A stretch of DNA of 64,000 nucleotides from positions 1,110,001 through 1,174,000 of the forward strand of contig NZ_JALQCS010000001.1 of assembly GCF_023277115.1 (NCBI RefSeq). The letters run 5' to 3'. The DNA is from Acidithiobacillus acidisediminis. Its GTDB lineage: Bacteria > Pseudomonadota > Gammaproteobacteria > Acidithiobacillales > Acidithiobacillaceae. Shown piece after piece: positions 1 to 64,000 of this stretch (positions are counted from its first letter, which is position 1; the number at the start of each line of letters is the position of its first letter). The translations under genes were made by a program, and so were the position numbers. The notes below the pieces were generated by a model. It worked only from the letters and a program-made list of their open reading frames with translations. It was not told where the DNA came from and searched no databases.

Positions 1-1
1 C

Positions 2-1162
2 CATAGCTATACTTATGAAACCAACACGTTCGGTGTGAATCCCTCGGTGCATTGGTTTCAGCACTATGTGGACCTCAAAGCCGGTGGTTTGGCCATGATT
101 TCGACCTATCATTCTCAGGACTTTGTATACGGCTCTCCCGACGTGCCAAAGATATCTGGCTATAATGATCTTTGGAATGAGCATGGTTGGCGCATGTATA
201 GCAAGTTATATGCGCAGGCAAAGATCAAGCCAGTATCCTCGGTGGCAATTACGCCAGGATTGAAATATGAAACAATGTATACGCATCTCAATGATGTTCC
301 TGGATACTACTATTCGGTTGGCGCAAGCAGCGGGCGTAGCTATAGTGAACTGAGTCCCTATCTGGGAGTAGAATATAAACCCATACCCTCGGTAAAGCTG
401 TTTGCTGATTATGCTGTCGGCTACAAATATCCGAATATTACCGCGTTCTATTCTGCCGACAGTAATGCTACTACGACTAGCCCTTCCACCCCAGTAACCA
501 TTAAACCAGAGCGGGTGAACACCTATCAGTTTGGTGCCCAATATCATCATGGTCCGGTGGAAGTAAGCGTTTCATTCTATCGCTCGGACTTTGTGCACAC
601 GTTTAGCTCATACTATGACACGACGACCGGACTGACTTATGAATACAACATTGGCTCGTCACAATATCAGGGCATCAATATCGCGACCCAGGTGGCCTTG
701 GATCGCTATGTTTCTCTCTATGGCAACTACTCCCTGCAAAACGCCCAATACACCAGTAATTCTTCCAGTCAGTACGGGGTATCGACGAGCATTGGTGAGC
801 CGCGTCCCAACACGCCCACCTACTTGGCGGGTATGGGGGTTCTGGCGCACTATGCTGGTACCAAGGGACGGCTTTATGCGAATCTGGTTGGGCCACAATA
901 TATTGAGGCGAGTACTGGTGCACCAACTGGGTATAGTATGCCCGCCTACGCAACCATGAGCTTCAACCTATCACACGAGTTTCCGGTGCATGAGGACGGC
1001 ATTGACGACGTGACCCTGAGCCTCACTGGGGTGAATCTCTTGAATTCTGATGCGTATGTCATGGAAAAGCAGTTTGCTTACACCACCGGCACGGGAAATT
1101 ATATTGAGGCCGAACCGATGATGCCAAGATCCTTCTTCGGCACTGTGCAAGTGAAATTCTAA
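2..1162 (+). CDS. TonB-dependent outer-membrane receptor, C-terminal part (5' end outside the window)
   Basis: The reading frame is open from the first bases of the window, so the gene starts upstream and about 386 C-terminal residues are visible. They are alternating aromatic and polar beta-strand segments of a 22-strand barrel, and the protein ends in a terminal phenylalanine (QVKF), as outer-membrane barrels do. No plug domain or TonB box can be seen because that part is missing. It is clearly paralogous to the receptor at 12496-14832: both contain a YYD-x4-G-x-T-x-EYN motif followed by a YQG strand. The segment is A+T-richer than the catabolic genes next to it. It lies just before the convergent aminotransferase gene. 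The substrate is unknown; the neighbourhood suggests nucleobases, nucleosides or a chelated nutrient. Confidence 0.85.
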   Translation, partial: HSYTYETNTFGVNPSVHWFQHYVDLKAGGLAMISTYHSQDFVYGSPDVPKISGYNDLWNEHGWRMYSKLYAQAKIKPVSSVAITPGLKYETMYTHLNDVPGYYYSVGASSGRSYSELSPYLGVEYKPIPSVKLFADYAVGYKYPNITAFYSADSNATTTSPSTPVTIKPERVNTYQFGAQYHHGPVEVSVSFYRSDFVHTFSSYYDTTTGLTYEYNIGSSQYQGINIATQVALDRYVSLYGNYSLQNAQYTSNSSSQYGVSTSIGEPRPNTPTYLAGMGVLAHYAGTKGRLYANLVGPQYIEASTGAPTGYSMPAYATMSFNLSHEFPVHEDGIDDVTLSLTGVNLLNSDAYVMEKQFAYTTGTGNYIEAEPMMPRSFFGTVQVKF

Positions 1163-1185
1163 AGGAAATTTACGCATACCCATTT

Positions 1186-1212
1186 GCCCTGGTTGTACAA
1201 TGCGGCCAGGGC
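1186..1212 (+). terminator. Weak hairpin between convergent genes
   Basis: A perfect 7-base inverted repeat (GCCCTGG at 1186-1192, CCAGGGC at 1206-1212) with a 13-base loop lies 24 bases after the receptor stop codon. No T-run follows, so it is either a weak terminator or only an RNA 3'-end stabiliser. Confidence 0.3.
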
Positions 1213-1320
1213 TACCCTCTTAGCTAGCGTGAGGCAGTGAAATTTCTCTGGCATCTGCTTTGTGGCTGCCCCAAGGTTTCTCACGGAGCTATGCATGGCG
1301 CGACGATGGAAATGCCTCCG

Positions 1321-2631
1321 TCAGTCGATGGTTTTCAGGACCTGCCGGAGCGTGGTTTGTATCCTGTCCAAATGCCCCGATTCGAGAATGAGCGGGGGAG
1401 ATAGGGCAATGGTGTCTCCGGTCGCCCGGATCAGCAAGCCGGCGTCAAAGGCTTGCACTAACGCCGCATGGCCGCGTTCCCCTGGTTTCCCTGATCGCGG
1501 TTCTAGTTCGATGGCGGCCATGAGACCTAGGTTGCGGATATCTACCACATGGGGGAGCCCGGCTAGACTATGCACCATCGCTGCAAAGGATGGTGCCATT
1601 TGTGCGCCGCGAGTGAAGAGTCCCTCATTCTCATAGATGTCTAGGGTAGCCAAGCCTGCTGCGCAGGCGAGAGGATGCCCGGAATACGTATAGCCGTGAA
1701 AGAACTCTATTTGTTCGGCTGGCCCAGTCATCATGGTGTCGTGAATGGCGTTGCTGACAAAGACGGCACCCATGGGTACGGCGGCATTCGTCAATCCCTT
1801 GGCCGTCGTGAAGATATCAGGCACCACGTCAAAGAACTGGCTCGCGAATGGGGTTCCCAGACGCCCAAAGCCGGTAATGACTTCATCAAAGATGAGCAGA
1901 ATGCCGTGCGCTGTGCAAATCTCCCGCAGGCGTTGTAGGTAGCCTGCGGGCGGGACGATGACCCCGACAGACCCTGCTACCGGCTCAATGATAACTGCGG
2001 CAATCCGTTCGGCGCCATGGTGACGGATCAGGGACTCCAAGGCGTCGGCCTGCTCCACACTATACGGTGGCATTCCTCGGCAGAAACGGTTGCGCTCTTG
2101 ATCCAGGGTATGCGGCAGGTGGTCGACCCGCAGCAGGTTTCCAAAGGCGCGGCGGTTGTTGGGTAATCCGCCAACCGAAATTCCGCCAAAACCTACGCCA
2201 TGGTAGGCCTTATCCCGGCCAATGAGTAGGGTTCGGTCTCCCTCTCCTCGCGCGTAGTGATAGGCGAGGGCGATCTTGAGAGCGGTATCGGCAGACTCAG
2301 ACCCCGAATTGGTGAAAAAGACATGGTCAAGCCCCGCTGGAGTTTGCTGAATCAATCGCTCCGCAAAAGCGAAGGGGAGGGGATGTCCGATCTGGAAGGT
2401 GGGCGCAAAATCCATCTCTCTGCTTTGCTTGATGATGGCCTGCTGAATTTCCTGTCTACAGTGACCCGCGTTGACACACCAGAGGCCGGAGGTTGCGTCA
2501 AGAATTTCGCGCCCCTCGGTGTCCCAATAGAACATCCCTTTGGCACGTGCCAAGAGTCGGGGTTCTGCCTTGAACTGGCGGTTGGCGGTAAAAGGCATCC
2601 AGAAGGCATCGAACTGGGTTTCGGCAGTCAT
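1321..2631 (-). CDS. Class III omega-aminotransferase, probable beta-alanine:pyruvate aminotransferase
   Basis: A 436-residue PLP-dependent fold-type I enzyme. It closely follows the known omega-amino acid:pyruvate aminotransferases: DAFWMPFTANR near the N-terminus, SGLWCVNAGH, the FFTNSGSE phosphate-binding loop, YHG, DEVITGFGR with the PLP-ring aspartate, and the Schiff-base lysine in TTAKGLTN. The expected reaction is beta-alanine plus pyruvate to malonic semialdehyde plus alanine, the step after beta-ureidopropionase in reductive pyrimidine catabolism. The ATG at 2631 is chosen because the longer TTG start (2670) lies inside a sigma-54 promoter at 2666-2681, upstream of the predicted RNA start. 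No strong Shine-Dalgarno sequence is visible. The gene is transcribed away from the catabolic operon starting at 2976 and should be co-regulated with it. Taurine or another omega-amine is an alternative substrate. Confidence 0.88.
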   Translation of the reverse strand: MTAETQFDAFWMPFTANRQFKAEPRLLARAKGMFYWDTEGREILDATSGLWCVNAGHCRQEIQQAIIKQSREMDFAPTFQIGHPLPFAFAERLIQQTPAGLDHVFFTNSGSESADTALKIALAYHYARGEGDRTLLIGRDKAYHGVGFGGISVGGLPNNRRAFGNLLRVDHLPHTLDQERNRFCRGMPPYSVEQADALESLIRHHGAERIAAVIIEPVAGSVGVIVPPAGYLQRLREICTAHGILLIFDEVITGFGRLGTPFASQFFDVVPDIFTTAKGLTNAAVPMGAVFVSNAIHDTMMTGPAEQIEFFHGYTYSGHPLACAAGLATLDIYENEGLFTRGAQMAPSFAAMVHSLAGLPHVVDIRNLGLMAAIELEPRSGKPGERGHAALVQAFDAGLLIRATGDTIALSPPLILESGHLDRIQTTLRQVLKTID

Positions 2632-2665
2632 GGGTAAACGTGAGGTAGTGAGGATATTAAAAGGA

Positions 2666-2681
2666 CGCAAGTAGTGTGCCT
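2666..2681 (-). promoter_or_regulatory. Sigma-54 promoter of the aminotransferase gene
   Basis: Read on the minus strand, AGGCAC-N5-TTGCG places GG and GC exactly 10 bases apart, as in the TGGCAC-N5-TTGC consensus, with CAC and TTGC fully conserved. The RNA would start near 2655, leaving about 24 bases before the ATG at 2631. It faces away from a second sigma-54 promoter at 2912, with NtrC-like boxes between them. Confidence 0.7.
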
Positions 2682-2721
2682 AAGTGATCCCGGTATTCTG
2701 ATTACCGGCGAAATCTATGTC

Positions 2722-2738
2722 CGCACCAATTATGTGCA
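2722..2738. promoter_or_regulatory. NtrC-type enhancer box 1
   Basis: CGCACC-N5-TGTGCA matches the NtrC consensus TGCACC-N5-GGTGCA at 10 of 12 arm positions with the right 5-base spacer. It sits about 75 bases upstream of the predicted minus-strand start and about 210 bases upstream of the plus-strand start, so it could serve both sigma-54 promoters. Confidence 0.6.
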
Positions 2739-2752
2739 TTCAATTTGGTGCA
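2735..2752. promoter_or_regulatory. NtrC-type enhancer box 2 (imperfect)
   Basis: TGCATT-N6-GGTGCA has a perfect right half but a degenerate left half and one extra spacer base. It overlaps box 1 by four bases. Paired strong and weak sites are common in NtrC enhancers, where they favour oligomer binding. Confidence 0.45.
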
Positions 2753-2911
2753 GATGCATTATTGTCGTGCGCGTCACCGTGAGGATCCGTATAAAAAATG
2801 TTCACACTATTACCAGTTTTATGAAACGGATAACTTCTGATTGTTGAGCCTATTCCTGTAACCTGTCACTGATTCCTATATGTGTTTGTATCTGGTCCCT
2901 GATATTTTTGA

Positions 2912-2927
2912 TGGCATGAAGCTTGCC
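2912..2927 (+). promoter_or_regulatory. Sigma-54 promoter of the pyrimidine-catabolism operon
   Basis: TGGCAT-N5-TTGCC is a near-consensus -24/-12 element with GG and GC separated by exactly 10 bases. Transcription should start near 2938, 38 bases before the ATG at 2976. This rules out the longer frame that opens at 2880. Confidence 0.78.
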
Positions 2928-2975
2928 TGTTTGAACTTCAAAACAGATTATGAATTTCATTGCAAGGAAATCTCT

Positions 2976-3845
2976 ATGGGTAGAGTAGTCAAAGCAGCTC
3001 TGATACAGGCCGCGCAGCCTGCAAACGCAGCAGAAATGACGCCTGCAGCGATCAAAGCAGAAATGGTGGGTCGGCATTTGCAGCATATAGAGGCAGCGGC
3101 TGCTCAGGGTGCGCAGGTGCTGTGCATGCAGGAGCTCTTTTATGGCCCATACTTCTGTCCCAGTCAGGATATTGCATGGTACTCGTTGACGGAGCTAGTT
3201 CCTGATGGACCTACCATAAAACTCATGCAGGAATATGCCAAAAAATATTCTATGGTTCTGGTGGTTCCGGTGTATGAATGGGAAATGGCCGGCGTTTACT
3301 ATAATACGGCGGCAGTGATTGATGCGGATGGGAGTTATCTTGGGAAATATCGCAAGACCCATATCCCTCAAGTGCAAGGTTTTTGGGAAAAATTCTTTTT
3401 TCGGCCCGGGAACTTGGGATATCCCGTATTTCAGACGGCTTACGGAAAAGTTGGAGTGTACATTTGTTATGACCGACACTTTCCCGAAGGCGCGCGAGCA
3501 CTGGGTCTGCACGGGGCGGAGATGGTGTTCAACCCTTCAGCGACGGTCGCAGGGCTGTCGGAGTATCTCTGGAAGCTGGAACAGCCTGCCCATGCGGCAG
3601 CAAATGGTTATTTTGTGGGTGCGATCAACCGGATTGGTACGGAAGCACCATGGAATATTGGGGAATTTTATGGACAAAGTTATTTCGCGAATCCCCGTGG
3701 ACAGATTTTTTCCCAAGCCAGTCGAGACCAGGAAGAAGTGCTCGTGGCAGAGCTAGATTTGGACCAAATCAGAGAGGTACGTGATCTCTGGCAATTCTAT
3801 CGCGACCGGCGCCCAGACCTGTATGGCCCATTGTGCGAACCTTGA
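2976..3845 (+). CDS. pydC: Beta-ureidopropionase (N-carbamoyl-beta-alanine amidohydrolase), nitrilase family
   Basis: A 289-residue cytosolic carbon-nitrogen hydrolase. The nitrilase triad is visible as Glu53 (MQELF), Lys127 (KYRKTHIP) and Cys164 (YICYDRHFPEG). Motifs such as FNPSAT, INRxGTE and the FYGQSYFA region closely resemble eukaryotic beta-ureidopropionase (UPB1). Expected reaction: N-carbamoyl-beta-alanine to beta-alanine, CO2 and ammonia, the third step of reductive uracil breakdown. The start at 2976 has an AAGGAAA ribosome site and lies just after the sigma-54 promoter; an in-frame ATG at 2880 lies upstream of the predicted RNA start. It is the first gene of an operon running to 12176. 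Putrescine-pathway carbamoylamidases are related, but the neighbours favour the pyrimidine role. Confidence 0.88.
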   Translation: MGRVVKAALIQAAQPANAAEMTPAAIKAEMVGRHLQHIEAAAAQGAQVLCMQELFYGPYFCPSQDIAWYSLTELVPDGPTIKLMQEYAKKYSMVLVVPVYEWEMAGVYYNTAAVIDADGSYLGKYRKTHIPQVQGFWEKFFFRPGNLGYPVFQTAYGKVGVYICYDRHFPEGARALGLHGAEMVFNPSATVAGLSEYLWKLEQPAHAAANGYFVGAINRIGTEAPWNIGEFYGQSYFANPRGQIFSQASRDQEEVLVAELDLDQIREVRDLWQFYRDRRPDLYGPLCEP

Positions 3846-3857
3846 GGACTAGATGGT

Positions 3858-5186
3858 ATGGAGTGGAGTGCATTGACCGATCAGGCTGTAGCAGAGCGCC
3901 TTCGCGGAATGGAGCAAGTCCTGAGTCAGGAAGACTTGCCGGTGGAGGCGGAGCGGTGTTTTTACTGCTACGATGCTCCTTGTACGCAAGCGTGTCCGGC
4001 CGAGATCGATATTCCTGCCTTTATTCGCGCGTTGGCTGTCGAGCAGCCCGAGCGAGCCGCCGACATCATTCTGCGCGAAAACCCGCTGGGGATGAGTTGT
4101 GCTCGTGTTTGTCCGGTGGAGACGCTCTGTGAAAATGTGTGCGTGCGCTTGACTGATGCGGGGGGCGCGGTACGTATCGGTCTTTTGCAGCGTGCAGCAA
4201 TGGCGGCATGGACGCCAAGGGCTAAAGAACGTCCACATCCTCTAGGTCAGCGGGTTGCGGTGGTAGGTGCTGGACCCGCCGGAATGACAGCTGCCAGGCT
4301 ACTTGCTGAAGCGGGGGTGCAGGTCACCGTGTCGGATGCTGCGGGCCACCCGGGAGGTTTGAATGAGACCGGTATCGCGGCCTATAAAATGCTCGATGAT
4401 GCCGCGCAGAAAGAAGCATCCTGGTTGCTGGACCATCCATCTATCGAATTTGTACGAGGGATCGCGTTGGGTTCGGATTTCACCTTGGCCTCCCTGCGTC
4501 AGCAATACCGAGCGGTGATTTTGGCGATTGGTCTGGCAGGGCAGCGACAATTGCGGATCCCTGGGGAGGACCTCCCCGGCGTATTGGCAGCAGTCCCGTT
4601 CATCGCTGCGATGCGGCGAGGTGAGGCCGTTCCGGTTGGTAAGAAAGTGGCGGTAATCGGAGGAGGGATGACGGCCATCGATATCGCTATCCAGATCCGA
4701 CTCCTTGGTGCGGAAGAGGTGCATATCTGCTACCGGCGCGGCATCGAAGATATGGGAGCGAGCGCCCATGAGCGACAATTGGCGCAGGCACAGGGTGTGC
4801 TGATCCATCCGGGTCTACGGCCTTTGGAGGTTCGGCAGGCAGCAGATGGGGGCCTAGAGTTGATCATGGAGCCCCTGCGTGCAGGGGCCGAGGGTGCTTG
4901 GATTCCTGCGGGTAAGCCGGAGTGTTGGCAGGTCGATCAAATCTTCACCGCCATAGGCCAGTGCCTGGATCGCGGCGCCTGGGTGGAGGATGCAGAGCTC
5001 ATGTCTCTGGCCTTGGACGCGCATGGTAAGATTGCTGTCGATGACGCAGGGCGTAGCAGTCTTCCCGATGTCTGGGCAGTAGGCGACTGCGCCGGGCGCA
5101 GCAGCGACCTCACCGTGCAGGCCGTCGCTGATGCCAAGAGAGCCGTGGTTTCCATACTGTCCGACTGGAAGCAGGAGGCCGCCTGA
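3858..5186 (+). CDS. preT: NAD(P)-dependent dihydropyrimidine dehydrogenase, flavin/Fe-S subunit PreT (PydX)
   Basis: A 442-residue homologue of the glutamate-synthase small chain. The N-terminal helical Fe-S domain has Cys34, Cys37, Cys42 and Cys46 (C-x2-C-x4-C-x3-CP) and a second group in CARVCPVETLCENVC. The FAD-binding Rossmann motif VVGAGPAG begins near residue 135, and a second NAD(P)H-binding motif VIGGGMT near residue 270. With PreA it forms the bacterial enzyme that reduces uracil or thymine to the dihydropyrimidine using NAD(P)H: PreT takes electrons from the nicotinamide and passes them through FAD and Fe-S clusters. It starts 12 bases after pydC and its stop overlaps the preA start (TGATG), consistent with a translationally coupled two-subunit enzyme. 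Confidence 0.9.
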   Translation: MEWSALTDQAVAERLRGMEQVLSQEDLPVEAERCFYCYDAPCTQACPAEIDIPAFIRALAVEQPERAADIILRENPLGMSCARVCPVETLCENVCVRLTDAGGAVRIGLLQRAAMAAWTPRAKERPHPLGQRVAVVGAGPAGMTAARLLAEAGVQVTVSDAAGHPGGLNETGIAAYKMLDDAAQKEASWLLDHPSIEFVRGIALGSDFTLASLRQQYRAVILAIGLAGQRQLRIPGEDLPGVLAAVPFIAAMRRGEAVPVGKKVAVIGGGMTAIDIAIQIRLLGAEEVHICYRRGIEDMGASAHERQLAQAQGVLIHPGLRPLEVRQAADGGLELIMEPLRAGAEGAWIPAGKPECWQVDQIFTAIGQCLDRGAWVEDAELMSLALDAHGKIAVDDAGRSSLPDVWAVGDCAGRSSDLTVQAVADAKRAVVSILSDWKQEAA

Positions 5187-6511
5187 TGGTATCCCTGCAG
5201 AGCACCTTCGCGGGCATTTCCTCCCTGAACCCCTTTTGGCTTGCTTCGGCTCCGCCGACCGATCGTGAGGTGAATGTCGAACGTGCCTTTGCCGCGGGCT
5301 GGGGCGGGGTGGTCTGGAAAACCTTGGGTATCGATCCACCCGTCGTCAACGTCAACGGCCCTCGGTATGGTTTTTGGCGCGGTGACAATCAGCGCGTGCA
5401 GGGGTTCAACAACATTGAACTGATCAGCGATCGGGCAATCGGTATCAATCTGGAAGAAATTGCCCGCGTCAAGGCGCGTTGGCCAGATCGCGCCTTGGTC
5501 GTGTCGGTGATGTTTCCCCTGGAGGAAGCGCATTGGGCGCGCTGGTTACCGGAAATCGAGGCCACAGGCGCGGACGGGATCGAATTGAATCTCGGCTGCC
5601 CGCACGGCATGTCAGAACGTGGCATGGGGTCGGCGATGGGGCAAGCACCACAATTGGTAGAGTCGGTGACCCGCATGGCCAAGCGGCACACCTCGCTGCC
5701 GGTGATTGTGAAGCTGACGCCCAATGTCACCGATATCACCTGGAGCGCAGCCGCAGCGAAGTCTGCCGGGGCAGACGCTGTGTCCTTGATCAACACCGTC
5801 AATTCTTTGATGGGCGTAGATCTGGATACCTTGGCGCCAACCCCCACGATTGACGGCAAGGGTACGCATGGAGGCTATTGTGGGCCGGGAGTAAAGCCTA
5901 TTGCCCTGCACATGGTCGCCGAGATTGCCAGCTCTCCGAACCTGAGCGACCTGCCGATTTCCGGTATCGGTGGCGTAAGCAATTGGTCTGACGCAGCTGA
6001 GTTCCTTGTTCTTGGCGCTGGGAATGTGCAGGTTTGTACGGCAGCCATGCTCTATGGCTTCCGCATCATCGAGGACCTAGCGGAAGGCTTGGCAACGTGG
6101 ATGGAGGGGAAGGGATATGGCACTTTGGCAGAGGTACAGGGGCGGGCGGTAGCCAATGTCAGTGACTGGAACCGTCTAAATCTGAACTATGTGACCAAGG
6201 CCGAGATTGATGCAGATCGTTGCATTGGCTGTGGCCGCTGCTTCATTGCCTGTGAGGACACTTCCCATCAGGCCATTATGCGTTCACCGCGTGCAAAGAA
6301 TTATCAGGTCAAGCCAGAGGACTGTGTAGGCTGCAATCTTTGTGTTGCGGTTTGTCCAGTCCCGGGCTGTATCAGTATGTTGCCAATGCGCGCGGGGGTG
6401 GTGGACCCACGCACGGGATCGCTGGTATCTCTAGAGCCGTTGAACTGGACAGAGCACCCCAATAATCCTCTTCGGGGCAGTAGTGTCTCTCCTTTTCGGC
6501 TGGAGGAATAG
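5186..6511 (+). CDS. preA: NAD(P)-dependent dihydropyrimidine dehydrogenase, catalytic subunit PreA
   Basis: 441 residues. The N-terminal dihydroorotate-dehydrogenase-type FMN barrel (about 1-320) has the WGGVVWKT, LNLGCPHG, KLTPNVTD, NTVNSLMG and SGIGGV motifs. A C-terminal two-cluster ferredoxin domain follows, with C-x2-C-x2-C-x3-C groups at about 348-360 (CIGCGRC) and 385-400 (CVGCNLC). It reduces uracil or thymine to the 5,6-dihydro form with electrons from PreT. Mammalian dihydropyrimidine dehydrogenase has a catalytic cysteine in its GLACGQ motif; here the corresponding stretch is GSAMGQ. The gene overlaps preT by one base, and the dihydropyrimidinase gene follows after 3 bases. Thymine is a possible second substrate. 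Confidence 0.9.
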   Translation: MVSLQSTFAGISSLNPFWLASAPPTDREVNVERAFAAGWGGVVWKTLGIDPPVVNVNGPRYGFWRGDNQRVQGFNNIELISDRAIGINLEEIARVKARWPDRALVVSVMFPLEEAHWARWLPEIEATGADGIELNLGCPHGMSERGMGSAMGQAPQLVESVTRMAKRHTSLPVIVKLTPNVTDITWSAAAAKSAGADAVSLINTVNSLMGVDLDTLAPTPTIDGKGTHGGYCGPGVKPIALHMVAEIASSPNLSDLPISGIGGVSNWSDAAEFLVLGAGNVQVCTAAMLYGFRIIEDLAEGLATWMEGKGYGTLAEVQGRAVANVSDWNRLNLNYVTKAEIDADRCIGCGRCFIACEDTSHQAIMRSPRAKNYQVKPEDCVGCNLCVAVCPVPGCISMLPMRAGVVDPRTGSLVSLEPLNWTEHPNNPLRGSSVSPFRLEE

Positions 6512-9493
<2,982 letters not shown>

Positions 9494-9501
<8 letters not shown>

Positions 9502-10873
9502 TTCCGTGCACAGGACTCCGCCTCCGGTAGAAATCACCCAAGTAGAGAGTTTCGGCGTCGCACCCGTGCCCGATGCATACCGCAACATGGGCCCGGGGAT
9601 GCTCTTCCTCATCTGGGCACTGGCTTCCGCCTCGGCAACCACGCCAGTGATCGGGCTCCTCCTCAAAAATGTGGGTTTAACCCATTTTGTCTATTTGGTC
9701 CTTCTCGCAACGGCGGTGGGTTTTCTGCCGGGGTTGCTGCTAGCCCACATGGGACGCCAGGTGCCCATCATCTCCATGATCATGGCCCGGCGCACCTTTG
9801 GCATGGCCGGTGCTACCCTCATGGCGCTCCTGTATACCGTTGTTGGTGCCGGGTGGTTTGGCTTGAATACCGATGTGGGCGGCCGGATTCTGGATAGTCT
9901 GTTTCCGGGGTACGGTCTCACCTGGTACCTGTTGCTAGGGGCGCTACAGATCGGTCTGGTTTTTTTTGGTATGGAAGTCCTGGAAAAGTTTTATAAATAT
10001 ACGGCAGTACTGTTTTTGCTCTGCTACGCCGTGCTCACCTGGTATCTGTTTTCTCGCTACGCGTTTACCTTGCCCGTAGCCGACGGCGCGGTCCCTTGGG
10101 GCCGAGACATTGATCTGATTCTCAGTTTCAGTCTATTGGCGTGGGCCTACGACTTCCCTACGGTCACTCGATTCTGTACGCCTTGGGTTCCTGGCGAGGC
10201 CATGTCTCGCTCTCTACAGTATGCGGCCATGCCCGCTTTGGGCGTCATGTCCGCGGTCTTGTTCATGGGCATTTTGGGTCTGGTGGCCTTAGAGATGACC
10301 GGTGATTGGAATATCGCTTTGCTGGGCAAAGAGTTGCCCGTGTGGGGAGAAATCTCGGCGGTGGGCGTTATCCTCGCCATTGCCCACACCAACGCCATGA
10401 ACCTCTACCCGGCAGTGACCAAACTCTTGGCCGTCGTCAATGTTGCCGAACGCCAGAGCCCGGCGTGGCTGCAGCCCCTAGTAGTGATCAGTTTGGGATG
10501 TTTTTCTACCTTGCTGGCCATACTTGGTATTCTGAATGTTATCGAGGGGTTCCTGAACGTCTTGGGCGAATTATTGTTTCCCTTTACCTTCATCTTGGTG
10601 GTTGATTGGTTTCATGGGCGTTACTACCGCATGCCTGCAGCCCAGTTTTATCCCGGTGGGAGGGGCGCACCCAAGGTCTGGTCCTGGCCGGCCTTGTGGG
10701 CCCTATTCGCCCTGCTGTTGGCCATTGGCATGGATCAGATGGTGGGAGCCTGGATTCCGGCATCCTGGCAGCCTGCCTTGCCCTGGCAAGTATTGTCTGC
10801 CCTATTGGCGGCGTTGCTCTATGGTGCAGGATTGCTCTTGTGGGGTAAAACGTGGACTTGGGAGGTAGCATGA
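9494..10873 (+). CDS. Second NCS1-family permease, cytosine/purine permease (CodB-like) branch
   Basis: 459 residues with about 12 transmembrane segments. The N-terminal half has the NCS1 pattern: a soluble leader with ESFGVAPVP, then GPGMLFLIWALAS, a RRTFG loop, and GAGWFGLNTDVGG after helix 3. It is only distantly similar to the permease before it, so the pair is not a recent duplication, and the two proteins may import different bases such as cytosine and uracil. The start codon lies 8 bases inside the previous gene, with a GGAGG ribosome site at 9485-9489. Its TGA overlaps the ATG of the cytidine deaminase gene. Substrate cannot be told from sequence alone. Confidence 0.85.
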
Positions 10874-11334
10874 CGCGAGCGCCATCTCCTGCGGGGCCAT
10901 TATCACCTGTGGCACCCGAACAATTGATCGCACTGCGCCGAGCCGCCTCACAGGCACTGGAACGCGCCTATGCGCCTTATTCCCGTTACCGAGTGGGTGC
11001 CGCGCTACTCACCAAAACCGGAGACATTGTCCCTGGCGCTAATGTGGAAAATGCCGCCTATCCCTCCGGCCTCTGTGCTGAGGCCTCCGCTATTGGTCAC
11101 CTGGTCGCAACTTTGGGGGTCATGCCCTTGCGTGCTGCTTTCATCGTCTGCCAAGGCGACAAACCCGCCTGGCCTTGTGGTAGCTGCCGTCAGCGCCTCA
11201 ACGAGTTCGCTCTCCCGGAGCTATGGATTTTTACCGCTACCTGGGAAGGGCCAGTGGAAGGGGCTGCCTTTTCGAGCTTGTTCCCCCATAGTTTCGGTCC
11301 CCAGAATCTGGGTCGGGCGGAACTCGGTCAATGA
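10870..11334 (+). CDS. cdd: Cytidine deaminase
   Basis: A 154-residue small, tetrameric-type cytidine deaminase. The zinc site is complete: Cys69 and the catalytic Glu71 (LCAE), then Cys103 and Cys106 (PCGSC). The upstream VENAAYPSG substrate loop is also present. It converts (deoxy)cytidine to (deoxy)uridine and ammonia. The ATG at 10870 has a GGAGG ribosome site at 10860-10864 and overlaps the preceding stop codon (ATGA); a longer frame from 10852 ignores this site. Its presence means the operon handles nucleosides and not only free bases, yet no nucleoside hydrolase for uridine lies inside the operon. Confidence 0.92.
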   Translation: MTRAPSPAGPLSPVAPEQLIALRRAASQALERAYAPYSRYRVGAALLTKTGDIVPGANVENAAYPSGLCAEASAIGHLVATLGVMPLRAAFIVCQGDKPAWPCGSCRQRLNEFALPELWIFTATWEGPVEGAAFSSLFPHSFGPQNLGRAELGQ

Positions 11335-12176
11335 TCAAGACGCTTGCGGCCCCTATTCGAGGTTACCTACCCTCGGATTATCCTCATGATGTCTACCAGT
11401 CTCCCACCGACAATTTTCATTGCACAGAAATGCTGAGCGTGCCGTGCCGGGTGCGCGACGCCCGCGAAGATCTCCACCGCTCCTCCACATCCTCGCTCCT
11501 TGAGCAATCGGGCTTTACCTTGGCATCGGGCAGACGGGTAGAGTATGGGCAGGCGGACTTCCAGGCAAAGACCTTCCGTGATGCCTGTGAGGTGGTGGAA
11601 TCCCTGCTACCGAGCACGATGCACACCCTGTTTGCACAGTCCCAATATATGACCCTGCGGCGGTCCCAGGAGGGCGGCGTTGTGCCGTGCCTGCATGCAG
11701 ATTACAGCCGATCCGCCGAAGAGTACTGGCGTACCCTGGCGTGTTTCACCAGCCTCGATAACGCCAATGCATGGAAGGAGCGTTTTGCCTGTGCTGACGT
11801 TCGCGCCTATCAGGTCTTCAATGTGTGGAGGGTATTGCAGCCGGATTACGACGACTTCATGCCCTTGGGGATGGTAAGCAGGGAGAGCGTCGTCTCGCGG
11901 GATATTGTCCTTGGGCGGGAAGCATTGCCGGGCAGTCCAGATGGTCAACTCAGCAATTTTTTACGCCTGCGTTATTCCGCGGACCATGACTGGTGCTATT
12001 TTTCGTCTATGCGGGACGATGAAATGATCGTCTTTCAATCCTTTTCTCTCGATAAGGACCCCTCCGTCCCGGTCACCGCAGGCTGCTTTCACGCTGCGGT
12101 GGATAATTCTGAGGCATCTTTCCGCCGCCCGAGCCGGATCAGCTGCGAATATCGGATTGGGGTTTTTCTGAGCTAG
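11331..12176 (+). CDS. CmcJ/NvfI-family putative Fe(II)/2-oxoglutarate-type oxygenase
   Basis: 281 residues. It matches the family that includes the cephamycin 7-alpha-methoxylation protein CmcJ, fungal NvfI and gibberellin desaturase-like proteins. The candidate iron-binding pair is in LHADYS (His-x-Asp). The family motif NVWRVLQP appears near residue 165, followed by PLGMVSRESV, WCYFSSMRDDE, a FHAAVD stretch with the probable distal histidine, and a basic C-terminal strand. It is the last gene of the operon and overlaps cdd by 4 bases (ATGA), so it is very likely co-expressed with pyrimidine catabolism. The substrate is unknown; hydroxylation of a pyrimidine base or nucleoside is a guess based on position. 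No signal peptide is seen. Confidence 0.65.
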   Translation: MIKTLAAPIRGYLPSDYPHDVYQSPTDNFHCTEMLSVPCRVRDAREDLHRSSTSSLLEQSGFTLASGRRVEYGQADFQAKTFRDACEVVESLLPSTMHTLFAQSQYMTLRRSQEGGVVPCLHADYSRSAEEYWRTLACFTSLDNANAWKERFACADVRAYQVFNVWRVLQPDYDDFMPLGMVSRESVVSRDIVLGREALPGSPDGQLSNFLRLRYSADHDWCYFSSMRDDEMIVFQSFSLDKDPSVPVTAGCFHAAVDNSEASFRRPSRISCEYRIGVFLS

Positions 12177-12495
12177 GGGTCATAGACTGTCATGGCTAAG
12201 GCCTGATGCCTGGGTTGTGGGAACAGTTCTTCGATCCATCAAAAGTCAAGATCCAAAATAAACACGCCCATGTACTATATGATATAGACTTTCTGGTTCT
12301 CGGCTATTGCAGTTACTGTTGCACTTTTTGAATCTCTAATAGGAAAAAAAAGCACTTTAATTCCATCCTTCTATTGTTGTTTACTGGCCACAGTAAAAGT
12401 AGCGCGGGTACCGATGTAGGAGAATGTGATATCTCCGGGGCCAGAGCGGTCCTTTGAATATGGGAGTTTATTGTGAACTATTGGAGGGAGACGAA
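12177..12495. other. A+T-rich intergenic region upstream of a TonB-dependent receptor
   Basis: 319 bases without a gene. It contains a perfect 7-base inverted repeat at 12380-12397, an isolated CTGTCAT at 12188, and A+T-rich stretches around 12270-12290 and 12330-12360 that could hold promoter elements. I could not assign a convincing -35/-10 or -24/-12 pair. The receptor ribosome site (GGAGGGA, 12483-12489) lies at the right edge. Confidence 0.5.
12380..12397. promoter_or_regulatory. Inverted repeat, candidate operator or leader hairpin
   Basis: TTTACTG-N4-CAGTAAA is a perfect 7-base inverted repeat about 100 bases before the receptor start codon. It could bind a dimeric regulator or fold in the leader RNA. 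The consensus of known metal regulators such as Fur is not matched convincingly. Confidence 0.4.
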
Positions 12496-14832
12496 ATGAA
12501 AAGAAGTGCTCGGAAGTGTGGGCGTAGACTGCGACAGAACTATTTATTAACGGCGCTGTGGTCGGCGCTTCCCTTGGTCTATGTAGGCCAGGTAATGGCA
12601 GCCGACGTAGCCCCGGTGGTGCCAGTGACGGCAACTGCAGAAAGTACTGCGGTGGTAACGAATATCCAAGGGGTAAAGCGTATTGCTCCGCCGGAGAAAG
12701 CAGTCACCTCAGTCAACAAGAAAACGGTAGAACATGCCTCTCCAGCACAGAACTTTCAGTCAGTATTGAAGCATGTGCCAGGAATGAATGTCATCTCCCA
12801 GGGGCCGGGAAATCTTTCTGCCACTGATAACGAATTTACGTACCAAGGGTTCACCAGCAGTCAGATGGCCTCTAACTTTGACGGGGTACCGATCATCAAT
12901 ACCTTTCGTGGTGGTGCGGGGGGCACTGGTAGTGACCACGCCTACACGCCGCTGACCATGGGCCAGATCTCTACGGTCAAGGTCTACAGCGGTGCCAATC
13001 AGCCATCACAAAATGGTATCAATTCACTTGGCGGAACGATTTCTTATGAGCCGGCACTGCCGACCGAAGACTTCTATGTGGACATGAACGCCTCGGGTGG
13101 AAAGTATGGATATCGCGGAGGAAACTATACTTCTGGATTCGCGGTGAATTCTGGTGCATTGCCGGGCACTGGAACGGAAATGTTGTTCAAGTACTCCTAT
13201 ACCCATGCCCCCAGTTTTCTGAATAATATTTACGCGGATATTAATTCCTACTATGCTGCTGTCGTACAGCCCTATAACAATGGCTTGTCGCAGATCAAGT
13301 TGGTAGCGGTATACAACAATGAACAGGCACGTCAACCGTCTTTGGTGCCGCTCGCACTGATCAGCAAATATGGTCGCTCCTATCAGGCGCCGCTGGGTGT
13401 GGCATACAGTGCTACGCACACCCACGCACTGAATGTAATTATGTCCTGGAAGAGTCTCCTTAACGAATACATGATGGCCAAAACCAAAGTGTTCATTCAG
13501 CAACAGGCAGCAAATCGGACTTCATTCACCAATGCTGCCTACTATAATCCGAGCCATTACGGCTATGCCTTCTATCAAGGCTACCCAGTAGGAACCAATC
13601 TGGAGCCTTGGGCCTCCCCGCCATCACAGAACAATAGCTACGATCCTGCTGCATTGTTTGGCTCTGGCATCAATGGTACTCAGTACCATAATTATATTGA
13701 CGATATTCAGAGTGTCGGCTTCCTGCCTTCCGTATCAATATTTGCGCCGCACAATACGGTAGAGTTGGGTGCTATGGTAGACTATAGTCAAGATCATAGC
13801 GCTGAATATTGGTATGGCAGTAGTCCAGTGCCCAACATCGATGGATATAACAATGCTTGGGACGAGCACGATACCAGAAATTACAATTATGTCTATCTGC
13901 AGGATAACATTGACCTCCTTGACGGCAAGTTGCATGTTTATCCTGGGGTGAAGTATAACATCGTCAGCACTGGTTGTGATGATGTGACTGGCTATTACTA
14001 TACCTATGGTGGCCATGTGGACAACACCTACTACTTTTGGGAGCCGTCTCTTGGCTTTTCATATACGCCCATCCATGACGTCAACCTATTCTTTAGTGTA
14101 GGTAAGACCAATAAAGTCCCCAACATCAGCGCGTATTACTCGGCGATTGGTGTCAGTCCCACTCCAGCCGCGATTAGTGTAAAGCCGGAAGGGGATATCA
14201 GCTATGACTTCGGTGCGCGATATTCAGGACCCTACTTCTCCGGCAGTCTGTCCTTCTTTCGTAGAAACTTCAGTAACATCTTCAGCGAGTATTATGACTC
14301 GGCGACGGGCCAAACCTTTGAATACAATAATGGCTCTGCCCTGTATCAAGGTGTGACCTTGGGGTTGGATATTCCTGTAGAAGATCATGTGGGGTTGTTT
14401 GGTTCGTATAACTATACCAGCGCCAAATATGCCACATTATCCGTGGGCACCAATGGCACCTCGTATCCAGGGGAGTATCGCCCCTACGTGCCTACTTACA
14501 CGGCGTCGGCGGGAGTGAAGTATCAGAGTGGTGGTCTGTATGCAGCGCTTACCGGGCACTTTGTTGGTCGCCAATATATGGCCACCAACAAGGGCCAGAC
14601 CATTGGGCTGACGTTGCCAGCCTATGACACCTTGGACTTTTCTGCATCTTATGAGTTACCAGTGCATTGGCAAATGATCAAATCGGTCAAATTGGGGCTG
14701 TATGCGGATAATATCCTCAATAACAATTATCTGGTCTACGCCGAGCAGGTGCTGAAGCCATTCTCTTACCTCCAGGGTCAGGCAGGGGCACCCGTTTTTG
14801 TTGGTGGGAATGTCAGCGTGCGTTTTGATTGA
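12496..14832 (+). CDS. TonB-dependent outer-membrane receptor
   Basis: 778 residues. An N-terminal signal sequence ends near MAADVAP. The plug domain (about 70-200) contains NTFRGGAG- and LGGTISYEP-type segments, and a long 22-strand barrel ends in VRFD rather than the usual terminal aromatic. The ATG at 12496 has a GGAGGGA ribosome site and is preferred over the frame opening at 12454. It is homologous over its C-terminal half to the receptor at 2-1162, so the two paralogues flank the pyrimidine cluster. A strong terminator follows, then a gene for a secreted nucleoside-phosphorylase-like protein. Ligand unknown; nucleosides, nucleotides or a chelate are possible. Confidence 0.88.
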   Translation: MKRSARKCGRRLRQNYLLTALWSALPLVYVGQVMAADVAPVVPVTATAESTAVVTNIQGVKRIAPPEKAVTSVNKKTVEHASPAQNFQSVLKHVPGMNVISQGPGNLSATDNEFTYQGFTSSQMASNFDGVPIINTFRGGAGGTGSDHAYTPLTMGQISTVKVYSGANQPSQNGINSLGGTISYEPALPTEDFYVDMNASGGKYGYRGGNYTSGFAVNSGALPGTGTEMLFKYSYTHAPSFLNNIYADINSYYAAVVQPYNNGLSQIKLVAVYNNEQARQPSLVPLALISKYGRSYQAPLGVAYSATHTHALNVIMSWKSLLNEYMMAKTKVFIQQQAANRTSFTNAAYYNPSHYGYAFYQGYPVGTNLEPWASPPSQNNSYDPAALFGSGINGTQYHNYIDDIQSVGFLPSVSIFAPHNTVELGAMVDYSQDHSAEYWYGSSPVPNIDGYNNAWDEHDTRNYNYVYLQDNIDLLDGKLHVYPGVKYNIVSTGCDDVTGYYYTYGGHVDNTYYFWEPSLGFSYTPIHDVNLFFSVGKTNKVPNISAYYSAIGVSPTPAAISVKPEGDISYDFGARYSGPYFSGSLSFFRRNFSNIFSEYYDSATGQTFEYNNGSALYQGVTLGLDIPVEDHVGLFGSYNYTSAKYATLSVGTNGTSYPGEYRPYVPTYTASAGVKYQSGGLYAALTGHFVGRQYMATNKGQTIGLTLPAYDTLDFSASYELPVHWQMIKSVKLGLYADNILNNNYLVYAEQVLKPFSYLQGQAGAPVFVGGNVSVRFD

Positions 14833-14866
14833 GCCTGGGCATACCGCGGTGATCTACTAGTAGGTA

Positions 14867-14895
14867 GGGAGAGGAGATGGTCCTCTCCCTTTTTT
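14867..14895 (+). terminator. Rho-independent terminator after the receptor gene
   Basis: A perfect 9-base stem (GGGAGAGGA / TCCTCTCCC) with a 5-base loop is followed by six T residues. It ends 11 bases before the start codon of the next gene, so that gene must be expressed by read-through or from another promoter. Confidence 0.9.
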
Positions 14896-14906
14896 CGGAG
14901 CGCGCG

Positions 14907-15977
14907 ATGATTAAAAAATGGTTGGTGATTGGAGTGCGTGTTGGCGTTGGGGTGGGACTTGTCTGTGGGGTAGTGGATTCTGCGCTAGCAAAGGATGGGG
15001 TAGCGAATGTTGCCGCAGTGAATCTTCCGATCAGATCATTCTCTTCACCCACTGTCGGGATCATGCTCCCGAGCAGTCCTGACACCTATTCCCAGTATGT
15101 CCAGGTGATGAAGGGCACGCAATACTATAAAATCGGCCTATTCACTTATGCAACAGGAAAAATAGACGGCGTCGCGGTTGTGCTATCGTCACCGCCTCCG
15201 ATTGGCAGTTTTAGCATGACGGCTATAGACACCTACTTGATGGAAACAACGTTTCGTCCAAAGATGCTCATCGATCCAGGCACGGCAGGTTCCCATCTAC
15301 CGATGCTGACCATGGGCGATGTGGTCATTGGCGCCAGGGTAGTGAATTTCAGTAATTACATGACTACAGCGGCGGGTAAGGTCGTCCCAGGGCAGTTTAC
15401 AGCGTTGGTTAGCGATAAAGAGGGATACAAAGACGGTAATCCTAACCCGGAATATCTATATAGCGCGCCACGATTAGTCGCCATGGCGTACCGGGCGGCG
15501 AACTCGGTTGCACAATTTACGCCATCTGCCATCTTACACGCCAAAGACGGACGCCGTCCCTGGATCATGGAATATGGCACTCAGGGATCGGGCGCCGCGT
15601 GGTTGCGGAACGTGGATGCTATCAGGGCAAGTACGGAGGTATTTCATGAGGTGGATGAGGCCGGGAATTATCCCATCGCATTGGTGTCGTCGTTGACGAA
15701 GACGCCTTTTGTGGAGATCCATACCATATCCGATGCGGCAATGAATGTACCGACAAAGATGGATGGCTATTTTCATCGTTGTTCCGTTTATGCCCAGGAG
15801 CGTTCCAATCGCATTGTGTTGCAGATGATAAAGGAAATGGCGCATGACAAAGCGGAGACCCAAGGAGGGGACATTGGCGGATACGCTAATCCGTACCCCC
15901 GTGGGGTCTTCAAACAAGCCGTGGTGGCGCCCAAGGAAGTACAGGACTGGACCAAAAAGAATGGCGTCCTTCGTTGA
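14907..15977 (+). CDS. Secreted nucleoside phosphorylase/nucleosidase-like protein
   Basis: 356 residues with a signal peptide of about 28 residues ending in DSALA-KD. The mature protein shows features of the purine nucleoside phosphorylase/MTA-SAH nucleosidase superfamily: IDPGTAGSHLP followed by MGDVVIGARVV, and a late TPFVEIHTISDAAM segment. The latter resembles the superfamily's R-x-ISD motif that binds the base or ribose. It would release bases from nucleosides in the periplasm, though periplasmic nucleoside-binding or permease-like members (NUP family) also exist. The ATG at 14907 has CGGAG upstream. It lies directly after a TonB-dependent receptor and near a pyrimidine-catabolism operon. 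The assignment rests on motifs read by eye and is moderate. Confidence 0.5.
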   Translation: MIKKWLVIGVRVGVGVGLVCGVVDSALAKDGVANVAAVNLPIRSFSSPTVGIMLPSSPDTYSQYVQVMKGTQYYKIGLFTYATGKIDGVAVVLSSPPPIGSFSMTAIDTYLMETTFRPKMLIDPGTAGSHLPMLTMGDVVIGARVVNFSNYMTTAAGKVVPGQFTALVSDKEGYKDGNPNPEYLYSAPRLVAMAYRAANSVAQFTPSAILHAKDGRRPWIMEYGTQGSGAAWLRNVDAIRASTEVFHEVDEAGNYPIALVSSLTKTPFVEIHTISDAAMNVPTKMDGYFHRCSVYAQERSNRIVLQMIKEMAHDKAETQGGDIGGYANPYPRGVFKQAVVAPKEVQDWTKKNGVLR

Positions 15978-16031
15978 CGTTCGCCACGGCCTTCCGGCAA
16001 GACGCCGTTAGCTCGCACGCTGTTTGCCGCC

Positions 16032-16065
16032 CGGGAATGCAGCGCACATGGCGCTAGCATTCCCG
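16032..16065. terminator. Long hairpin between convergent genes
   Basis: A 9-base stem (CGGGAATGC / GCATTCCCG) stacks on a 5-base stem (AGCGC / GCGCT) with one bulged A and a 5-base loop. It lies in the convergent gap after 15977 and just before the end of the minus-strand gene at 16071. There is no T-run on either strand; it may block read-through or protect 3' ends in both directions. Confidence 0.4.
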
Positions 16066-16070
16066 ATGGA

Positions 16071-18857
16071 TTACTCCACTTCTCCCGCCTGATAAGCCGC
16101 CAATGGTGCATGATGCGCCTTGGCGAGCTTGTGCAGATACGTCATCACGTGATGGTAGCTCTTGTCCCCCTCACTGCCAATCCATTCCTGACGCATCTGC
16201 TCAGGCCCAGGCACCTTGAGTAAGGCGGTTGGGGAATAGCTCTCGCCCTTCGCTGGAGGGGGAAGACTCGCTCCCGTTTGGGTTTGATGCTCCACAAACC
16301 AGTGCTTTACCCAGTTGGGGGAAAGATAGTGACCAGTGGCACCGGCCTCTCGACGCATGAGGGTGTAGTTGTCACAGGTCCCTGGATTGAAAGCCAGGGG
16401 AACTTGCATGGGCAGCATGGGGACCTCTGCATCATCGGGATGCCGGCGCCAAATGCCTGCAAACACCGAGGCATTCTGATCCCACTGAGACATGGGCGGG
16501 AGCCCAAAGATTGCTTCTGTCGTTTTCAGAATATTGACCTGGGAGTAGCGGCGGGTTTCCAGATGGCCGCGCTTGACCCAGGGCCCCAGTGCCACGGCAA
16601 AGGTGCGATGGGCGTTGATGTGATCCGCACCCGATTGCGCGTCATCTTCGGTGAGGAACACCACCATATGTTTCCACTCTGGAGTGGTGGAGAGATAGTG
16701 CACGAACTCTGCCGTAGCATGATCGTTGTTGGCGACATAATAATCCGGCGTGTAGTAGCAGGGCTGCCGACCCGCTGTATGGTCATCGGGTAGCCAGATG
16801 TAGACAAAATGTGGGAAGGCCTTGCCCGGATGGGCCTTGAGCCAGGAGATTGCCTTTTTCGCGCGATAGGTATCGAGAATCATGCGGTCCCAGCCGGGGA
16901 AGCTGGTAGCCAAGTGGGTCTTCATGGCAGCGGAGATATTGCCCGCCTCAGAGCGTGACACAAATTCCCCAAAGTCTTCAAAGGGGATATGGTGCTGCAG
17001 CAGGTCATTGAAAATGAATAGTCTCCCTGGATAGCTGATCCACGGGTTCGACCACTTACCCAGGGCCGACAGATTGTCGTAGATGGCATAGGGATTATCC
17101 ACCCCTTGAGGTATGCCCCCAGTCCCTGTAGCGCCCCCAGGTACCAGGGATTGTGTCCAGCCAGGATTGGCCACCAGACCTCGGCCGGAATAGTACTCTG
17201 GCCAGGTCCGCTGGACGAAGTCGGAATCTGAGGCCGCCGTGGTCCACTGATGACCTTGTGCTGTTACTTCACCATCCGCCATGAAGTTCACGAACAAGGT
17301 GTCATGTTTTGCCCAGGAGAAGAGATTGGGCAGTTCCTTGGGATGATAGAGCGCTAACTGCGGATCGGCGCGCGCGCCGGCGGGTTGGTAGTCTCCCAGG
17401 TCCTCGTCAAAGGTCTTATTCTCGCGCAAGATGAAGACCACATAGCGAATGTGCTGACGCAAGAAATGGGTGACTTTGACGTCGGCTTCATGACGCGCAG
17501 TGCGTTGTGCCGTGGTAAATCCATCATTATGCAGCGCGGTTTCTGTCCATGCGGGTAGGTGTGCAGAAAGATCCTGCAGCGATACCTGTTGGATGAGCCC
17601 ATCCATCATATCGCCCACCCACTGGTGTTCCACATTGGGCCCAGACCCCAGGCCTTTGGCGGCCGCAATATATAGTGTCCCCTGATGTTCAGTGAGCGCC
17701 GTGGGATACCAACCCGTGGGGATCAAGCCGAGTGGCTTGCCACTATGCAAATCGAAGACCGCAACATCATCATTGCCGGCGTTTGCCACGAAGACTCGGT
17801 CATGCCAAACCATCACGTCGTCGGGATAACTTCCGGGAGGGGCATCGGGGTAGGGGCTGTCGTTCAGATAGCCGGTGGTTTTCAGCGTCTGAGTATCTAC
17901 GCGTGCCACACGGTCCACGTTGGCAAGCGCGACGAGTACGTCTGGCGTACCTGGAACCGCCGCCAATGCCGTGGGATGCACACCCGCCCCACGGTTATTC
18001 GGGCCCGTATCCGGCCCCACCGACACCGTACCGACCAGCTTCCAGGCCGCTCGATCAATGACCGCGACCGCATTGCCTCCCCAGAGACTGACCACCAACC
18101 TGCTTCCACCGTCTGCCAGGCATACGGCAAATGGGTAGGGACCGACGTTCAAATAGGTGGTCTGTCCCGTGACCAGATCAATCCTGGCCAGGCTGTTGGC
18201 CAGCATGCCGGTCACATACGCATAGTGCTCGTGCGGACTCAGCACCACCGCGTCCGGGTAGAAGAGCTTTGGCTTTCCGTTGTCATGACTCTGATACTCA
18301 TAGGGGTATTGGTCTTTGGGGAAAGACTGCCACTCGAGTGGATAGCGATGGATGACGGTGAAGTGTTTCCCCCGCTCTTGCAAGGCCAATACATCGTCGC
18401 TGAAGCCTCCGGCTACGTACACTCGCCCATCCTTCCCCGTGGCCAAGCCCTGGAAAAAGCTTTGATGACCAATGCTGGTGGTACCGGGTAAAGCCGTTTT
18501 CTTATCGACATCGCCTTTGAAGCCCACCGCCTGTCCGAGCTTTTTCAGGGTCTGCCCATCATACAGGGTGACCGCTTGGGTCCGGGTGGCGCCATTGTTC
18601 AAGGTAAGTACATCATGCCCTAGGGCCTGAATGTCGGTGACAAAGTTGGGCGCGCCATTGATGCTTCCCACTGGCGACACAATCCGGCCCGTGGGTAGGA
18701 CGTGAGTATAGTCGCCTTCGTTGGCAGCGGTCAGCTCTACCGCGGCGGTCACATCGCGGGTGTTTTCTGCAGCCGTGTAGGCATGGGCACTCTGTGGCAA
18801 GATCCACGGCAGTGCGGCAAACAGGGATAGCCAAAGAGTACGTGTTCTAAATTTCAT
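16071..18857 (-). CDS. Exported bifunctional YncE-type beta-propeller / alkaline phosphatase-superfamily phosphoesterase
   Basis: 928 residues with a clear signal peptide ending in QSAHA-YT. Residues about 60-430 form a YVTN/YncE-type seven-bladed propeller with repeated segments such as VYVAGGFSDDV, YVTGMLANSLARID and VFVANAGNDDVAVFD. Residues about 465-800 form a phosphoesterase domain of the acid phosphatase/phospholipase C type: the catalytic RENKTFDED motif, FMADGEVTAQGHQW, WLPDDHT and LTEDDAQSG. Such proteins hydrolyse phosphomonoesters or diesters outside the cytoplasm. It converges on the nucleosidase-like gene, and together they could strip phosphate and then sugar from nucleotides. 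A sigma-70 promoter candidate lies at 18931-18958. The substrate is not known. Confidence 0.8.
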   Translation of the reverse strand: MKFRTRTLWLSLFAALPWILPQSAHAYTAAENTRDVTAAVELTAANEGDYTHVLPTGRIVSPVGSINGAPNFVTDIQALGHDVLTLNNGATRTQAVTLYDGQTLKKLGQAVGFKGDVDKKTALPGTTSIGHQSFFQGLATGKDGRVYVAGGFSDDVLALQERGKHFTVIHRYPLEWQSFPKDQYPYEYQSHDNGKPKLFYPDAVVLSPHEHYAYVTGMLANSLARIDLVTGQTTYLNVGPYPFAVCLADGGSRLVVSLWGGNAVAVIDRAAWKLVGTVSVGPDTGPNNRGAGVHPTALAAVPGTPDVLVALANVDRVARVDTQTLKTTGYLNDSPYPDAPPGSYPDDVMVWHDRVFVANAGNDDVAVFDLHSGKPLGLIPTGWYPTALTEHQGTLYIAAAKGLGSGPNVEHQWVGDMMDGLIQQVSLQDLSAHLPAWTETALHNDGFTTAQRTARHEADVKVTHFLRQHIRYVVFILRENKTFDEDLGDYQPAGARADPQLALYHPKELPNLFSWAKHDTLFVNFMADGEVTAQGHQWTTAASDSDFVQRTWPEYYSGRGLVANPGWTQSLVPGGATGTGGIPQGVDNPYAIYDNLSALGKWSNPWISYPGRLFIFNDLLQHHIPFEDFGEFVSRSEAGNISAAMKTHLATSFPGWDRMILDTYRAKKAISWLKAHPGKAFPHFVYIWLPDDHTAGRQPCYYTPDYYVANNDHATAEFVHYLSTTPEWKHMVVFLTEDDAQSGADHINAHRTFAVALGPWVKRGHLETRRYSQVNILKTTEAIFGLPPMSQWDQNASVFAGIWRRHPDDAEVPMLPMQVPLAFNPGTCDNYTLMRREAGATGHYLSPNWVKHWFVEHQTQTGASLPPPAKGESYSPTALLKVPGPEQMRQEWIGSEGDKSYHHVMTYLHKLAKAHHAPLAAYQAGEVE

Positions 18858-18930
18858 AGTTATATTTGTCCTCTATGTTGTGAAGGTATCCATTCTACTT
18901 GATGCCGCCCAGCATCGAGCAGATTGTCGT

Positions 18931-18958
18931 TTTATAAATGGCTCAAAAGCGTTCCCAA
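18931..18958 (-). promoter_or_regulatory. Sigma-70-type promoter candidate for the exported phosphoesterase
   Basis: On the minus strand, TTGGGA (18958-18953) and TATAAA (18936-18931) are separated by 16 bases, about 75 bases before the start codon. Confidence 0.45.
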
Positions 18959-19043
18959 TCAGAGGCGAAGCTCATCCGGACAGTCCATGCAGAGTGACAT
19001 GGGCTACACTACATGGGAAGCGCCTCAGCGTGAAGGGTACAGC

Positions 19044-19211
19044 ATGGCTATGAACCGCATCCAATTTCAGCTGAGTCTGGTGATGACGGAGTTTTTTGAG
19101 GATTACAGCACTGGGGCAAAGCCGCTCTGCGGTACCATGGGTTGCTCGCTGATTCAAGGAGTTTTGTGCGGGGCCTGCTGGCACTGGACCTCCCTGATGG
19201 CGGGCATCTAA
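19044..19211 (+). pseudogene. Decayed IS1595-family transposase, N-terminal fragment
   Basis: From the ATG at 19044 the frame gives MAMNRIQFQ, then MTEFFEDYST. This is the hallmark start of IS1595-type transposases, where the family has M-x-x-N-x-x-QFQ followed by EF-x5-YGT. After about 27 residues the homology is broken, and it resumes as C-x2-C-x4-TSLMAG, matching the zinc-ribbon end C-x2-C-x4-TSLTAGT. Roughly 30 residues appear lost or scrambled between, and a stop follows at once. The catalytic domain is absent and no clear terminal repeats were found, so this is a dead insertion-sequence remnant. Confidence 0.6.
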
Positions 19212-19721
19212 ATGCAAGCCATATCCGAACGAGAGGACCGCAATACGCTTAGCGGTCAGTGGCGAAAGATGTGCCCACTAAGCGACGCTTATCACCGTGT
19301 ACAAGCTGTATCTACCTATTCGGAGTCCTGATGGTGAGTTCCTGAGTTATTCTCGTGCGCCGTGGTAATGGCCGATGACCAGAAGACGCTCCACCACACC
19401 CTCATCCGACAGACCAGCAGGGGAATCTATAGGACGCCCAGCGGCGAAAAACTTGCAGAGATTATGCCCAAAACTAGAGCAAGGCATCAGGATTATCATT
19501 GGCTTATAGGATTCTCGCGCACGACTCGGTATCAAGTGAAGGCTTTGTCGTGAGATGATTCCGTACTTAGTTGAGCTTTGTGACATTTTTCGCATAAAAT
19601 GTCGGCACGGAATGTCTTGGCAGGCTCTGTGGGTCCGTAAGGACGCGCGCGGGGGCAGTCCAGGCGCCGGTGTTTTGGATTTATTTTTGCTCGTTATTCC
19701 ACCCGAAATGAGGAGACCGTT
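19212..19721. other. Intergenic region between the transposase remnant and the lipoprotein gene
   Basis: 510 bases with no gene I can support. A frame at 19362-19553 encodes nothing recognisable. The right-hand part carries the promoter candidates and leader of the lipoprotein gene; the left part may be further insertion-sequence debris. Confidence 0.5.
19571..19599 (+). promoter_or_regulatory. Promoter candidate for the murein-type lipoprotein gene
   Basis: TTGAGC at 19571 and ATAAAA at 19594 are 17 bases apart, giving a leader of about 115 bases. A competing, weaker sigma-54-like element (TGGATT-N5-TTGCT, 19676-19691) has correct GG/GC spacing but a poor -24 half. Confidence 0.4.
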
Positions 19722-20027
19722 ATGAGCAAGCTGACCACCACGTTGAAAGTTGCTGCCCTGATTCTGCCATTAGGTCTGGCTGGTTGTGCCACCAATTCTG
19801 ATTTGGCCAAGGTTTCTGCCAAGGCAGATGCGGCACAGTCTACCGCCAACGAGGCCCTGGCCAAGGCCAATGCCGCTCAGAATACTGCCAATGATGCCCT
19901 GAGCAAGGCGAATGCCGCGCAGAGCACCGCTGACCAGGCGATGAGCACCGCCAATGCCGCCAACCAGAAGGCTGAAGAGGCCAATGAGAAGGTGGAGCGG
20001 ATGTTCAAGAAGGCGATGATGAAGTAA
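19722..20027 (+). CDS. Lpp/OprI-type alanine-zipper outer-membrane lipoprotein
   Basis: 101 residues. The signal sequence carries a lipobox (LAGC, Cys about 22), and the mature protein is a near-perfect coiled coil. It contains repeated heptad-like units based on A-x-A-Q-x-T-A-N and S-K-A-N-A-A-Q, and ends in the basic FKKAMMK. Lpp/OprI proteins trimerise and tether the outer membrane to peptidoglycan; the C-terminal lysine here could serve for covalent attachment. An AGGAG ribosome site at 19711-19715 precedes the start. A strong terminator follows and an L,D-transpeptidase gene faces it, which fits a cell-wall anchoring role. Repeats make it somewhat longer than E. coli Lpp (78 residues). 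Confidence 0.88.
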   Translation: MSKLTTTLKVAALILPLGLAGCATNSDLAKVSAKADAAQSTANEALAKANAAQNTANDALSKANAAQSTADQAMSTANAANQKAEEANEKVERMFKKAMMK

Positions 20028-20055
20028 GGCTTTCCCCTGCGGAAAAGCAAAGTAA

Positions 20056-20077
20056 CCCCGCCAACGCGGGGTTTTTT
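20056..20077 (+). terminator. Rho-independent terminator of the lipoprotein gene
   Basis: CCCCGC / GCGGGG stem with a CAAC loop followed by six T residues, 29 bases after the stop codon. Confidence 0.92.
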
Positions 20078-20083
20078 CATGTC

Positions 20084-20989
20084 TTATCCCGGATTCGGCG
20101 AAGCGATGGCGACCAGGGTAGGCACGCCATCAGCCGTTTCGTAGATCTTTGCAGCCTGTTCCCAAGACACCTGTAAGCCCGCCGGGACCGTCTTCTCCAA
20201 CCAGGTATGAAATTTGGTCAGCTGAGCCGCGCCGTTGGGCTGGAGCGCCGGGAACACTTGCAAATAGTAGTGCCCATCTCGATGTCCCCACAACCAGGGT
20301 TGGTCGACAACCTGGACCCGAGTGCCTGGATGCACCTGCGCAAACAAGACTTTGATATCTTGTGGCAATAGGCGAATGCAGCCGTGGCTGACGCGCATCC
20401 CCACGCCAAAGGGCTTATTGGTTCCGTGGATCAGATATCCCGGCCAAGCCAATCGTAGTGCATACTGTCCGAGGGGATTATCGGGGCCCGCCGCTACCAC
20501 AGCGGGTAGGGGATCACCCGCTTCCGCGTGCTCTGCGCGCACGCTCGCCGGCGGTGTCCAGGTGGGATTGGGTACTTTGGCGACAATCTGCGTGCTCCCC
20601 ACAGGCGTATTCCAACCCTCGCGGCCAACGCCAATCGGGAAAGTCTGTACCTCTTTGCCGTTTGGAGGATAGTAAAAGAGGCGCATGGCGGGAAGATTGA
20701 TGACGATGCCCTGTCGGCGTGCGTCCGGCAAGATGTACTCGCTGGGCAAGAGTACGCTAGCGCCAGCCTGCGGCAACCAAGCATCTACGTGAGGATTGGC
20801 AAGACGCAGGGCGTCATAACCGATATCATTGTTCCGCGCGATCTCTGCCAGGGTATCTTCGCGATTGGCGGTAGTGTAACGGATGACGCCGACGAGAGTA
20901 TTGCTGCCCGTCGGCAGGGGATAGATAACCGCACGCGCAAGACCCGCGTAGCCAACCAGCAGAAGTAATAAGCACCCACCCAGTCGCAT
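20084..20989 (-). CDS. L,D-transpeptidase (YkuD/ErfK family) with LysM-like N-terminal module
   Basis: 301 residues. A signal peptide ends around ARA-VIYPLP. A LysM-like segment (about 35-80: EDTLAEIARNNDIGYDALRLANP) is followed by the YkuD catalytic domain (about 95-230). Its HGTNKP and SHGCIRL motifs supply the histidine and the nucleophilic cysteine. Such enzymes cross-link peptidoglycan by 3-3 bonds or attach Lpp-type lipoproteins. The convergent neighbour is an Lpp-like lipoprotein ending in lysine, so a lipoprotein-anchoring (ErfK/YbiS-type) role is attractive. The protein acts in the periplasm. Confidence 0.9.
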   Translation of the reverse strand: MRLGGCLLLLLVGYAGLARAVIYPLPTGSNTLVGVIRYTTANREDTLAEIARNNDIGYDALRLANPHVDAWLPQAGASVLLPSEYILPDARRQGIVINLPAMRLFYYPPNGKEVQTFPIGVGREGWNTPVGSTQIVAKVPNPTWTPPASVRAEHAEAGDPLPAVVAAGPDNPLGQYALRLAWPGYLIHGTNKPFGVGMRVSHGCIRLLPQDIKVLFAQVHPGTRVQVVDQPWLWGHRDGHYYLQVFPALQPNGAAQLTKFHTWLEKTVPAGLQVSWEQAAKIYETADGVPTLVAIASPNPG

Positions 20990-21046
20990 TTTTCCTCCAG
21001 CATGATCGGTAGTTTGCCATCATCAGGTGCTGGTACAAAGCGCAGT

Positions 21047-22078
21047 TCACGATTGCTGATAGAACAGATCAAAGACGGTGCTGAAGCGGTTTAGGTGAGC
21101 CTTTCCTGTCCCATGAGAGACTTCCGCCTGGCCATAACTACCCAGAACGGGACAGCGGGGAAACTGTTCTTTCCACAAAAACCAATCGCTTTCGGCTGGC
21201 GCGAAAAAGCCATCGCCACGCCCGACCGAGCTGCTGATCCAGGCGAAGGCAGGTTCATCCGCGTCTGCCAGTAGCGCTCTGGTATCACGTCGGGCCGCCT
21301 CGGGATTGCGCCAGGCGAGAAAGATCTGTGCTGCTGGGTGCAGTGGACGTTCGAGCCATAAACCGCTGCGGTTGACGTCGGTGGCGACGATCTGCAGATA
21401 GCGTCGACCGTTCTTGGCATCCTCCTCACCAATCAAGAGGCGGTCCAGGGGGAGGCGACGGAATTCACGCAAAGCGAAAGGGATATGGCGTGCGAGGAGA
21501 GGAAGCGCAGAGTAGCGCTCCAGTTGCAACAGCAGGGCCCCTTCTTGACGATAGTGCGGGAACAGGGGAGTCAAAGGGCTGATTCCGGACGAACAGAATT
21601 GGCGATGTTGTAGCGGGCCGAGAAAGGTGCTGCGCAGGAAGGGAACGCTTTTCCGGTACTGCCAGAACCAGGAATTATTGACCGCGACGCTCCCGAGGTC
21701 CGCGCTAGCGCTGTGCAGCTCCCCATCTTCCAGGAGGCGCGGTATGGTCCAAAGCAGCTCAGCGACCCCGCGCCTGCCCAGTCCGCTCGGTGGGCTCAGT
21801 AGGAGGACGGCACAGCCTGGCTGGCCGAGACAATGACCGGCGTCACTGAGGATCCCCGGGAAAGAGCCTGCACAAATCTGCACGCAAGACAGACGCAGTG
21901 CCAGCCGTTCCAGCGCCGCTGATGGTGCCGGTAGCTGCGCCGGACTGAAGGCAATCAGCGCAGCACTGATCGGTCTGCCCGCCGCCTTTTTCTGGGCCTG
22001 TGATAGCGCCGCATCGAGAAGTTGTTCTGCAGTCCGATTTCCTGTCGCAAAGCCGGACCAAGCCAAGGCTTCAGGCAA
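21047..22078 (-). CDS. FIST C-domain sensory protein
   Basis: About 343 residues. The N-terminal AWSGFATGNRTAEQLLDAAL region and the C-terminal AFAWISSSVGRGDGFF and PVLGSYGQAEVSHG segments fit FIST N and C domains. These are sensory modules thought to bind small ligands such as amino acids. No output domain is attached. The frame is open to an ATG at 22162, but that would overlap the nth gene by 92 bases. The TTG at 22078 overlaps by only 8 bases, has GGAAAAG upstream and matches where family homology begins. It is translated in the same direction as nth and probably coupled to it. Confidence 0.7.
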   Translation of the reverse strand: MPEALAWSGFATGNRTAEQLLDAALSQAQKKAAGRPISAALIAFSPAQLPAPSAALERLALRLSCVQICAGSFPGILSDAGHCLGQPGCAVLLLSPPSGLGRRGVAELLWTIPRLLEDGELHSASADLGSVAVNNSWFWQYRKSVPFLRSTFLGPLQHRQFCSSGISPLTPLFPHYRQEGALLLQLERYSALPLLARHIPFALREFRRLPLDRLLIGEEDAKNGRRYLQIVATDVNRSGLWLERPLHPAAQIFLAWRNPEAARRDTRALLADADEPAFAWISSSVGRGDGFFAPAESDWFLWKEQFPRCPVLGSYGQAEVSHGTGKAHLNRFSTVFDLFYQQS

Positions 22079-22706
22079 TGGTCTTTTCCGGCCAGGTGCA
22101 GCAATGTCGCAAGACACAATCGGTACAGTGCGGCCGGCGCGCGGTACAGGTATAGCGCCCATGCAGAATCAGCAAATGGTGCGCATCCTGTAGGTATGTT
22201 TCCGGTACGACCTGCACGAGGCGATCCTCGACCGCGCGGGGGGTCTTCCCAGGAGCAATGCCGGTTCGGTTGGCGACGCGAAAGATGTGGGTATCGACGG
22301 CAATGGTTGGCTCGGCAAAAATTGTATTGAGAACGACATTTGCCGTCTTGCGGCCTACCCCGGGTAATGATTCCAATGCTGCCCGATCGTGCGGAACCTC
22401 CCCCCCATACTCGCGCAACAGAATTCCCGCCAAGGCATGGACGTTCCGCGCCTTGGTGTTGAAAAGCCCAAGATGACGAATATGTTCGCGAATTTTTTCT
22501 TCGCCCAGGTCCCACAGGCTTTGGGCATCGGGTGCCGCCGAAAAGAGACTTGCGGTACAGAGATTTACGGTTCGATCCGTGCTCTGCGCCGAGAGGACGA
22601 CGGCGACCAGGAGTTGAAAAGGGGAATTGTAGTGCAATTCTGTGCGTGGCTCGGGAATCGCTGCCCGCAAGGCAGAAAAGCAACGCTCGATCGTCTCCTG
22701 GTCCAT
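22071..22706 (-). CDS. nth: Endonuclease III
   Basis: 211 residues, the usual length. It has a helix-hairpin-helix motif (LPGVGRKTANVVL) with the catalytic lysine, the catalytic aspartate in VDTHIFR, and a C-terminal [4Fe-4S] loop (C-x6-C-x2-C-x5-C within CTARRPHCTDCVLRHCC). It removes oxidised pyrimidines from DNA and cleaves abasic sites. The ATG at 22706 is chosen because the longer frame (22793) overlaps the upstream gene and adds 29 residues not found in the family. Confidence 0.95.
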   Translation of the reverse strand: MDQETIERCFSALRAAIPEPRTELHYNSPFQLLVAVVLSAQSTDRTVNLCTASLFSAAPDAQSLWDLGEEKIREHIRHLGLFNTKARNVHALAGILLREYGGEVPHDRAALESLPGVGRKTANVVLNTIFAEPTIAVDTHIFRVANRTGIAPGKTPRAVEDRLVQVVPETYLQDAHHLLILHGRYTCTARRPHCTDCVLRHCCTWPEKTIA

Positions 22707-22737
22707 GGAAAATCCCGCGTGAGCGGGACGACCGCCA

Positions 22738-23160
22738 TCAGACGTGCCGGTAGCGGCCGATTTCTGGGGCCTCAGGGCGAGGGTGTTGAGCACAGACAGC
22801 GTCGGCTGCCTTCACCCACTCGTGATGTTCCTCCTCCAGGGCATGCAGGGCATCATGGTCCATTTTGGGGAAGATCGCGCCTTTGATGAATTCGCCGAGA
22901 TCCAGCAGTCGGGTGGCGATGGCATAGCCATGCAGATGGAAATCATGATCTGCATGGGTGCCGAAGTGGAAATGTTCACCGGTGAACAACACCCCCTTGC
23001 TGGCTTTCAGATCGGGATCGTTAAGAACGTAGTTCTTGGTCCATTCGTACCACGCTTCAAAGTATTTTTCTTGCGCCTCCAGACTCCAGTCATGCGCCTC
23101 GAAAAAGGCATAGACGGAAACGCGGTTGGCTTTGCCGGAGAACGGAAAATGACCTGCCAT
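22738..23160 (-). CDS. Conserved hypothetical histidine-rich protein
   Basis: 140 residues, no signal peptide or membrane segment. A striking cluster (GEHFHFGTHADHDFHLHGY, about residues 61-80) and a later EEHHEW give many histidine and acidic side chains that could bind metal. The N-terminal half is rich in aromatic residues (WSLEAQEKYFEAWYEWTKNY). I do not recognise the family. It lies 31 bases upstream of nth in the same direction and may be co-transcribed with it. Confidence 0.65.
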   Translation of the reverse strand: MAGHFPFSGKANRVSVYAFFEAHDWSLEAQEKYFEAWYEWTKNYVLNDPDLKASKGVLFTGEHFHFGTHADHDFHLHGYAIATRLLDLGEFIKGAIFPKMDHDALHALEEEHHEWVKAADAVCAQHPRPEAPEIGRYRHV

Positions 23161-23235
23161 GGACTGCTCCTGTGTGCGAGGAAAAACTGCGCCAGTATAG
23201 ACGCGAAGACCCTTTGTCGGATAGTCAAGGTTTTT

Positions 23236-24627
23236 TTAGAGGGAATAATGATCTCCAATGACCGGGCAGTGATAAGGCAAGTCGCGCTCGCGCAGGATTT
23301 TGGCGATACCCTCGCGGCCATTGTCCTCGCCATGGACCAAAAACGTGTGTCTGGGGCGTTGTTCCGCCCCATACCAGTGCAATAATTCGTCGTGGTCGGC
23401 ATGGGCGGAAAAGCCACCAATGGTATGGATCTTGGCGCGCACCTGAATTTCTTCGCCGAAGATATGCACCGTCTTGGCGCCGTCGATGATGCGTCGCGCC
23501 AGGGTCCCCTGGGCGGCGTAACCAACGAAGATGACACTGCTGTCGGCCCGCCACAGATTGTGCTTGAGATGGTGGGTGACGCGCCCGCCACTGGCCATGC
23601 CCGAGCCCGCCATGATCACCGCTCCCCCATGAATCTGGTTGATCTGCATGGATTCTGCGGTCTCACGGGTGAAGTGGAGATTGGGTAGGGCAAAGGGATC
23701 CGTGCCATGATGCAAAATCTGCCCCGTACTGTCGTTGAAACACTCCGGATGGCGGCGAAAGATCTCCGTCGCAGAGATTGCCATGGGGGAGTCGAGAAAC
23801 ACCGGCAATTGTTTGGGAAGTTCTCCGGCTTCGGTCATCTCGCGCAGGAAATAGAGCAGGTCTTGGGCCCGTTCCAGGGCGAAAGTGGGGATGATGGCAT
23901 TCCCACCACGTTGTAGCGTATCCAGAATGGCGTCACGCAGTTCTCCGATGGAGGGCTGCATGGCCTTGTGCAGTCGATCACCATAGGTGCACTCCATCAC
24001 CACGACATCTGCCATCGGCGCGGGGCTGGGGCTACGGATGATCGGCTTGCCGACATTGCCAAGATCGCCGGAAAAGACGAAGCGCTGGTGCTTGCCATTT
24101 TCTTCCGCATCGATAAAGACCCAGGCAGAACCGAGGATGTGTCCGGCATCGCCAAAGCGGACCCGGATGCCTGGGCAGAGCTCGATCTCCTTATCGTACT
24201 GGGCGAGGCGTCCAAAGTGATCCATCGCATCGAGGACATCCTGCATCTCGTATAAAGGAACTTGCTCTGCCTCGCCGTGCCGGGCGCCCCGGCGATTGGC
24301 GCGTTTTGCCTCTTCCGCAGCTAGACCGGCGGAGTCCAGCATGACCAGTCGCGCGAGATCGCGGGTGGCGGAAGTGCACAGGATTTCGCCGCGAAAGCCC
24401 CGATTGACGAGAAGGGGGATACGGCCACAGTGATCCAAGTGGGCGTGGGTGAGGAGCAGGAAGTCTATGGCGGCGGGATCGAATCCGAAATCCGCAGCAT
24501 TTTCCTTGCCGATATCCCCTTCCCCTTGAAAAATACCGCAATCGACCAAGATTTGGCGGGCGCCTATTTGTAGGTGATGGCAGGAACCCGTGACGCCCCC
24601 CGCCGCGCCGTGAAAGGATATTTCCAT
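23236..24627 (-). CDS. Metallo-beta-lactamase-fold beta-CASP ribonuclease
   Basis: 463 residues. The metallo-beta-lactamase core begins at once (GAAGGVTGSC) and has the THAHLDHCG metal motif near residue 57. The inserted beta-CASP domain carries TYGDR, FALERAQDLLYFL and DSPMA, and the distal metal histidines are in GFSAHADHDELLHW and FLVHGE. This matches bacterial CPSF73-like proteins with RNA endo/exonuclease activity (TTHA0252 type). The ATG at 24627 has a GAGGAG ribosome site; the longer open frame upstream only shadows glgA. Confidence 0.9.
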   Translation of the reverse strand: MEISFHGAAGGVTGSCHHLQIGARQILVDCGIFQGEGDIGKENAADFGFDPAAIDFLLLTHAHLDHCGRIPLLVNRGFRGEILCTSATRDLARLVMLDSAGLAAEEAKRANRRGARHGEAEQVPLYEMQDVLDAMDHFGRLAQYDKEIELCPGIRVRFGDAGHILGSAWVFIDAEENGKHQRFVFSGDLGNVGKPIIRSPSPAPMADVVVMECTYGDRLHKAMQPSIGELRDAILDTLQRGGNAIIPTFALERAQDLLYFLREMTEAGELPKQLPVFLDSPMAISATEIFRRHPECFNDSTGQILHHGTDPFALPNLHFTRETAESMQINQIHGGAVIMAGSGMASGGRVTHHLKHNLWRADSSVIFVGYAAQGTLARRIIDGAKTVHIFGEEIQVRAKIHTIGGFSAHADHDELLHWYGAEQRPRHTFLVHGEDNGREGIAKILRERDLPYHCPVIGDHYSL

Positions 24628-24661
24628 GATCCGTACTCCTCGTTGTTGTCGTATATTTTGA

Positions 24662-26101
24662 TCATGCGCTCGGCTGGAGTTGTCTGTAAAGGGCCGCATA
24701 TTCCTGCGCTGCGCGCTGCCAGCCATAGTCGCCGGTGATACCGCGACGTTGCAGCTCCTGCCAATGCCCGCGGTGCTGAAAATGACGCAGGGCACGGTAT
24801 ACAGCATCACGCAGGGCGCCAAGTTCGGCAGGTGCAAAGACGAAGCCATTGCCCCTGCGCGCATCCTGGTCAACGTCGCGCACGGTGTCGGTCAACCCGC
24901 CGGTCGCGTGCACAATAGGTGGACTCCCATAGCGTAGGCTGAACATCTGGTTGAGGCCGCAGGGCTCAAAACGCGATGGCATGAGAAAGGCATCGATACC
25001 GGCTTCGATCCGGTGCGCCAGTCCTTCATCAAAGCCGATGTGGACAGCAAACTGGCCTGGATGTGCATGGGCCAGTCGCCTCGCTTCGTCTTGATAGTGT
25101 ATCTCCCCACTGCCGAGCAGGACGACCTGGATGCGTTCCCGTAGGAGTTCCGGGAGGAGTTGCAGGATCAGATCCGTACCTTTCTGATCCACCAATCGGC
25201 TGATTACCCCCAACAAAAATACGTCTGAATCTGGATAAAGGCCGAGTTGGCTCTGCAATGCACTTTTGCAGCGCGCCTTACCGCCAAGATTTTCTGCGTC
25301 ATAGTGGGCGATCAGATAGGGATCGGCGGCAGGATTCCAGCGCCGATCATCAATCCCGTTGAGAATGCCGGTCAATACGCCACTACGTGCTTGCAGTAGG
25401 CCGGTGAGTCCCATGCCAAAGGCTTCCGTCTGAATTTCCTGCGCGTAGCGCGGGCTCACCGTGCTCAGCGCATCGGCATAAACGAGACCGGCCTTGAGGA
25501 AGGAGAAGCTGCCATAGAGTTCGGTACCCTCCGGATGGAAGTCGGCCGCGGGCAGGTGCAAGGAACCCAGGAGGGTGGGTGGGAAACGCCCTTGATAGGC
25601 CAAATTGTGGATACTGAGCAAGGTTGCTGGTCGCGGCGCACCGATGCGACCTTCCAGTGCCAATAAGTACGGCGCGAGAGCAGCCTGCCAGTCGTGAGCG
25701 TGCAGCAGATCCATCCGACCTGGCAAAAAGCTGATCCGCCCCTGTGCCAGCTCGACGCCCATGCGGTTGAGGTAGGCATAGCGCATGGCATTGTCGGGCC
25801 AATCCTGACCATAAACATCCTGATAGATGCCGCCCCGCTCATAGAAGCCCGGCTCCCGCAGAAATAGGGTCTGCGGCTCACCCCGCAAACTCCACAGCTC
25901 ACCCTGACGGTCGGTATAGGGTGGCGTGAAGCTGCCGAGATATTGCAATTGCTGCAGTTCCGGTTTGCCGTAGTAGGGCTGCAAGACCCAGGTTTCGATG
26001 CCGAGCGCTCGCAACTGTCCCGGAAGAGCACCGATAACGTCGCCGAGCCCCCCGGTCTTCGAGTAGGGAGACATTTCCGACGCAAGAAAGAGAACCCGCA
26101 C
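24662..26101 (-). CDS. glgA: Glycogen synthase (ADP-glucose glucosyltransferase, GT5)
   Basis: 479 residues, typical for bacterial GlgA. The N-terminal KTGGLGDVI motif binds ADP-glucose, with HAHDWQ, SIHNLAYQG and ILNGIDDRRWNP following. The C-terminal GT-B half has SRLVDQKGTDL, and a PSRFEPCGLNQM segment with the conserved glutamate. It extends alpha-1,4-glucan chains from ADP-glucose. The GTG at 26101 with a GGAG ribosome site starts exactly where family proteins start (VRVLFLASEMSPYSKTGG); the open frame to 26302 has no support. A hairpin-forming inverted repeat lies just upstream at 26115-26131. No other glycogen gene is adjacent. Confidence 0.94.
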   Translation of the reverse strand: MRVLFLASEMSPYSKTGGLGDVIGALPGQLRALGIETWVLQPYYGKPELQQLQYLGSFTPPYTDRQGELWSLRGEPQTLFLREPGFYERGGIYQDVYGQDWPDNAMRYAYLNRMGVELAQGRISFLPGRMDLLHAHDWQAALAPYLLALEGRIGAPRPATLLSIHNLAYQGRFPPTLLGSLHLPAADFHPEGTELYGSFSFLKAGLVYADALSTVSPRYAQEIQTEAFGMGLTGLLQARSGVLTGILNGIDDRRWNPAADPYLIAHYDAENLGGKARCKSALQSQLGLYPDSDVFLLGVISRLVDQKGTDLILQLLPELLRERIQVVLLGSGEIHYQDEARRLAHAHPGQFAVHIGFDEGLAHRIEAGIDAFLMPSRFEPCGLNQMFSLRYGSPPIVHATGGLTDTVRDVDQDARRGNGFVFAPAELGALRDAVYRALRHFQHRGHWQELQRRGITGDYGWQRAAQEYAALYRQLQPSA

Positions 26102-26114
26102 GTTGCGCTCCTGG

Positions 26115-26131
26115 ACCACAAAAATTGTGGT
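26115..26131. promoter_or_regulatory. Palindrome upstream of glgA
   Basis: ACCACAA-N3-TTGTGGT is a perfect 7-base inverted repeat, 14 bases upstream of the glgA GTG. It lies in the 120-base gap between glgA and a divergent gene. It may be a dimeric regulator site or a leader hairpin near the glgA ribosome site. Confidence 0.4.
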
Positions 26132-26222
26132 AAAAATAACACCACCGGCGACGCGCGCCAATTTTGAAAGTTCCCGATGCCTGCCGTAGTATGCCGGAAA
26201 CCCATGCTCGACTGCGGAGAAG

Positions 26223-26804
26223 ATGGCAATGGAAGTCTGTGAGCGCTTCAAGGAGTTTCGTGAGAGAAATCGTTGTGTCGTGTACTTCCCCAACACGCAC
26301 AACGAGGAAGAGCCGGAGGCCTACAGTACCTTTCTTGCGCTGATGCGCGTGCAGATGGGGATCATGATCCTCGCTCCCGATCGCGAAGAGCGCTTCGAGC
26401 CGGTCTATCGTGACGCCCTCAAATACCATTTGCAGACGATCCGCCACAGTCGTTTGTTCACCAGCTACGTTCCGATCAAGACTCGGGTGTATTTTGTCGA
26501 GACGATTGCAATGCGCGATGCATTTTACGCCTGCGCAGATTTTTGTGTTCCCGGAGGTACGTTGATGGGGGGCGCGGTAGATTTAGAAAGCCCCATCCGG
26601 GCCGGTTGTCCCCTGCTTCTCGGGCCGAGGATGCCCGATACCGCAGAGCGGCGCGGTCTTTTGGAGGCAGGCGCAGCGCGGTATGCCAAAACCAGTGAAG
26701 AGATGGTCGAGCAGGCACGCGATTGGCTCAAGGATCCGGCAAGCGCCCGCGAGGTGGCTGCCAAGGCACAAAGCTGGTGGCGCGCCCAAGGCCGTGCCCT
26801 ATAG
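26223..26804 (+). CDS. Stand-alone protein resembling the C-terminal half of Kdo transferase (WaaA)
   Basis: 193 residues. The N-terminal VVYFPNTHNEEEPEAYSTFLAL stretch corresponds to the GSTHEGEE region that begins the second Rossmann domain of WaaA. APDREERFE corresponds to PRHPERF. The C-terminal FYACADFCVPGGTLMGGAVDLESP and PLLLGPRM correspond to the FVGGSL, GGHN, EP and GP-x-M nucleotide-sugar signature. The acceptor-binding N-terminal domain and membrane anchor are absent, so ordinary Kdo transfer is unlikely. The ATG at 26229 may be the true start, being better spaced from GGAGA. It is divergent from glgA. It could be a truncated duplicate or a subunit-like nucleotide-sugar binding protein. 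Confidence 0.55.
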   Translation: MAMEVCERFKEFRERNRCVVYFPNTHNEEEPEAYSTFLALMRVQMGIMILAPDREERFEPVYRDALKYHLQTIRHSRLFTSYVPIKTRVYFVETIAMRDAFYACADFCVPGGTLMGGAVDLESPIRAGCPLLLGPRMPDTAERRGLLEAGAARYAKTSEEMVEQARDWLKDPASAREVAAKAQSWWRAQGRAL

Positions 26805-26811
26805 TGCTTGC

Positions 26812-27321
26812 TTAACGGGTTGGGTTGCTGTCGACCTGAAACGGATACAACGACTCATAAAAATTGTCCATCGCCGCGCCCTGGGTATCGTAGCCGGTCA
26901 CCTGAATGCGACCATCTTTGACTTGCAGGTAGACGTGGCAGGCCCGCGCGCTGGCATTGCTGGGCGCCGCACCGAAGAGAAAAGCCGGACCCCCAGCCCC
27001 ACAGGCGGGCGCTACGGCAGCGCGGTTCCACTCGCGCAATAAGGCTTGGCTCCACCGTTCTGCATTGCTGCCTACCCAGAGGGCGCGGTAGTTTGCCCAG
27101 GCCGAGCGGGTATCTCCACGGATGGCGGGATCCGCTTGCAGCTCCATCTGCCGTTGATGCAGAAAATCCATGGCGCGCAGCGCAAGGCTGAGGTTGTTCC
27201 GTACGCTGTCCTGAGCCCGAATGACCTTCCAGCTCAGCACCGCGGCAAAGAGCCCATAGAGGCCAATGATGGCGAAGAGCAATAGTGCGAAGCGACGGCG
27301 AGCGACGATGCCGGGTATCAT
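26812..27321 (-). CDS. Membrane-anchored hypothetical protein
   Basis: 169 residues with one N-terminal transmembrane segment (about 11-32) after a basic leader (ARRR), then a soluble domain probably in the periplasm. Three cysteines (in PACGAGG and RACHVY) could form a disulfide. I do not recognise a family. Its ATG overlaps the stop codon of the DUF3579 gene by one base (TGATG), so the two are translationally coupled. Confidence 0.7.
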   Translation of the reverse strand: MIPGIVARRRFALLLFAIIGLYGLFAAVLSWKVIRAQDSVRNNLSLALRAMDFLHQRQMELQADPAIRGDTRSAWANYRALWVGSNAERWSQALLREWNRAAVAPACGAGGPAFLFGAAPSNASARACHVYLQVKDGRIQVTGYDTQGAAMDNFYESLYPFQVDSNPTR

Positions 27322-27656
27322 CAGACCGGGCGCCGGGAATCGTTCTTCTCGCGCTTGGCGGCATTTTCAGCAGCGCGGCGCTCGGCCAAGGTGCCCAGCT
27401 CGTAATGAATCATCAGGCGATTTTCCTTGGCAAAATGGAGAATTTCCTTGTATGCCTCTGGACGGAGCTGCTCCAAGGCCTCATCCATGATGATCGCGGC
27501 ATTGCCATTGATGGTGGCTGGCTCGATCATCGGCAAATAGTGGATCTTGTGGTCACTGCCAAAGTGGGCGAGCCCCACACCCTCGATGAGCATCTGTGCC
27601 CAAGCCGAGGGGCGGAACTTGCCACCCTGGTCATTGACTCCCTCGATGATGATCAT
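27321..27656 (-). CDS. DUF3579 family protein
   Basis: 111 residues. The pattern matches DUF3579: an IIIEGVNDQGGKFRPSAWAQ start, a PMIEPATINGNAAIIMDEAL centre, and an ILHFAKENRLMIHY helix. The family is of unknown function and common in betaproteobacteria and relatives. The start at 27656 is taken at the family's first residues and has a GGGGGCG purine run upstream; the longer frame to 27827 overlaps galU. It is downstream of galU and coupled to the next gene. Confidence 0.85.
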   Translation of the reverse strand: MIIIEGVNDQGGKFRPSAWAQMLIEGVGLAHFGSDHKIHYLPMIEPATINGNAAIIMDEALEQLRPEAYKEILHFAKENRLMIHYELGTLAERRAAENAAKREKNDSRRPV

Positions 27657-27744
27657 GGCGCCCCCTTTCTCTTCAGCGCGCCATAGCATAACCCAAGAGC
27701 TGCCGGAGCGGAAAAGACGAGCACGGACATGGATTCCGAGGATC

Positions 27745-28632
27745 TCAATCCTCGCCGTCCGGCCCTTTGCCGTAGCTGCTGAGGTACTGCGCGAAGGCCG
27801 TGCCAATTTCTGGGTGGCACAGGGCAAAATTCACCGTCGCCTGCAAATATCCCAGTTTGTCTCCACAATCGAAGCGCTGGCCGCTGAAGCGATAGGCCAG
27901 GACCTGACGCTCGCTGAGCAGTTTGGCGATGCCATCGGTGAGCTGGATCTCACCGCCCGCCCCGGTCGCAGTATTTTCGAGAAAGTGGAAGATCCGCGCC
28001 GGCAAGATATAGCGCCCGACGACACCGAGATTCGATGGCGCCTCCTCCGGTTTGGGCTTCTCCACGATACGACTGACCTGGTAGATCTGCTCGTCCCAGG
28101 CGCGGGCTTCGACTACACCATAGCGGGTACTGTGTTCATAAGGGATTTCCTCGACCCCGAGGATGCCAGCCTGGTACCGGTCATGCTGTTCCACCATCTG
28201 TGCCAGCACCGGTTGATCGGCCAGCATGAGATCGTCAGCCAACAGCACGGCAAAGGGCTCGTCCCCCACCACTGGACGCGCCATGGAGACGGCATGACCC
28301 AGCCCCAGAGGATAGGGCTGACGCAGGTGAATGATGCTGACATTGCTGGGAACAATGGCGCGAACCTGCTCAAGCAGTGCGTTTTTGCCCTTCTTCTCCA
28401 GCTCGACCTCGAGCTCATAGGAAACGTCGAAGTGGTCGGCAATGGCGCGTTTGCCACGTCCGGTGATGAAGATCATCTGATCACAGCCGGCAGCAATCGC
28501 TTCTTCTACCGCATACTGGATCAGCGGCTTATCGACTACCGGTAACATTTCTTTGGGGCTGGCCTTGGTGGCAGGTAGAAATCGCGTGCCCAGGCCCGCT
28601 ACTGGAAAGACCGCCTTACGTACACGATCCAT
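27745..28632 (-). CDS. galU: UTP-glucose-1-phosphate uridylyltransferase
   Basis: 295 residues, the usual length. The nucleotidyltransferase signature [19 protein letters not shown] appears at residues 13-31, with the [29 protein letters not shown] and FAVLLADDL motifs. It makes UDP-glucose for exopolysaccharide, lipopolysaccharide and trehalose pathways. A GGGAG ribosome site precedes the ATG. It is the first of a minus-strand group with DUF3579 and a membrane protein downstream, and DUF502 upstream. Confidence 0.95.
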
Positions 28633-28663
28633 GTTTCTGCACTCCCATTGGTTGAGAAATTAG

Positions 28664-29329
28664 TTACCCGAGCTCTGAGTGGCCTGGGTTAAGGGATTTT
28701 TCGCGGCTCGCGCGACCGCTGCCAACCCCCCCCGCCATGGCAAAGCGGAGCGCTTGCTGTGGGCTGAGGTCAGGCAGCGGAATGATCTTGCTGCGCGGCA
28801 CTACACAGGTAAACCCACCAACGCCATAGCTCATCGGAATGAATACCGCGACACAGTCCTCGCCCGCAATTGTCGGCAGTTCCGGCAGATGATCCCGAGT
28901 GATCAGGCCCACCAGATAGCCCATGTCGCCTTCCTGACGCAGTAGCACGGCGCTGCGAAACCCCCGCTCTTTTCCACCGAAAAGGAGTTCGACGGTTTCC
29001 TGTATGGTGCTGTAGATGCTGTGCAGGACGGGAATCCGTTCCAGCAGCGCGTTCAGGCGCTCAAAGATCCATGCGGTAAGCACATGGGAGGCGAGAAACC
29101 CAACCGCAAAGATACAAAGCAAGGTCAAGACAATCCCGAGTCCCGGGATGTCCATGCCAAAGATGGCCTGAATAGGGGCGGCAAAGATGCTATCCACCCA
29201 GCCGCCAACCATCAACACGACATAGATGGTAAGACCAATGGGCAAGGAGATGAGCAGACCCTGAATGAACCAGCGGCGAGGGTGCCAGTGCCGCTGCGGG
29301 GTCAGCTTCGGTTTGGGCATTGGCAGCAT
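28664..29329 (-). CDS. DUF502 family inner-membrane protein
   Basis: 221 residues. Two N-terminal transmembrane segments (about 17-40 and 58-82) flank a short loop, followed by the conserved IPVLHSIYSTIQETVE region and a soluble C-terminal domain. That domain has GYLVGLIT, VFIPMSYGVGGF and FAMAGGVG motifs, as in DUF502. Function is unknown. The C-terminal tail is basic and variable. It lies between galU and the glrR operon in the same direction. Confidence 0.88.
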   Translation of the reverse strand: MLPMPKPKLTPQRHWHPRRWFIQGLLISLPIGLTIYVVLMVGGWVDSIFAAPIQAIFGMDIPGLGIVLTLLCIFAVGFLASHVLTAWIFERLNALLERIPVLHSIYSTIQETVELLFGGKERGFRSAVLLRQEGDMGYLVGLITRDHLPELPTIAGEDCVAVFIPMSYGVGGFTCVVPRSKIIPLPDLSPQQALRFAMAGGVGSGRASREKSLNPGHSELG

Positions 29330-29384
29330 AGCGTTGATGTGGCCTCAGTCAGCAACATAGAAAGAAGTATACGCGCGACCGCCC

Positions 29385-30791
29385 CTAAAGATCACCCTCG
29401 GCGATGCCTCGGCTTTCCTCATCCCCCTTGAAGTCCTCCGGGCGCAACTGATGTTTGCGCATCAGTTTGTACAAATCAGTGCGATGACGCCCGGCAATCC
29501 TCGCGGCACGAGAGATGTTGCCAGCCGTACTGCGCAGTAACTGTTGCAAATAATCACGCTCAAAATTGGCCTTCGCATCCTGCAGTTGTGCGAAAGTGGG
29601 AGGGGTCGCAGCGCGTCCGGTACCGGGGATGCTCGCGGCGGAAATCCAGTCCGTGGTGCTTAATGCAATGGCTTGAATAACGGCATTTTCCAGCTCGCGC
29701 ACATTGCCCGGCCAGGCGCGTTGCAACAGTTTGTCCAGGGCTTCGGAGGTAAAACCCTGAATATCTCGACCCAGGCGGGCTGCTTCGCGGTCGAGGAAAT
29801 GCTGTGCGAGGAGCAGGATATCCTCGGGTCTTTCCGCGAGGCTGGGTACCCGAAGGGGAATGACGTGCAAGCGATAGTAGAGATCTTCGCGGAATTGCCC
29901 TGCCGCGAGGAGGGCGTGAATGTCCTGATGGGTAGCGCTGATGATCCTTAGGTCGACCGGGTATTCCTCGCGTCCGCCCACCGGACGTACCTTGGCCTCC
30001 TGCAGCACCCGCAGCAATTTGACCTGGAGAGGAAGCGGCAGGTCCGCCACTTCATCGAGAAAGAGGGTTCCGCCGTGCGCGCTCCGTAACAAACCGGGGT
30101 GGTCAGAGATCGCCCCGGTGAAGGACCCCTTTACATGACCGAAGAGCTCACTTTCGGCGACATCGGCGGCAATCGCGCCACAGTTGATCGCCATAAATGG
30201 CCCGTCCTTGCGTAAGCTGGCCGCATGGATGGCGCGTGCTACGCGCTCTTTGCCGGCGCCGCTCTCGCCAGATAGAAAGATACTGGCTGGGGTCGCGGCA
30301 ACGCGTGCCACATCGTCCATCAGCGCAGCCATGGCGCGACTTCGATAGAGAAGAGAGCGGCTTGCTTGCTGCCGCAGTGTTTCCCGCAGCTGTCGGCTTT
30401 CCTGCTTGCTTTGCCATTGCTCCAGGGCTGCCTGCACCAGCTCCTGCAATTCCTCATGCCGAAACGGCTTGGCAAGGTAGCCGAAGGCATTGGCGCGCAT
30501 GGCGGCAACAGCATTGGGGATGCTACCGTGCGCGGTCAGCAGCAAAACCGGTAGTTCTGGATCCAGCTCCCGAACCCGCTCGAGGAGTTCCATCCCGTCA
30601 ATCTCTGGCATGCGCAGGTCGGTAATCAGCAAATCCGGCAGGCTGATTTCAAGCTGCTCCAAAAGGGCTGCTGGGTGAGCAAAGCTTTGCACCTGATGCC
30701 CCTCGCTTTCCAGCCATAATCCCAGGACGCGCAAAAAATCTGGATCATCATCTACCACGTAGATCGTGGCCAAGGGCGGCTCTTCCCTCAT
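29385..30791 (-). CDS. glrR: Sigma-54-dependent response regulator, GlrR/QseF type
   Basis: 468 residues. The receiver domain (1-120) has VDDDPDFL and the phospho-acceptor aspartate in ITDLRMP (about 56). The AAA+ domain (about 145-385) has Walker A GESGAGKE, the sigma-54 contact loop GSFTGA, a Walker B-type LFLDEVADL stretch and the arginine-finger region. A Fis-type helix-turn-helix follows (NISRAARIAGRHRTDLYKLM). It is the last gene of a glrK-qseG-glrR-like operon and overlaps qseG by 4 bases. GSFTGA instead of GAFTGA is a conservative change seen in some family members. A sigma-54 promoter just outside the operon at 32850 is a natural target. Confidence 0.93.
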   Translation of the reverse strand: MREEPPLATIYVVDDDPDFLRVLGLWLESEGHQVQSFAHPAALLEQLEISLPDLLITDLRMPEIDGMELLERVRELDPELPVLLLTAHGSIPNAVAAMRANAFGYLAKPFRHEELQELVQAALEQWQSKQESRQLRETLRQQASRSLLYRSRAMAALMDDVARVAATPASIFLSGESGAGKERVARAIHAASLRKDGPFMAINCGAIAADVAESELFGHVKGSFTGAISDHPGLLRSAHGGTLFLDEVADLPLPLQVKLLRVLQEAKVRPVGGREEYPVDLRIISATHQDIHALLAAGQFREDLYYRLHVIPLRVPSLAERPEDILLLAQHFLDREAARLGRDIQGFTSEALDKLLQRAWPGNVRELENAVIQAIALSTTDWISAASIPGTGRAATPPTFAQLQDAKANFERDYLQQLLRSTAGNISRAARIAGRHRTDLYKLMRKHQLRPEDFKGDEESRGIAEGDL

Positions 30792-31270
30792 GGTGCTTTC
30801 TCTCCCAGACTTTTTTTGGCTTCGGAGTGCAAGAGGGAGTTCAGCTGCGCAAGCTTCTCCTGGTGTGCTGCATTTTCCGCCTTTAGCTGCTGTAGTTGTG
30901 CCCGGAGTGTAGCGGTACTGGCGCTATGCTGTCCGTTTGGAGAGGATGGGCGTGCCGCGAGCTTGAGCCAGGAGGCGGTCAATCTGCGCCAGGGTTCGAT
31001 TTGCGTGGCCAACGCCGGATTTTGCGCTGCCAGATTCAACTCGGAATTTGCCGCCGCAACGCTCGTGCGCGTCAGGATGGGTTGCTCTAGATACTGACGC
31101 GCCAAGGCCAGGTGAATCTTCCCGCAGGCGAGTGAGCCTGCCGCACCGCAGTCAGCGAGGGCCTGCAATAAGGGTTGTGCCTTGCGGGGCTGCGTTGCGG
31201 GCAAACGCTGTACACACCCGCTTAGCAACAGACTGAAACAGAGGAGATAGAGCGCATGGCGTCTGAGCAT
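30788..31270 (-). CDS. QseG/YfhG-like outer-membrane lipoprotein
   Basis: 160 residues with a signal peptide and lipobox LSGC (Cys about 19). A helical domain has two further cysteines (ADCGAAGSLACG), and the C-terminus is a coiled coil (LRAQLQQLKAENAAHQEKLAQL). In enterobacteria QseG sits between the kinase and regulator genes and is needed to activate the kinase from the outer membrane. Position, size and lipobox fit that role. It overlaps the kinase gene by 1 base and the regulator gene by 4. Confidence 0.75.
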   Translation of the reverse strand: MLRRHALYLLCFSLLLSGCVQRLPATQPRKAQPLLQALADCGAAGSLACGKIHLALARQYLEQPILTRTSVAAANSELNLAAQNPALATQIEPWRRLTASWLKLAARPSSPNGQHSASTATLRAQLQQLKAENAAHQEKLAQLNSLLHSEAKKSLGEKAP

Positions 31271-32706
31271 CAGGTATCACCATAAGGCAGCCAGAATTCT
31301 GCCACTAGGCCAGGGTTGCTGTTGCGTACAAAAATTTTGCCCCCTTGCGCCTCGACCAGTTCGCGTGCGATGGGCAGGCCCAGGCCCGTACCCTTGCTCA
31401 GGTAGCCCTTTTCCTGCACCTGAAAAAATTCCTCGAATACCCTTTCCAGCAATGGCTCGGGAATCCCCTTGCCATAGTCGCGCACGGAAAAGTGTACGCC
31501 GTTTGTGCCATCCTCGACAGAAATCTGAATGGGCCCTGCTCCTGGCGCATACTTGCAGGCATTGGTAACCAGATTGCTGAAAATCTGGAGGAGGCGCTGC
31601 GGGTCGGCCCGTACTTTTCGCTGCGTGTGGCAGCGGATCTCGAGCTGCTGGTTTTTCTGCGCCAGGTAACTGCGAAAGCGTAGTTCAAATTCTCGTAACA
31701 AGGCATCGGGATCAAGCGCCTCTATATGACAATCGAGGTTGCGTGCACGCAAGGCATGCAGATCGAGCATTTCCTGAATGGCGAGGAACAGCTCCTGCAT
31801 TTGCCGGGTAATGATTTCGAGGATTTCCTTTTGGCGCTGATCCAGCGTTCCAAATCGTTCACTGAGGAGCAGATCTGCGCCGGAACGGGCGGAGGCCAGT
31901 GGGGTCTTTAGCTCATGGGAAATCTGACTGAGAAAGACGTGACGTGATTTTTCCTCTTCCTCCAGGCGCTCCTGCATCAGGGAAATGCTCTTCGCCATGG
32001 CGCGCAATTCTGGTGGTCCCCTTTCGGCAACCAAGGCGCTTTTCCCGGCAGCGATGTCGTCCAAGGCCGCGCGTATGGCCAGCATGGGACGGGTGAGACT
32101 GACCTTTACGCGCCAGCTTACCAGTGCGGCAAGGATTGCGCTCAGTAAGACCAAGGCCAACATGAGCCAGGTAGCCTGTTGTCGAGCGATCTCGACCTGC
32201 TTCGCTTCGTGTTGAAAGAGCTGTTGTAAGTCGTCGTTCAGCTTGTCCAGTTGGGTATCGAGCACGCCCTGCTGCGGCTGGAGCGGTTTCGGGCTGGCTT
32301 GCAGAAGTGCCTGTAGTTGCCCTTGCACAGCGCGAACATCGGCCTCGATCTGGGGATACGGTCCCAGTTTTGGTTGCAGACGATTGAGCTGACTGAGCTC
32401 CTGCTGCAGCAGATGCAGGGCGGCTTCTCGATACCCTTGTTGTGGCAATACCTCGGCCAAACGTTCATAAAATTCGGCTTGCTGCTGCAACGCGCTGATC
32501 TGCAGCGCATCCCGTTGTAGCGGAATGGCTACTTGGAGCAGGGTGTCACTACTTTTCTGCAGGGTATGTACCGCGTGGAGCGCAAAAATACTGATTGCCG
32601 TCACCCCGATGACGATGAGGAGTGCGAACCAGAGCACTCGCCGCAGCAAGGAACCGCGCGGCAGGTTACCATCGTCAATCGCTGCCGATGGGAAGGGGCT
32701 AGACAT
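31270..32706 (-). CDS. glrK: Membrane sensor histidine kinase, GlrK/QseE type
   Basis: About 478 residues. A first transmembrane segment (about 25-45) is followed by a helical periplasmic sensor of roughly 140 residues. A second transmembrane segment (AAWLMLALVLLS-like) and a HAMP domain come next, then a HisKA domain with the phospho-acceptor histidine in SQISHELKTPL. The ATPase domain has its N box at FSNLVTNACKYA and G boxes DYGKGIP and KGTGLGL. The start is uncertain: ATGs at 32706, 32742 and 32787 all lack a good ribosome site. 32706 is chosen as the shortest start that keeps the first membrane segment. A perfect palindrome overlaps this start, suggesting operon autoregulation. It heads the operon with QseG and GlrR. 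Confidence 0.88.
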   Translation of the reverse strand: MSSPFPSAAIDDGNLPRGSLLRRVLWFALLIVIGVTAISIFALHAVHTLQKSSDTLLQVAIPLQRDALQISALQQQAEFYERLAEVLPQQGYREAALHLLQQELSQLNRLQPKLGPYPQIEADVRAVQGQLQALLQASPKPLQPQQGVLDTQLDKLNDDLQQLFQHEAKQVEIARQQATWLMLALVLLSAILAALVSWRVKVSLTRPMLAIRAALDDIAAGKSALVAERGPPELRAMAKSISLMQERLEEEEKSRHVFLSQISHELKTPLASARSGADLLLSERFGTLDQRQKEILEIITRQMQELFLAIQEMLDLHALRARNLDCHIEALDPDALLREFELRFRSYLAQKNQQLEIRCHTQRKVRADPQRLLQIFSNLVTNACKYAPGAGPIQISVEDGTNGVHFSVRDYGKGIPEPLLERVFEEFFQVQEKGYLSKGTGLGLPIARELVEAQGGKIFVRNSNPGLVAEFWLPYGDT

Positions 32707-32718
32707 CCGACGGATGTC
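32702..32718. promoter_or_regulatory. Palindrome at the glrK start, candidate GlrR site
   Basis: GACATCC-N3-GGATGTC is a perfect 7-base inverted repeat. E. coli GlrR sites are built from TGTC and GACA half-sites, and the same half-sites occur here in the opposite order. It lies about 160 bases upstream of the start predicted for the divergent sigma-54 promoter, a usual enhancer distance. Confidence 0.4.
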
Positions 32719-32849
32719 ATGGATGGCTGCAAAAGGTCGCATGCCTGACAGTCTATCGCGTCGCGGCATTTTCGCTACTGTAGCCATTTGACCACGGTGG
32801 GCGCGACGTTCGGAGGGCTAAGCTGCCGATTTGGCGAGCCCCGCGCTTT

Positions 32850-32865
32850 TGGCATGTCGATTGCA
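32850..32865 (+). promoter_or_regulatory. Sigma-54 promoter of the gene facing the glrK operon
   Basis: TGGCAT-N5-TTGCA differs from the TGGCAC-N5-TTGCA consensus at one position, with GG and GC exactly 10 bases apart. Transcription would start near 32877, 31 bases before the ATG at 32908. No other sigma-54 gene is near, so the adjacent GlrR is the likely activator. Confidence 0.8.
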
Positions 32866-32907
32866 TTAGAAAAAACGAATATTCTGATACACGCCAGGAG
32901 CTCTGCC

Positions 32908-33420
32908 ATGCATTTATTGGTTCTTCAGAAACCGGGATATCCTCACCGCTATGCATTGATTTCCCGTGAGGGCGAGCTGCTGTTGCTCGATTTCCATCAG
33001 GAGACCTTGGAAGAGGATTTGGATACGGCTTTAGCTGTCGTCGCGGAACCAGGTCGAGTGTTGATTCTGCAGACGCACTCGGACCCCGCCTTGCAAGAGG
33101 CACGGGAGCGTCTACATCTGCTTTTGCCAGAGGCTGACAGTCTTGTGCCAGAGGATGATCTGTCTGCCTTGGCACCACGTCGCTTTGGCCGGCATGGGCT
33201 CCAGATCCTGCCGATGGGCTTTGGTTTCTGGGGCTACGCACTGGGGAATTACCTTTTCCTGGGGAGTGTGCGGGATCGAACTGGGCGCTGGCGCGGCGAT
33301 GCGGAGGGCAGCAAGCTGGTCGCGCAGCACGGGGCAGAGCGACAGCGTCTATGGGCTTTCCCTGCTACTGCGGAAAAGGTGATCGACTTAGCGCTTCTGC
33401 GTGCTCGCCGCGCTGCCTGA
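32908..33420 (+). CDS. Hypothetical protein, predicted GlrR/sigma-54 target
   Basis: 170 residues, soluble, without signal peptide. The N-terminal half (MHLLVLQKPG, then EGELLLLDFHQETLEEDLDTALAV) looks like a compact alpha/beta domain. The middle has an aromatic stretch GFGFWGYALGNYLFLGSVRDR. I do not recognise the family. The ATG at 32908 has AGGAG at 32896-32900 and lies just after a near-consensus sigma-54 promoter. It is divergent from the GlrK-QseG-GlrR genes. Its last 33 bases overlap the 3' end of recN on the other strand. Confidence 0.75.
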   Translation: MHLLVLQKPGYPHRYALISREGELLLLDFHQETLEEDLDTALAVVAEPGRVLILQTHSDPALQEARERLHLLLPEADSLVPEDDLSALAPRRFGRHGLQILPMGFGFWGYALGNYLFLGSVRDRTGRWRGDAEGSKLVAQHGAERQRLWAFPATAEKVIDLALLRARRAA

Positions 33421-35082
33421 GCTGTGGGCGGCATCGTCGAGGAGCTTGCGTGCCGCGCTACGCAGCCGGGCATCGATTTCGCTTCCTCCCAACATGCGGG
33501 CAATCTCGTTCGTCCGCTCGTCTGGGGGTAGGAGGCGTAGTTGGCTTTCGGTCTGCCCATCACGCACGATTTTTTCCACATGCAGATGCTGGTGTCCTTG
33601 CGCCGCGACCTGGGGCAAGTGGGTTACGCACAAGACCTGATGGGTTTTGCCCAATTGGCGCAAGAGCTTGCCGATGCGCTCGGCTACCGCACCGCCGACG
33701 CCCACATCGACCTCGTCAAAGATCAAGGTCTCGACCTCATCGAGCTTGAGCAACACTTGCAGGGCGAGGCTGATGCGCGCCAGTTCACCGCCGGAGGCCA
33801 CCATGGTCAAAGGCTGCGCCGGATGCCCTGGATTCACGGAGATCCAGATTTCCAGGTGATCCCATCCGCTGCTTGACCAGTGCCTTTCCTCCGCCTGGGT
33901 ACGCAGGCGTAGTTCGACGATTGCATGTTGCATACCCAGGGCGCGTACCTGTTCCTGCACGGCTGCAGCCAATCGCGGAGCTGCGTCTTGGCGTGCCCTA
34001 CTAAGGATTTCGGCCTGCTGCTGATATTGCGCCAGACAATGACGCAGGAGTTCAGCGGCGGCGGCCAGGGGATCTCCGGCGCCACGGTCCGAGCCAAATT
34101 CTGCTGCCAGTTGCGCCTGCAAGGCGAGGAGGCCGTCCATGTCGGTGCGATGTTTGCGTTGCAGATCCTGTAGTTCCTGCAGACGGCGCGCGACTTGCGC
34201 AAGGCGTTCTGGTTCTGCCTCCAAATGGTGCAGATAGTTGCGTAGTTCTTCGATCGCCTCGCTCATCTGGATTTCCGCGGCTTGGAGGAGCTCCATGCTG
34301 TTCGTTAGCTGAGGATCCTTCTGTGCTGCTTGGCCAACGCCTCGCTGTGCCTCCCCCAGACGCAGCAAAGCACCGCCTTCTTCATCCAAAGCTACGAGGG
34401 CGGTGTCCACCCCCGCACGAATCTGTTCAACCGCCGCAAGGCGACGCTCTTCCTCTTGCAGTTCTTCCCATTCTCCCGGACGCAGAGCGACACGTTGCAA
34501 TTCCTGGTGGAGAAATTCCCGCCACTCGCGCTGCGCGGCGTGGTCGGCTTGTGCACTACGGCGCTGCTCCCAATCCTGCCGTGCCTCCCGCCAAGCACGC
34601 CAATGCTGCCCTACGACAGCAAGCTGTTCTCCACTGTTGGCAAAGCGGTCGAGAAGGGCGAGCTGCCGCTCGGGTTTGAGCAACTGCAGGTGGGCATGCT
34701 GGCCAAGGATGTCGAGTAATAGCGTGCCCAGCTCGCGCGCCTGCTGACTGCTGATGGCGCGACCATTCAGGAAGAGGCGACTGCGCCCCTGGAGTGGGAG
34801 AAGGCGACGAACAATGATCTGCTCCTCCATCTCGAAACCTTGTTTGTTCAGCCACTGCTCTGTTTGAACCGTCCCTGCAAAGATGCCTATGATTTCTGCC
34901 TGCTCGGCACCATGCCGCACCATCTGTGGCGTGCCCTTATCCCCCATGAGCAAGGAAATCGCATCGATGAGGATGGATTTCCCCGCACCGGTTTCTCCGG
35001 TAAGCACGGTGAGCCCTTCATGAAACGCAATGTCGAGCTGACGAATCAGCGCAAAGTCCCGTATCTGTAGGTCTAGTAACAT
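33388..35082 (-). CDS. recN: DNA repair protein RecN
   Basis: 564 residues, the normal RecN size. The N-terminal SMC-like ATPase head has Walker A GETGAGKSILIDA (about residues 30-42). A long coiled coil spans about 160-370. The C-terminal head has the signature VASGGELARISLAL, Walker B LIFDEVDVGVGGAVAE, and QVLCVTHLPQVAA. It holds broken DNA ends during recombinational repair. The ATG at 35082 overlaps the NAD kinase stop codon by one base (TGATG), and GAGG precedes it. Its 3' end overlaps the convergent gene at 32908-33420. Confidence 0.95.
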   Translation of the reverse strand: MLLDLQIRDFALIRQLDIAFHEGLTVLTGETGAGKSILIDAISLLMGDKGTPQMVRHGAEQAEIIGIFAGTVQTEQWLNKQGFEMEEQIIVRRLLPLQGRSRLFLNGRAISSQQARELGTLLLDILGQHAHLQLLKPERQLALLDRFANSGEQLAVVGQHWRAWREARQDWEQRRSAQADHAAQREWREFLHQELQRVALRPGEWEELQEEERRLAAVEQIRAGVDTALVALDEEGGALLRLGEAQRGVGQAAQKDPQLTNSMELLQAAEIQMSEAIEELRNYLHHLEAEPERLAQVARRLQELQDLQRKHRTDMDGLLALQAQLAAEFGSDRGAGDPLAAAAELLRHCLAQYQQQAEILSRARQDAAPRLAAAVQEQVRALGMQHAIVELRLRTQAEERHWSSSGWDHLEIWISVNPGHPAQPLTMVASGGELARISLALQVLLKLDEVETLIFDEVDVGVGGAVAERIGKLLRQLGKTHQVLCVTHLPQVAAQGHQHLHVEKIVRDGQTESQLRLLPPDERTNEIARMLGGSEIDARLRSAARKLLDDAAHSSGSAASTQKR

Positions 35083-35957
35083 CAATCCTCGCCGGGGGGT
35101 TCGGCCCAATGCAGTTTGCCACGGAGTATGGCAAAGAAGTCCTGTTCCTGAGGATGAATGAACAGCGCCTCGCAATCGGCGCGATGCACATGGATTTCGT
35201 CGCCCGTAACCATGGGAAAGGAGCTGTGGCTATCGAGACTGAGGGCAGCGGGGTAACGGGCAGTGATCAATTTGAAACGCAGCGGTAAGTGATCCGGAAG
35301 TACGATTGGTCGCGTGCTCAAGGTGTGGGGGCAGATCGGGACGAGCAGTAAGGCGCGTAGCTCGGGCGTAAGAATCGGGCCGCCAGCGGAGAGGGCGTAA
35401 GCGGTGGAACCCGTGGGAGTGGAAAGGATCAGGCCATCTGCTCGCTCGGTATACAGTTGGCGGCCATCCAGTTGTACGCCGAGTTCAATCATGCTCTCGC
35501 CGCAGCCCTTGTGGACGAAGACCTCGTTCAATGCCAGGCCGGCACCGACCAAGCTTCCCTCGCGCCACAGCTCGGCGTGCAGAACGCTGCGTCGATCCTC
35601 CACGTAGGCACCCTGGAGAATGGGCGGGAGCGTCTTGATGATGTCCTGCAAAGAGATGTCCGCCAGGAACCCGAGACGTCCCATATTAATGCCCAGGATG
35701 GGTACGTTGCGCCCCGCAAGCTCCCGCGCCGTGCTGAGCAGTGTGCCGTCACCCCCCAGAGTGATTACCAGATCACCCGGCAATGCTTCATCCAGGGAAC
35801 AAAAGGCGGGAGTCTCGAGAAAATCCTGCTGATGGCGGACGTCGACTCGTAGATCGCAGCCCCAGTGCTGCAGCTGAGTGGCCAGCTGGCGCAGGGCGGG
35901 AACCACCCCACTATCGCGATATTTTCCCAGCAAAAAGATGCGCGCGAAAGACGCCAT
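35082..35957 (-). CDS. nadK: NAD kinase
   Basis: 291 residues. The conserved LGGDGTLL motif with the catalytic aspartate appears near residue 62, followed by NMGRLGFLAD, LNEVFVHKG, RADGLILSTPTGSTAYALSAGG split across two conserved blocks, and PICPHTLSTRP. It phosphorylates NAD to NADP with ATP. The ATG at 35957 follows AAGAGGA, a good ribosome site; an upstream frame to 36002 is not needed. It is coupled to recN downstream, an arrangement common in proteobacteria. Confidence 0.96.
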   Translation of the reverse strand: MASFARIFLLGKYRDSGVVPALRQLATQLQHWGCDLRVDVRHQQDFLETPAFCSLDEALPGDLVITLGGDGTLLSTARELAGRNVPILGINMGRLGFLADISLQDIIKTLPPILQGAYVEDRRSVLHAELWREGSLVGAGLALNEVFVHKGCGESMIELGVQLDGRQLYTERADGLILSTPTGSTAYALSAGGPILTPELRALLLVPICPHTLSTRPIVLPDHLPLRFKLITARYPAALSLDSHSSFPMVTGDEIHVHRADCEALFIHPQEQDFFAILRGKLHWAEPPGED

Positions 35958-35980
35958 GGGGTTCCTCTTGGTGTGTGCTG

Positions 35981-36352
35981 CTATGGTAACCCATGGCCGC
36001 AATGCGCGCAGTAGCGATCATCGGGAGCGACGGTCTGACCACAACGGGAGCAATAGGCTACCACAGTAGTCGCCGTCGTCGGTGGGCTCGGCAGGGGAGC
36101 CGCTACCGGGGCGGACGGCGCAACGGACCCTTGCTGGGACCCTCTTTTTTCATCAAGCAGCGCCCAGATGAGCGAGCCCAGCCAGCCCAAGAGACTCCAA
36201 CCCAAAAACAGGTTCAGCAAGAAGATGGCCAGAAAATTACGCGCGGAACGAGAATAGGCGATGACACTAGGAATGAAATAAATGGCCACGCCTACGGTGA
36301 TTGCGGCGATTACCGCAATCATCATCATGGATCCGAAGAATAGGTGGTCCAT
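35981..36352 (-). CDS. Superinfection-immunity-like membrane protein with a C-terminal zinc ribbon
   Basis: 123 residues. Two transmembrane segments (about 4-28 and 38-64) include NLFLGWSLLGWLGSLIWAL, the hallmark of the superinfection immunity (Imm-like) family. A Pro/Ala-rich linker and a zinc ribbon follow (YCSRCG, then YCAHCG). Phage versions block DNA injection; chromosomal copies are widespread with unknown function. A GGAGG ribosome site supports the ATG at 36352. It ends 23 bases before the nadK start. Confidence 0.8.
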   Translation of the reverse strand: MDHLFFGSMMMIAVIAAITVGVAIYFIPSVIAYSRSARNFLAIFLLNLFLGWSLLGWLGSLIWALLDEKRGSQQGSVAPSAPVAAPLPSPPTTATTVVAYCSRCGQTVAPDDRYCAHCGHGLP

Positions 36353-36514
36353 ATGTCCTCCACGCCACATGCCTTGATTATTTCACAAGCGGAGGGATCC
36401 GGCGACACAGCAGAACGACACACGCAATGGGCAGGGATTCCCGGATCTTGGGGTGCAGACCGGAGGACATCCGGGGGCCTTCTTCGGAATCCCCAGAGCG
36501 ACTATCATCGGACA

Positions 36515-37420
36515 ATGGCCAACAAAATTCTTACCCCCGCACAGATTGCCTATCTGCAGCTCCTGGATGTGCCTGTCCCGGAGGGACTCGCGACTCGGGC
36601 CTTGCCCGCCACCCTGCAGCAGAAAGAGGCAGCAGCGACCAGGAAGCGCAGCGCAGATCTATCGTCGGTAGATTTCATGGCAGACATCCCAGTGCTCTCG
36701 GCGGAGGCGCCACTGGCGGAGGAGCCCTCCCGGCATAACGATCTAACGAAAGGTAAATCCTCATCTGAAATTCTGGTGCCACCATCCCCCGGCGAATCGT
36801 CACAGCAGGAGCGAGCGGAACGCATTTCGCGCATGGACTGGCCTCTGCTCGAGGCCAGTATTCACGCCTGTCGAGCCTGTAGTTTGGGCGAAAGTCGTCA
36901 GCATGCCGTTGTCGGGGCGGGGACGCGCCCCGGCCCGTGGCTCTTCGTCGGAGAGGCGCCTGGGGCGGAAGAAGACCGCCGCGGCGAGGCCTTTGTGGGG
37001 CGTGGGGGACAGTTGCTCGACGCCATGTTGGGGGCTATGGGCCTCAGCCGGCAAGAGCAGGTCTACATCGCCAATGTACTGAAATGCCGTCCGCCGCAGA
37101 ATCGTGATCCGCTGGGACCCGAGGTGCACGCCTGCCTCCCTTTTTTGCAACGGCAGATCGCCTTGTTGCAGCCACGGATCATTGTTGCTCTGGGGCGTTT
37201 CGCCGCACAAAGCCTGTTACAGAACGCGGAGCCCTTGGCGAATCTGCGTGGTACCGTCCAACGCTATGATTCGATTCCGCTGATTGTGACCTACCATCCC
37301 GCTTATCTCCTGCGCAATCCCATCGAAAAACGCAAGGTGTGGGAGGATCTGAAGCTTGCCCTGCAAACTTATGCCGATTTGCCGCAGGGTAGAGAGGCCA
37401 GCGCCTCGGCCACGGAGTAG
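36515..37420 (+). CDS. Family 4 uracil-DNA glycosylase
   Basis: About 301 residues. After a variable 110-residue N-terminal extension come the [4Fe-4S] cysteines (C119-x2-C122 in ACRACSLG, then NVLKCRPP and a later cysteine). Motif A is GEAPGAEEDRRGEAFVGRGG and motif B is VTYHPAYLLRNP, both typical of Udg4. It excises uracil from DNA, important for heat- or acid-stressed genomes with cytosine deamination. The ATG at 36515 is chosen; the frame is open to 36344, but that would overlap the divergent gene start. The 3' end overlaps the convergent epimerase gene by 52 bases. Confidence 0.9.
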   Translation: MANKILTPAQIAYLQLLDVPVPEGLATRALPATLQQKEAAATRKRSADLSSVDFMADIPVLSAEAPLAEEPSRHNDLTKGKSSSEILVPPSPGESSQQERAERISRMDWPLLEASIHACRACSLGESRQHAVVGAGTRPGPWLFVGEAPGAEEDRRGEAFVGRGGQLLDAMLGAMGLSRQEQVYIANVLKCRPPQNRDPLGPEVHACLPFLQRQIALLQPRIIVALGRFAAQSLLQNAEPLANLRGTVQRYDSIPLIVTYHPAYLLRNPIEKRKVWEDLKLALQTYADLPQGREASASATE

Positions 37421-38310
37421 CGCGGCTGCCAAGCAAGCTCTTCCTTTGCCCGGCTGCAGTCCACCAGCAAAGGGTATTCGAGGCCAAGAAGCCAGCCAGG
37501 GTCACCCAATCGCCGGGTGAAGGGACGCAGGCGCTGGTGTAGCCAATGGATTTGCCGCGGGCTAATCGGGAGTTGTCTTCGGCGCGGAATCTGTGACCAG
37601 GGTATGGGGTCATCCGCAGCAATATTGAAGCTGCCAGTGGCGCGCTTCTCCCAAGCTGTCAGTATCGCCGTGGCTGCATCGTCCTCGTGCAGACATTGGA
37701 TCAGCAGATCGGGATCGCGCAACCGCAGTCCCCAGGGGGCGCAGGCAATGGCATTGACCAAAGGTTGGGCTTGTGACCCGACAATGGCGTGTAGCCGTAA
37801 TCGGCTCAGATGCATCCTTGGGTTAGCCGTCGCAAATTGCTGCATCAGCCGTTCCACTGCCGCCTTGTCTTCGGCGTAGGCAAAGCCTGGCGGAGGACGC
37901 AGCGGTTGCTCCTCTCGGATCACCCTTGGATTGTCTGGCCAGGCCCCATACGCGGCAACGCTGCTGCTATAGACAAAGGTCTTGACCTGAGCGTGCGCGG
38001 CCGCAACCAGGAGACGTTGCGTACCGTGGCGATTGATCGCCGCCATCTCCTGGCGCCAGCGTCTTTCTGGACCCAATCGTGGGCTGAGTACGACAAAGGC
38101 AAGGTGAATGACGCTGTCGACACCGGCCAGTAACTCGCCCCAATTGCAGTCCCGTAGATCGCCCTGTCGCCAATGCAGACGTGGATGTTGCGTGGTGCCG
38201 GTCACGCGATCGAAGGCAAGGACCTCTGGTGCCGATGGATGGGCGAGGAGTTTGGGCAGCACAACGCTGGCAGTATGCCCGGCAGCGCCCGTGAGCAAGA
38301 CGCGGCTCAT
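37369..38310 (-). CDS. NAD(P)-dependent epimerase/dehydratase-family protein
   Basis: 313 residues of the extended short-chain dehydrogenase type. The N-terminal LLTGAAGHTASVVL glycine motif binds NAD(P). VDSVIHLAFV, the catalytic serine region YSSSVAAYG, and a later YAEDKAAVE tyrosine-lysine pair complete the active site. The reaction is unknown; sugar-nucleotide epimerases and steroid-type dehydrogenases share this fold. The ATG at 38310 overlaps the stop codon of the upstream flavin oxidoreductase gene (ATGA). Its C-terminal codons overlap the end of the uracil-DNA glycosylase gene on the other strand. Confidence 0.88.
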   Translation of the reverse strand: MSRVLLTGAAGHTASVVLPKLLAHPSAPEVLAFDRVTGTTQHPRLHWRQGDLRDCNWGELLAGVDSVIHLAFVVLSPRLGPERRWRQEMAAINRHGTQRLLVAAAHAQVKTFVYSSSVAAYGAWPDNPRVIREEQPLRPPPGFAYAEDKAAVERLMQQFATANPRMHLSRLRLHAIVGSQAQPLVNAIACAPWGLRLRDPDLLIQCLHEDDAATAILTAWEKRATGSFNIAADDPIPWSQIPRRRQLPISPRQIHWLHQRLRPFTRRLGDPGWLLGLEYPLLVDCSRAKEELAWQPRYSVAEALASLPCGKSA

Positions 38311-39392
38311 GCTGCGTCGGCGCGATGCTCTGCCAAGCTGGGCAAGACCTCCTCGGCCAAGAGTTGTAGCGAACGCCGGGTGACGACAGAGGAAACCATA
38401 CCCGCGCCTACTGCCAAGAGGAGACGATCCACCCCGGCGCGGGCATAGCGCGCCAGGCCTTTGCGGCATTGCTCTGGGTTGCCGACCACCACCATGCCCA
38501 TGCTCTCCAGGAGGCGCAGACTGAGTCCGCGGCGCAGCAAGGGCTCAAGAAAAGCGAGGCGATGGTAGTATTCGTAGCTTTCACGAAGTTGCGCCAGTAC
38601 CGGTCGGGTCTGGTCCAGCAGGCGCTGGTAGTACCAGGTGAATCCCTCGGCCAGATGACGGGCCTCGGCGGCATCTTCCAGGCAGAGGCAGCCAATGGTC
38701 ATGGCGAAACGCGGATTGAAGCTCGAGCTCTGGGCCTGTGGGCTTTCCCGAACAGCGCGCCGATAGGCCTTCAGATCCTGTTTGATCAGGAACCAGGGTT
38801 TGAAGGGCCCGCTCAAGACGCCAATACCTTCTTGCGCGGCCCAGCGAAAGGTTTGTGGGCTGACTGCAGCAACCCAGAGCGGCGGGTGTGGTCGTTGCAC
38901 GGGTTTGGGCAGGATGTCGATGTCATCGAGCTGGTAGAGGGTACCTTGATGCTGGACGGGCCCCGACCCGGCAGCGCGCAAAATCGCCAATCCCTCCTGC
39001 AGATGCAGACGACTGTCGGCCATCTCGGCGCCGAAGATCTGGTATTCCCGTGGTGAAAAACCGCGACCGATGCCCACGTCCAGGCGGCCATTGCTTAGCA
39101 GGTCCAGCACGGCAACGCGCTCGGCAACCCGCACCGCATGGTTATAAGGGAGAGCGATCACTGCGTGGCCGAGGCGCAGGCGCTGAGTGCGCTGGCTGGC
39201 TGCGGCAAGAAACAGTTCCGGTGCACTGGAATGGGAGTATTCCCGCATGAAATGATGTTCCACCAGCCAGGCACCATGAAAGCCGAGCTCGTCCGCCAGA
39301 GCGAGTTCATCCAGGGTTTCGTGGTATACTTGCGCCTCGCTACGAGGAAGGTGGGCGGGTACCGCCAATTCGTAGAAGAGATCCACCTGCAT
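38307..39392 (-). CDS. LLM-class (luciferase-like) flavin-dependent oxidoreductase
   Basis: 361 residues. A bacterial-luciferase-type barrel starts MQVDLFYELAVP. It contains GFHGAWLVEHHFM, RLRLGHAVIALPYNHAVRVAE, GRLDVGIGRGF and PHPPLWVAAVSP, all typical of this family. It probably uses FMN or F420-like flavin to oxidise an unknown organic or sulfur compound. The ATG at 39392 is taken because family homology starts there; the open frame to 39431 overlaps the divergent gene. It is coupled to the epimerase gene by a 4-base overlap. Confidence 0.88.
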   Translation of the reverse strand: MQVDLFYELAVPAHLPRSEAQVYHETLDELALADELGFHGAWLVEHHFMREYSHSSAPELFLAAASQRTQRLRLGHAVIALPYNHAVRVAERVAVLDLLSNGRLDVGIGRGFSPREYQIFGAEMADSRLHLQEGLAILRAAGSGPVQHQGTLYQLDDIDILPKPVQRPHPPLWVAAVSPQTFRWAAQEGIGVLSGPFKPWFLIKQDLKAYRRAVRESPQAQSSSFNPRFAMTIGCLCLEDAAEARHLAEGFTWYYQRLLDQTRPVLAQLRESYEYYHRLAFLEPLLRRGLSLRLLESMGMVVVGNPEQCRKGLARYARAGVDRLLLAVGAGMVSSVVTRRSLQLLAEEVLPSLAEHRADAA

Positions 39393-39407
39393 GATTCGGG
39401 AGACTCC

Positions 39408-39650
39408 ATGTCTGCACACACGCCACGGCAAATTGTCGAGCGCCTGGAAATTGCCATCCTAACATCAGAGCAGATGCGCCTGCACTGGGTCGATGAGCGG
39501 GATCAAACCCACTACATGAGTGTTGTCTTGCCCCTGAGCTTTGAAGAAGGCGAGCACGCCGACTTCCTGCACTGCCGAGTGCTGGAGGATAACGTAGAGC
39601 TGCGCGTGCGCGTAGATCTCATCCAGAATCTTCCGACACCCGTCAAGTAA
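39408..39650 (+). CDS. Small hypothetical protein
   Basis: 80 residues, acidic, beta-rich by eye (QMRLHWVDERDQTHYMSVVLP, then a C-terminal ELRVRVDLIQNL). It vaguely resembles the small barrel of Rof-type proteins, but I cannot assign it. The ATG at 39408 has GGGAG at 39398-39402. Only 15 bases separate it from the start codon of the divergent flavin oxidoreductase gene, so the promoters of both genes must lie inside each other's coding regions. Confidence 0.65.
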   Translation: MSAHTPRQIVERLEIAILTSEQMRLHWVDERDQTHYMSVVLPLSFEEGEHADFLHCRVLEDNVELRVRVDLIQNLPTPVK

Positions 39651-39664
39651 AGTCTTTCGTGCTC

Positions 39665-40246
39665 TCACACGAAATCTGTACTTCCTTCGTCTTCTTCCCA
39701 CTCCGGTCCGCGCAAAAGGACCTGACGATAGTGACGCAGTTCCGCAAGCGATTCACGAATATCACTCAAAGCTTCGTGGCGTTCTGATTTCTGGAATCGT
39801 GCAAGCTTGGGATACCAGCGCGCACTCAGTTCCTTCAAGGTTGAGACATCGATCAGCCGATAGTGGAAAAATCGCTCCAAGCGCGGCATGTGCTGCGCGA
39901 GAAAGCGACGATCCTGGCAGACACTGTTACCACACAGGGGGGAAGTTCCGGGTGTGACGTGGGCCTGAAGGAAATCTAAGGTTTGGGTTTCCACGGCGGC
40001 AAGATCCAGGCGACTGGCGCGGACACGCTCGATCAATCCAGAGGCCCCATGGGTGCGCTGATTCCAGTCATCCATCGCGCGTAGCACGGTTTCGTCATGG
40101 TGTACTGCTAGGACTGGACCTTCACAGATAACCCGTAAGTCGTTATCGGTAACGATACTCGCAATTTCGAGGATGTGATCCTGTTGGGGGTGGAGACCCG
40201 TCATCTCGAGGTCAATCCAGACTAAGCGTTGACTCTTGGGATCCAT
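39665..40246 (-). CDS. orn: Oligoribonuclease
   Basis: 193 residues. DEDDh exonuclease motifs are all visible: WIDLEMTGL (Exo I, Asp and Glu), [11 protein letters not shown] (Exo II), and the [12 protein letters not shown] Exo III histidine and aspartate. It degrades 2- to 5-mer RNA and the linear dinucleotide pGpG from cyclic di-GMP breakdown. A GAGGAG ribosome site precedes the ATG. The tandem terminators just upstream (40296-40741) would stop RNAs coming from the repeat region before they reach orn. Confidence 0.96.
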
Positions 40247-40295
40247 CAGCTCTCCTCATTGGCGATGCTATATGGTAGCATGAGGATGCGCGGAC

Positions 40296-40320
40296 AAAAA
40301 AAGACGGGCGAGTGCCCGTC
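40296..40320 (-). terminator. Intrinsic terminator of small RNA C
   Basis: On the minus strand a 7-base stem GACGGGC / GCCCGTC with a 4-base loop is followed by seven T residues, 50 bases before the orn start codon. Confidence 0.9.
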
Positions 40321-40432
40321 TAATAGCCGCAAAACAACCGCTACAAACTTTTTGGCTTGCAGGTCTGTGCCTGTTTGCCGTGATTCTTACGCTCCGTCAT
40401 CATCGTGAGGCTTGGGTAGATCGCCTTCCTTG
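40296..40432 (-). ncRNA. Candidate small RNA C
   Basis: A predicted minus-strand RNA of about 137 bases, from about 10 bases downstream of the site expected from the direct repeats (40451-40472) to the terminator. It contains a CAGG/CCTG hairpin and a conserved 3' segment rich in T and G before the terminator. A 20-codon frame (MMTERKNHGKQA start, ending before the terminator) is open in this copy but lacks a ribosome site. The -10 element is poor (CAATCT), so the 5' end is uncertain. Confidence 0.55.
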
Positions 40433-40450
40433 TTGGTTAGATTGCCAGAG

Positions 40451-40472
40451 TAATGTTTCCAGAATATTTCCG
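40451..40472. promoter_or_regulatory. 11-base direct repeats upstream of small RNA C
   Basis: TAATGTTTCCA and GAATATTTCCG in tandem (plus strand), the unit C copy of the same element. Confidence 0.55.
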
Positions 40473-40505
40473 GTTGTAGGGTCCTGGAAACCGGCTAGAG
40501 CCGAC

Positions 40506-40530
40506 AAAAAAAGACGGGCGAATGCCCGTC
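40506..40530 (-). terminator. Intrinsic terminator of small RNA B
   Basis: Same stem as in unit C, with one loop change, followed by seven T residues on the minus strand. Confidence 0.9.
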
Positions 40531-40642
40531 TAATAGCCGCAAAACAACCGCTACAAACTTTTTGGCTTGCAGGTCTAGGCCTGTTTGCCGTGATTCTTAC
40601 GCTCCGTCATCATCGTGAGGCTTGGGTAGATCGCCTTCGTTG
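40506..40642 (-). ncRNA. Candidate small RNA B
   Basis: A paralogue of small RNA C with the same predicted ends and about 137 bases. The short frame of copy C is cut by a TAG after 12 codons here, while the CAGG/CCTG stem is kept and only its loop changes. This favours an RNA rather than a peptide role. The -10 position (CAACCT) is weak and would need an activator. Confidence 0.55.
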
Positions 40643-40660
40643 TTGAGAAGGTTGCCAGAG

Positions 40661-40682
40661 TAATGTTTCCAGAATATTTCCA
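40661..40682. promoter_or_regulatory. 11-base direct repeats upstream of small RNA B
   Basis: TAATGTTTCCA and GAATATTTCCA in tandem (plus strand), matching the repeats at 40819-40840 in period, orientation and core TTTCCA. Confidence 0.55.
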
Positions 40683-40710
40683 TTTGAAGTGTCTTGGATA
40701 CCGGCGTGGA

Positions 40711-40758
40711 GCTGAAAAAAAAAGACGGGTGAAGACCCGTCTAATAGCCGCAAAACAA
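40711..40758. repeat. Partial third copy, unit A (terminator end only)
   Basis: Only the terminator and about 17 bases upstream of it match units B and C. The terminator stem shows a compensatory change (GACGGGT/ACCCGTC against GACGGGC/GCCCGTC), evidence for selection on RNA structure. Confidence 0.85.
40715..40741 (-). terminator. Intrinsic terminator of small RNA A
   Basis: Stem GACGGGT / ACCCGTC with a 4-base loop followed by nine T residues on the minus strand. One stem base pair is swapped relative to units B and C, with pairing kept. Confidence 0.9.
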
Positions 40759-40800
40759 GCAATTGGAGAGGCTGACAAGCATCTGTCGGCGCGTCCACTG
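40715..40800 (-). ncRNA. Candidate small RNA A
   Basis: A predicted RNA of about 86 bases from the promoter at 40807-40840 to the terminator at 40715. The 5' part is unique. It can form an imperfect hairpin (GCCGACA / TTGTCAGC), while the last 44 bases are shared with units B and C. It has the best promoter of the three. Confidence 0.6.
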
Positions 40801-40806
40801 GTCTGG

Positions 40807-40840
40807 ATTCTACAAGACAATTGTTTCAAAATTGTTTCCA
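40807..40840 (-). promoter_or_regulatory. Activator-type promoter of small RNA A
   Basis: On the minus strand TGGAAAC-N4-TTGAAAC is followed after 10 bases by TAGAAT, a good -10 box. This repeats the layout of PhoB/OmpR-class activated promoters: two 7-base half-sites with 11-base period, then 10 bases to the -10. The half-sites start 20 bases upstream of the response regulator ATG on the other strand. Confidence 0.6.
40819..40840. promoter_or_regulatory. 11-base direct repeats before the response regulator gene
   Basis: AATTGTTTCAA and AATTGTTTCCA follow each other without gap (plus strand). Direct repeats with one helical turn are typical OmpR/PhoB-family binding sites. Their place, ending 20 bases before the regulator start codon, suggests autoregulation. 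Confidence 0.6.
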
Positions 40841-40859
40841 GGGCTTCTTGGGGCGGATT

Positions 40860-41552
40860 ATGGCGGTTGTGCTTATCGTTGATGACGATCTGCGATTGGC
40901 GCAGATGTTGAAGGACTTTCTGGAGAAAGAGGGGTTTGCTGTCCAACTGGCCGGTAACGGTGCTGAAATGTGGCGGCAGCTGGCTCACGGTGAGATCGAC
41001 CTCATTGTGCTGGATTGGATGCTTCCGGGCGGCAAGGATGGCATAGCGCTCATCAAAGAACTTCGCGCCAAGAAAGCGCCGCCGGTGTTGATGCTATCGG
41101 CGCGAGGGGATGACGATGATCGCATTGTCGGGCTGGAGAGTGGGGTGGATGATTACCTTCCCAAGCCGTTCAATGCTCGCGAACTGTTGGCTCGCTTACG
41201 GGCGCTCTTGCGTCGCCAGGGGCGGGAGGAGCCAAGCCCCTCTCAGCAATTTGGCCGTTTTCGCCTGGATTTTACCAAGCGACGCTTATTTGCCGATGGT
41301 CAGGAAATGGAGCTCAATCCTGCCGAGATGGAGCTTTTGCTCGTTTTTGCCCAACGACCACGGCGTATCTTGAGTCGTGATACCCTGTTGCAAGTTCTAG
41401 GTGGTGAAGAAGATGGTCGTTTTGATCGCAGTATTGATGTGCGTGTCACCCGTCTGCGCAAGATCATAGAAGATAATCCCAAGCAGCCCCGCTTCCTACT
41501 TACGGAACGCGGGGCGGGGTATCGCTTTGAACCGGATCAGACAGTCCCGTAA
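40860..41552 (+). CDS. OmpR/PhoB-family response regulator (orphan)
   Basis: 230 residues. The receiver domain has VDDDLRLA, the phospho-acceptor in VLDWMLPG (about Asp53) and the KPFNARELLARLRALLRR end, which closely resembles OmpR. The winged-helix DNA-binding domain includes ELNPAEMELLLVF, SRDTLLQVLGG, RSIDVRVTRLRKIIED and RGAGYRF. The ATG at 40860 has GGGGCGG upstream; an earlier TTG at 40821 lies in the operator repeats. No histidine kinase gene is adjacent: the next gene is convergent and overlaps it by 16 bases. Shared 11-base direct repeats tie it to its own promoter region and to three candidate small RNAs. Confidence 0.93.
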   Translation: MAVVLIVDDDLRLAQMLKDFLEKEGFAVQLAGNGAEMWRQLAHGEIDLIVLDWMLPGGKDGIALIKELRAKKAPPVLMLSARGDDDDRIVGLESGVDDYLPKPFNARELLARLRALLRRQGREEPSPSQQFGRFRLDFTKRRLFADGQEMELNPAEMELLLVFAQRPRRILSRDTLLQVLGGEEDGRFDRSIDVRVTRLRKIIEDNPKQPRFLLTERGAGYRFEPDQTVP

Positions 41553-42913
41553 CCCAAGTCTTGGCCAGTGATGCGCTGCGTCCACAGCACCTGACCGCGG
41601 GTATTCTTGCAGGTTACGAGCAGGTCCCGGTCCCGGCCATGCCCCTGAAAATCGAGACTGCAATAGTTTCTTTGTTCTACCAGGGTGCCCGGCACCCGCC
41701 AAGGATTGTGATCGCCTTTGGCGGGGCCGGAGTTGAGGGGGGAACTGGTGATTTCCCACAGAGGGTAATCATGCTTGCCGCTGTAGCGCGGACGTTCCCG
41801 TCGCATGAGTTCACTGATGTGGCGATCCCCTGACAGAAAGAGAACGCCGGGGATGCGGGTATTCTGCAGCCAGTCGAGAAACTCCTGACGCTCTTCAGTA
41901 TAGAGGTTCCATCCTTCGTAGGCGTCATCATCATTGAGCATCTGGCCCCCGGCGGCGATGATCTTGAAGCGCGCATGGGAGTCGAGTAGGGCGTTTTTTA
42001 ACCACGCCATCTGAGCGGGGCCAAACATGACCTTTTGGGCCGACTCTGGGCTGGCGTCGGCACTTCGATACCAGCGATCGTCGAGCAGGAAGAAATCGGC
42101 GTCATACAGGCTGTACTGAGTGAACACGCCGGGTGTGCCGGGCAGGCCGAAACTGGGATTGGGCCAGTAGTGCTGGAACAACTGCCGGGCCGCTGCCTTG
42201 AAAACAAAGCTGCTGTCACTGTCGTTGGGGCCGTAGTCGTGATCGTCCCAGATGGCGATCTGCGCGGTGCTGTTGAGAAAGCCCTGCAAAGGCGCAAAGG
42301 CCCGGTCAGACCAGTAGCGCAGGGCCATCCCGGCGGGGCTATCTAGGTCGCCCTCGCGGAAATACAGATTGTCCCCCAACCAGACCATGAGTGCGGCCTG
42401 CTCAGCAGTCATGGCTTGGTAGATCTCGTAGCCACCGCCGTAGGCCTTACCGGGACGGTCATAGGGTGCGTCGTTGATGTAGGCGCAGGAGCCCGTCAGG
42501 ACTTTGAAGTCCGGGGCGGGTTTGCGCCAGCGCCATAGTTCTGGGGTCCAGACCACTGGTCCGGGTTCCGGAAGGGCTGTGCCGTCCAGCAAGACCTGAG
42601 TGTGATAGCGTGTTCCTGGCTTCAGGTTGTTCAAGCTCAGGGTGGCGGTGAAGAAGTCCTCGGCCAGGGTCTGTACCGGCGTGGTCAGTTGACGTGCGGA
42701 GTCCCCCTCGGCGTAGTAGGCGATCTGTACCTGGGCCGGACCTTGGGTCTGTAGCCAGACCGTACCAGAACGACCCGTCGGATAGCCCATCATGGGGCCG
42801 GCGTGGAGTGACTTGGTCTTGCCTTGGGCCAGCAGGACCTCGGGCCAACTGACCCCGGCCAGACCGCCCAGGAGAGCGGACTGCTGTAGAAATCGGCGAC
42901 GAGTAATGGACAT
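41537..42913 (-). CDS. phoD: Tat-exported PhoD-type alkaline phosphatase/phosphodiesterase
   Basis: 458 residues. A Tat signal (TRRRFLQQSALLGGLAGV) is followed by the fibronectin-like N-terminal PhoD domain (PTGRSGTVWLQTQ). The metallophosphoesterase domain has GSCAYIND, VWLGDNLY, the metal-binding IWDDHDYGPND and LSGDRHISEL. PhoD enzymes release phosphate from monoesters and diesters in the periplasm using iron and calcium. It is the last gene of the receptor-exbB-exbD-tonB operon, which begins with a PHO box at 47117, fitting phosphate-starvation induction. The gene converges on and slightly overlaps the response regulator gene. Confidence 0.92.
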   Translation of the reverse strand: MSITRRRFLQQSALLGGLAGVSWPEVLLAQGKTKSLHAGPMMGYPTGRSGTVWLQTQGPAQVQIAYYAEGDSARQLTTPVQTLAEDFFTATLSLNNLKPGTRYHTQVLLDGTALPEPGPVVWTPELWRWRKPAPDFKVLTGSCAYINDAPYDRPGKAYGGGYEIYQAMTAEQAALMVWLGDNLYFREGDLDSPAGMALRYWSDRAFAPLQGFLNSTAQIAIWDDHDYGPNDSDSSFVFKAAARQLFQHYWPNPSFGLPGTPGVFTQYSLYDADFFLLDDRWYRSADASPESAQKVMFGPAQMAWLKNALLDSHARFKIIAAGGQMLNDDDAYEGWNLYTEERQEFLDWLQNTRIPGVLFLSGDRHISELMRRERPRYSGKHDYPLWEITSSPLNSGPAKGDHNPWRVPGTLVEQRNYCSLDFQGHGRDRDLLVTCKNTRGQVLWTQRITGQDLGYGTV

Positions 42914-42945
42914 GGGTGCTCCCTCTAGTTGTTGATATGTGGGTA

Positions 42946-43674
42946 TTACGAGTCGTGGAGTACGAATGCGACCCAGACTTGCAGGTCGAAACTTTTGCCT
43001 TGCAGGCCCGCCGGTACGGGGGGCAACTTGGCTTGGCGCACGGCGGCGAGGGCCGCAGCATTGAAGTCATCGAGGCTGCCTTTCTGGACGATGCTCACCC
43101 GGGAGACCCGTCCGTCTTGTAAATAAAAGCGCACCAGGACCTTGCCACTCTGTCCCAGCATCCGCGCGGCCTCCGGGAAGTGGACTGCCGCCTGGATGGC
43201 GCCTTTGACTTGAACCAGGTAATCCGCCTTGACCGCAGCACTCACCGGCGGCGGGCTGGGTGGTGGCGTTTCCTTGACCGGAGGTGGTGGTGGGGCTTGT
43301 ACCGGACTGGGCAGGGGGCTCGGCGGTGTCACCGTCTTGATCGGTGCCAGCGTGGGCCGTGGAACCGGGCGCACTATGGGTCTCGAGGTAGGCTTGGGCG
43401 CCACCTGCCGTGGCGGTGTCGGGGTCGGCTTGGGCTTGGGGGGTGCTGGCGGCAAAGGTTTGGGAGGCTCTGGCTGCACCAGCTGTAGGGTCATGGGCGG
43501 CAGCGCCGGTGGCGGAGGCGGAGTGCTCCGGTTGCTCTCCCAGAGCAAGAGGCCAATCAGGGCCGCCTCGGCCACCAGCGCCAGCATCAAGGCAGGTTTC
43601 CCCTTGCTGGGCTGGCGACCATCCTGGATCAGTTGCCCCAAGTCCTGAAGGGGCAGGGGAGGGACGGCGTTCAT
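42946..43674 (-). CDS. tonB: TonB energy-transducing protein
   Basis: 242 residues. One N-terminal transmembrane segment (about 28-45: ALMLALVAEAALIGLLLW) is followed by a long proline-rich periplasm-spanning region (about 50-150, with PPKPLPPAPPKPKPTPTPP). The C-terminal TonB fold (about 160-242) has AARMLGQSGKVLVRFYL and LDDFNAAALAAVRQAKLPP. It carries the proton-motive force to the outer-membrane receptor encoded upstream. It overlaps exbD by 4 bases, and phoD follows after 32 bases. Confidence 0.93.
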   Translation of the reverse strand: MNAVPPLPLQDLGQLIQDGRQPSKGKPALMLALVAEAALIGLLLWESNRSTPPPPPALPPMTLQLVQPEPPKPLPPAPPKPKPTPTPPRQVAPKPTSRPIVRPVPRPTLAPIKTVTPPSPLPSPVQAPPPPPVKETPPPSPPPVSAAVKADYLVQVKGAIQAAVHFPEAARMLGQSGKVLVRFYLQDGRVSRVSIVQKGSLDDFNAAALAAVRQAKLPPVPAGLQGKSFDLQVWVAFVLHDS

Positions 43675-44069
43675 GGTTGGGCTTCTGCTTTGGCAGCCAA
43701 ACCGATGGCCGTGACCCCTGCAGCGCGGCAGGCGTCCATGACCTTGACCAGGGCTTGGATGTCGGCGTTCTTGCTGGCAGCGATGGTGACCTGGGTATTC
43801 GCCGGATCTTGGGCATGCAGTGTTGCCGTGAGGGCGCTGAGGCTGATGGCTTTGCCATCCAGATCTACCTCCCCAGCCCCATGGAGGTTGAGGACGACTT
43901 TGGGCTTGGGCAGGGCCTGGGCGGTGCCGGAGCCTGGCATGTTGGCGGGTAGGCCGCGATCGGGGATCATGTGGATCGTGATCATGATAAAGAAGATCAA
44001 CAGGAACAGCATGATATCGATCATGGGAATGATCTCTACCCGTCCCTTGCGCACTTCCAGATACTGCAT
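43671..44069 (-). CDS. exbD: ExbD/TolR biopolymer transport protein
   Basis: 132 residues. A single N-terminal transmembrane segment contains the proton-translocating aspartate (EIIPMIDIMLFLLIFFIM). A periplasmic domain ends in the ExbD fold (QVTIAASKNADIQALVKVMDACRAAGV). It forms the proton channel with ExbB. It lies 3 bases after exbB and overlaps tonB by 4 bases. Confidence 0.93.
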   Translation of the reverse strand: MQYLEVRKGRVEIIPMIDIMLFLLIFFIMITIHMIPDRGLPANMPGSGTAQALPKPKVVLNLHGAGEVDLDGKAISLSALTATLHAQDPANTQVTIAASKNADIQALVKVMDACRAAGVTAIGLAAKAEAQP

Positions 44070-44072
44070 GGC

Positions 44073-44750
44073 TCAGGCCTCCTGGGCGGCGTGGTAGACC
44101 GGCTTGGCCGAACTAATTTCTAGGGCCTGCTGATGGCTCAGTCCTTCCAGACGATTCACCAGCATGGTCCGTAGGGTTTCCATCTGATGCACCACCAGGC
44201 GCATACGATTGTGCAGACCGTTGAAAGTGACCAGGCCGATGATGGCAATGACCAGACCCGCTGCGGTGGCCAAGAGGGCCTCGGCCACGTTACCGGTGAT
44301 CGCAGTCGGGTTGTTACTGACGTTGTTCAACACCTGGAAGGCATGGAACATGCCGACGATCGTGCCCAGGAGCCCGAGAAGGGGCGCCAAGGTGATGGTG
44401 GTGTCGAGGATCCAGAGGCCACGGTCCAAGGTAGGCACCTGTCGCATGACGACTTCCTGCAGGACTTCCGACAAGCGGCCGCTGTCCTGAATCTGGGGGT
44501 AGCGCAGGGGCACCTCCAGCAACGGTTTGAAGGGGGCGGGGGTGCTCTCGGCCAGGGGGCTCAGGCTGGATGGACGCAGATCCGGCAGACTATCCAAGGC
44601 TTGGGCCGTTTGTTCGCCCAGATGGGTCATGCGGTTCAGGTACAGAAAGCGCTCAAAGCTGACCCAGAGCACAATGAGCAAGAGAATGGGCATGATGAAC
44701 AGGATGCCCCCGGAATGAGCGGCAATTTGGGCGAGTTGGGAAAAATTCAT
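44073..44750 (-). CDS. exbB: ExbB/TolQ/MotA-type proton channel protein
   Basis: 225 residues with three transmembrane segments: one near the N-terminus (about 12-32) and two near 115-135 and 155-178. The family hallmarks are LLGLLGTIVGMFHAFQ and NVAEALLATAAGLVIAIIGLVTFN. With ExbD it powers TonB. A stable UUCG-loop hairpin lies between this gene and the receptor gene upstream. Confidence 0.93.
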   Translation of the reverse strand: MNFSQLAQIAAHSGGILFIMPILLLIVLWVSFERFLYLNRMTHLGEQTAQALDSLPDLRPSSLSPLAESTPAPFKPLLEVPLRYPQIQDSGRLSEVLQEVVMRQVPTLDRGLWILDTTITLAPLLGLLGTIVGMFHAFQVLNNVSNNPTAITGNVAEALLATAAGLVIAIIGLVTFNGLHNRMRLVVHQMETLRTMLVNRLEGLSHQQALEISSAKPVYHAAQEA

Positions 44751-44772
44751 GAGCAGACCTCAAATGTTGGGA

Positions 44773-44786
44773 CCGCCCGAAGGCGG
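44773..44786 (-). promoter_or_regulatory. UUCG-tetraloop hairpin between the receptor and exbB
   Basis: On the minus strand CCGCC-TTCG-GGCGG forms a very stable hairpin in the 70-base gap between the receptor stop codon and the exbB start. It has no T-run, so it is more likely a processing or 3'-protection element than a full terminator. Confidence 0.5.
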
Positions 44787-44820
44787 CCAATGTGCCAAAG
44801 GTGTAGATAACGGCCAGGGA

Positions 44821-47019
44821 TCAGAAGGTCGCATCCAGGCTGGCGTAGACGTTGAAGGGAAGGTTCAGCTTTTGGTACGGATTGCTACTGCTACCGGAGT
44901 AGCTGACGATGTAGCTCCGATCAAACAGGTTGTTCAGGTTCAGGGCCGTCGTCACCTTCTTGAAGCCCAGGGTGTTGCTGAGGGGGGCATTGTTGAAGGT
45001 GTAGCGCAGGCTCATGTTGCTGTAGAAGCGACTGCCCAGGGGCAGGAAGCTACTCCCAAGGCTATAGTAGGAATTACCCATTTCGTGGAAGGAAATGGTG
45101 CCCTGGAATCCATGGTACCGGCCGATAAACCCTAGCGCTTCCGTGTGGTGTGGTGCATAGGGGAAGGGCTGGCCCGCCGAAGTCAGCCGGGCATCCAAGA
45201 TGCCAACGTTGGCGTACGCGCTGAAGATATCATTCAGTACCACGTTATTCTGCCAGCTAATGCCCTGGTTGATGGCCTTGCCCGCATTGGCCAGCACGCT
45301 CTGGTTGAAAGATCCCACCTGAATTGTGGTGCTGAGAATGTAGTTGCTAAAGTCCACCCGGAAGGCCTGGAGCTGGGAAGACCACGGGCCAAGTTCCCAG
45401 TTGGTGCCCACACTGTAGGTTTTGGCCCGTTGGGGCTGGAGATTGGCGTTGTAGGTGCCAGTGTAGAACTGATTGTATCCGGGTGGATTGCTGTTCTCAC
45501 TATAATTCACATAGGCATGCCAATTGGGCAGGATACGCAGGTTGGCGCCCACGGAGGGCAGAACCGAGCTGAAATTGACGTCGAATTGTCCTGGTCTGCC
45601 CCGCGCCAGGGCCACGTCATCGACAAAGCTTCGGCTTACATAGAGATACTTGAGGCCAGCAGTCAGTTTCAGCGCATCGATCGGTTTGTAGTTCAGCACC
45701 AAGAAAGGTTCATAGGTGTTGGTGACCACCGGCTCGTAGTAGCTGGAACCCAAGTACACGTTGCTCATGCTGAGATAGCGAGAATCGTGCAAGGTGTTGT
45801 TGTGGTTGAACCAGAAACCGATCTCGCTGTCTACCGGCCCCAAGGGCACCAAGATCTTGGCAATATTTCCCCAGCGATGGGTATTGTTGACGCTGTTGCG
45901 CAACAGCACTTGGCCGCTGGCCGGACGCACCGTAGCGATGGTGTCATTGGGCGTCAGAACCGTCTGGCTGTAGGTGGTCGCACCGGCGCCAAAGCCGTTA
46001 CCGTAGTAGTAGTAGAATTGATCAGAAAAGTGGACGCGCCCCAGGTGGCCCTCATATTTGGCATAGCCCAGCCAGTTCAGATAATTGTTGTAGTTGAAGC
46101 CCGAATAGTTAGTGTTCACCGTGCCATTCGGGTTATACAGGTTGCTGGTATAGCTGTTGTAATCCCGACCAAACTGATCGATCTGCTGCGCCGTAGCGCC
46201 GTTGTAGTAATTGAAGCGCTGATTGTTCTGGGTGAAGAACAGGGTCAGGTTACCGGGGCCAACCTGGGTAATGGACTTGAAAAGAAACTGTGACTGAATG
46301 GCGCCGTTGTTTTGAAAATACCCGTCCCGCTGGGTCTGATTGACGTAGATCCAGGCCGAAGTGGGGGCGAAATTCTTGGCAAAGAGGCCGGTGTTGATCA
46401 GGCCGCCATAATTGTATTTACCAAAGGATCCTGCTCCGACAATGGGCCGGACGATGGGGAAGGGCGAAGGCTTGAGACTGTAGGTGGCGAAGGCACCACC
46501 AAAGGCCGCCAACCCCGGCAGGGCCGCCGATTCCGCACCCGGGTAGTACTTGGCCCCAGACACCAGCACCGAGGGGATGAACTCGTTGGTGTAATAGGTG
46601 TAGCTGTCGTTGTCGTTGAGGGGAATGCCATCCAGAGTAAAATTGATCAGGGACTTACTGAAACCATTGATGTAGACGTCATCGCCGTCCATGCTGTCGC
46701 CGCTGCTGACCACCACGGCGTTGGGCAGGGTGTTGAGTACCTGGGTGTAGGAGTCCGTCGGGCTGATCATCTGGAACTGGCCCTTGGTGATTTCCGTCTC
46801 CTGATTGGTGGCGGTCTTGTTAAACTTCTGTACCCGTTGGATGTCTTCCTTGGGTGTGTGGCCGACGTTGAGATTGGGCGCGCTACCAAAGAAGCCGGTG
46901 CTGCTGCTGGCGCTGCCCGTTACGGTACCAAGAGATTGCGTGTCCGCGTGGGCACTGAGCTGGGATAACGCGCTGAGGGCTGCTGCTAGAGATAACAGCA
47001 AGGGTTTGTTACTTCTCAT
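44821..47019 (-). CDS. TonB-dependent receptor, probably for a phosphorus-containing nutrient
   Basis: 732 residues. The signal peptide ends at QLSAHA-DT. The plug domain (about 40-190) has DSYTQVLNTLPNAVVVSSGDSMDGDDVYINGF split in two blocks and LDGIPLNDNDS. The barrel ends with the terminal phenylalanine LDATF. The ATG at 47019 follows AGGAGCG; the longer frame to 47091 runs into the promoter. It is the first gene of an operon with its own ExbB-ExbD-TonB and PhoD, behind a PHO box. Phosphate esters, phytate-like compounds or nucleic acids are plausible ligands; the sequence itself does not show which. It is not closely similar to the two receptors at the left of the window. Confidence 0.9.
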   Translation of the reverse strand: MRSNKPLLLSLAAALSALSQLSAHADTQSLGTVTGSASSSTGFFGSAPNLNVGHTPKEDIQRVQKFNKTATNQETEITKGQFQMISPTDSYTQVLNTLPNAVVVSSGDSMDGDDVYINGFSKSLINFTLDGIPLNDNDSYTYYTNEFIPSVLVSGAKYYPGAESAALPGLAAFGGAFATYSLKPSPFPIVRPIVGAGSFGKYNYGGLINTGLFAKNFAPTSAWIYVNQTQRDGYFQNNGAIQSQFLFKSITQVGPGNLTLFFTQNNQRFNYYNGATAQQIDQFGRDYNSYTSNLYNPNGTVNTNYSGFNYNNYLNWLGYAKYEGHLGRVHFSDQFYYYYGNGFGAGATTYSQTVLTPNDTIATVRPASGQVLLRNSVNNTHRWGNIAKILVPLGPVDSEIGFWFNHNNTLHDSRYLSMSNVYLGSSYYEPVVTNTYEPFLVLNYKPIDALKLTAGLKYLYVSRSFVDDVALARGRPGQFDVNFSSVLPSVGANLRILPNWHAYVNYSENSNPPGYNQFYTGTYNANLQPQRAKTYSVGTNWELGPWSSQLQAFRVDFSNYILSTTIQVGSFNQSVLANAGKAINQGISWQNNVVLNDIFSAYANVGILDARLTSAGQPFPYAPHHTEALGFIGRYHGFQGTISFHEMGNSYYSLGSSFLPLGSRFYSNMSLRYTFNNAPLSNTLGFKKVTTALNLNNLFDRSYIVSYSGSSSNPYQKLNLPFNVYASLDATF

Positions 47020-47100
47020 CGATACGCTCCTATCAAAAATGGGCCGGGCTGTTTGCGGCTCCTGGGCGGCCTGCTTTGGGCGAACCCTCATCAGAGCAGA

Positions 47101-47106
47101 ATATTA
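47101..47106 (-). promoter_or_regulatory. -10 element of the PHO-box promoter
   Basis: TAATAT on the minus strand, exactly 10 bases after the last PHO half-site, the spacing found in E. coli phoA. The leader to the ATG at 47019 would be about 75 bases. Confidence 0.7.
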
Positions 47107-47116
47107 GCAAAGATTT

Positions 47117-47156
47117 GTTACACTTTTATGAACATTTGGTTACGATTTCGTGACAT
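47117..47156 (-). promoter_or_regulatory. Four-repeat PHO box (PhoB binding site)
   Basis: Read on the minus strand: ATGTCAC, TCGTAAC, TGTTCAT and GTGTAAC, each separated by four A-rich bases (11-base period). This is the structure of PhoB sites (CTGTCAT-type 7-mers with A+T spacers). Two of the four units differ from the consensus forms at one position. The array ends 10 bases before a -10 box. Confidence 0.75.
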
Positions 47157-47230
47157 TGTGGAGTCGTGTCCATGCTCTGGGACCTGAGTTATACTATTGA
47201 TGTTCTTGGTTTCTGCAGGTTGGAGGCGAT

Positions 47231-47773
47231 ATGCGATTCGCGAAACTGACGTTTGCACTGGTCTTTCCATTTGGTCTTTCTGCTTGTGCCACCATGTCTC
47301 CCGTTGCTGGTACCTTCCCCCCCATCACTCCGCGTCAGGCGCAGACTGGGGCAGAAAACGGGAAACTCGTGCGTTGGGGTGGGGAGCTGATCCAGACAGA
47401 GCCGGAAGCGCAGCAAACCTGTTTTACGGTACTCGGCTTTCCATTGCGCAAGGATGGTCGCCCGATCTTGGGGCGCGAAGCGGCAGATGTGGGGCGCTTC
47501 ATTGCCTGTGCGCCGGGTTTCTACGATCCAACGCTGTATGCGGCAGGGCGAGAAATGACATTCATTGGCACGATCCAGGGTACCGTGCGCAAAAAAATAG
47601 GCGGCTTCACTTATCCTTACCCGCGTCTCAGTGCCAGTCAGGCGTATCTGTGGCCCTTGCCTGAGCCCGAGCCGCAGAGGAGTACGGTCGTCATCGGTGG
47701 GGGCTGGGGCTGGGGCTGGCCAGGTTATTACGGCCCGTTCGGGCCTCGCTTCGGCTGGGCTTATCCCTGGTAA
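47231..47773 (+). CDS. Slp-family outer-membrane lipoprotein
   Basis: 180 residues with a lipobox (LSAC, Cys about 19). The Slp pattern includes a GKLVRWGGELI start to the conserved domain, FTVLGFPLRKDGRP, GRFIACAPGFYDPTLYAAGREMTF in two blocks, and GTV near the end. A Trp/Gly/Pro-rich tail (GGGWGWGWPGYY) follows. Slp proteins respond to starvation or stationary phase and acid in enterobacteria. It is divergent from the PHO-box operon; a TATACT at 47190 may be its -10, without a convincing -35. Confidence 0.85.
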   Translation: MRFAKLTFALVFPFGLSACATMSPVAGTFPPITPRQAQTGAENGKLVRWGGELIQTEPEAQQTCFTVLGFPLRKDGRPILGREAADVGRFIACAPGFYDPTLYAAGREMTFIGTIQGTVRKKIGGFTYPYPRLSASQAYLWPLPEPEPQRSTVVIGGGWGWGWPGYYGPFGPRFGWAYPW

Positions 47774-47834
47774 ACTGGTCCGTGTTGCGCATCTCGCCTC
47801 GTGCTAAACTGAATTTTTTGTGGTCGGAGCGAGA

Positions 47835-48695
47835 ATGATTCGGAGCATGACCGGCTATGCCCAAGTCGCGGGAAGCGGGGCGAATACCGACAGGATTTGG
47901 GAGCTTCGGGCAGTAAATCACCGCCATCTCGAGGTGGTTTTGCATATTCCCGATAGCATCCTGGCCATCGAAGGTGAGATCCGTCGGCGGGTCAGCCAGG
48001 TGATCAAACGCGGGCGGGTGGAACTTTGGTTGCGGCAAAATTCCTCGGAAGAAGACGCCGGCATCTCTGCGAATCTTGCCTTGCTGCAGCAACTGCGCGG
48101 CACCATGGAAACGGTTTCGGAAATTTGGGGTAGCCCTCTCGCGCAACTGAGTCCGCTTGATCTGCTGCGGTGGCCTGGAGTACTGCAGGCCAGTAGGCAA
48201 GAGCTGCAGCCAGAGCCACTTTTGGCGCTCCTCGATCAGGGATTGAGGGTGCTGCAAGAATCGCGGGAACGGGAAGGAAGCGCTCTGGCGGAAATCTTGC
48301 TACAGAAGATCCAAGCGATGGAGAAGATTCTCGCCTCGCTACGCGCGCGGTTACCTGCCCTAGAGGGCAAGCTGGTGGAACGTTTGGACCGGCGGCTGAG
48401 CGAATTGCAGCAGCAGGTAGATCCCGGACGTTGGGAGCAGGAACTGGTGTTTTATCTGCACCGCCAAGACATTGCGGAAGAAATGGAGCGTCTCAGTACG
48501 CATTTGGTGGAACTGCGCCAGGTATTGCAGCGAGACGAACCAGTGGGTCGGCGCCTCGATTTTCTGGTGCAGGAGTGCAATCGTGAGGCGAATACCTTGG
48601 GTTCCAAGGCGGGCGACCAAGAAGTCAGTCAGGCGGCCATCGAGCTCAAAGTTCTGGTTGAGCAGATTCGCGAACAGGTTCAGAACGTGGAGTGA
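47835..48695 (+). CDS. yicC: YicC-family endoribonuclease
   Basis: 286 residues. The N-terminal IRSMTGYAQV, VNHRHLEVVL-type segment and the C-terminal DFLVQECNREANTLGSKAGD and LKVLVEQIREQVQNVE are the family signatures. E. coli YicC is an RNase that affects small-RNA levels. The ATG at 47835 has CGGAG upstream and matches the family start; 15 extra bases would be added by the frame at 47820. It is followed after 2 bases by gmk. Confidence 0.93.
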   Translation: MIRSMTGYAQVAGSGANTDRIWELRAVNHRHLEVVLHIPDSILAIEGEIRRRVSQVIKRGRVELWLRQNSSEEDAGISANLALLQQLRGTMETVSEIWGSPLAQLSPLDLLRWPGVLQASRQELQPEPLLALLDQGLRVLQESREREGSALAEILLQKIQAMEKILASLRARLPALEGKLVERLDRRLSELQQQVDPGRWEQELVFYLHRQDIAEEMERLSTHLVELRQVLQRDEPVGRRLDFLVQECNREANTLGSKAGDQEVSQAAIELKVLVEQIREQVQNVE

Positions 48696-48697
48696 TC

Positions 48698-49330
48698 ATG
48701 ACGGAACGCGCCCATCATGCTGGTATTTTGTGGATTGTTTCGGCGCCCAGTGGCGCTGGCAAAACGAGTCTTTCGCATGCCTTGGTGCGGGAAACGGCCA
48801 CACTACGCAGCTCGGTGTCTTTCACTACCCGCCCGCCACGCCCAGGGGAGGTGGATGGACAGGATTATCATTTTATTTCCGAGGCACAATTTGTTGCCAT
48901 GGCGGAACGGGGGGAGTTTCTGGAGCACGCCCAGGTGCACGGCAATCGCTATGGTACGGGCGAATCCTGGGTCAAAAAACAGTTGTTTGCCGGAACCGAC
49001 TGCCTCTTGGAAATTGACTGGCAAGGCGCGCGTTTGGTGCGCGAGCGCCTGCCCGAGCACACTGTGAGCATCTTCATTCTGCCTCCTTCGTTGCAAGCGC
49101 TGTCGGAACGGCTGCGGGGAAGAGGGCAGGATAGCGATGCAGTGATCGCCAAACGACTGGCGGCGGCGCGGGAAGAACTGCTACATTACGACGAGTTCGA
49201 CTACTTGGTAGTGAATGAAGACTTTCCGTGCGCCTTGGCGGATTTGCGCTCTGTTGTCCGTGCCGAACACCTGCGGCGTAACCGTCAGCAGCATACCGAG
49301 CACGCACGTCTGCGCGAGCTTCTGGCGTGA
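48698..49330 (+). CDS. gmk: Guanylate kinase
   Basis: 210 residues. P-loop SAPSGAGKTSL (about residues 14-24), the GMP-binding SVSFTTRPPRPGEVDG and YHFISEAQF blocks, GTGESWV and LEIDWQGARLVRE are all present. It converts GMP to GDP. A GGAG sits just before the ATG at 48698. It belongs to the yicC-gmk-rpoZ-spoT group, usual in proteobacteria. Confidence 0.96.
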   Translation: MTERAHHAGILWIVSAPSGAGKTSLSHALVRETATLRSSVSFTTRPPRPGEVDGQDYHFISEAQFVAMAERGEFLEHAQVHGNRYGTGESWVKKQLFAGTDCLLEIDWQGARLVRERLPEHTVSIFILPPSLQALSERLRGRGQDSDAVIAKRLAAAREELLHYDEFDYLVVNEDFPCALADLRSVVRAEHLRRNRQQHTEHARLRELLA

Positions 49331-49357
49331 TCATGTTTTGCAGAGAGGAAGTGCCGT

Positions 49358-49633
49358 ATGGCCCGTATTACCGTAGAAGATTGTTTGTCCCAAGTCGACA
49401 ATCGTTTTGAGTTGACCCTGGTGGCAGCGCGTCGCGCACGTCAATTGGCTGGCGGTGCGCAACCATCGTTGCCAGTGGGACGGGATAAGAATACCGTACT
49501 CGCGCTGCGTGAGATTGCCGCGGGTAATGTGACGCGCGCGATTCTGGATGAGCCGGTCCCGCCGCCGCTGGCCAGTTTCCCTGGCGCTTCGCGTCGTGAG
49601 CTCACAGGTGTTGAGGATGTCGGCAGCGACTGA
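49358..49633 (+). CDS. rpoZ: RNA polymerase omega subunit
   Basis: 91 residues. The N-terminal [19 protein letters not shown] motif and following AARRARQL are diagnostic, as is the ALREIAAG helix. It helps assemble RNA polymerase and forms part of a ppGpp site. A GAGAGGAAG ribosome site precedes it. Its last 17 bases overlap the spoT start. Confidence 0.95.
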
Positions 49634-51884
49634 GCTCAGTGCTCGTGCTGACTCCGTAGTACTTGCGGAGGCGGCGGAGGTTCTGCACCTGTCACCAGTG
49701 GCGCCGTCTCTCGGCGATCCTTGCGCGCCCCTGCGTCTGTTACTGCAGCGATACCTACCGCCGGAAGATGTAGAGAAGGCTCGGGAAGCGTATGAGCTGG
49801 CGGCGGCGGCACATCGCGGACAGAAACGGCGCAGTGGCGAGCCTTATATCCACCACCCCGTTGCGGTGGCTTGTATCCTGGCGGAGCTGCAACTGGACGT
49901 GGCGACGATTCAGGCGGCGTTGCTCCATGATGTCATTGAAGATTGTGGCATCAGTAAGGAGGAACTGACCGAACATTTCGGTGCCGAAGTTACGGAAATG
50001 GTCGATGGGGTCAGCAAGCTCGGCCAGGTGCGTTTCGAGACTCGGGAAGAGGCGCAGGCGGAGAATTTTCGCAAGATGTTTCTTGCGATGTCGCGGGACA
50101 TTCGTGTGGTCCTCATCAAGCTCGCCGACCGCTTGCACAACATGCGTACCATGGGCGTTATGGCGGCCGACAAGCGGCGGCGCATCTCCCGCGAAACGCT
50201 GGATATCTATGCCCCAATTGCGCAACGGTTGGGTATTCACGCAATCCGCATCGAGTTGGAGGAGTTGGCCTTCTCCCATCTCTATCCCAAGCGCTGGCAT
50301 GCCCTAAACCAGGCGATCAAGGCCGCACGTGGTCATCGCAAGGAGGCAGTGCAAAAAATTGGGCAGTTGATTGCCGAGCGTTTACGTCAAGAGGCCATCC
50401 ACGCCGAGGTAAGTGGGCGCGAGAAACACGTTTACAGCATTTATCGCAAAATGCAGCGCAAGGGCTTGCCCTTCTCTGCCATCCACGATCTCCATGCCTT
50501 TCGCATCATCGTTGACGATGTCGATACCTGTTACCGGGTCTTGGGCATTGTGCATAGTTTGTTCCGACCGATTCCAGGACGCTTCAAGGATTATATTGCT
50601 ATTCCCAAATCCAACGGCTATCAGTCTCTGCACACCATTCTGCTGGGGCCCTTTGGGCATCCGGTAGAAGTACAGATTCGGACGGAGGACATGCATCGGG
50701 TGGCCGAGGCGGGGGTTGCGGCACACTGGCTCTACAAAAGCGGCATTCAGAAGGCTCATGCGGAAGCGCAAGCGCGGGCCTGGATCCAACGTTTGTTGGA
50801 GTTGCAGGCGCAAGGCGGGGATTCCCAGGAATTTCTGGAGAGCCTGAAAATGGATCTCTTCCCCGACGAGGTCTATGTTTTCACCCCCAAAGGAAAAATT
50901 TTGGGCTTGCCGCGTGGGGCAACGGCAATCGATTTTGCCTATGCCGTGCATAGTGATATCGGCAATCGCGCCGTGGCGGCAAAAATCAACGAGATTTATG
51001 TGCCGCTGCGCAGCATTCTCGATAATGGGGACAAAGTCGAGGTCATCACCGCCGAGTCTGCCCACCCCCAGGCCGGTTGGCTGGAAGTGGTGGTTACCGC
51101 CAAGGCACGTGCCAACATTCGCTCGTATCTCAAGACCATACAGCGCGGGGATGCAGAACAGTTGGGCCAAAATCTCCTCGACAAGGCCTTGCACAGCCTA
51201 GGCACATCCATCGACGCATTGACGGAGGAGCAATTTCACCGGGTATATGCCACTTTTCAGGTCGAGGATCGCGCTGCGCTCCTAGTGGCCATTGGCATTG
51301 GCCAGGTGATTCCCCTGGTCGTGGCGCAAAAGCTTGTCCCCGAAGAAGAGCGTGGGCGCCTGGCACAAACGGCGCGGCGCCTGGGTCAGGCGGTCAGTTC
51401 TCTGCTGCCGGGGCGTCCTGGACGCGAGGGCGAGCACATTCAGCCATTGCTGATTCGTGGTACCGAGGGCATGCCGGTAACCCTCGCCCGTTGTTGCCGT
51501 CCTATCCCCGGCGACCCGATCCTGGGTTTCATCACCGCAGGCAAGGGCATCGTGGTGCATACCCACGACTGTCACAACATCCGCGAGTGGCGCAAGCGCC
51601 GAGATCGCTGGGTGGACGTCCAGTGGGATCCCGATGTCCACGCGGAGTTTCCCGTCCTGGTGCGGGTGGTGGCGGAGAGTGGGCGCGGGGTTCTGGCACG
51701 CGTTGCAACCCATATAGCCCAGGCCGATGCCAATATCGATCATGTCGATATCGAGCCCCAGGATGGACTCTACACCGGCATCACTTTTACCATCAGCGTG
51801 CGGGATCGGGACCATCTGGCACAGGTGGTACGTAGCTTGCGCTCCCTGCCTTCGGTATCGCGAGTGCAGCGTGTAAAAGGATGA
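49617..51884 (+). CDS. spoT: Bifunctional (p)ppGpp synthetase/hydrolase
   Basis: 755 residues. The HD hydrolase domain is intact ([27 protein letters not shown]). The synthetase domain carries [22 protein letters not shown] and YKSLH-like [14 protein letters not shown] domain ([31 protein letters not shown] in blocks) and a C-terminal ACT domain follow. It both makes and degrades the stringent-response alarmone. The ATG at 49617 with TTGAGG is chosen; the frame opens at 49548 inside rpoZ. It overlaps the next gene region by 4 bases. Confidence 0.95.
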
Positions 51885-51901
51885 TCAGTCAGGAGAGTCT
51901 T

Positions 51902-52303
51902 ATGCCAAGAGCAGTGCACAGCGCCGACGCCCCCCAGGCCATTGGGGCGTATAGTCAAGCCATGATCCATGGGGATCTTTTATATCTCTCGGGCCAGATT
52001 CCCATCGACCCAAGCACGGGCGATTTGGTGGAAGGAGATTTTGCGGCGCAGATGCAGCAGGTGCTCGACAACCTGCAGGCGGTTTGTGTTGCTGCCGGCA
52101 CGGATCTGCGCCGGGCCGTGAAATTGCAGGTCTACCTGAGTGATCTACGTAATTTTGCCACCGTGAATGCGCTCATGGAGCAGTTTTTTACGCCGCCCTA
52201 TCCGGCGCGGGCGGCGCTGCAGGTGGCGGCGCTACCGCGTGCTGCAGCCGTCGAGATCGATGGCATTGTCGCGCTGCGCGAGACGGGAAATGCTACCGAC
52301 TGA
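51902..52303 (+). CDS. ridA: RidA/YjgF-family enamine/imine deaminase
   Basis: 133 residues. AIGAYSQAM, LYLSGQIPIDPSTGDL, LDNLQAVCVAAGTDL and the YPARAALQVAALPRAAAVEID-region arginine are typical of RidA. It clears reactive 2-aminoacrylate from PLP enzymes. AGGAG at 51891-51895 fixes the ATG at 51902. It overlaps the next small gene by 14 bases. Confidence 0.94.
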   Translation: MPRAVHSADAPQAIGAYSQAMIHGDLLYLSGQIPIDPSTGDLVEGDFAAQMQQVLDNLQAVCVAAGTDLRRAVKLQVYLSDLRNFATVNALMEQFFTPPYPARAALQVAALPRAAAVEIDGIVALRETGNATD

Positions 52304-52502
52304 TTTACACCAGCCCATACGCGTGCTGTTGGCACAATACCCAGAGCTACGCAGCTTGCTGGAGGAGCGCGGCATTCACTGCAGTGAATGCTTCATTGCC
52401 GAGCGGGAAACTTTGCTCGGCGTGGCTACCATGCATCACATCGATTTACAGGCCTTGCTCAGGGACTGGGACGCGCGCCGTACTGCCGAGACCAGCCACT
52501 AG
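52290..52502 (+). CDS. Small DUF1858-like redox-disulfide protein
   Basis: 70 residues. The pattern IHCSECFIAERETLLGVATMHHIDLQALL matches the C-x2-C, ETL, H and D-x3-LL spacing of DUF1858 (hybrid-cluster-protein-associated redox disulfide) domains. Two cysteines (CSEC) could form a disulfide or bind metal. It overlaps ridA by 14 bases and is followed after 9 bases by recG, so it is part of the same transcript. Function unknown. Confidence 0.7.
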   Translation: MLPTDLHQPIRVLLAQYPELRSLLEERGIHCSECFIAERETLLGVATMHHIDLQALLRDWDARRTAETSH

Positions 52503-52511
52503 TCCTTGCGC

Positions 52512-54575
52512 ATGGCTGCTGGGTCGAGATCCGTAAAACCGGTACGCCTGCAGGACCCCCTTACTGCCTTGCCCGGTATCGGGCCTGCCCTTGCCACATG
52601 CATGGGCGCGCTGGGCTTGGAGCGAATAGAAGACCTGCTCTTTCATCTCCCCTTGCGTTTTCAGGATCGACGCCACTTGCTGCCCCTGAACGCCCTGCGG
52701 CCCGGAATGGAGTGCGCGACGGTCGGTGAGATCGTCGATCTACAACGTCAGCAAGGGCGGCGAGAACAATGGTTGCTGCTGCTGGGGGATGGTGTCGCAG
52801 CACCGTTGACCTTGCGCTTCTTCCATCTGAGCCCGGCGCTCCGGCAGCAATGGCAGCGAGGACGTCGACTCTGGTGTTTCGGGGAGTTGCGCGCGGGCGC
52901 ACGCGGTGTAGAGATGGTGCATCCAGAGTGGCAACTTGCGGATCGCAACGATTTTCGTCTCCCCGAGCATCTCACGCCGTTTTATCCCAGCACGCAGGGC
53001 ATGAACCAACAACAATGGCGGCGTTTTGCGGGAATGGCGTTAGCGCTCGTTGAAGAATTGCGCGATCCGCTGCAAGAATTGCTACCCGGCTGGCCGACGC
53101 TGGCGGATAGCATTCGCTATCTCCATCAGGGTGGGCAGCGGGCGCCTGCAGCGAGCGATCGGGAATGGCAACGCGTTGCCCTTGATGAACTGCTGGCTCA
53201 TCATCTGGCCTTGCGGCGCGAGCGCCATCGTCTTGATGTCCAACGAGGGATCTCTTGCCATCCCGATCCGGTTCTTTGGCAGCGTTTGCGTGGACATCTA
53301 CCGTTTACCCCCACGGCGGCGCAGGAGCGAGTCATTGCCGAGGCCGTTCATGATCTCGCCGGCACCCGTCCCATGCGACGCCTGCTGCAGGGAGATGTCG
53401 GGTCGGGCAAGACCCTGGTTGCTGCCGCAGTCCTCTTGCACGCGGTGGCCGCTGGCATGCAGGTGGCAGTGATGGCACCGACGGAGATTCTCGCCCTGCA
53501 GTTACATGAGCGCTTGAGCAGCTGGATGCAGTTGCTGGATCTGCCAGTAGGCTTGTTGCTGGGCAGCCAGGGGGCGCGGCAGCGACGGGAAGTTTTGACG
53601 GCGCTGCGGGACGGCAGCATGACCATTGTCTGTGGTACGCAGGCACTCTTTCAGGAAGGGGTGGAGTTCTCCCATTTGGGGCTGGTCATTGTCGATGAGC
53701 AACATCGATTTGGGGTTGAGCAGCGGCGGCGACTTCTGGAGAAGGGGATTGTGCCCCATCTGCTGGTGATGACGGCTACACCGATCCCGCGTACCTTGGC
53801 GATGACCTTGCATGCCGATCTCGATCTTTCCACGATCGACTCCCTTCCGCCCGGCCGCCAGCCGATCGAGACTCTAGTCTTGGCGGATGAGCGGCGAGAA
53901 GAACTCATTGGGCGTTTGCATCATTTGCTGGAGGCGGGCCGTCAGATCTACTGGGTGTGTCCGCTCATCGAAGAGTCTGAGCTGCTGCAGCTTCAGGCAG
54001 CGGAGGCGAGCTATGCGGAGCTGCAGGTCGCGCTCCCTGCTACGGCTATTGCCCTGTTGCACGGGCGTCAGCGAAGTGAAGAAAAGGCGGAGATCATGGC
54101 AGCCTTTCGTCGTGGCGACGTGCGAGTTCTGGTGGCGACGACGGTGATCGAGGTTGGTGTGGATGTGCCGAACGCCTCGGTGATGGTGATCGAAAACGCC
54201 GAACGCCTCGGGCTGGCGCAGTTGCATCAGTTGCGCGGTAGGGTAGGGCGCGGAGCGGAGGCTAGCCTTTGCATTCTCCTCTATCACGGGCCGCTCTCGG
54301 TCAAGGCGCGGGAAAGACTACAGATCCTGCGGGAGTCGCAGGATGGCTTCGTGATTGCCCGCAAAGACCTGGAAATGCGTGGGCCGGGTGAGTTTCTGGG
54401 TATACGGCAAAGCGGCGAGCGACAATTGCGCGTTGCGGACTTTCTCCGCGATGAGGCGCTGATGGCGATGCTTCCTGAACTGGCAGCCACATTGGAGCGC
54501 TCCTCTCCGACCATGTGCGAGATCTTAGTGCAGCGCTGGTTGGGTAGCGCCAGCGCCTATGCGGGCGTGGCATAA
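52512..54575 (+). CDS. recG: ATP-dependent DNA helicase RecG
   Basis: 687 residues. The N-terminal wedge OB domain region (LTALPGIGPALA, LLFHLPLRFQDR) is followed by helicase motifs I (GDVGSGKT), Ia (MAPTEIL), II (DEQHRFG) and III (MTATPIPRTL). Motif V/VI segments (TTVIEVGVDVPNA, HQLRGRVGRG) and the RecG tail (DLEMRGPGEFLGIRQSG) complete it. It remodels stalled replication forks and Holliday junctions. A TTG at 52506 is an alternative start 6 bases upstream. Confidence 0.95.
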   Translation: MAAGSRSVKPVRLQDPLTALPGIGPALATCMGALGLERIEDLLFHLPLRFQDRRHLLPLNALRPGMECATVGEIVDLQRQQGRREQWLLLLGDGVAAPLTLRFFHLSPALRQQWQRGRRLWCFGELRAGARGVEMVHPEWQLADRNDFRLPEHLTPFYPSTQGMNQQQWRRFAGMALALVEELRDPLQELLPGWPTLADSIRYLHQGGQRAPAASDREWQRVALDELLAHHLALRRERHRLDVQRGISCHPDPVLWQRLRGHLPFTPTAAQERVIAEAVHDLAGTRPMRRLLQGDVGSGKTLVAAAVLLHAVAAGMQVAVMAPTEILALQLHERLSSWMQLLDLPVGLLLGSQGARQRREVLTALRDGSMTIVCGTQALFQEGVEFSHLGLVIVDEQHRFGVEQRRRLLEKGIVPHLLVMTATPIPRTLAMTLHADLDLSTIDSLPPGRQPIETLVLADERREELIGRLHHLLEAGRQIYWVCPLIEESELLQLQAAEASYAELQVALPATAIALLHGRQRSEEKAEIMAAFRRGDVRVLVATTVIEVGVDVPNASVMVIENAERLGLAQLHQLRGRVGRGAEASLCILLYHGPLSVKARERLQILRESQDGFVIARKDLEMRGPGEFLGIRQSGERQLRVADFLRDEALMAMLPELAATLERSSPTMCEILVQRWLGSASAYAGVA

Positions 54576-54654
54576 AAGTCGCCCAGAAATCATGGATCTC
54601 TAGTAATATATTAGGGTATTATGCGAGCCATTACGGCATGGTGAGGAAGTCGGT

Positions 54655-55464
54655 GTGAAATATTGGCAGCCCTGGCTTGCGGCCCTGATCGGCGTTGCGT
54701 TATTGGGTGGTTGTGCTGCCCCTATGCCACCCAGCCAAGTCCATTCAGTAGCGTATTACGCCGCGAGAATTCCGCCACCACCTGCATATGCCCCCGCCGC
54801 AACAACGGCACCCACGCAATCTGCCGTGCCGCAAAACACTACCATACACATTGTGATCAATGCCGATCAACGTACCTTGAGTCTATATCGAGGTTCTACC
54901 CTGTTGACTGCGTATCCAGTAGCCATTGGTTTCGGTGGATCGGCTCCACGTCGCATTCGCGGTGACGACAAAACTCCCCTCGGTCATTATCATATTGGTT
55001 ACGTGCGCTGGGGGACGCAGTATGGTCCATTCATGCTGCTGACCTATCCCAATCGCCAAGATGCGGAATGGGGCTTGCAGCAAGGGATCATTACCCATCT
55101 ACAATACCAGAAAATTATCCAGGCAATCGATCATGGCGAAGTGCCGCCGCAGAATACCCCATTGGGTGGATATATCGGTATTCACGGTATGGGACCAAGC
55201 TTTTCTTTCGATCGTTCGGCTAAGGTTTTCCCCGGTCGCTGGACGGCGGGTTGTGTCGCTCTATCTAACCATGATGCGCAAAATATTGCGGAATTGGTCG
55301 AGCCTGGAACACCCGTAGAGATTGTCGGCAAAGTGGCGAGCTATGCCGAGCAGATTGGGCAAAGCCGACGTCTTGCCTTTCAATATCGACATGTAGCTGA
55401 TCATGGGTGGGAATCTGCTGCCCCTCTCCAGGGGAAGGTGGCCAAGGGATCCCCCGCCGAGTAA
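54655..55464 (+). CDS. L,D-transpeptidase lipoprotein (YkuD family)
   Basis: 269 residues. The lipobox LGGC (about Cys20) and a Pro/Ala-rich linker precede the YkuD domain (about 63-225). That domain has INADQRTLSLYRG, DDKTPLGHYHIGYVRWG in two blocks, GIHGMG and the active-site AGCVALSN. The cysteine motif is a variant of SHGC-x-R (TAGC-x-A), as found in a subset of the family. The gene starts with GTG at 54655 behind GAGGAAG. It may cross-link peptidoglycan from the outer membrane side. It is convergent with the GGDEF gene. Confidence 0.85.
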   Translation: MKYWQPWLAALIGVALLGGCAAPMPPSQVHSVAYYAARIPPPPAYAPAATTAPTQSAVPQNTTIHIVINADQRTLSLYRGSTLLTAYPVAIGFGGSAPRRIRGDDKTPLGHYHIGYVRWGTQYGPFMLLTYPNRQDAEWGLQQGIITHLQYQKIIQAIDHGEVPPQNTPLGGYIGIHGMGPSFSFDRSAKVFPGRWTAGCVALSNHDAQNIAELVEPGTPVEIVGKVASYAEQIGQSRRLAFQYRHVADHGWESAAPLQGKVAKGSPAE

Positions 55465-55469
55465 GTCGT

Positions 55470-56771
55470 CTACGGTTCGCTGAGAGTCGCGATTTCCTGA
55501 AACCAGCAAATGCGGTTCCGTCCCGCGGTTTTCGCACGGTATAGTGCTTCATCGGCACGAGACAGGATCGCTGATCCCGATTCGTCGTTGGTATCCATTA
55601 AGGTCGCACCAATGCTGACGGTTACCTGCGTCATGGTTTGAGGATTGATGCGCACAGGATTGCTCGCCACTTTTTCGAGGATCCGCTGTGCCAGTAGGCT
55701 GGTATTCGTTGCCGAGGAATCTTCACAAATCAACAGAAATTCCTCTCCACCCAAACGACCAAAATGATCGGTGTTGCGCAACTCACTCTGCACGACGTGG
55801 GCGAACTCTCGTAGTACCTGGTCTCCAGCCAAATGACCATGCTGATCGTTGATGCGTTTGAAATGATCCAGATCCAGGATACATACCGCAGTATCACGCC
55901 CGTGGCGCTGATGGCGTGAAATTCTTTTATCCAACTCTTCCAGGCTATAACGGCGATTCGAGATACCCGTGAGTTCGTCGCGACTGGCCAATTGCTCGAG
56001 TTTCCGTTCTAGTTGCCGACGTTGGGTAATATCCCGCCAGATTCCTTCGAGACCAGCATATTGTCCGGTTTCATCCAGGAGAATGGTGCTGCTGATGGAG
56101 ATATCGATGATCCGTCCGTCTCGACAACGCATTTGTCCCGGGAAGTCGCGCACATATCCCTGTTTTTTGATGGTCTCGATAAGGGCATCGCGATCCGTCT
56201 GATCGGGATAGAAGGCCGAGGCAAGTTGACCGACAATCTCACTTTGCTGATAGCCCAGAACATTGACCACCGACGGGCTGACGTAGCGCGTAATGCCTTC
56301 TACATCGGTACGGTAAAAAACGTCCTGCATGGTGTGCATCAGATGCTGAAATTGCTCATCGCTCTGCCGTAGCCGTTCTTCCATGGCACAACGTTCGGTC
56401 ATGTCGAGGAAGGTCGCGATCAGGCCGATTTGTCCTTCTACCCGCACGGTTCGGCTGGTGAGCGCAATCACCCGCACCTGATGGCGCTGGGTGTAGATGC
56501 GAAACTCGGTGGGCGGATTGATGACATTGCCTGCCTCTGCTCGTCGGATGCGGGCTACGACTCGCTCTTGATCGAGCGGATAGATGAATTCATGGACAGA
56601 GTGTCCCAATACTCGCTCGGGATGATCGGCTTCAAAAATTCCCAAAGCGACGGCATTAGCATAAAGAATGAGATCTGCGGCGAAGATCACCACGGCCGTG
56701 GGCAGAGAATCAAATGCTTCGCACTCTTCCGGCGTGAGTGATGGAATCGGTGTGGGAATGATCTCTCCCAT
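55470..56771 (-). CDS. PAS-PAS-GGDEF diguanylate cyclase
   Basis: 433 residues, no membrane segment. Two PAS domains (about 15-130 and 135-260) precede a GGDEF domain (about 265-425). The active-site motif is GGEEF, and an inhibitory-site R-x2-D (RNTD) sits five residues before it. An active, product-inhibited cyclic di-GMP synthase is therefore expected. The PAS domains may bind haem, flavin or a small ligand; no specific residue settles which. Confidence 0.93.
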   Translation of the reverse strand: MGEIIPTPIPSLTPEECEAFDSLPTAVVIFAADLILYANAVALGIFEADHPERVLGHSVHEFIYPLDQERVVARIRRAEAGNVINPPTEFRIYTQRHQVRVIALTSRTVRVEGQIGLIATFLDMTERCAMEERLRQSDEQFQHLMHTMQDVFYRTDVEGITRYVSPSVVNVLGYQQSEIVGQLASAFYPDQTDRDALIETIKKQGYVRDFPGQMRCRDGRIIDISISSTILLDETGQYAGLEGIWRDITQRRQLERKLEQLASRDELTGISNRRYSLEELDKRISRHQRHGRDTAVCILDLDHFKRINDQHGHLAGDQVLREFAHVVQSELRNTDHFGRLGGEEFLLICEDSSATNTSLLAQRILEKVASNPVRINPQTMTQVTVSIGATLMDTNDESGSAILSRADEALYRAKTAGRNRICWFQEIATLSEP

Positions 56772-56882
56772 GGCTTTGCACAGCCCTCCCCCCAGTTAGC
56801 CGGCCTCTCGGACCAGATCGATCGTATTTTTCGAGATTATCGTGGTCTCGCTTAATCAGCGTCAATAGGTATGCATAATTTG

Positions 56883-58190
56883 CTAATATGCTGATTGTGC
56901 TGTATCCAATCCATTGCGGATGCAGTCTCCCAAGGCGATGCCACCGCGCCAATTTCCCAATAGAGAGACTCCGGGCCAATCGCGCGCGGTTACAGCATCG
57001 ATTGCAGCAATGCGGTCTGCATGGCCGAGATGATACTGTGGAATGGCGCGGGGCCAGATTTGCACTCGTTGGAACGTGGGTTCGCCATCAATACCAAGGA
57101 TAGGGGAGAGATCGTTCAAGGCTTGGGCAACGAGCTGATCTTCCCTCGGGAGTTTTTCCTGTGCTCCCCCCAGGAATACCGTGAGCAACACCTGCCCCGA
57201 GGGCGCGCGCGCAGGAAAGAGCGTGGAAGAAAAGAGGGCGCCCAGGGTAGGGATCTGTAAACGGCGGGGAATGAGGAGGCCGAAACCATCCAGGGGATGT
57301 TGAATCTGCTGTCGCGCGAAGCCCAGCGCCAAGGTGGCTACCTGCGGATAGGCAATTTCCGCAAGCCGAGCGTGCAAATCTCGCGCATCCGCCGGTGTGA
57401 TGCGCAGAATGGCGTCAGTTGGCAGGCAAAGGAATAGACGCTGCGTTTCCCACCCGCCGGTCGTACTCGTGACATGCCAGCCATTCGCTGTTCGCTGAAT
57501 CGCCGTAACGGCGCTGTTACAGTGCAGATTCCCGCCCAGCTCTTTGGCAATGGCGCGCGGGAGATCCTGCATGCCGCCAGCAAAGGAGATCAGTCGACTC
57601 TTCAGTGACGCCTTTTTGCGTCGCAGACCGGCAAGCAGCAGTGATCCGTGCTCTTGCTCCATTTGTGCCAGGCGGGGAAGGCTGGCTGGCAGAGATAATT
57701 GCTCGGGATCCCCGGCAAAAACGCCGGAAACAAAGGGGTCGACCATCCAGTCGAGTACTTCCGGACCCAGGCGACGGCGCACGAATGTCGCAACGGACTC
57801 CTCTGTTTGCGCGCGGGCGCGAAATGGTTCACCGAGCAGACGCAGGCGTGCGCGTGCTGACAAAAGACTGCCGCCGAGCAGGGCTTTAGGGCCAAGCGCT
57901 ACCGGCTGATGCCGTCGGTTGAGAACAAAACGACGGCGTGCAAGCGGGTTGGCGCGGATTTCTTCGAGTGGAAGTGTCTGTAGCAGTGCGTCTACTTGCG
58001 CGTCGCGGACCAGCAGCGTGTTTGGGCCGAGGTCATACAGGAACCCCTCTTCTCTGCGACTGCGGATATTTCCACCGGCTTCGTCGCGCGCCTCCAGAAC
58101 TCGATAGTCCTTCCCTTGTTCTTGTAAACGGAGGGCCAGACTGAGGCCAGTAATGCCGGCCCCGACGATGAGGTTTTTCACGGATTCCAT
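56883..58190 (-). CDS. hemY: Protoporphyrinogen oxidase (FAD, HemY/HemG type)
   Basis: 435 residues. The FAD-binding motif LIVGAGITGLSLALRL near the N-terminus is followed by VLEARDEAGGNIRS. A central PFVSGVFAGDPEQLSLPASLPRL segment, in blocks typical of protoporphyrinogen oxidase, and a C-terminal LLGNWRGGIALGDCIRNG FAD site complete it. It oxidises protoporphyrinogen IX to protoporphyrin IX with oxygen in haem synthesis. It starts 3 bases after the AI-2E-family gene. Confidence 0.9.
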   Translation of the reverse strand: MESVKNLIVGAGITGLSLALRLQEQGKDYRVLEARDEAGGNIRSRREEGFLYDLGPNTLLVRDAQVDALLQTLPLEEIRANPLARRRFVLNRRHQPVALGPKALLGGSLLSARARLRLLGEPFRARAQTEESVATFVRRRLGPEVLDWMVDPFVSGVFAGDPEQLSLPASLPRLAQMEQEHGSLLLAGLRRKKASLKSRLISFAGGMQDLPRAIAKELGGNLHCNSAVTAIQRTANGWHVTSTTGGWETQRLFLCLPTDAILRITPADARDLHARLAEIAYPQVATLALGFARQQIQHPLDGFGLLIPRRLQIPTLGALFSSTLFPARAPSGQVLLTVFLGGAQEKLPREDQLVAQALNDLSPILGIDGEPTFQRVQIWPRAIPQYHLGHADRIAAIDAVTARDWPGVSLLGNWRGGIALGDCIRNGLDTAQSAY

Positions 58191-58193
58191 GGC

Positions 58194-59249
58194 TTAGTTC
58201 TCCACAGGCATCTCTGCGCCGTAGGAGCGACTGCGGAGATACCAACGATGGGCATGACGCAGCAGGGCAAGGAGGATGGCCGTGACCGGAAGCGCAATAA
58301 GCAGGCCAACAAAGCCAAAAAGCTGTCCGCCGGCAAGCACGGCAAAAATGACCAGCACCGGGTGCAAACCAATGCGATCACCAACCAGGATGGGAATGAA
58401 GAGGGTGCTCTCGAGGATTTGCCCGATGCCGTATACCACCCAGACTTCCACGATGGATAGGAAAGCGCCGCCCTGAATGTACATGGCCAGACTGGCAATC
58501 AGGATGCCGCTAGCGAAGCCCAGATAGGGAACAAAGCTCAGTAGGCCGGAAAGCAGCCCGATGAGTAGTGCAGTCTTCAAGCCGACAACGCTGAGGCCGA
58601 TGGCGTAGGTGCTGCCCAGGGCAAGCATGTCGAGGAGTTGCCCGCGCAGGAAGGCCATCAGCATCTGATTGGAATCTGCGGCCAACTGGCGGACCAGAAC
58701 GAGGCGCTGGCGTGGGATAAGCTCGTCGATACGGCGCAACAGATGTGGCCAGTCGCGCATCAGGTAGAAGGTGATCACGGGAATCAATAAAAAATTCATC
58801 AGGATCGACAGGACGCCAGACCCAGAAATGAGGGCTACCTGCAGGCTGTTGCTGGCCCAATGGGTAAGTTTGCTGGCATTCTTACTGGCATAGGCGGTGA
58901 GCGTCTGGGTATCGAGAGGAATACCAAAACGCTGGGAGATCTCTGGTAGCCATTGGCTTTGCAATAGCTCGGCATACTGCCGGATATAATTGATGGCAAT
59001 GAGGGTCTGGGCGCGTACGACGGGTAGTAGGGCGATGACGATGGCGGCGACCAGAAATATGGCCAGGAGAAAGACCAGGGTCGTGCCCACGCTGCGCCCG
59101 ATGTGCCAGCGTTGCAGCCGGGTGACCAGTGGATTACCCAGGTAGGCGAGAACCCCCGCAATCAGGAAGGGAGAGAGAATGGGTCCCAGAAGGTAGAGTA
59201 GCCAGAGCAGGAAGGCGAGGCCAAGCCAGGGGAGGAAACGTTGCGCCAC
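58194..59249 (-). CDS. AI-2E family (PerM-like) membrane transporter
   Basis: 351 residues with about 8 transmembrane segments. Features are AFLLWLLYLLGPILSPFLIAGVLAYLGNP in two blocks, LLIPVITFYLMRDW, and the C-terminal GDRIGLHPVLVIFAVLAGGQLFGFVGLLIALP family motif. Some relatives export autoinducer-2 or act as Na+/H+ antiporters; the substrate here is unknown. The hemY gene follows after 3 bases. A second member of the family is at 60995-62065. Confidence 0.9.
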   Translation of the reverse strand: MAQRFLPWLGLAFLLWLLYLLGPILSPFLIAGVLAYLGNPLVTRLQRWHIGRSVGTTLVFLLAIFLVAAIVIALLPVVRAQTLIAINYIRQYAELLQSQWLPEISQRFGIPLDTQTLTAYASKNASKLTHWASNSLQVALISGSGVLSILMNFLLIPVITFYLMRDWPHLLRRIDELIPRQRLVLVRQLAADSNQMLMAFLRGQLLDMLALGSTYAIGLSVVGLKTALLIGLLSGLLSFVPYLGFASGILIASLAMYIQGGAFLSIVEVWVVYGIGQILESTLFIPILVGDRIGLHPVLVIFAVLAGGQLFGFVGLLIALPVTAILLALLRHAHRWYLRSRSYGAEMPVEN

Positions 59250-59301
59250 GCCTTAGTCGCTCCGGGAGACAGGGGTTTGCAGACGATAGTGGCCGCAGGA
59301 T

Positions 59302-60072
59302 TCAGTGCAGATTATGGGCACTGCCTTCTGCCGCCTCCAGCATCACCTGACGAACCTCCGGGCTATAGTCGCCCTGCAGGACCTGTTGCCGACCCTCCTG
59401 AAAGAATAGCTGCGCGTCCGCGGGCAAAAACCTTTGCATTGCCGCGAAGGCCTTGCGCATGAGCTCGGGGTCCTGTGCGCGGGTAGCGGTGATGCCCCAG
59501 TTGAACAAGAGAATACGCCAGGGCCGCTGTGGGTCGTTGCTCTCCAGATCCGCGCCGTAATCGCCTTCGGCAGCCTCTACGACCGCACCCATTAGACGCG
59601 CCAGGTTGGCGAGCGCGGTCGGCTCGCGTTCTCCATTGGCGAGCACCGCGAGGCCATTGACCACCGGGTCGAGGGTATGAATGGGCTGTTGCTCCTGCAC
59701 CAGCCAGGCGGCAATGCTGACGCTGACCACCTCCAACGCCGCCTTGCTTTTTCGCTCGCCCAAGCGATCGGCCCAAGTCGCCAAATCCATCAGCAGGCCA
59801 ATGGTCAAATCGCCAATGCGCTCTGCCTCGTCTTCGGGCAGCGAGGGATCCCAGTCGGCCGTATCTTTTTCCAATACGGCAAAGAGCTGGCGCAGGGCGT
59901 CGACGAGCTGGGGCGGAGTGACCTGTTCGCCCGTGGCAATGTTGCTTTCCGCAAAACGGACGAGGAGCGACTGCACCTGTTGTTCAAAGCGGGCTTTGGC
60001 GCTGCTGATATCGGCGAGGGATGCCAAGGCGAATTTCCTTGAAGTGCCAAAATTGGCCTTTGATGGTATCAT
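59302..60072 (-). CDS. Conserved hypothetical cytosolic protein
   Basis: About 256 residues, acidic, predicted all-helical (repeated Ala/Leu-rich helices such as LVDALRQLFAVLE and ALEVVSVSIAAWLV). No motif I recognise. The ATG at 60072 lacks a strong ribosome site; the frame stays open to 60357 but would then overlap the divergent PHP gene. It lies 52 bases after the AI-2E-family gene start in the same direction. Confidence 0.65.
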   Translation of the reverse strand: MIPSKANFGTSRKFALASLADISSAKARFEQQVQSLLVRFAESNIATGEQVTPPQLVDALRQLFAVLEKDTADWDPSLPEDEAERIGDLTIGLLMDLATWADRLGERKSKAALEVVSVSIAAWLVQEQQPIHTLDPVVNGLAVLANGEREPTALANLARLMGAVVEAAEGDYGADLESNDPQRPWRILLFNWGITATRAQDPELMRKAFAAMQRFLPADAQLFFQEGRQQVLQGDYSPEVRQVMLEAAEGSAHNLH

Positions 60073-60111
60073 GAAAACTTTGCCGAGCAAGGCAGAGTGT
60101 TGGGAGTTTCC

Positions 60112-60987
60112 ATGCCACAGTCCACCCCCCCGCGATCGTTGGTTGATCTGCACATGCATTCCCTGCACTCCGATGGCAGTATGCCGGTGAAAGAGTTGGT
60201 GGCGCGGGTTGCGCGGCGGGGCGTGGCACTTATGGCGCTGACGGATCATGACAATACCGCCGGCATTGCGAGTGCGGCGCAGGAAGCGGACCGACACGGA
60301 ATCGATTTCATTCCTGGGGTAGAAATATCGAGCGAATGGAACGGCATCGGTATCCACATCGTTGGCCTGGGCATCGACATCGAGAATGCAAATCTACAAG
60401 CCGGCTTGGACAAGATCATGGAGTTTCGTGACTGGCGTGCGGCGGAGATCAGCCGCTTGCTGGAGACGGCAGGAATTCCGGGGGCCGAGCAGGGTGCCCG
60501 CGAACTGGCGGGTAGCCGCATGGTGGGGCGTACCCATTTTGCGCGTTGGCTGAAGGATTCCGGCCATTGCCGTGACAACGGCGAAGCCTTTCAGCGTTGG
60601 CTGGGACGAGGACAGGTTGCCTATGTGCCGAGTGACTGGATTCCCATGGTCGAGGCCGTATCCTGGATACGTCAAGCGGGGGGCATTGCGGTGGTTGCCC
60701 ATCCTGGTCGCTACAAATTGAGTGCAGACCGTCTACGCACGCTATTTACAGAGTTTCGTGCGGCGGGGGGAGGGGCCATCGAGGTCAGTTCTGGCTCACA
60801 GGCGGCGGCAGACCGTGAGCATCTCGGAAAGTTGGCCCAACAATTGGACCTGGCCGCTTCTTTGGGTTCTGATTTTCACGGGCCAGATATTGGGCACGCC
60901 GAGATTGGGCAGCTCGCCCCCCTGCCCGATGCCGTGCAACCGGTTTGGGAGTGCCTTGGGCACTCTATCCCGCACGACAAGCACTAG
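60112..60987 (+). CDS. PHP-domain phosphoesterase, TrpH/RNase AM type
   Basis: 291 residues. The N-terminal PHP signature DLHMHSLHSDGSM and ALTDHDN supply metal ligands. Later metal ligands are in IPGVEISSEWNG, the conserved VAHPGRY histidine and LGSDFHGPD. E. coli RNase AM removes 3'-phosphate from nucleoside 3',5'-bisphosphates and trims 5' ends of RNA. The ATG at 60112 has GGGAG just upstream. It is followed by the AI-2E-family gene after 7 bases. Confidence 0.92.
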   Translation: MPQSTPPRSLVDLHMHSLHSDGSMPVKELVARVARRGVALMALTDHDNTAGIASAAQEADRHGIDFIPGVEISSEWNGIGIHIVGLGIDIENANLQAGLDKIMEFRDWRAAEISRLLETAGIPGAEQGARELAGSRMVGRTHFARWLKDSGHCRDNGEAFQRWLGRGQVAYVPSDWIPMVEAVSWIRQAGGIAVVAHPGRYKLSADRLRTLFTEFRAAGGGAIEVSSGSQAAADREHLGKLAQQLDLAASLGSDFHGPDIGHAEIGQLAPLPDAVQPVWECLGHSIPHDKH

Positions 60988-60994
60988 TTCGCCC

Positions 60995-62065
60995 ATGCCC
61001 CCGATGCGGGAAAAGATCCGTTTTGCCAACTGGGGGACGATCGTTCTGCTTGTCGTCTACCTTGGGGCGTTGTATACCCTGAGCCCTTATGCTGGCCCCC
61101 TGCTCATGGGTGCGGTGCTCGCTACGGTCGGGTGGCCTTGGCAGCTGCGTCTGGAACGCTCCTTGCACCTACCGCGGTGGTTGGCCTCCCTCCTTCATGC
61201 CTTGGCCTGGATGGCGGTCATCATCATCCCTGCGGTTCTGGTGGTGGAGTCCATCCTCCCTGAGTTGTTGCGCGTCGTCGCCCGCTGGCAATCCGGCGCA
61301 CCGCTTTTGGGGGTGCCGCGGGAATTGCAGGCCATTCCCTACCTGGGAAAATGGCTGGCGGATCATTTGCGGGTGTTGAATGGAGCGCATCTCGCTCATT
61401 TCCTGAGCGATCATGAGGCGATGATCACCAGCTCTCTGGGTCAGCTCTGGTTTTTTGTTCTGCACACGTTCTTTGTTGCCCTGACCGTTTTTGCTATCAG
61501 TCTGCACGGGCGGCGTTTGGGGGAGGTGCTGCATCTCAGCGCGAGTCAGCTCTGGGGCGCGGAGCGCGGTGATCGCTTTCTCTTGGCGGCGCGTGAGGCG
61601 ACGCGATCGGTCCTCATTGGGCTGATTGGGGTGGGCGTCATCGAAGGCTTGCTGATCGGTGTCGCTTACGCGATTGCTGGCCTCAGCACCTGGCCGCTGT
61701 GGATGGTGGTGACGGCTTTGTTGTCCCCTATCCCTTTTGGTGCGACGGTGGTAGTCGCCGCCGCAACCTTGTGGTTGATTTTTGGTGGCCATTGGTTGGC
61801 GGGTCTGGTGGTATTGGGCTGGGGGTTTTTCGTCATCACCCTTGCGGACCTCGTCATTCGTCCATTGCTGACGGGATCACAGAGTCAGGCGCCGTTCTTC
61901 CTGGTATTTTTCAGTATTCTTGGCGGGGCTGCGGCCTTTGGCTTGATTGGATTGATCATCGGCCCTATCTTGGTACTGTTGGCGCGCGGGGTATGGCTGG
62001 CGTGGGAACGCCGGGTGTTGCTCGAGCGCGGAACTGGGGGTGGGGCGGTGCGTTCTAAGTCTTGA
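60995..62065 (+). CDS. Second AI-2E family membrane transporter
   Basis: 356 residues with about 8 transmembrane segments. The AI-2E-type features are VLLVVYLGALYTLSPYAGPLLMGAVLA in two blocks, a periplasmic helix, and the C-terminal FSILGGAAAFGLIGLIIGPILVLL motif. It is a distant paralogue of the protein at 58194-59249. Both an ATG at 60995 and one at 61004 are possible; neither has a strong ribosome site. Substrate unknown. Confidence 0.88.
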   Translation: MPPMREKIRFANWGTIVLLVVYLGALYTLSPYAGPLLMGAVLATVGWPWQLRLERSLHLPRWLASLLHALAWMAVIIIPAVLVVESILPELLRVVARWQSGAPLLGVPRELQAIPYLGKWLADHLRVLNGAHLAHFLSDHEAMITSSLGQLWFFVLHTFFVALTVFAISLHGRRLGEVLHLSASQLWGAERGDRFLLAAREATRSVLIGLIGVGVIEGLLIGVAYAIAGLSTWPLWMVVTALLSPIPFGATVVVAAATLWLIFGGHWLAGLVVLGWGFFVITLADLVIRPLLTGSQSQAPFFLVFFSILGGAAAFGLIGLIIGPILVLLARGVWLAWERRVLLERGTGGGAVRSKS

Positions 62066-62082
62066 ACTTGTGGAGGTGCGGA

Positions 62083-62499
62083 ATGGATTACCAGATGTTT
62101 GATCAGCAGTACAATCAGATTGCCCAGGCGACCCAGAACAATATTCAGGGTCTGCAGCAGGTGGCGCAAAAGGTCCAGGCGACGGTTCCGGACTCTACGC
62201 AAGCGCGCGATCTGATTCTGGAATTGCGGAATATGGCGATGAATCTACAGGGCCAGCAGCAAAATGTGAATTTCCTGTTGCAGCAGATGGGGCAGCGTAT
62301 TCAGCAGCTGGAGATGCAGATGCAACAGATGGGTGGGCAGCCAGGGATGAACCCCAATATGGCGCAGCGCCCCTGGAATGCGCCGGCGCAAGGCGGCATG
62401 GGCGGCGGTTTCATGGGCAACGTCATGACGGGTCTGGGGTTGGGCGCGGGCTTTGCGGTGGCAGACAATATTGTTGACGATATCTTCAATATGTTCTGA
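62083..62499 (+). CDS. Gln/Met-rich hypothetical protein with a glycine-rich C-terminal segment
   Basis: 138 residues. The N-terminal 85 residues are a Gln-rich coiled coil (NNIQGLQQVAQKVQ and LLQQMGQRIQQLEMQMQQM). A Pro/Gly/Met linker and a glycine-zipper-like hydrophobic segment follow (GGMGGGFMGNVMTGLGLGAGFAV in blocks), then an acidic end. Such an end resembles that of DUF2076-type and glycine-zipper membrane proteins, but I cannot assign a family. A GGAGG ribosome site fixes the ATG at 62083, and a strong terminator follows. Confidence 0.7.
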   Translation: MDYQMFDQQYNQIAQATQNNIQGLQQVAQKVQATVPDSTQARDLILELRNMAMNLQGQQQNVNFLLQQMGQRIQQLEMQMQQMGGQPGMNPNMAQRPWNAPAQGGMGGGFMGNVMTGLGLGAGFAVADNIVDDIFNMF

Positions 62500-62522
62500 C
62501 CGACTGCATTGTGATCGGAGTG

Positions 62523-62549
62523 CGGCGGCCTGATCGGGCCGCCGTTTTT
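62523..62549 (+). terminator. Rho-independent terminator after the Gln-rich gene
   Basis: CGGCGGCC / GGCCGCCG 8-base stem with a 6-base loop followed by five T residues. It ends only 19 bases before the rlmB start codon, so rlmB depends on read-through or a promoter overlapping it. Confidence 0.88.
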
Positions 62550-62567
62550 GTTGGCCCGGGAGGTAAA

Positions 62568-63305
62568 GTGGCAGAGGAATGGATCTATGGGTTCCACGCA
62601 GTCGAAGCGGCGCTAAACGCGGGGGAAGTAGAGCGTCTGTGGTTGGCGCAGGAACGTGCGAATGATGTCCGTCTGCAAAGCATCCGCCATCTTGCGGAGA
62701 GGCGGGGGATTGTACTGGAAATCGAGCCCGCGCAAGCTCTGGCACGGCGTTGTCGCAGCGAGCAGCATCAAGGGGTGCTGGCGCGCGCCTTGCCGGCCTC
62801 GCCGCGAGACTGGCAGGCCTTTGCAGCGCAGTTGCCGGCGGATGCCCTTCTCCTCATGCTCGATGGGGTTACCGATCCGCACAACTTGGGGGCCTGTTTG
62901 CGCAGCGCCGAGGCCGCCGGCGTGAATGCAGTCCTTCTGCCTAAAGACAATGCCTGTGCTATTACCGCGGCGGTACGCAAAGCGGCAGCAGGTGCGGCTT
63001 CACGGGTGCCGGTGTTCTTCCTGACCAATCTTGCCCGCAGCCTAGCAGACTTACAGAAGCGAAATTTTTGGGTGGCCGGGTTGGCTGGAGAGAGTGAGCA
63101 GAGCGTCTATGCAGCAGATCTGCGCGGTCCCCTGGTACTGGTGCTGGGGAGTGAAGAAAAAGGGATGCGCCGCTTGATCCGGGAGCATTGTGACTATCTC
63201 CTGCGCATCCCCATGCAGGGACAGATCGAAAGCCTGAATGTCTCTGTCGCTACGGCGATCGTGCTCTTCGAAGCTCGGCGTCAGCGGGACAACAGGGTGC
63301 AATAA
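62568..63305 (+). CDS. rlmB: 23S rRNA (guanosine-2'-O-)-methyltransferase RlmB, SPOUT family
   Basis: 245 residues (E. coli RlmB has 243). The N-terminal substrate-binding domain starts EEWIYGFHAVEAAL. The SPOUT knot motifs are LDGVTDPHNLGACLRSAEAAG in two blocks, LVLGSEEKGM and IPMQGQIESLNVSVA. It methylates G2251 of 23S rRNA. The GTG at 62568 with a GGGAGG ribosome site fits the family start; an ATG at 62511 lies before the terminator. Confidence 0.93.
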   Translation: MAEEWIYGFHAVEAALNAGEVERLWLAQERANDVRLQSIRHLAERRGIVLEIEPAQALARRCRSEQHQGVLARALPASPRDWQAFAAQLPADALLLMLDGVTDPHNLGACLRSAEAAGVNAVLLPKDNACAITAAVRKAAAGAASRVPVFFLTNLARSLADLQKRNFWVAGLAGESEQSVYAADLRGPLVLVLGSEEKGMRRLIREHCDYLLRIPMQGQIESLNVSVATAIVLFEARRQRDNRVQ

Positions 63306-63315
63306 GGCGAGAGGC

Positions 63316-63828
63316 TCAGCGTCTCTGAGGAATTGGCGTGTCGGTAAGCGCTGCGGCGAGTTGGGTGTCATAATCGGGAACCCGCTCCCTAGCCCAGTTC
63401 TCGATATGCTGCCTGCCATCCGCACGGGCCTTTTCGGTATTTAGGCTGCGGAATTGCCAAATGGCCATCCAGAAACAGAGGGTGGCAATTCCTGCATCGG
63501 CCAAACGCAGCGTTGATGGAAGACGCAGCCGAATCAACGCGATGTCGAACAGTAAACAAAGGAGCAGAGCGATGGCGGTAATCCACCATCGCTTTCTGCG
63601 CTTGGGCATGCTCGCCTTGCCCAGCTCCCGTGCCAAAATTGCCCGGCGTTGCCCGATAGGTTGTCGCGCCAGTTCGGGAGAAAGCAGTACCGCGCCGGTA
63701 AGTGGTTCCTGCAAGCCGAGAGCGTTTTCCGCTAGGGTGCTATACCACACGGGAGTGTGCGTGTCCCCGAGGCTGTCACGCAAGGCCAACAGCGGTGGAT
63801 CGCGGTAGAGAAGTTCCCGTGGCAGCAT
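63316..63828 (-). CDS. Hypothetical membrane protein
   Basis: 170 residues. A soluble N-terminal part (about 1-75) is followed by two close transmembrane segments (WWITAIALLLCLLFDIALIRL and a second one ending AIWQF) and a short charged tail. I do not recognise a family. It lies downstream of htpG in the same direction and ends 10 bases after the convergent rlmB gene. Confidence 0.65.
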   Translation of the reverse strand: MLPRELLYRDPPLLALRDSLGDTHTPVWYSTLAENALGLQEPLTGAVLLSPELARQPIGQRRAILARELGKASMPKRRKRWWITAIALLLCLLFDIALIRLRLPSTLRLADAGIATLCFWMAIWQFRSLNTEKARADGRQHIENWARERVPDYDTQLAAALTDTPIPQRR

Positions 63829-63843
63829 GTCAGCACCCCAATC

Positions 63844-64000
63844 TCAATTCGCCAGGGCCAGCATCAGCTGGTTCAGGCGGGCGACGAAACTGGCGGGATC
63901 TTCGAGCTGCCCGCCCTCGGCGAGGATGGCCTGGTCCAGCAAGAGTGCGGACCATTCGCCAAAACGGGTATCATCTGCCTCTTTTTCGATCCGTGCCAAC
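63844..64000 (-). CDS. htpG: HtpG (Hsp90) chaperone, C-terminal end only
   Basis: The last 51 codons of a minus-strand frame that continues beyond the window. The segment [21 protein letters not shown] followed by FVARLNQLM matches the dimerisation helices at the end of bacterial HtpG. It is partial because the window ends here; the stop codon is at 63844-63846. Confidence 0.85.

Follow-up and report, generated by a model that had tools for sequence, protein, structure and literature searches.

The window, by which we mean the whole 64,000-nucleotide stretch of DNA that was analysed (its host genome is 2.8 Mb), holds three minus-strand units between orn and a divergent gene for an OmpR-family response regulator. 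Each unit is composed of a direct-repeat box, a -10-like element, a variable body, a 20-nt core and an intrinsic terminator. The features are listed here in order of position; the transcript starts are predictions, placed 7 nt past the -10 element.

39665..40246, minus: orn, oligoribonuclease, downstream of the units (NCBIfam oligoribonuclease, 265.9 bits)
40272..40280, minus: extended -10 (TGCTACCAT, pattern TGnTAnnnT) of a likely separate orn promoter, past the last terminator
40296..40432, minus: sRNA-like unit 3 (orn-proximal), predicted transcript of 137 nt, from box/-10 geometry and terminator
40302..40321, minus: intrinsic terminator stem-loop of unit 3, from terminator scan and covariation; U-tail at 40296-40302
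40322..40341, minus: core of unit 3, 20 nt, exact
40439..40444, minus: -10-like element of unit 3, CAATCT
40454..40471, minus: putative regulator box of unit 3, GGAAATATTC-TG-GAAACA, direct repeat of 11-bp period
40506..40642, minus: sRNA-like unit 2, predicted transcript of 137 nt, from box/-10 geometry and terminator
40512..40531, minus: intrinsic terminator of unit 2, from terminator scan
40532..40551, minus: core of unit 2, 20 nt, exact
40649..40654, minus: -10-like element of unit 2, CAACCT, the weakest of the three
40664..40681, minus: putative regulator box of unit 2, from box search
40715..40800, minus: sRNA-like unit 1 (regulator-proximal, short form), predicted transcript of 86 nt
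40723..40742, minus: intrinsic terminator of unit 1, from terminator scan, with a compensated C-G to U-A pair
40743..40762, minus: core of unit 1, 3 mismatches, all toward the 5' end
40807..40812, minus: -10 element of unit 1, TAGAAT, the best of the three
40822..40839, minus: putative regulator box of unit 1, GGAAACAATTTTGAAACA, 3 mismatches, 20 bp ahead of the regulator start codon
40860..41552, plus: divergent OmpR-family response regulator, receiver plus winged helix (Pfam PF00072 and PF00486)

An earlier note on this DNA had described two near-identical 210-base units and a partial third. The two long units indeed align gap-free at 91% identity (40290-40499 against 40500-40709), and copies of a 50-nt repeat family start at 40288, 40498 and 40709. 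The term "partial" was only half apt: the regulator-proximal copy is shorter, but it is a complete unit with its own box, -10 element, core and terminator. It is one of the 5 members of a short class among 52 units measured.

The same note had asked whether the repeats are kept in relatives with the same gene order, and they are. Our set from the Acidithiobacillaceae, in which loci truncated by a contig end are counted, comprises 28 loci with 53 units, all of which adjoin orn; three units are found in 5 loci, two in 15 and one in 8, and predicted unit lengths range from 83 to 189 nt, with 128-160 nt for most units outside the window. The identity of the units as a mobile repeat was rejected on account of this fixed syntenic place. 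The long units of the window are more similar to each other (0.94) than to their counterparts in two relatives (0.81-0.85), whereas at three loci of a larger sister genus the resemblance runs between the unit 1 copies of different genomes; some duplications thus appear to be old, and others young or homogenised. In the long units, a second, less conserved element lies toward the 5' end, past the predicted start and ahead of the core: CCCA[AG] occurs in 42 of 52 units (8.5 expected), and GGAGCG follows in 41 of 52 (2.3 expected). By eye, and uncounted, GGA motifs are few in the units. The spacing of the locus is occasionally interrupted: in L036 (G002), the two sRNA units are about 4.5 kb apart, with other sequence in between, and about 1 kb with an additional open reading frame lies between regulator and sRNA unit in L053 and L054.

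Each unit would be transcribed from a promoter of its own, in which a direct repeat of 11-bp period replaces the -35 element. The putative regulator box, GGAAATATTC-NN-GAAACA, precedes every unit of the window. Upstream of the core in the 53 units, the best box had no mismatch in 24, one in 21, two in 5, three in 2 and eight in one; shuffled sequences usually gave 6-7 mismatches at best, and only 2 of 1120 gave three or fewer. A -10-like hexamer follows 9 nt past the box; its second base is A in 51 of 52 units, and its sixth is T, likewise in 51 of 52. The hexamers of window units 2 and 3 are poor. At this distance, the box occupies the place of the -35 element. A box in the -35 position is the layout of PhoB/OmpR-type activator sites.

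The box is also nearly confined to these loci. A search of 29 genomes at no more than one mismatch gave 49 matches, against none for the reversed control: 45 lie at the sRNA loci, one at a split-contig copy of the same locus (G018) and three elsewhere. This near-exclusive distribution suggests a dedicated switch from regulator to sRNA. The unit with eight box mismatches is unit 1 of L048 in G018, whose box lies on a different contig (L312) than its -10 element and body. On L312, the split box adjoins regulator and kinase and is then followed by unrelated sequence; an insertion thus seems to have split the promoter. In L034, L035 and L036, a box-like GAAA-N7-GAAA repeat lies near the regulator start with no core directly behind it, and may represent a decayed unit or autoregulation.

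At the other end of the units, a terminator scan recovered the three minus-strand intrinsic terminators that had been proposed; over 2 kb and both strands, it found 7 sites, compared with 1.9 +- 1.4 in shuffles. The A-runs encoding the predicted U-tails end at 40296, 40506 and 40715, exactly as first read, and each sRNA would end at its own terminator. The compensatory swap from C-G to T-A reported for the third stem is present in the sequence, and it is part of a wider pattern. Among 41 distinct sequences, eight copies from outside the locus included, 8 of the 9 stem pairs had compensatory changes and 93.7% of cells paired; doubly changed cells numbered 53, versus 12.2 in shuffles, and slid structures paired in just 25-52% of cells. 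A covariance model of core plus terminator, 32 of whose 41 training sequences are locus units themselves, recovered all 53 locus units in the family genomes, with scores of 50-83 bits, as well as the eight dispersed copies, which scored 55-65 bits. Outside the family, the same model gave weak matches in 62 of 113 class genomes (E <= 0.01; best 28.1 bits), many of which span the terminator part alone. In single-sequence folds of 51 units, the core was no more open than the remainder (mean unpaired values of 0.45 and 0.44, respectively). A hairpin within the core (UAGC...GCUA) can be drawn; this candidate was set aside, since its outer pairs are lost in the dispersed copies L114 and L115.

The core, GCGGTTGTTTTGCGGCTATT, is the invariant segment of the units and lies toward their 3' ends, in agreement with the earlier placement of a conserved core on the terminator side. 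At no more than two mismatches it occurs at 57 places in 27 of 29 family genomes (55 exact, two with one mismatch), compared with a single match for the reversed pattern. The two family genomes that yielded no match are G004, where the core is altered at its 5' side, and G005, which is 61% complete. Of the 57 places, 49 are at the orn-regulator locus, all exact, and 8 are elsewhere; an exact core is therefore present in 49 of the 53 locus units, the exceptions being three short units (3 mismatches) and that of G004. Beyond the family set, a species-wide collection contained the exact core in 25 stretches, which derive from Acidithiobacillus, Candidatus Igneacidithiobacillus or three metagenome assemblies labelled Proteobacteria bacterium. 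In a class-wide sample of 274 genomes, the core at one mismatch was matched solely in the window's own genome. Viral contigs held no exact core, and blastn of a 271-nt query against a plasmid collection gave no match.

Six of the eight off-locus copies are exact and two have one mismatch; they occur in G000, G008, G015, G017, G018 and G021, and twice in G023. Each has the core and a different terminator between operon genes:

G000:C1:2021377 (L031)
L055
L056
L057
L114-L117

In these dispersed copies, an intrinsic terminator begins within 0-2 nt after the core, with a stem unlike that of the locus. A same-strand ATG frame starts 26-62 nt past the core at all eight (behind the L117 copy, it leaves the contig after 35 codons), and in L056, L057 and L116 the core starts at the stop codon that closes the frame upstream. 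Among the neighbours are adenine methylase, SSB, PLD-like, HU-like and sigma-70-like proteins and a cytosine methylase; of ten neighbour proteins scanned, six had such a family and four did not. The methylase, SSB, HU-like and sigma-70-like neighbours suggest that the dispersed copies sit in integrated mobile elements; their operons have the look of integrated or conjugative elements. Three weaker, decayed-looking copies, in which the core is shortened or mutated ahead of a terminator, were also noted, at G021:C44 (L228), G023:C1:1607533 (L229) and G043:C25 (L175).

Could the core be a DNA operator rather than an RNA element? It can be read as a degenerate 11-bp direct repeat, GCGGTTGTT-TT-GCGGCTATT, and it thus has the geometry of such an operator at a locus that an OmpR-family gene adjoins. 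We nevertheless regard this reading as quite improbable: the unit promoters already carry a different 11-bp repeat, and the close coupling of core to terminator is retained at the eight dispersed copies even where the stems differ.

The position of the units next to orn raised another alternative, namely that they form a tandem leader or attenuator whose terminators control read-through into that gene. Indeed, orn is co-oriented and begins about 50 nt past the last terminator in 27 of 28 loci. Between the two, however, the extended -10 pattern TGnTAnnnT is present in all 28 loci, against 2.5 expected from shuffled sequence (for L035, the search covered the first 120 nt). With this promoter-like element of orn lying past the last terminator, the units do not appear to be the leader of that gene. 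They also carry promoter-like boxes of their own, and copies of core plus terminator are found elsewhere without orn. An orn leader is thus very improbable, and we rejected it. On the far side of orn, an 80-residue open reading frame without a Pfam family (39408-39647, plus strand) lies between that gene and a luciferase-like one; it is kept in many relatives, at 55-84% identity among the matches.

It is still less likely, to the point of being negligible, that the units code for a small protein. Unit 2 has an open frame of 28 residues, but the ATG of this frame falls in the box, upstream of the predicted transcript start, and is missing in unit 3. Over 52 units, the longest complete open reading frame ranges from 0 to 36 codons, with none in common, and the distances from box to core vary by 1-2 nt between relatives. 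This candidate was likewise rejected, on the inconsistent frames and the ATG outside the predicted transcript.

The divergent gene encodes what is most likely the protein that binds the repeats and activates transcription. Among 92 NCBIfam models, OmpR was the best for this regulator, at 230.9 bits; the score is under the 331-bit cut-off, which places the protein outside the OmpR equivalog. Of the 28 loci, 26 contain the regulator; in one of the remaining two cases, it is on a separate contig. From this arrangement, together with the boxes, it is probable that the adjacent regulator activates the units.

The description of this regulator as an orphan stands for the window, which has no local kinase, but not for the family. 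A histidine-kinase gene directly follows the regulator in 16 of 28 loci (14 full-length matches and 2 truncated by a contig end), and the regulator-kinase pair is also seen on the split contig of G018. In all 8 genomes of the window's genus, the closest homologue of this kinase lies away from the locus, with 60% identity in the window's genome. In three cases that were inspected, the distant homologue adjoins a Redoxin-like open reading frame (Pfam match in 2 of 3), with no regulator-like frame seen alongside. In 5 of the 8 genomes, a cydA gene is found within about 2 kb of the homologue; this cydA is a different paralogue from the predicted target discussed below. The distant homologue at L206:1486-2802 (G000:C1:1411722 onward) has a weak match, just below the cut-off, to a RisS periplasmic domain.

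Taken together, the box and -10 element, the covarying terminator, the core, the orn promoter element and the absence of shared reading frames and Rfam matches support the tandem-sRNA layout of the earlier note. Judged from sequence, these tandem sRNA-like genes form a genuine and conserved family that Rfam does not list. We consider it likely that the window contains three sibling sRNA genes that are activated by the adjacent regulator and act by base-pairing through their cores. The RNAs (86 and 137 nt, as predicted) would probably work with Hfq, which is encoded in 28 of 29 family genomes. They would act in trans, the 20-nt core pairing with mRNA leaders and blocking translation, and may in this way repress a respiratory enzyme.

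The leading hypothesis for their function is that they pair with respiratory mRNAs. A genome-wide view offers it little help. Complementary 13-mers at 2 mismatches numbered 48/42 in the window's genome, compared with 51/41 for the reversed control, and a perfect 13-nt complement outside the core copies was found neither in that genome nor among the further matches listed. ATG-proximal occurrences of CCGCAAAACA came to 109 rows, of which seven are core copies and in which some sites give several rows, against 41 in the control, a ratio that base composition predicts. With the 13-mer counts at control level and this ratio explained by composition, there is no general enrichment of complementary sites. 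Many of the 26 one-mismatch sites inspected lie inside reading frames.

Twenty target regions, picked for ribosome-site-like spacing or for recurrence, were inspected. In two genomes each, a site by a likely ribosome-binding site precedes cydA, a cytochrome bd quinol oxidase gene, or a gene for cytochrome c assembly; in one genome each, such a site precedes the gene for a haem-copper oxidase subunit I or an OmpA-like lipoprotein gene whose start is uncertain. The duplexes of the last three genes rank 2-10 of 400 shuffles, at sites preselected for complementarity. Computationally, the strongest candidate for a target is one cydA gene, by way of its 5' leader, which we treat as a lead rather than as proof; the haem-copper oxidase subunit I gene (labelled here as cyoB-like) and the cytochrome c assembly gene (ccsA-like) are weaker candidates.

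For cydA clade A, leaders from 13 genomes were compared, and 12 fell within the best 46 of 400 shuffled cores; G001 is a misfit, at rank 242. The genus-averaged duplex energy with the core was lower than with 400 of 400 shuffled cores, and also without the genus of discovery; this cydA was chosen after inspection of the 20 regions, and the leaders of orthologues are related by descent. From genus to genus the pairing segment moves, and the energy model ignores structure within each RNA. By comparison, the paralogous cydA clades had mean z values of 0.11 and 0.15, and the leaders of eight local genes had mean z values from -0.95 to 0.42, the lowest coming from a single sequence (in this z comparison, the cydA_A row counts the window genome twice, and the cydA_B row counts at least one gene twice). 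The regulator's own leader leans weakly toward pairing (mean z -0.63).

These data also bear on an alternative in which the RNAs act without pairing to mRNA, their core serving instead as a protein-binding site, a sponge or a stability element. Such a role would fit 20 near-invariant nucleotides whose complementary sites lack genome-wide enrichment, and it would fit the same core in mobile-element-like 3' UTRs. It is harder to reconcile with the presence of Hfq and U-tails, and with cydA leaders which, in genera outside the discovery, complement the core better than any of 400 shuffled versions. On balance, we judge it unlikely, though much less so than the alternatives above, and favor sRNAs that pair with mRNA leaders.

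The core copies in mobile-looking DNA raise the question of whether such elements exploit a host riboregulator. Perhaps they took over the seed of the host sRNAs, so that RNAs from their 3' UTRs mimic or compete with these and retune respiration; we offer this as a speculation that is more probably wrong than right, by a wide margin.

The Acidithiobacillaceae are biomining bacteria, and little is in print on their small RNAs; this locus offers a conserved sRNA family together with a probable neighbouring activator and a target that can be tested. The earlier note knew of no description of this family. At the gathering score, Rfam had no match in the window or four relatives apart from three tRNAs in the relatives, and no description was found in the open-licence Acidithiobacillus literature listed, although an older one elsewhere is possible. 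At E <= 5, Rfam gave five weak matches on the locus (best E 0.56), none to Omr.

The arrangement has parallels in other bacteria. In streptococci, the csRNAs are sibling sRNAs under one OmpR-family regulator, CiaR, with a short direct repeat near the promoter. Several siblings, one such regulator and a direct repeat at the promoter are the (here putative) shared traits; the csRNA hosts, in contrast, are Gram-positive, and the csRNA genes are distal or tandem. We know of no sequence relation between the csRNAs and the units described here. GacA, also a response regulator, has its direct sites almost solely at the promoters of the sRNAs RsmY and RsmZ, a restriction that resembles that of our box, but the Rsm RNAs titrate RsmA via many GGA motifs, unlike the layout here.

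The earlier note had likened the units to OmrA and OmrB. According to one account (PMC4211561), these are sibling sRNAs in tandem that share their ends and diverge in the middle; they depend on Hfq and are under EnvZ-OmpR control, their copy number differs between species, and their characterised regulation is via the 5' region. The tandem siblings, the variable middles and the varying copy number are alike, and the putative OmpR-type control and Hfq use would be further parallels. The comparison stands as an analogy only, because the invariant segment here is on the 3' side, whereas characterised Omr regulation uses the 5' region. Furthermore, the present genes adjoin their presumed regulator, and the boxes are nearly confined to the locus; predicted lengths are 83-189 nt, versus 82-88 for Omr; and the predicted target is a quinol oxidase, while Omr targets outer-membrane proteins.

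Within the same bacterial family, a 2026 paper on CsrA of Acidithiobacillus caldus states that no Csr-family sRNA was found there, and it cites work on Hfq (PMC13029372). An OmpR-family regulator has also been studied in A. caldus, a species for which markerless gene deletion is available (PMC9861516). In that report, the expression primer begins with ATGGCCAAGGCCCGCATC and the boxes follow the E. coli matrix. That primer sequence is absent from the loci compared, the regulator of L039 included, and the published boxes are unlike the box described here; by these sequence comparisons, the A. caldus OmpR is apparently a different gene from the regulator of this locus.
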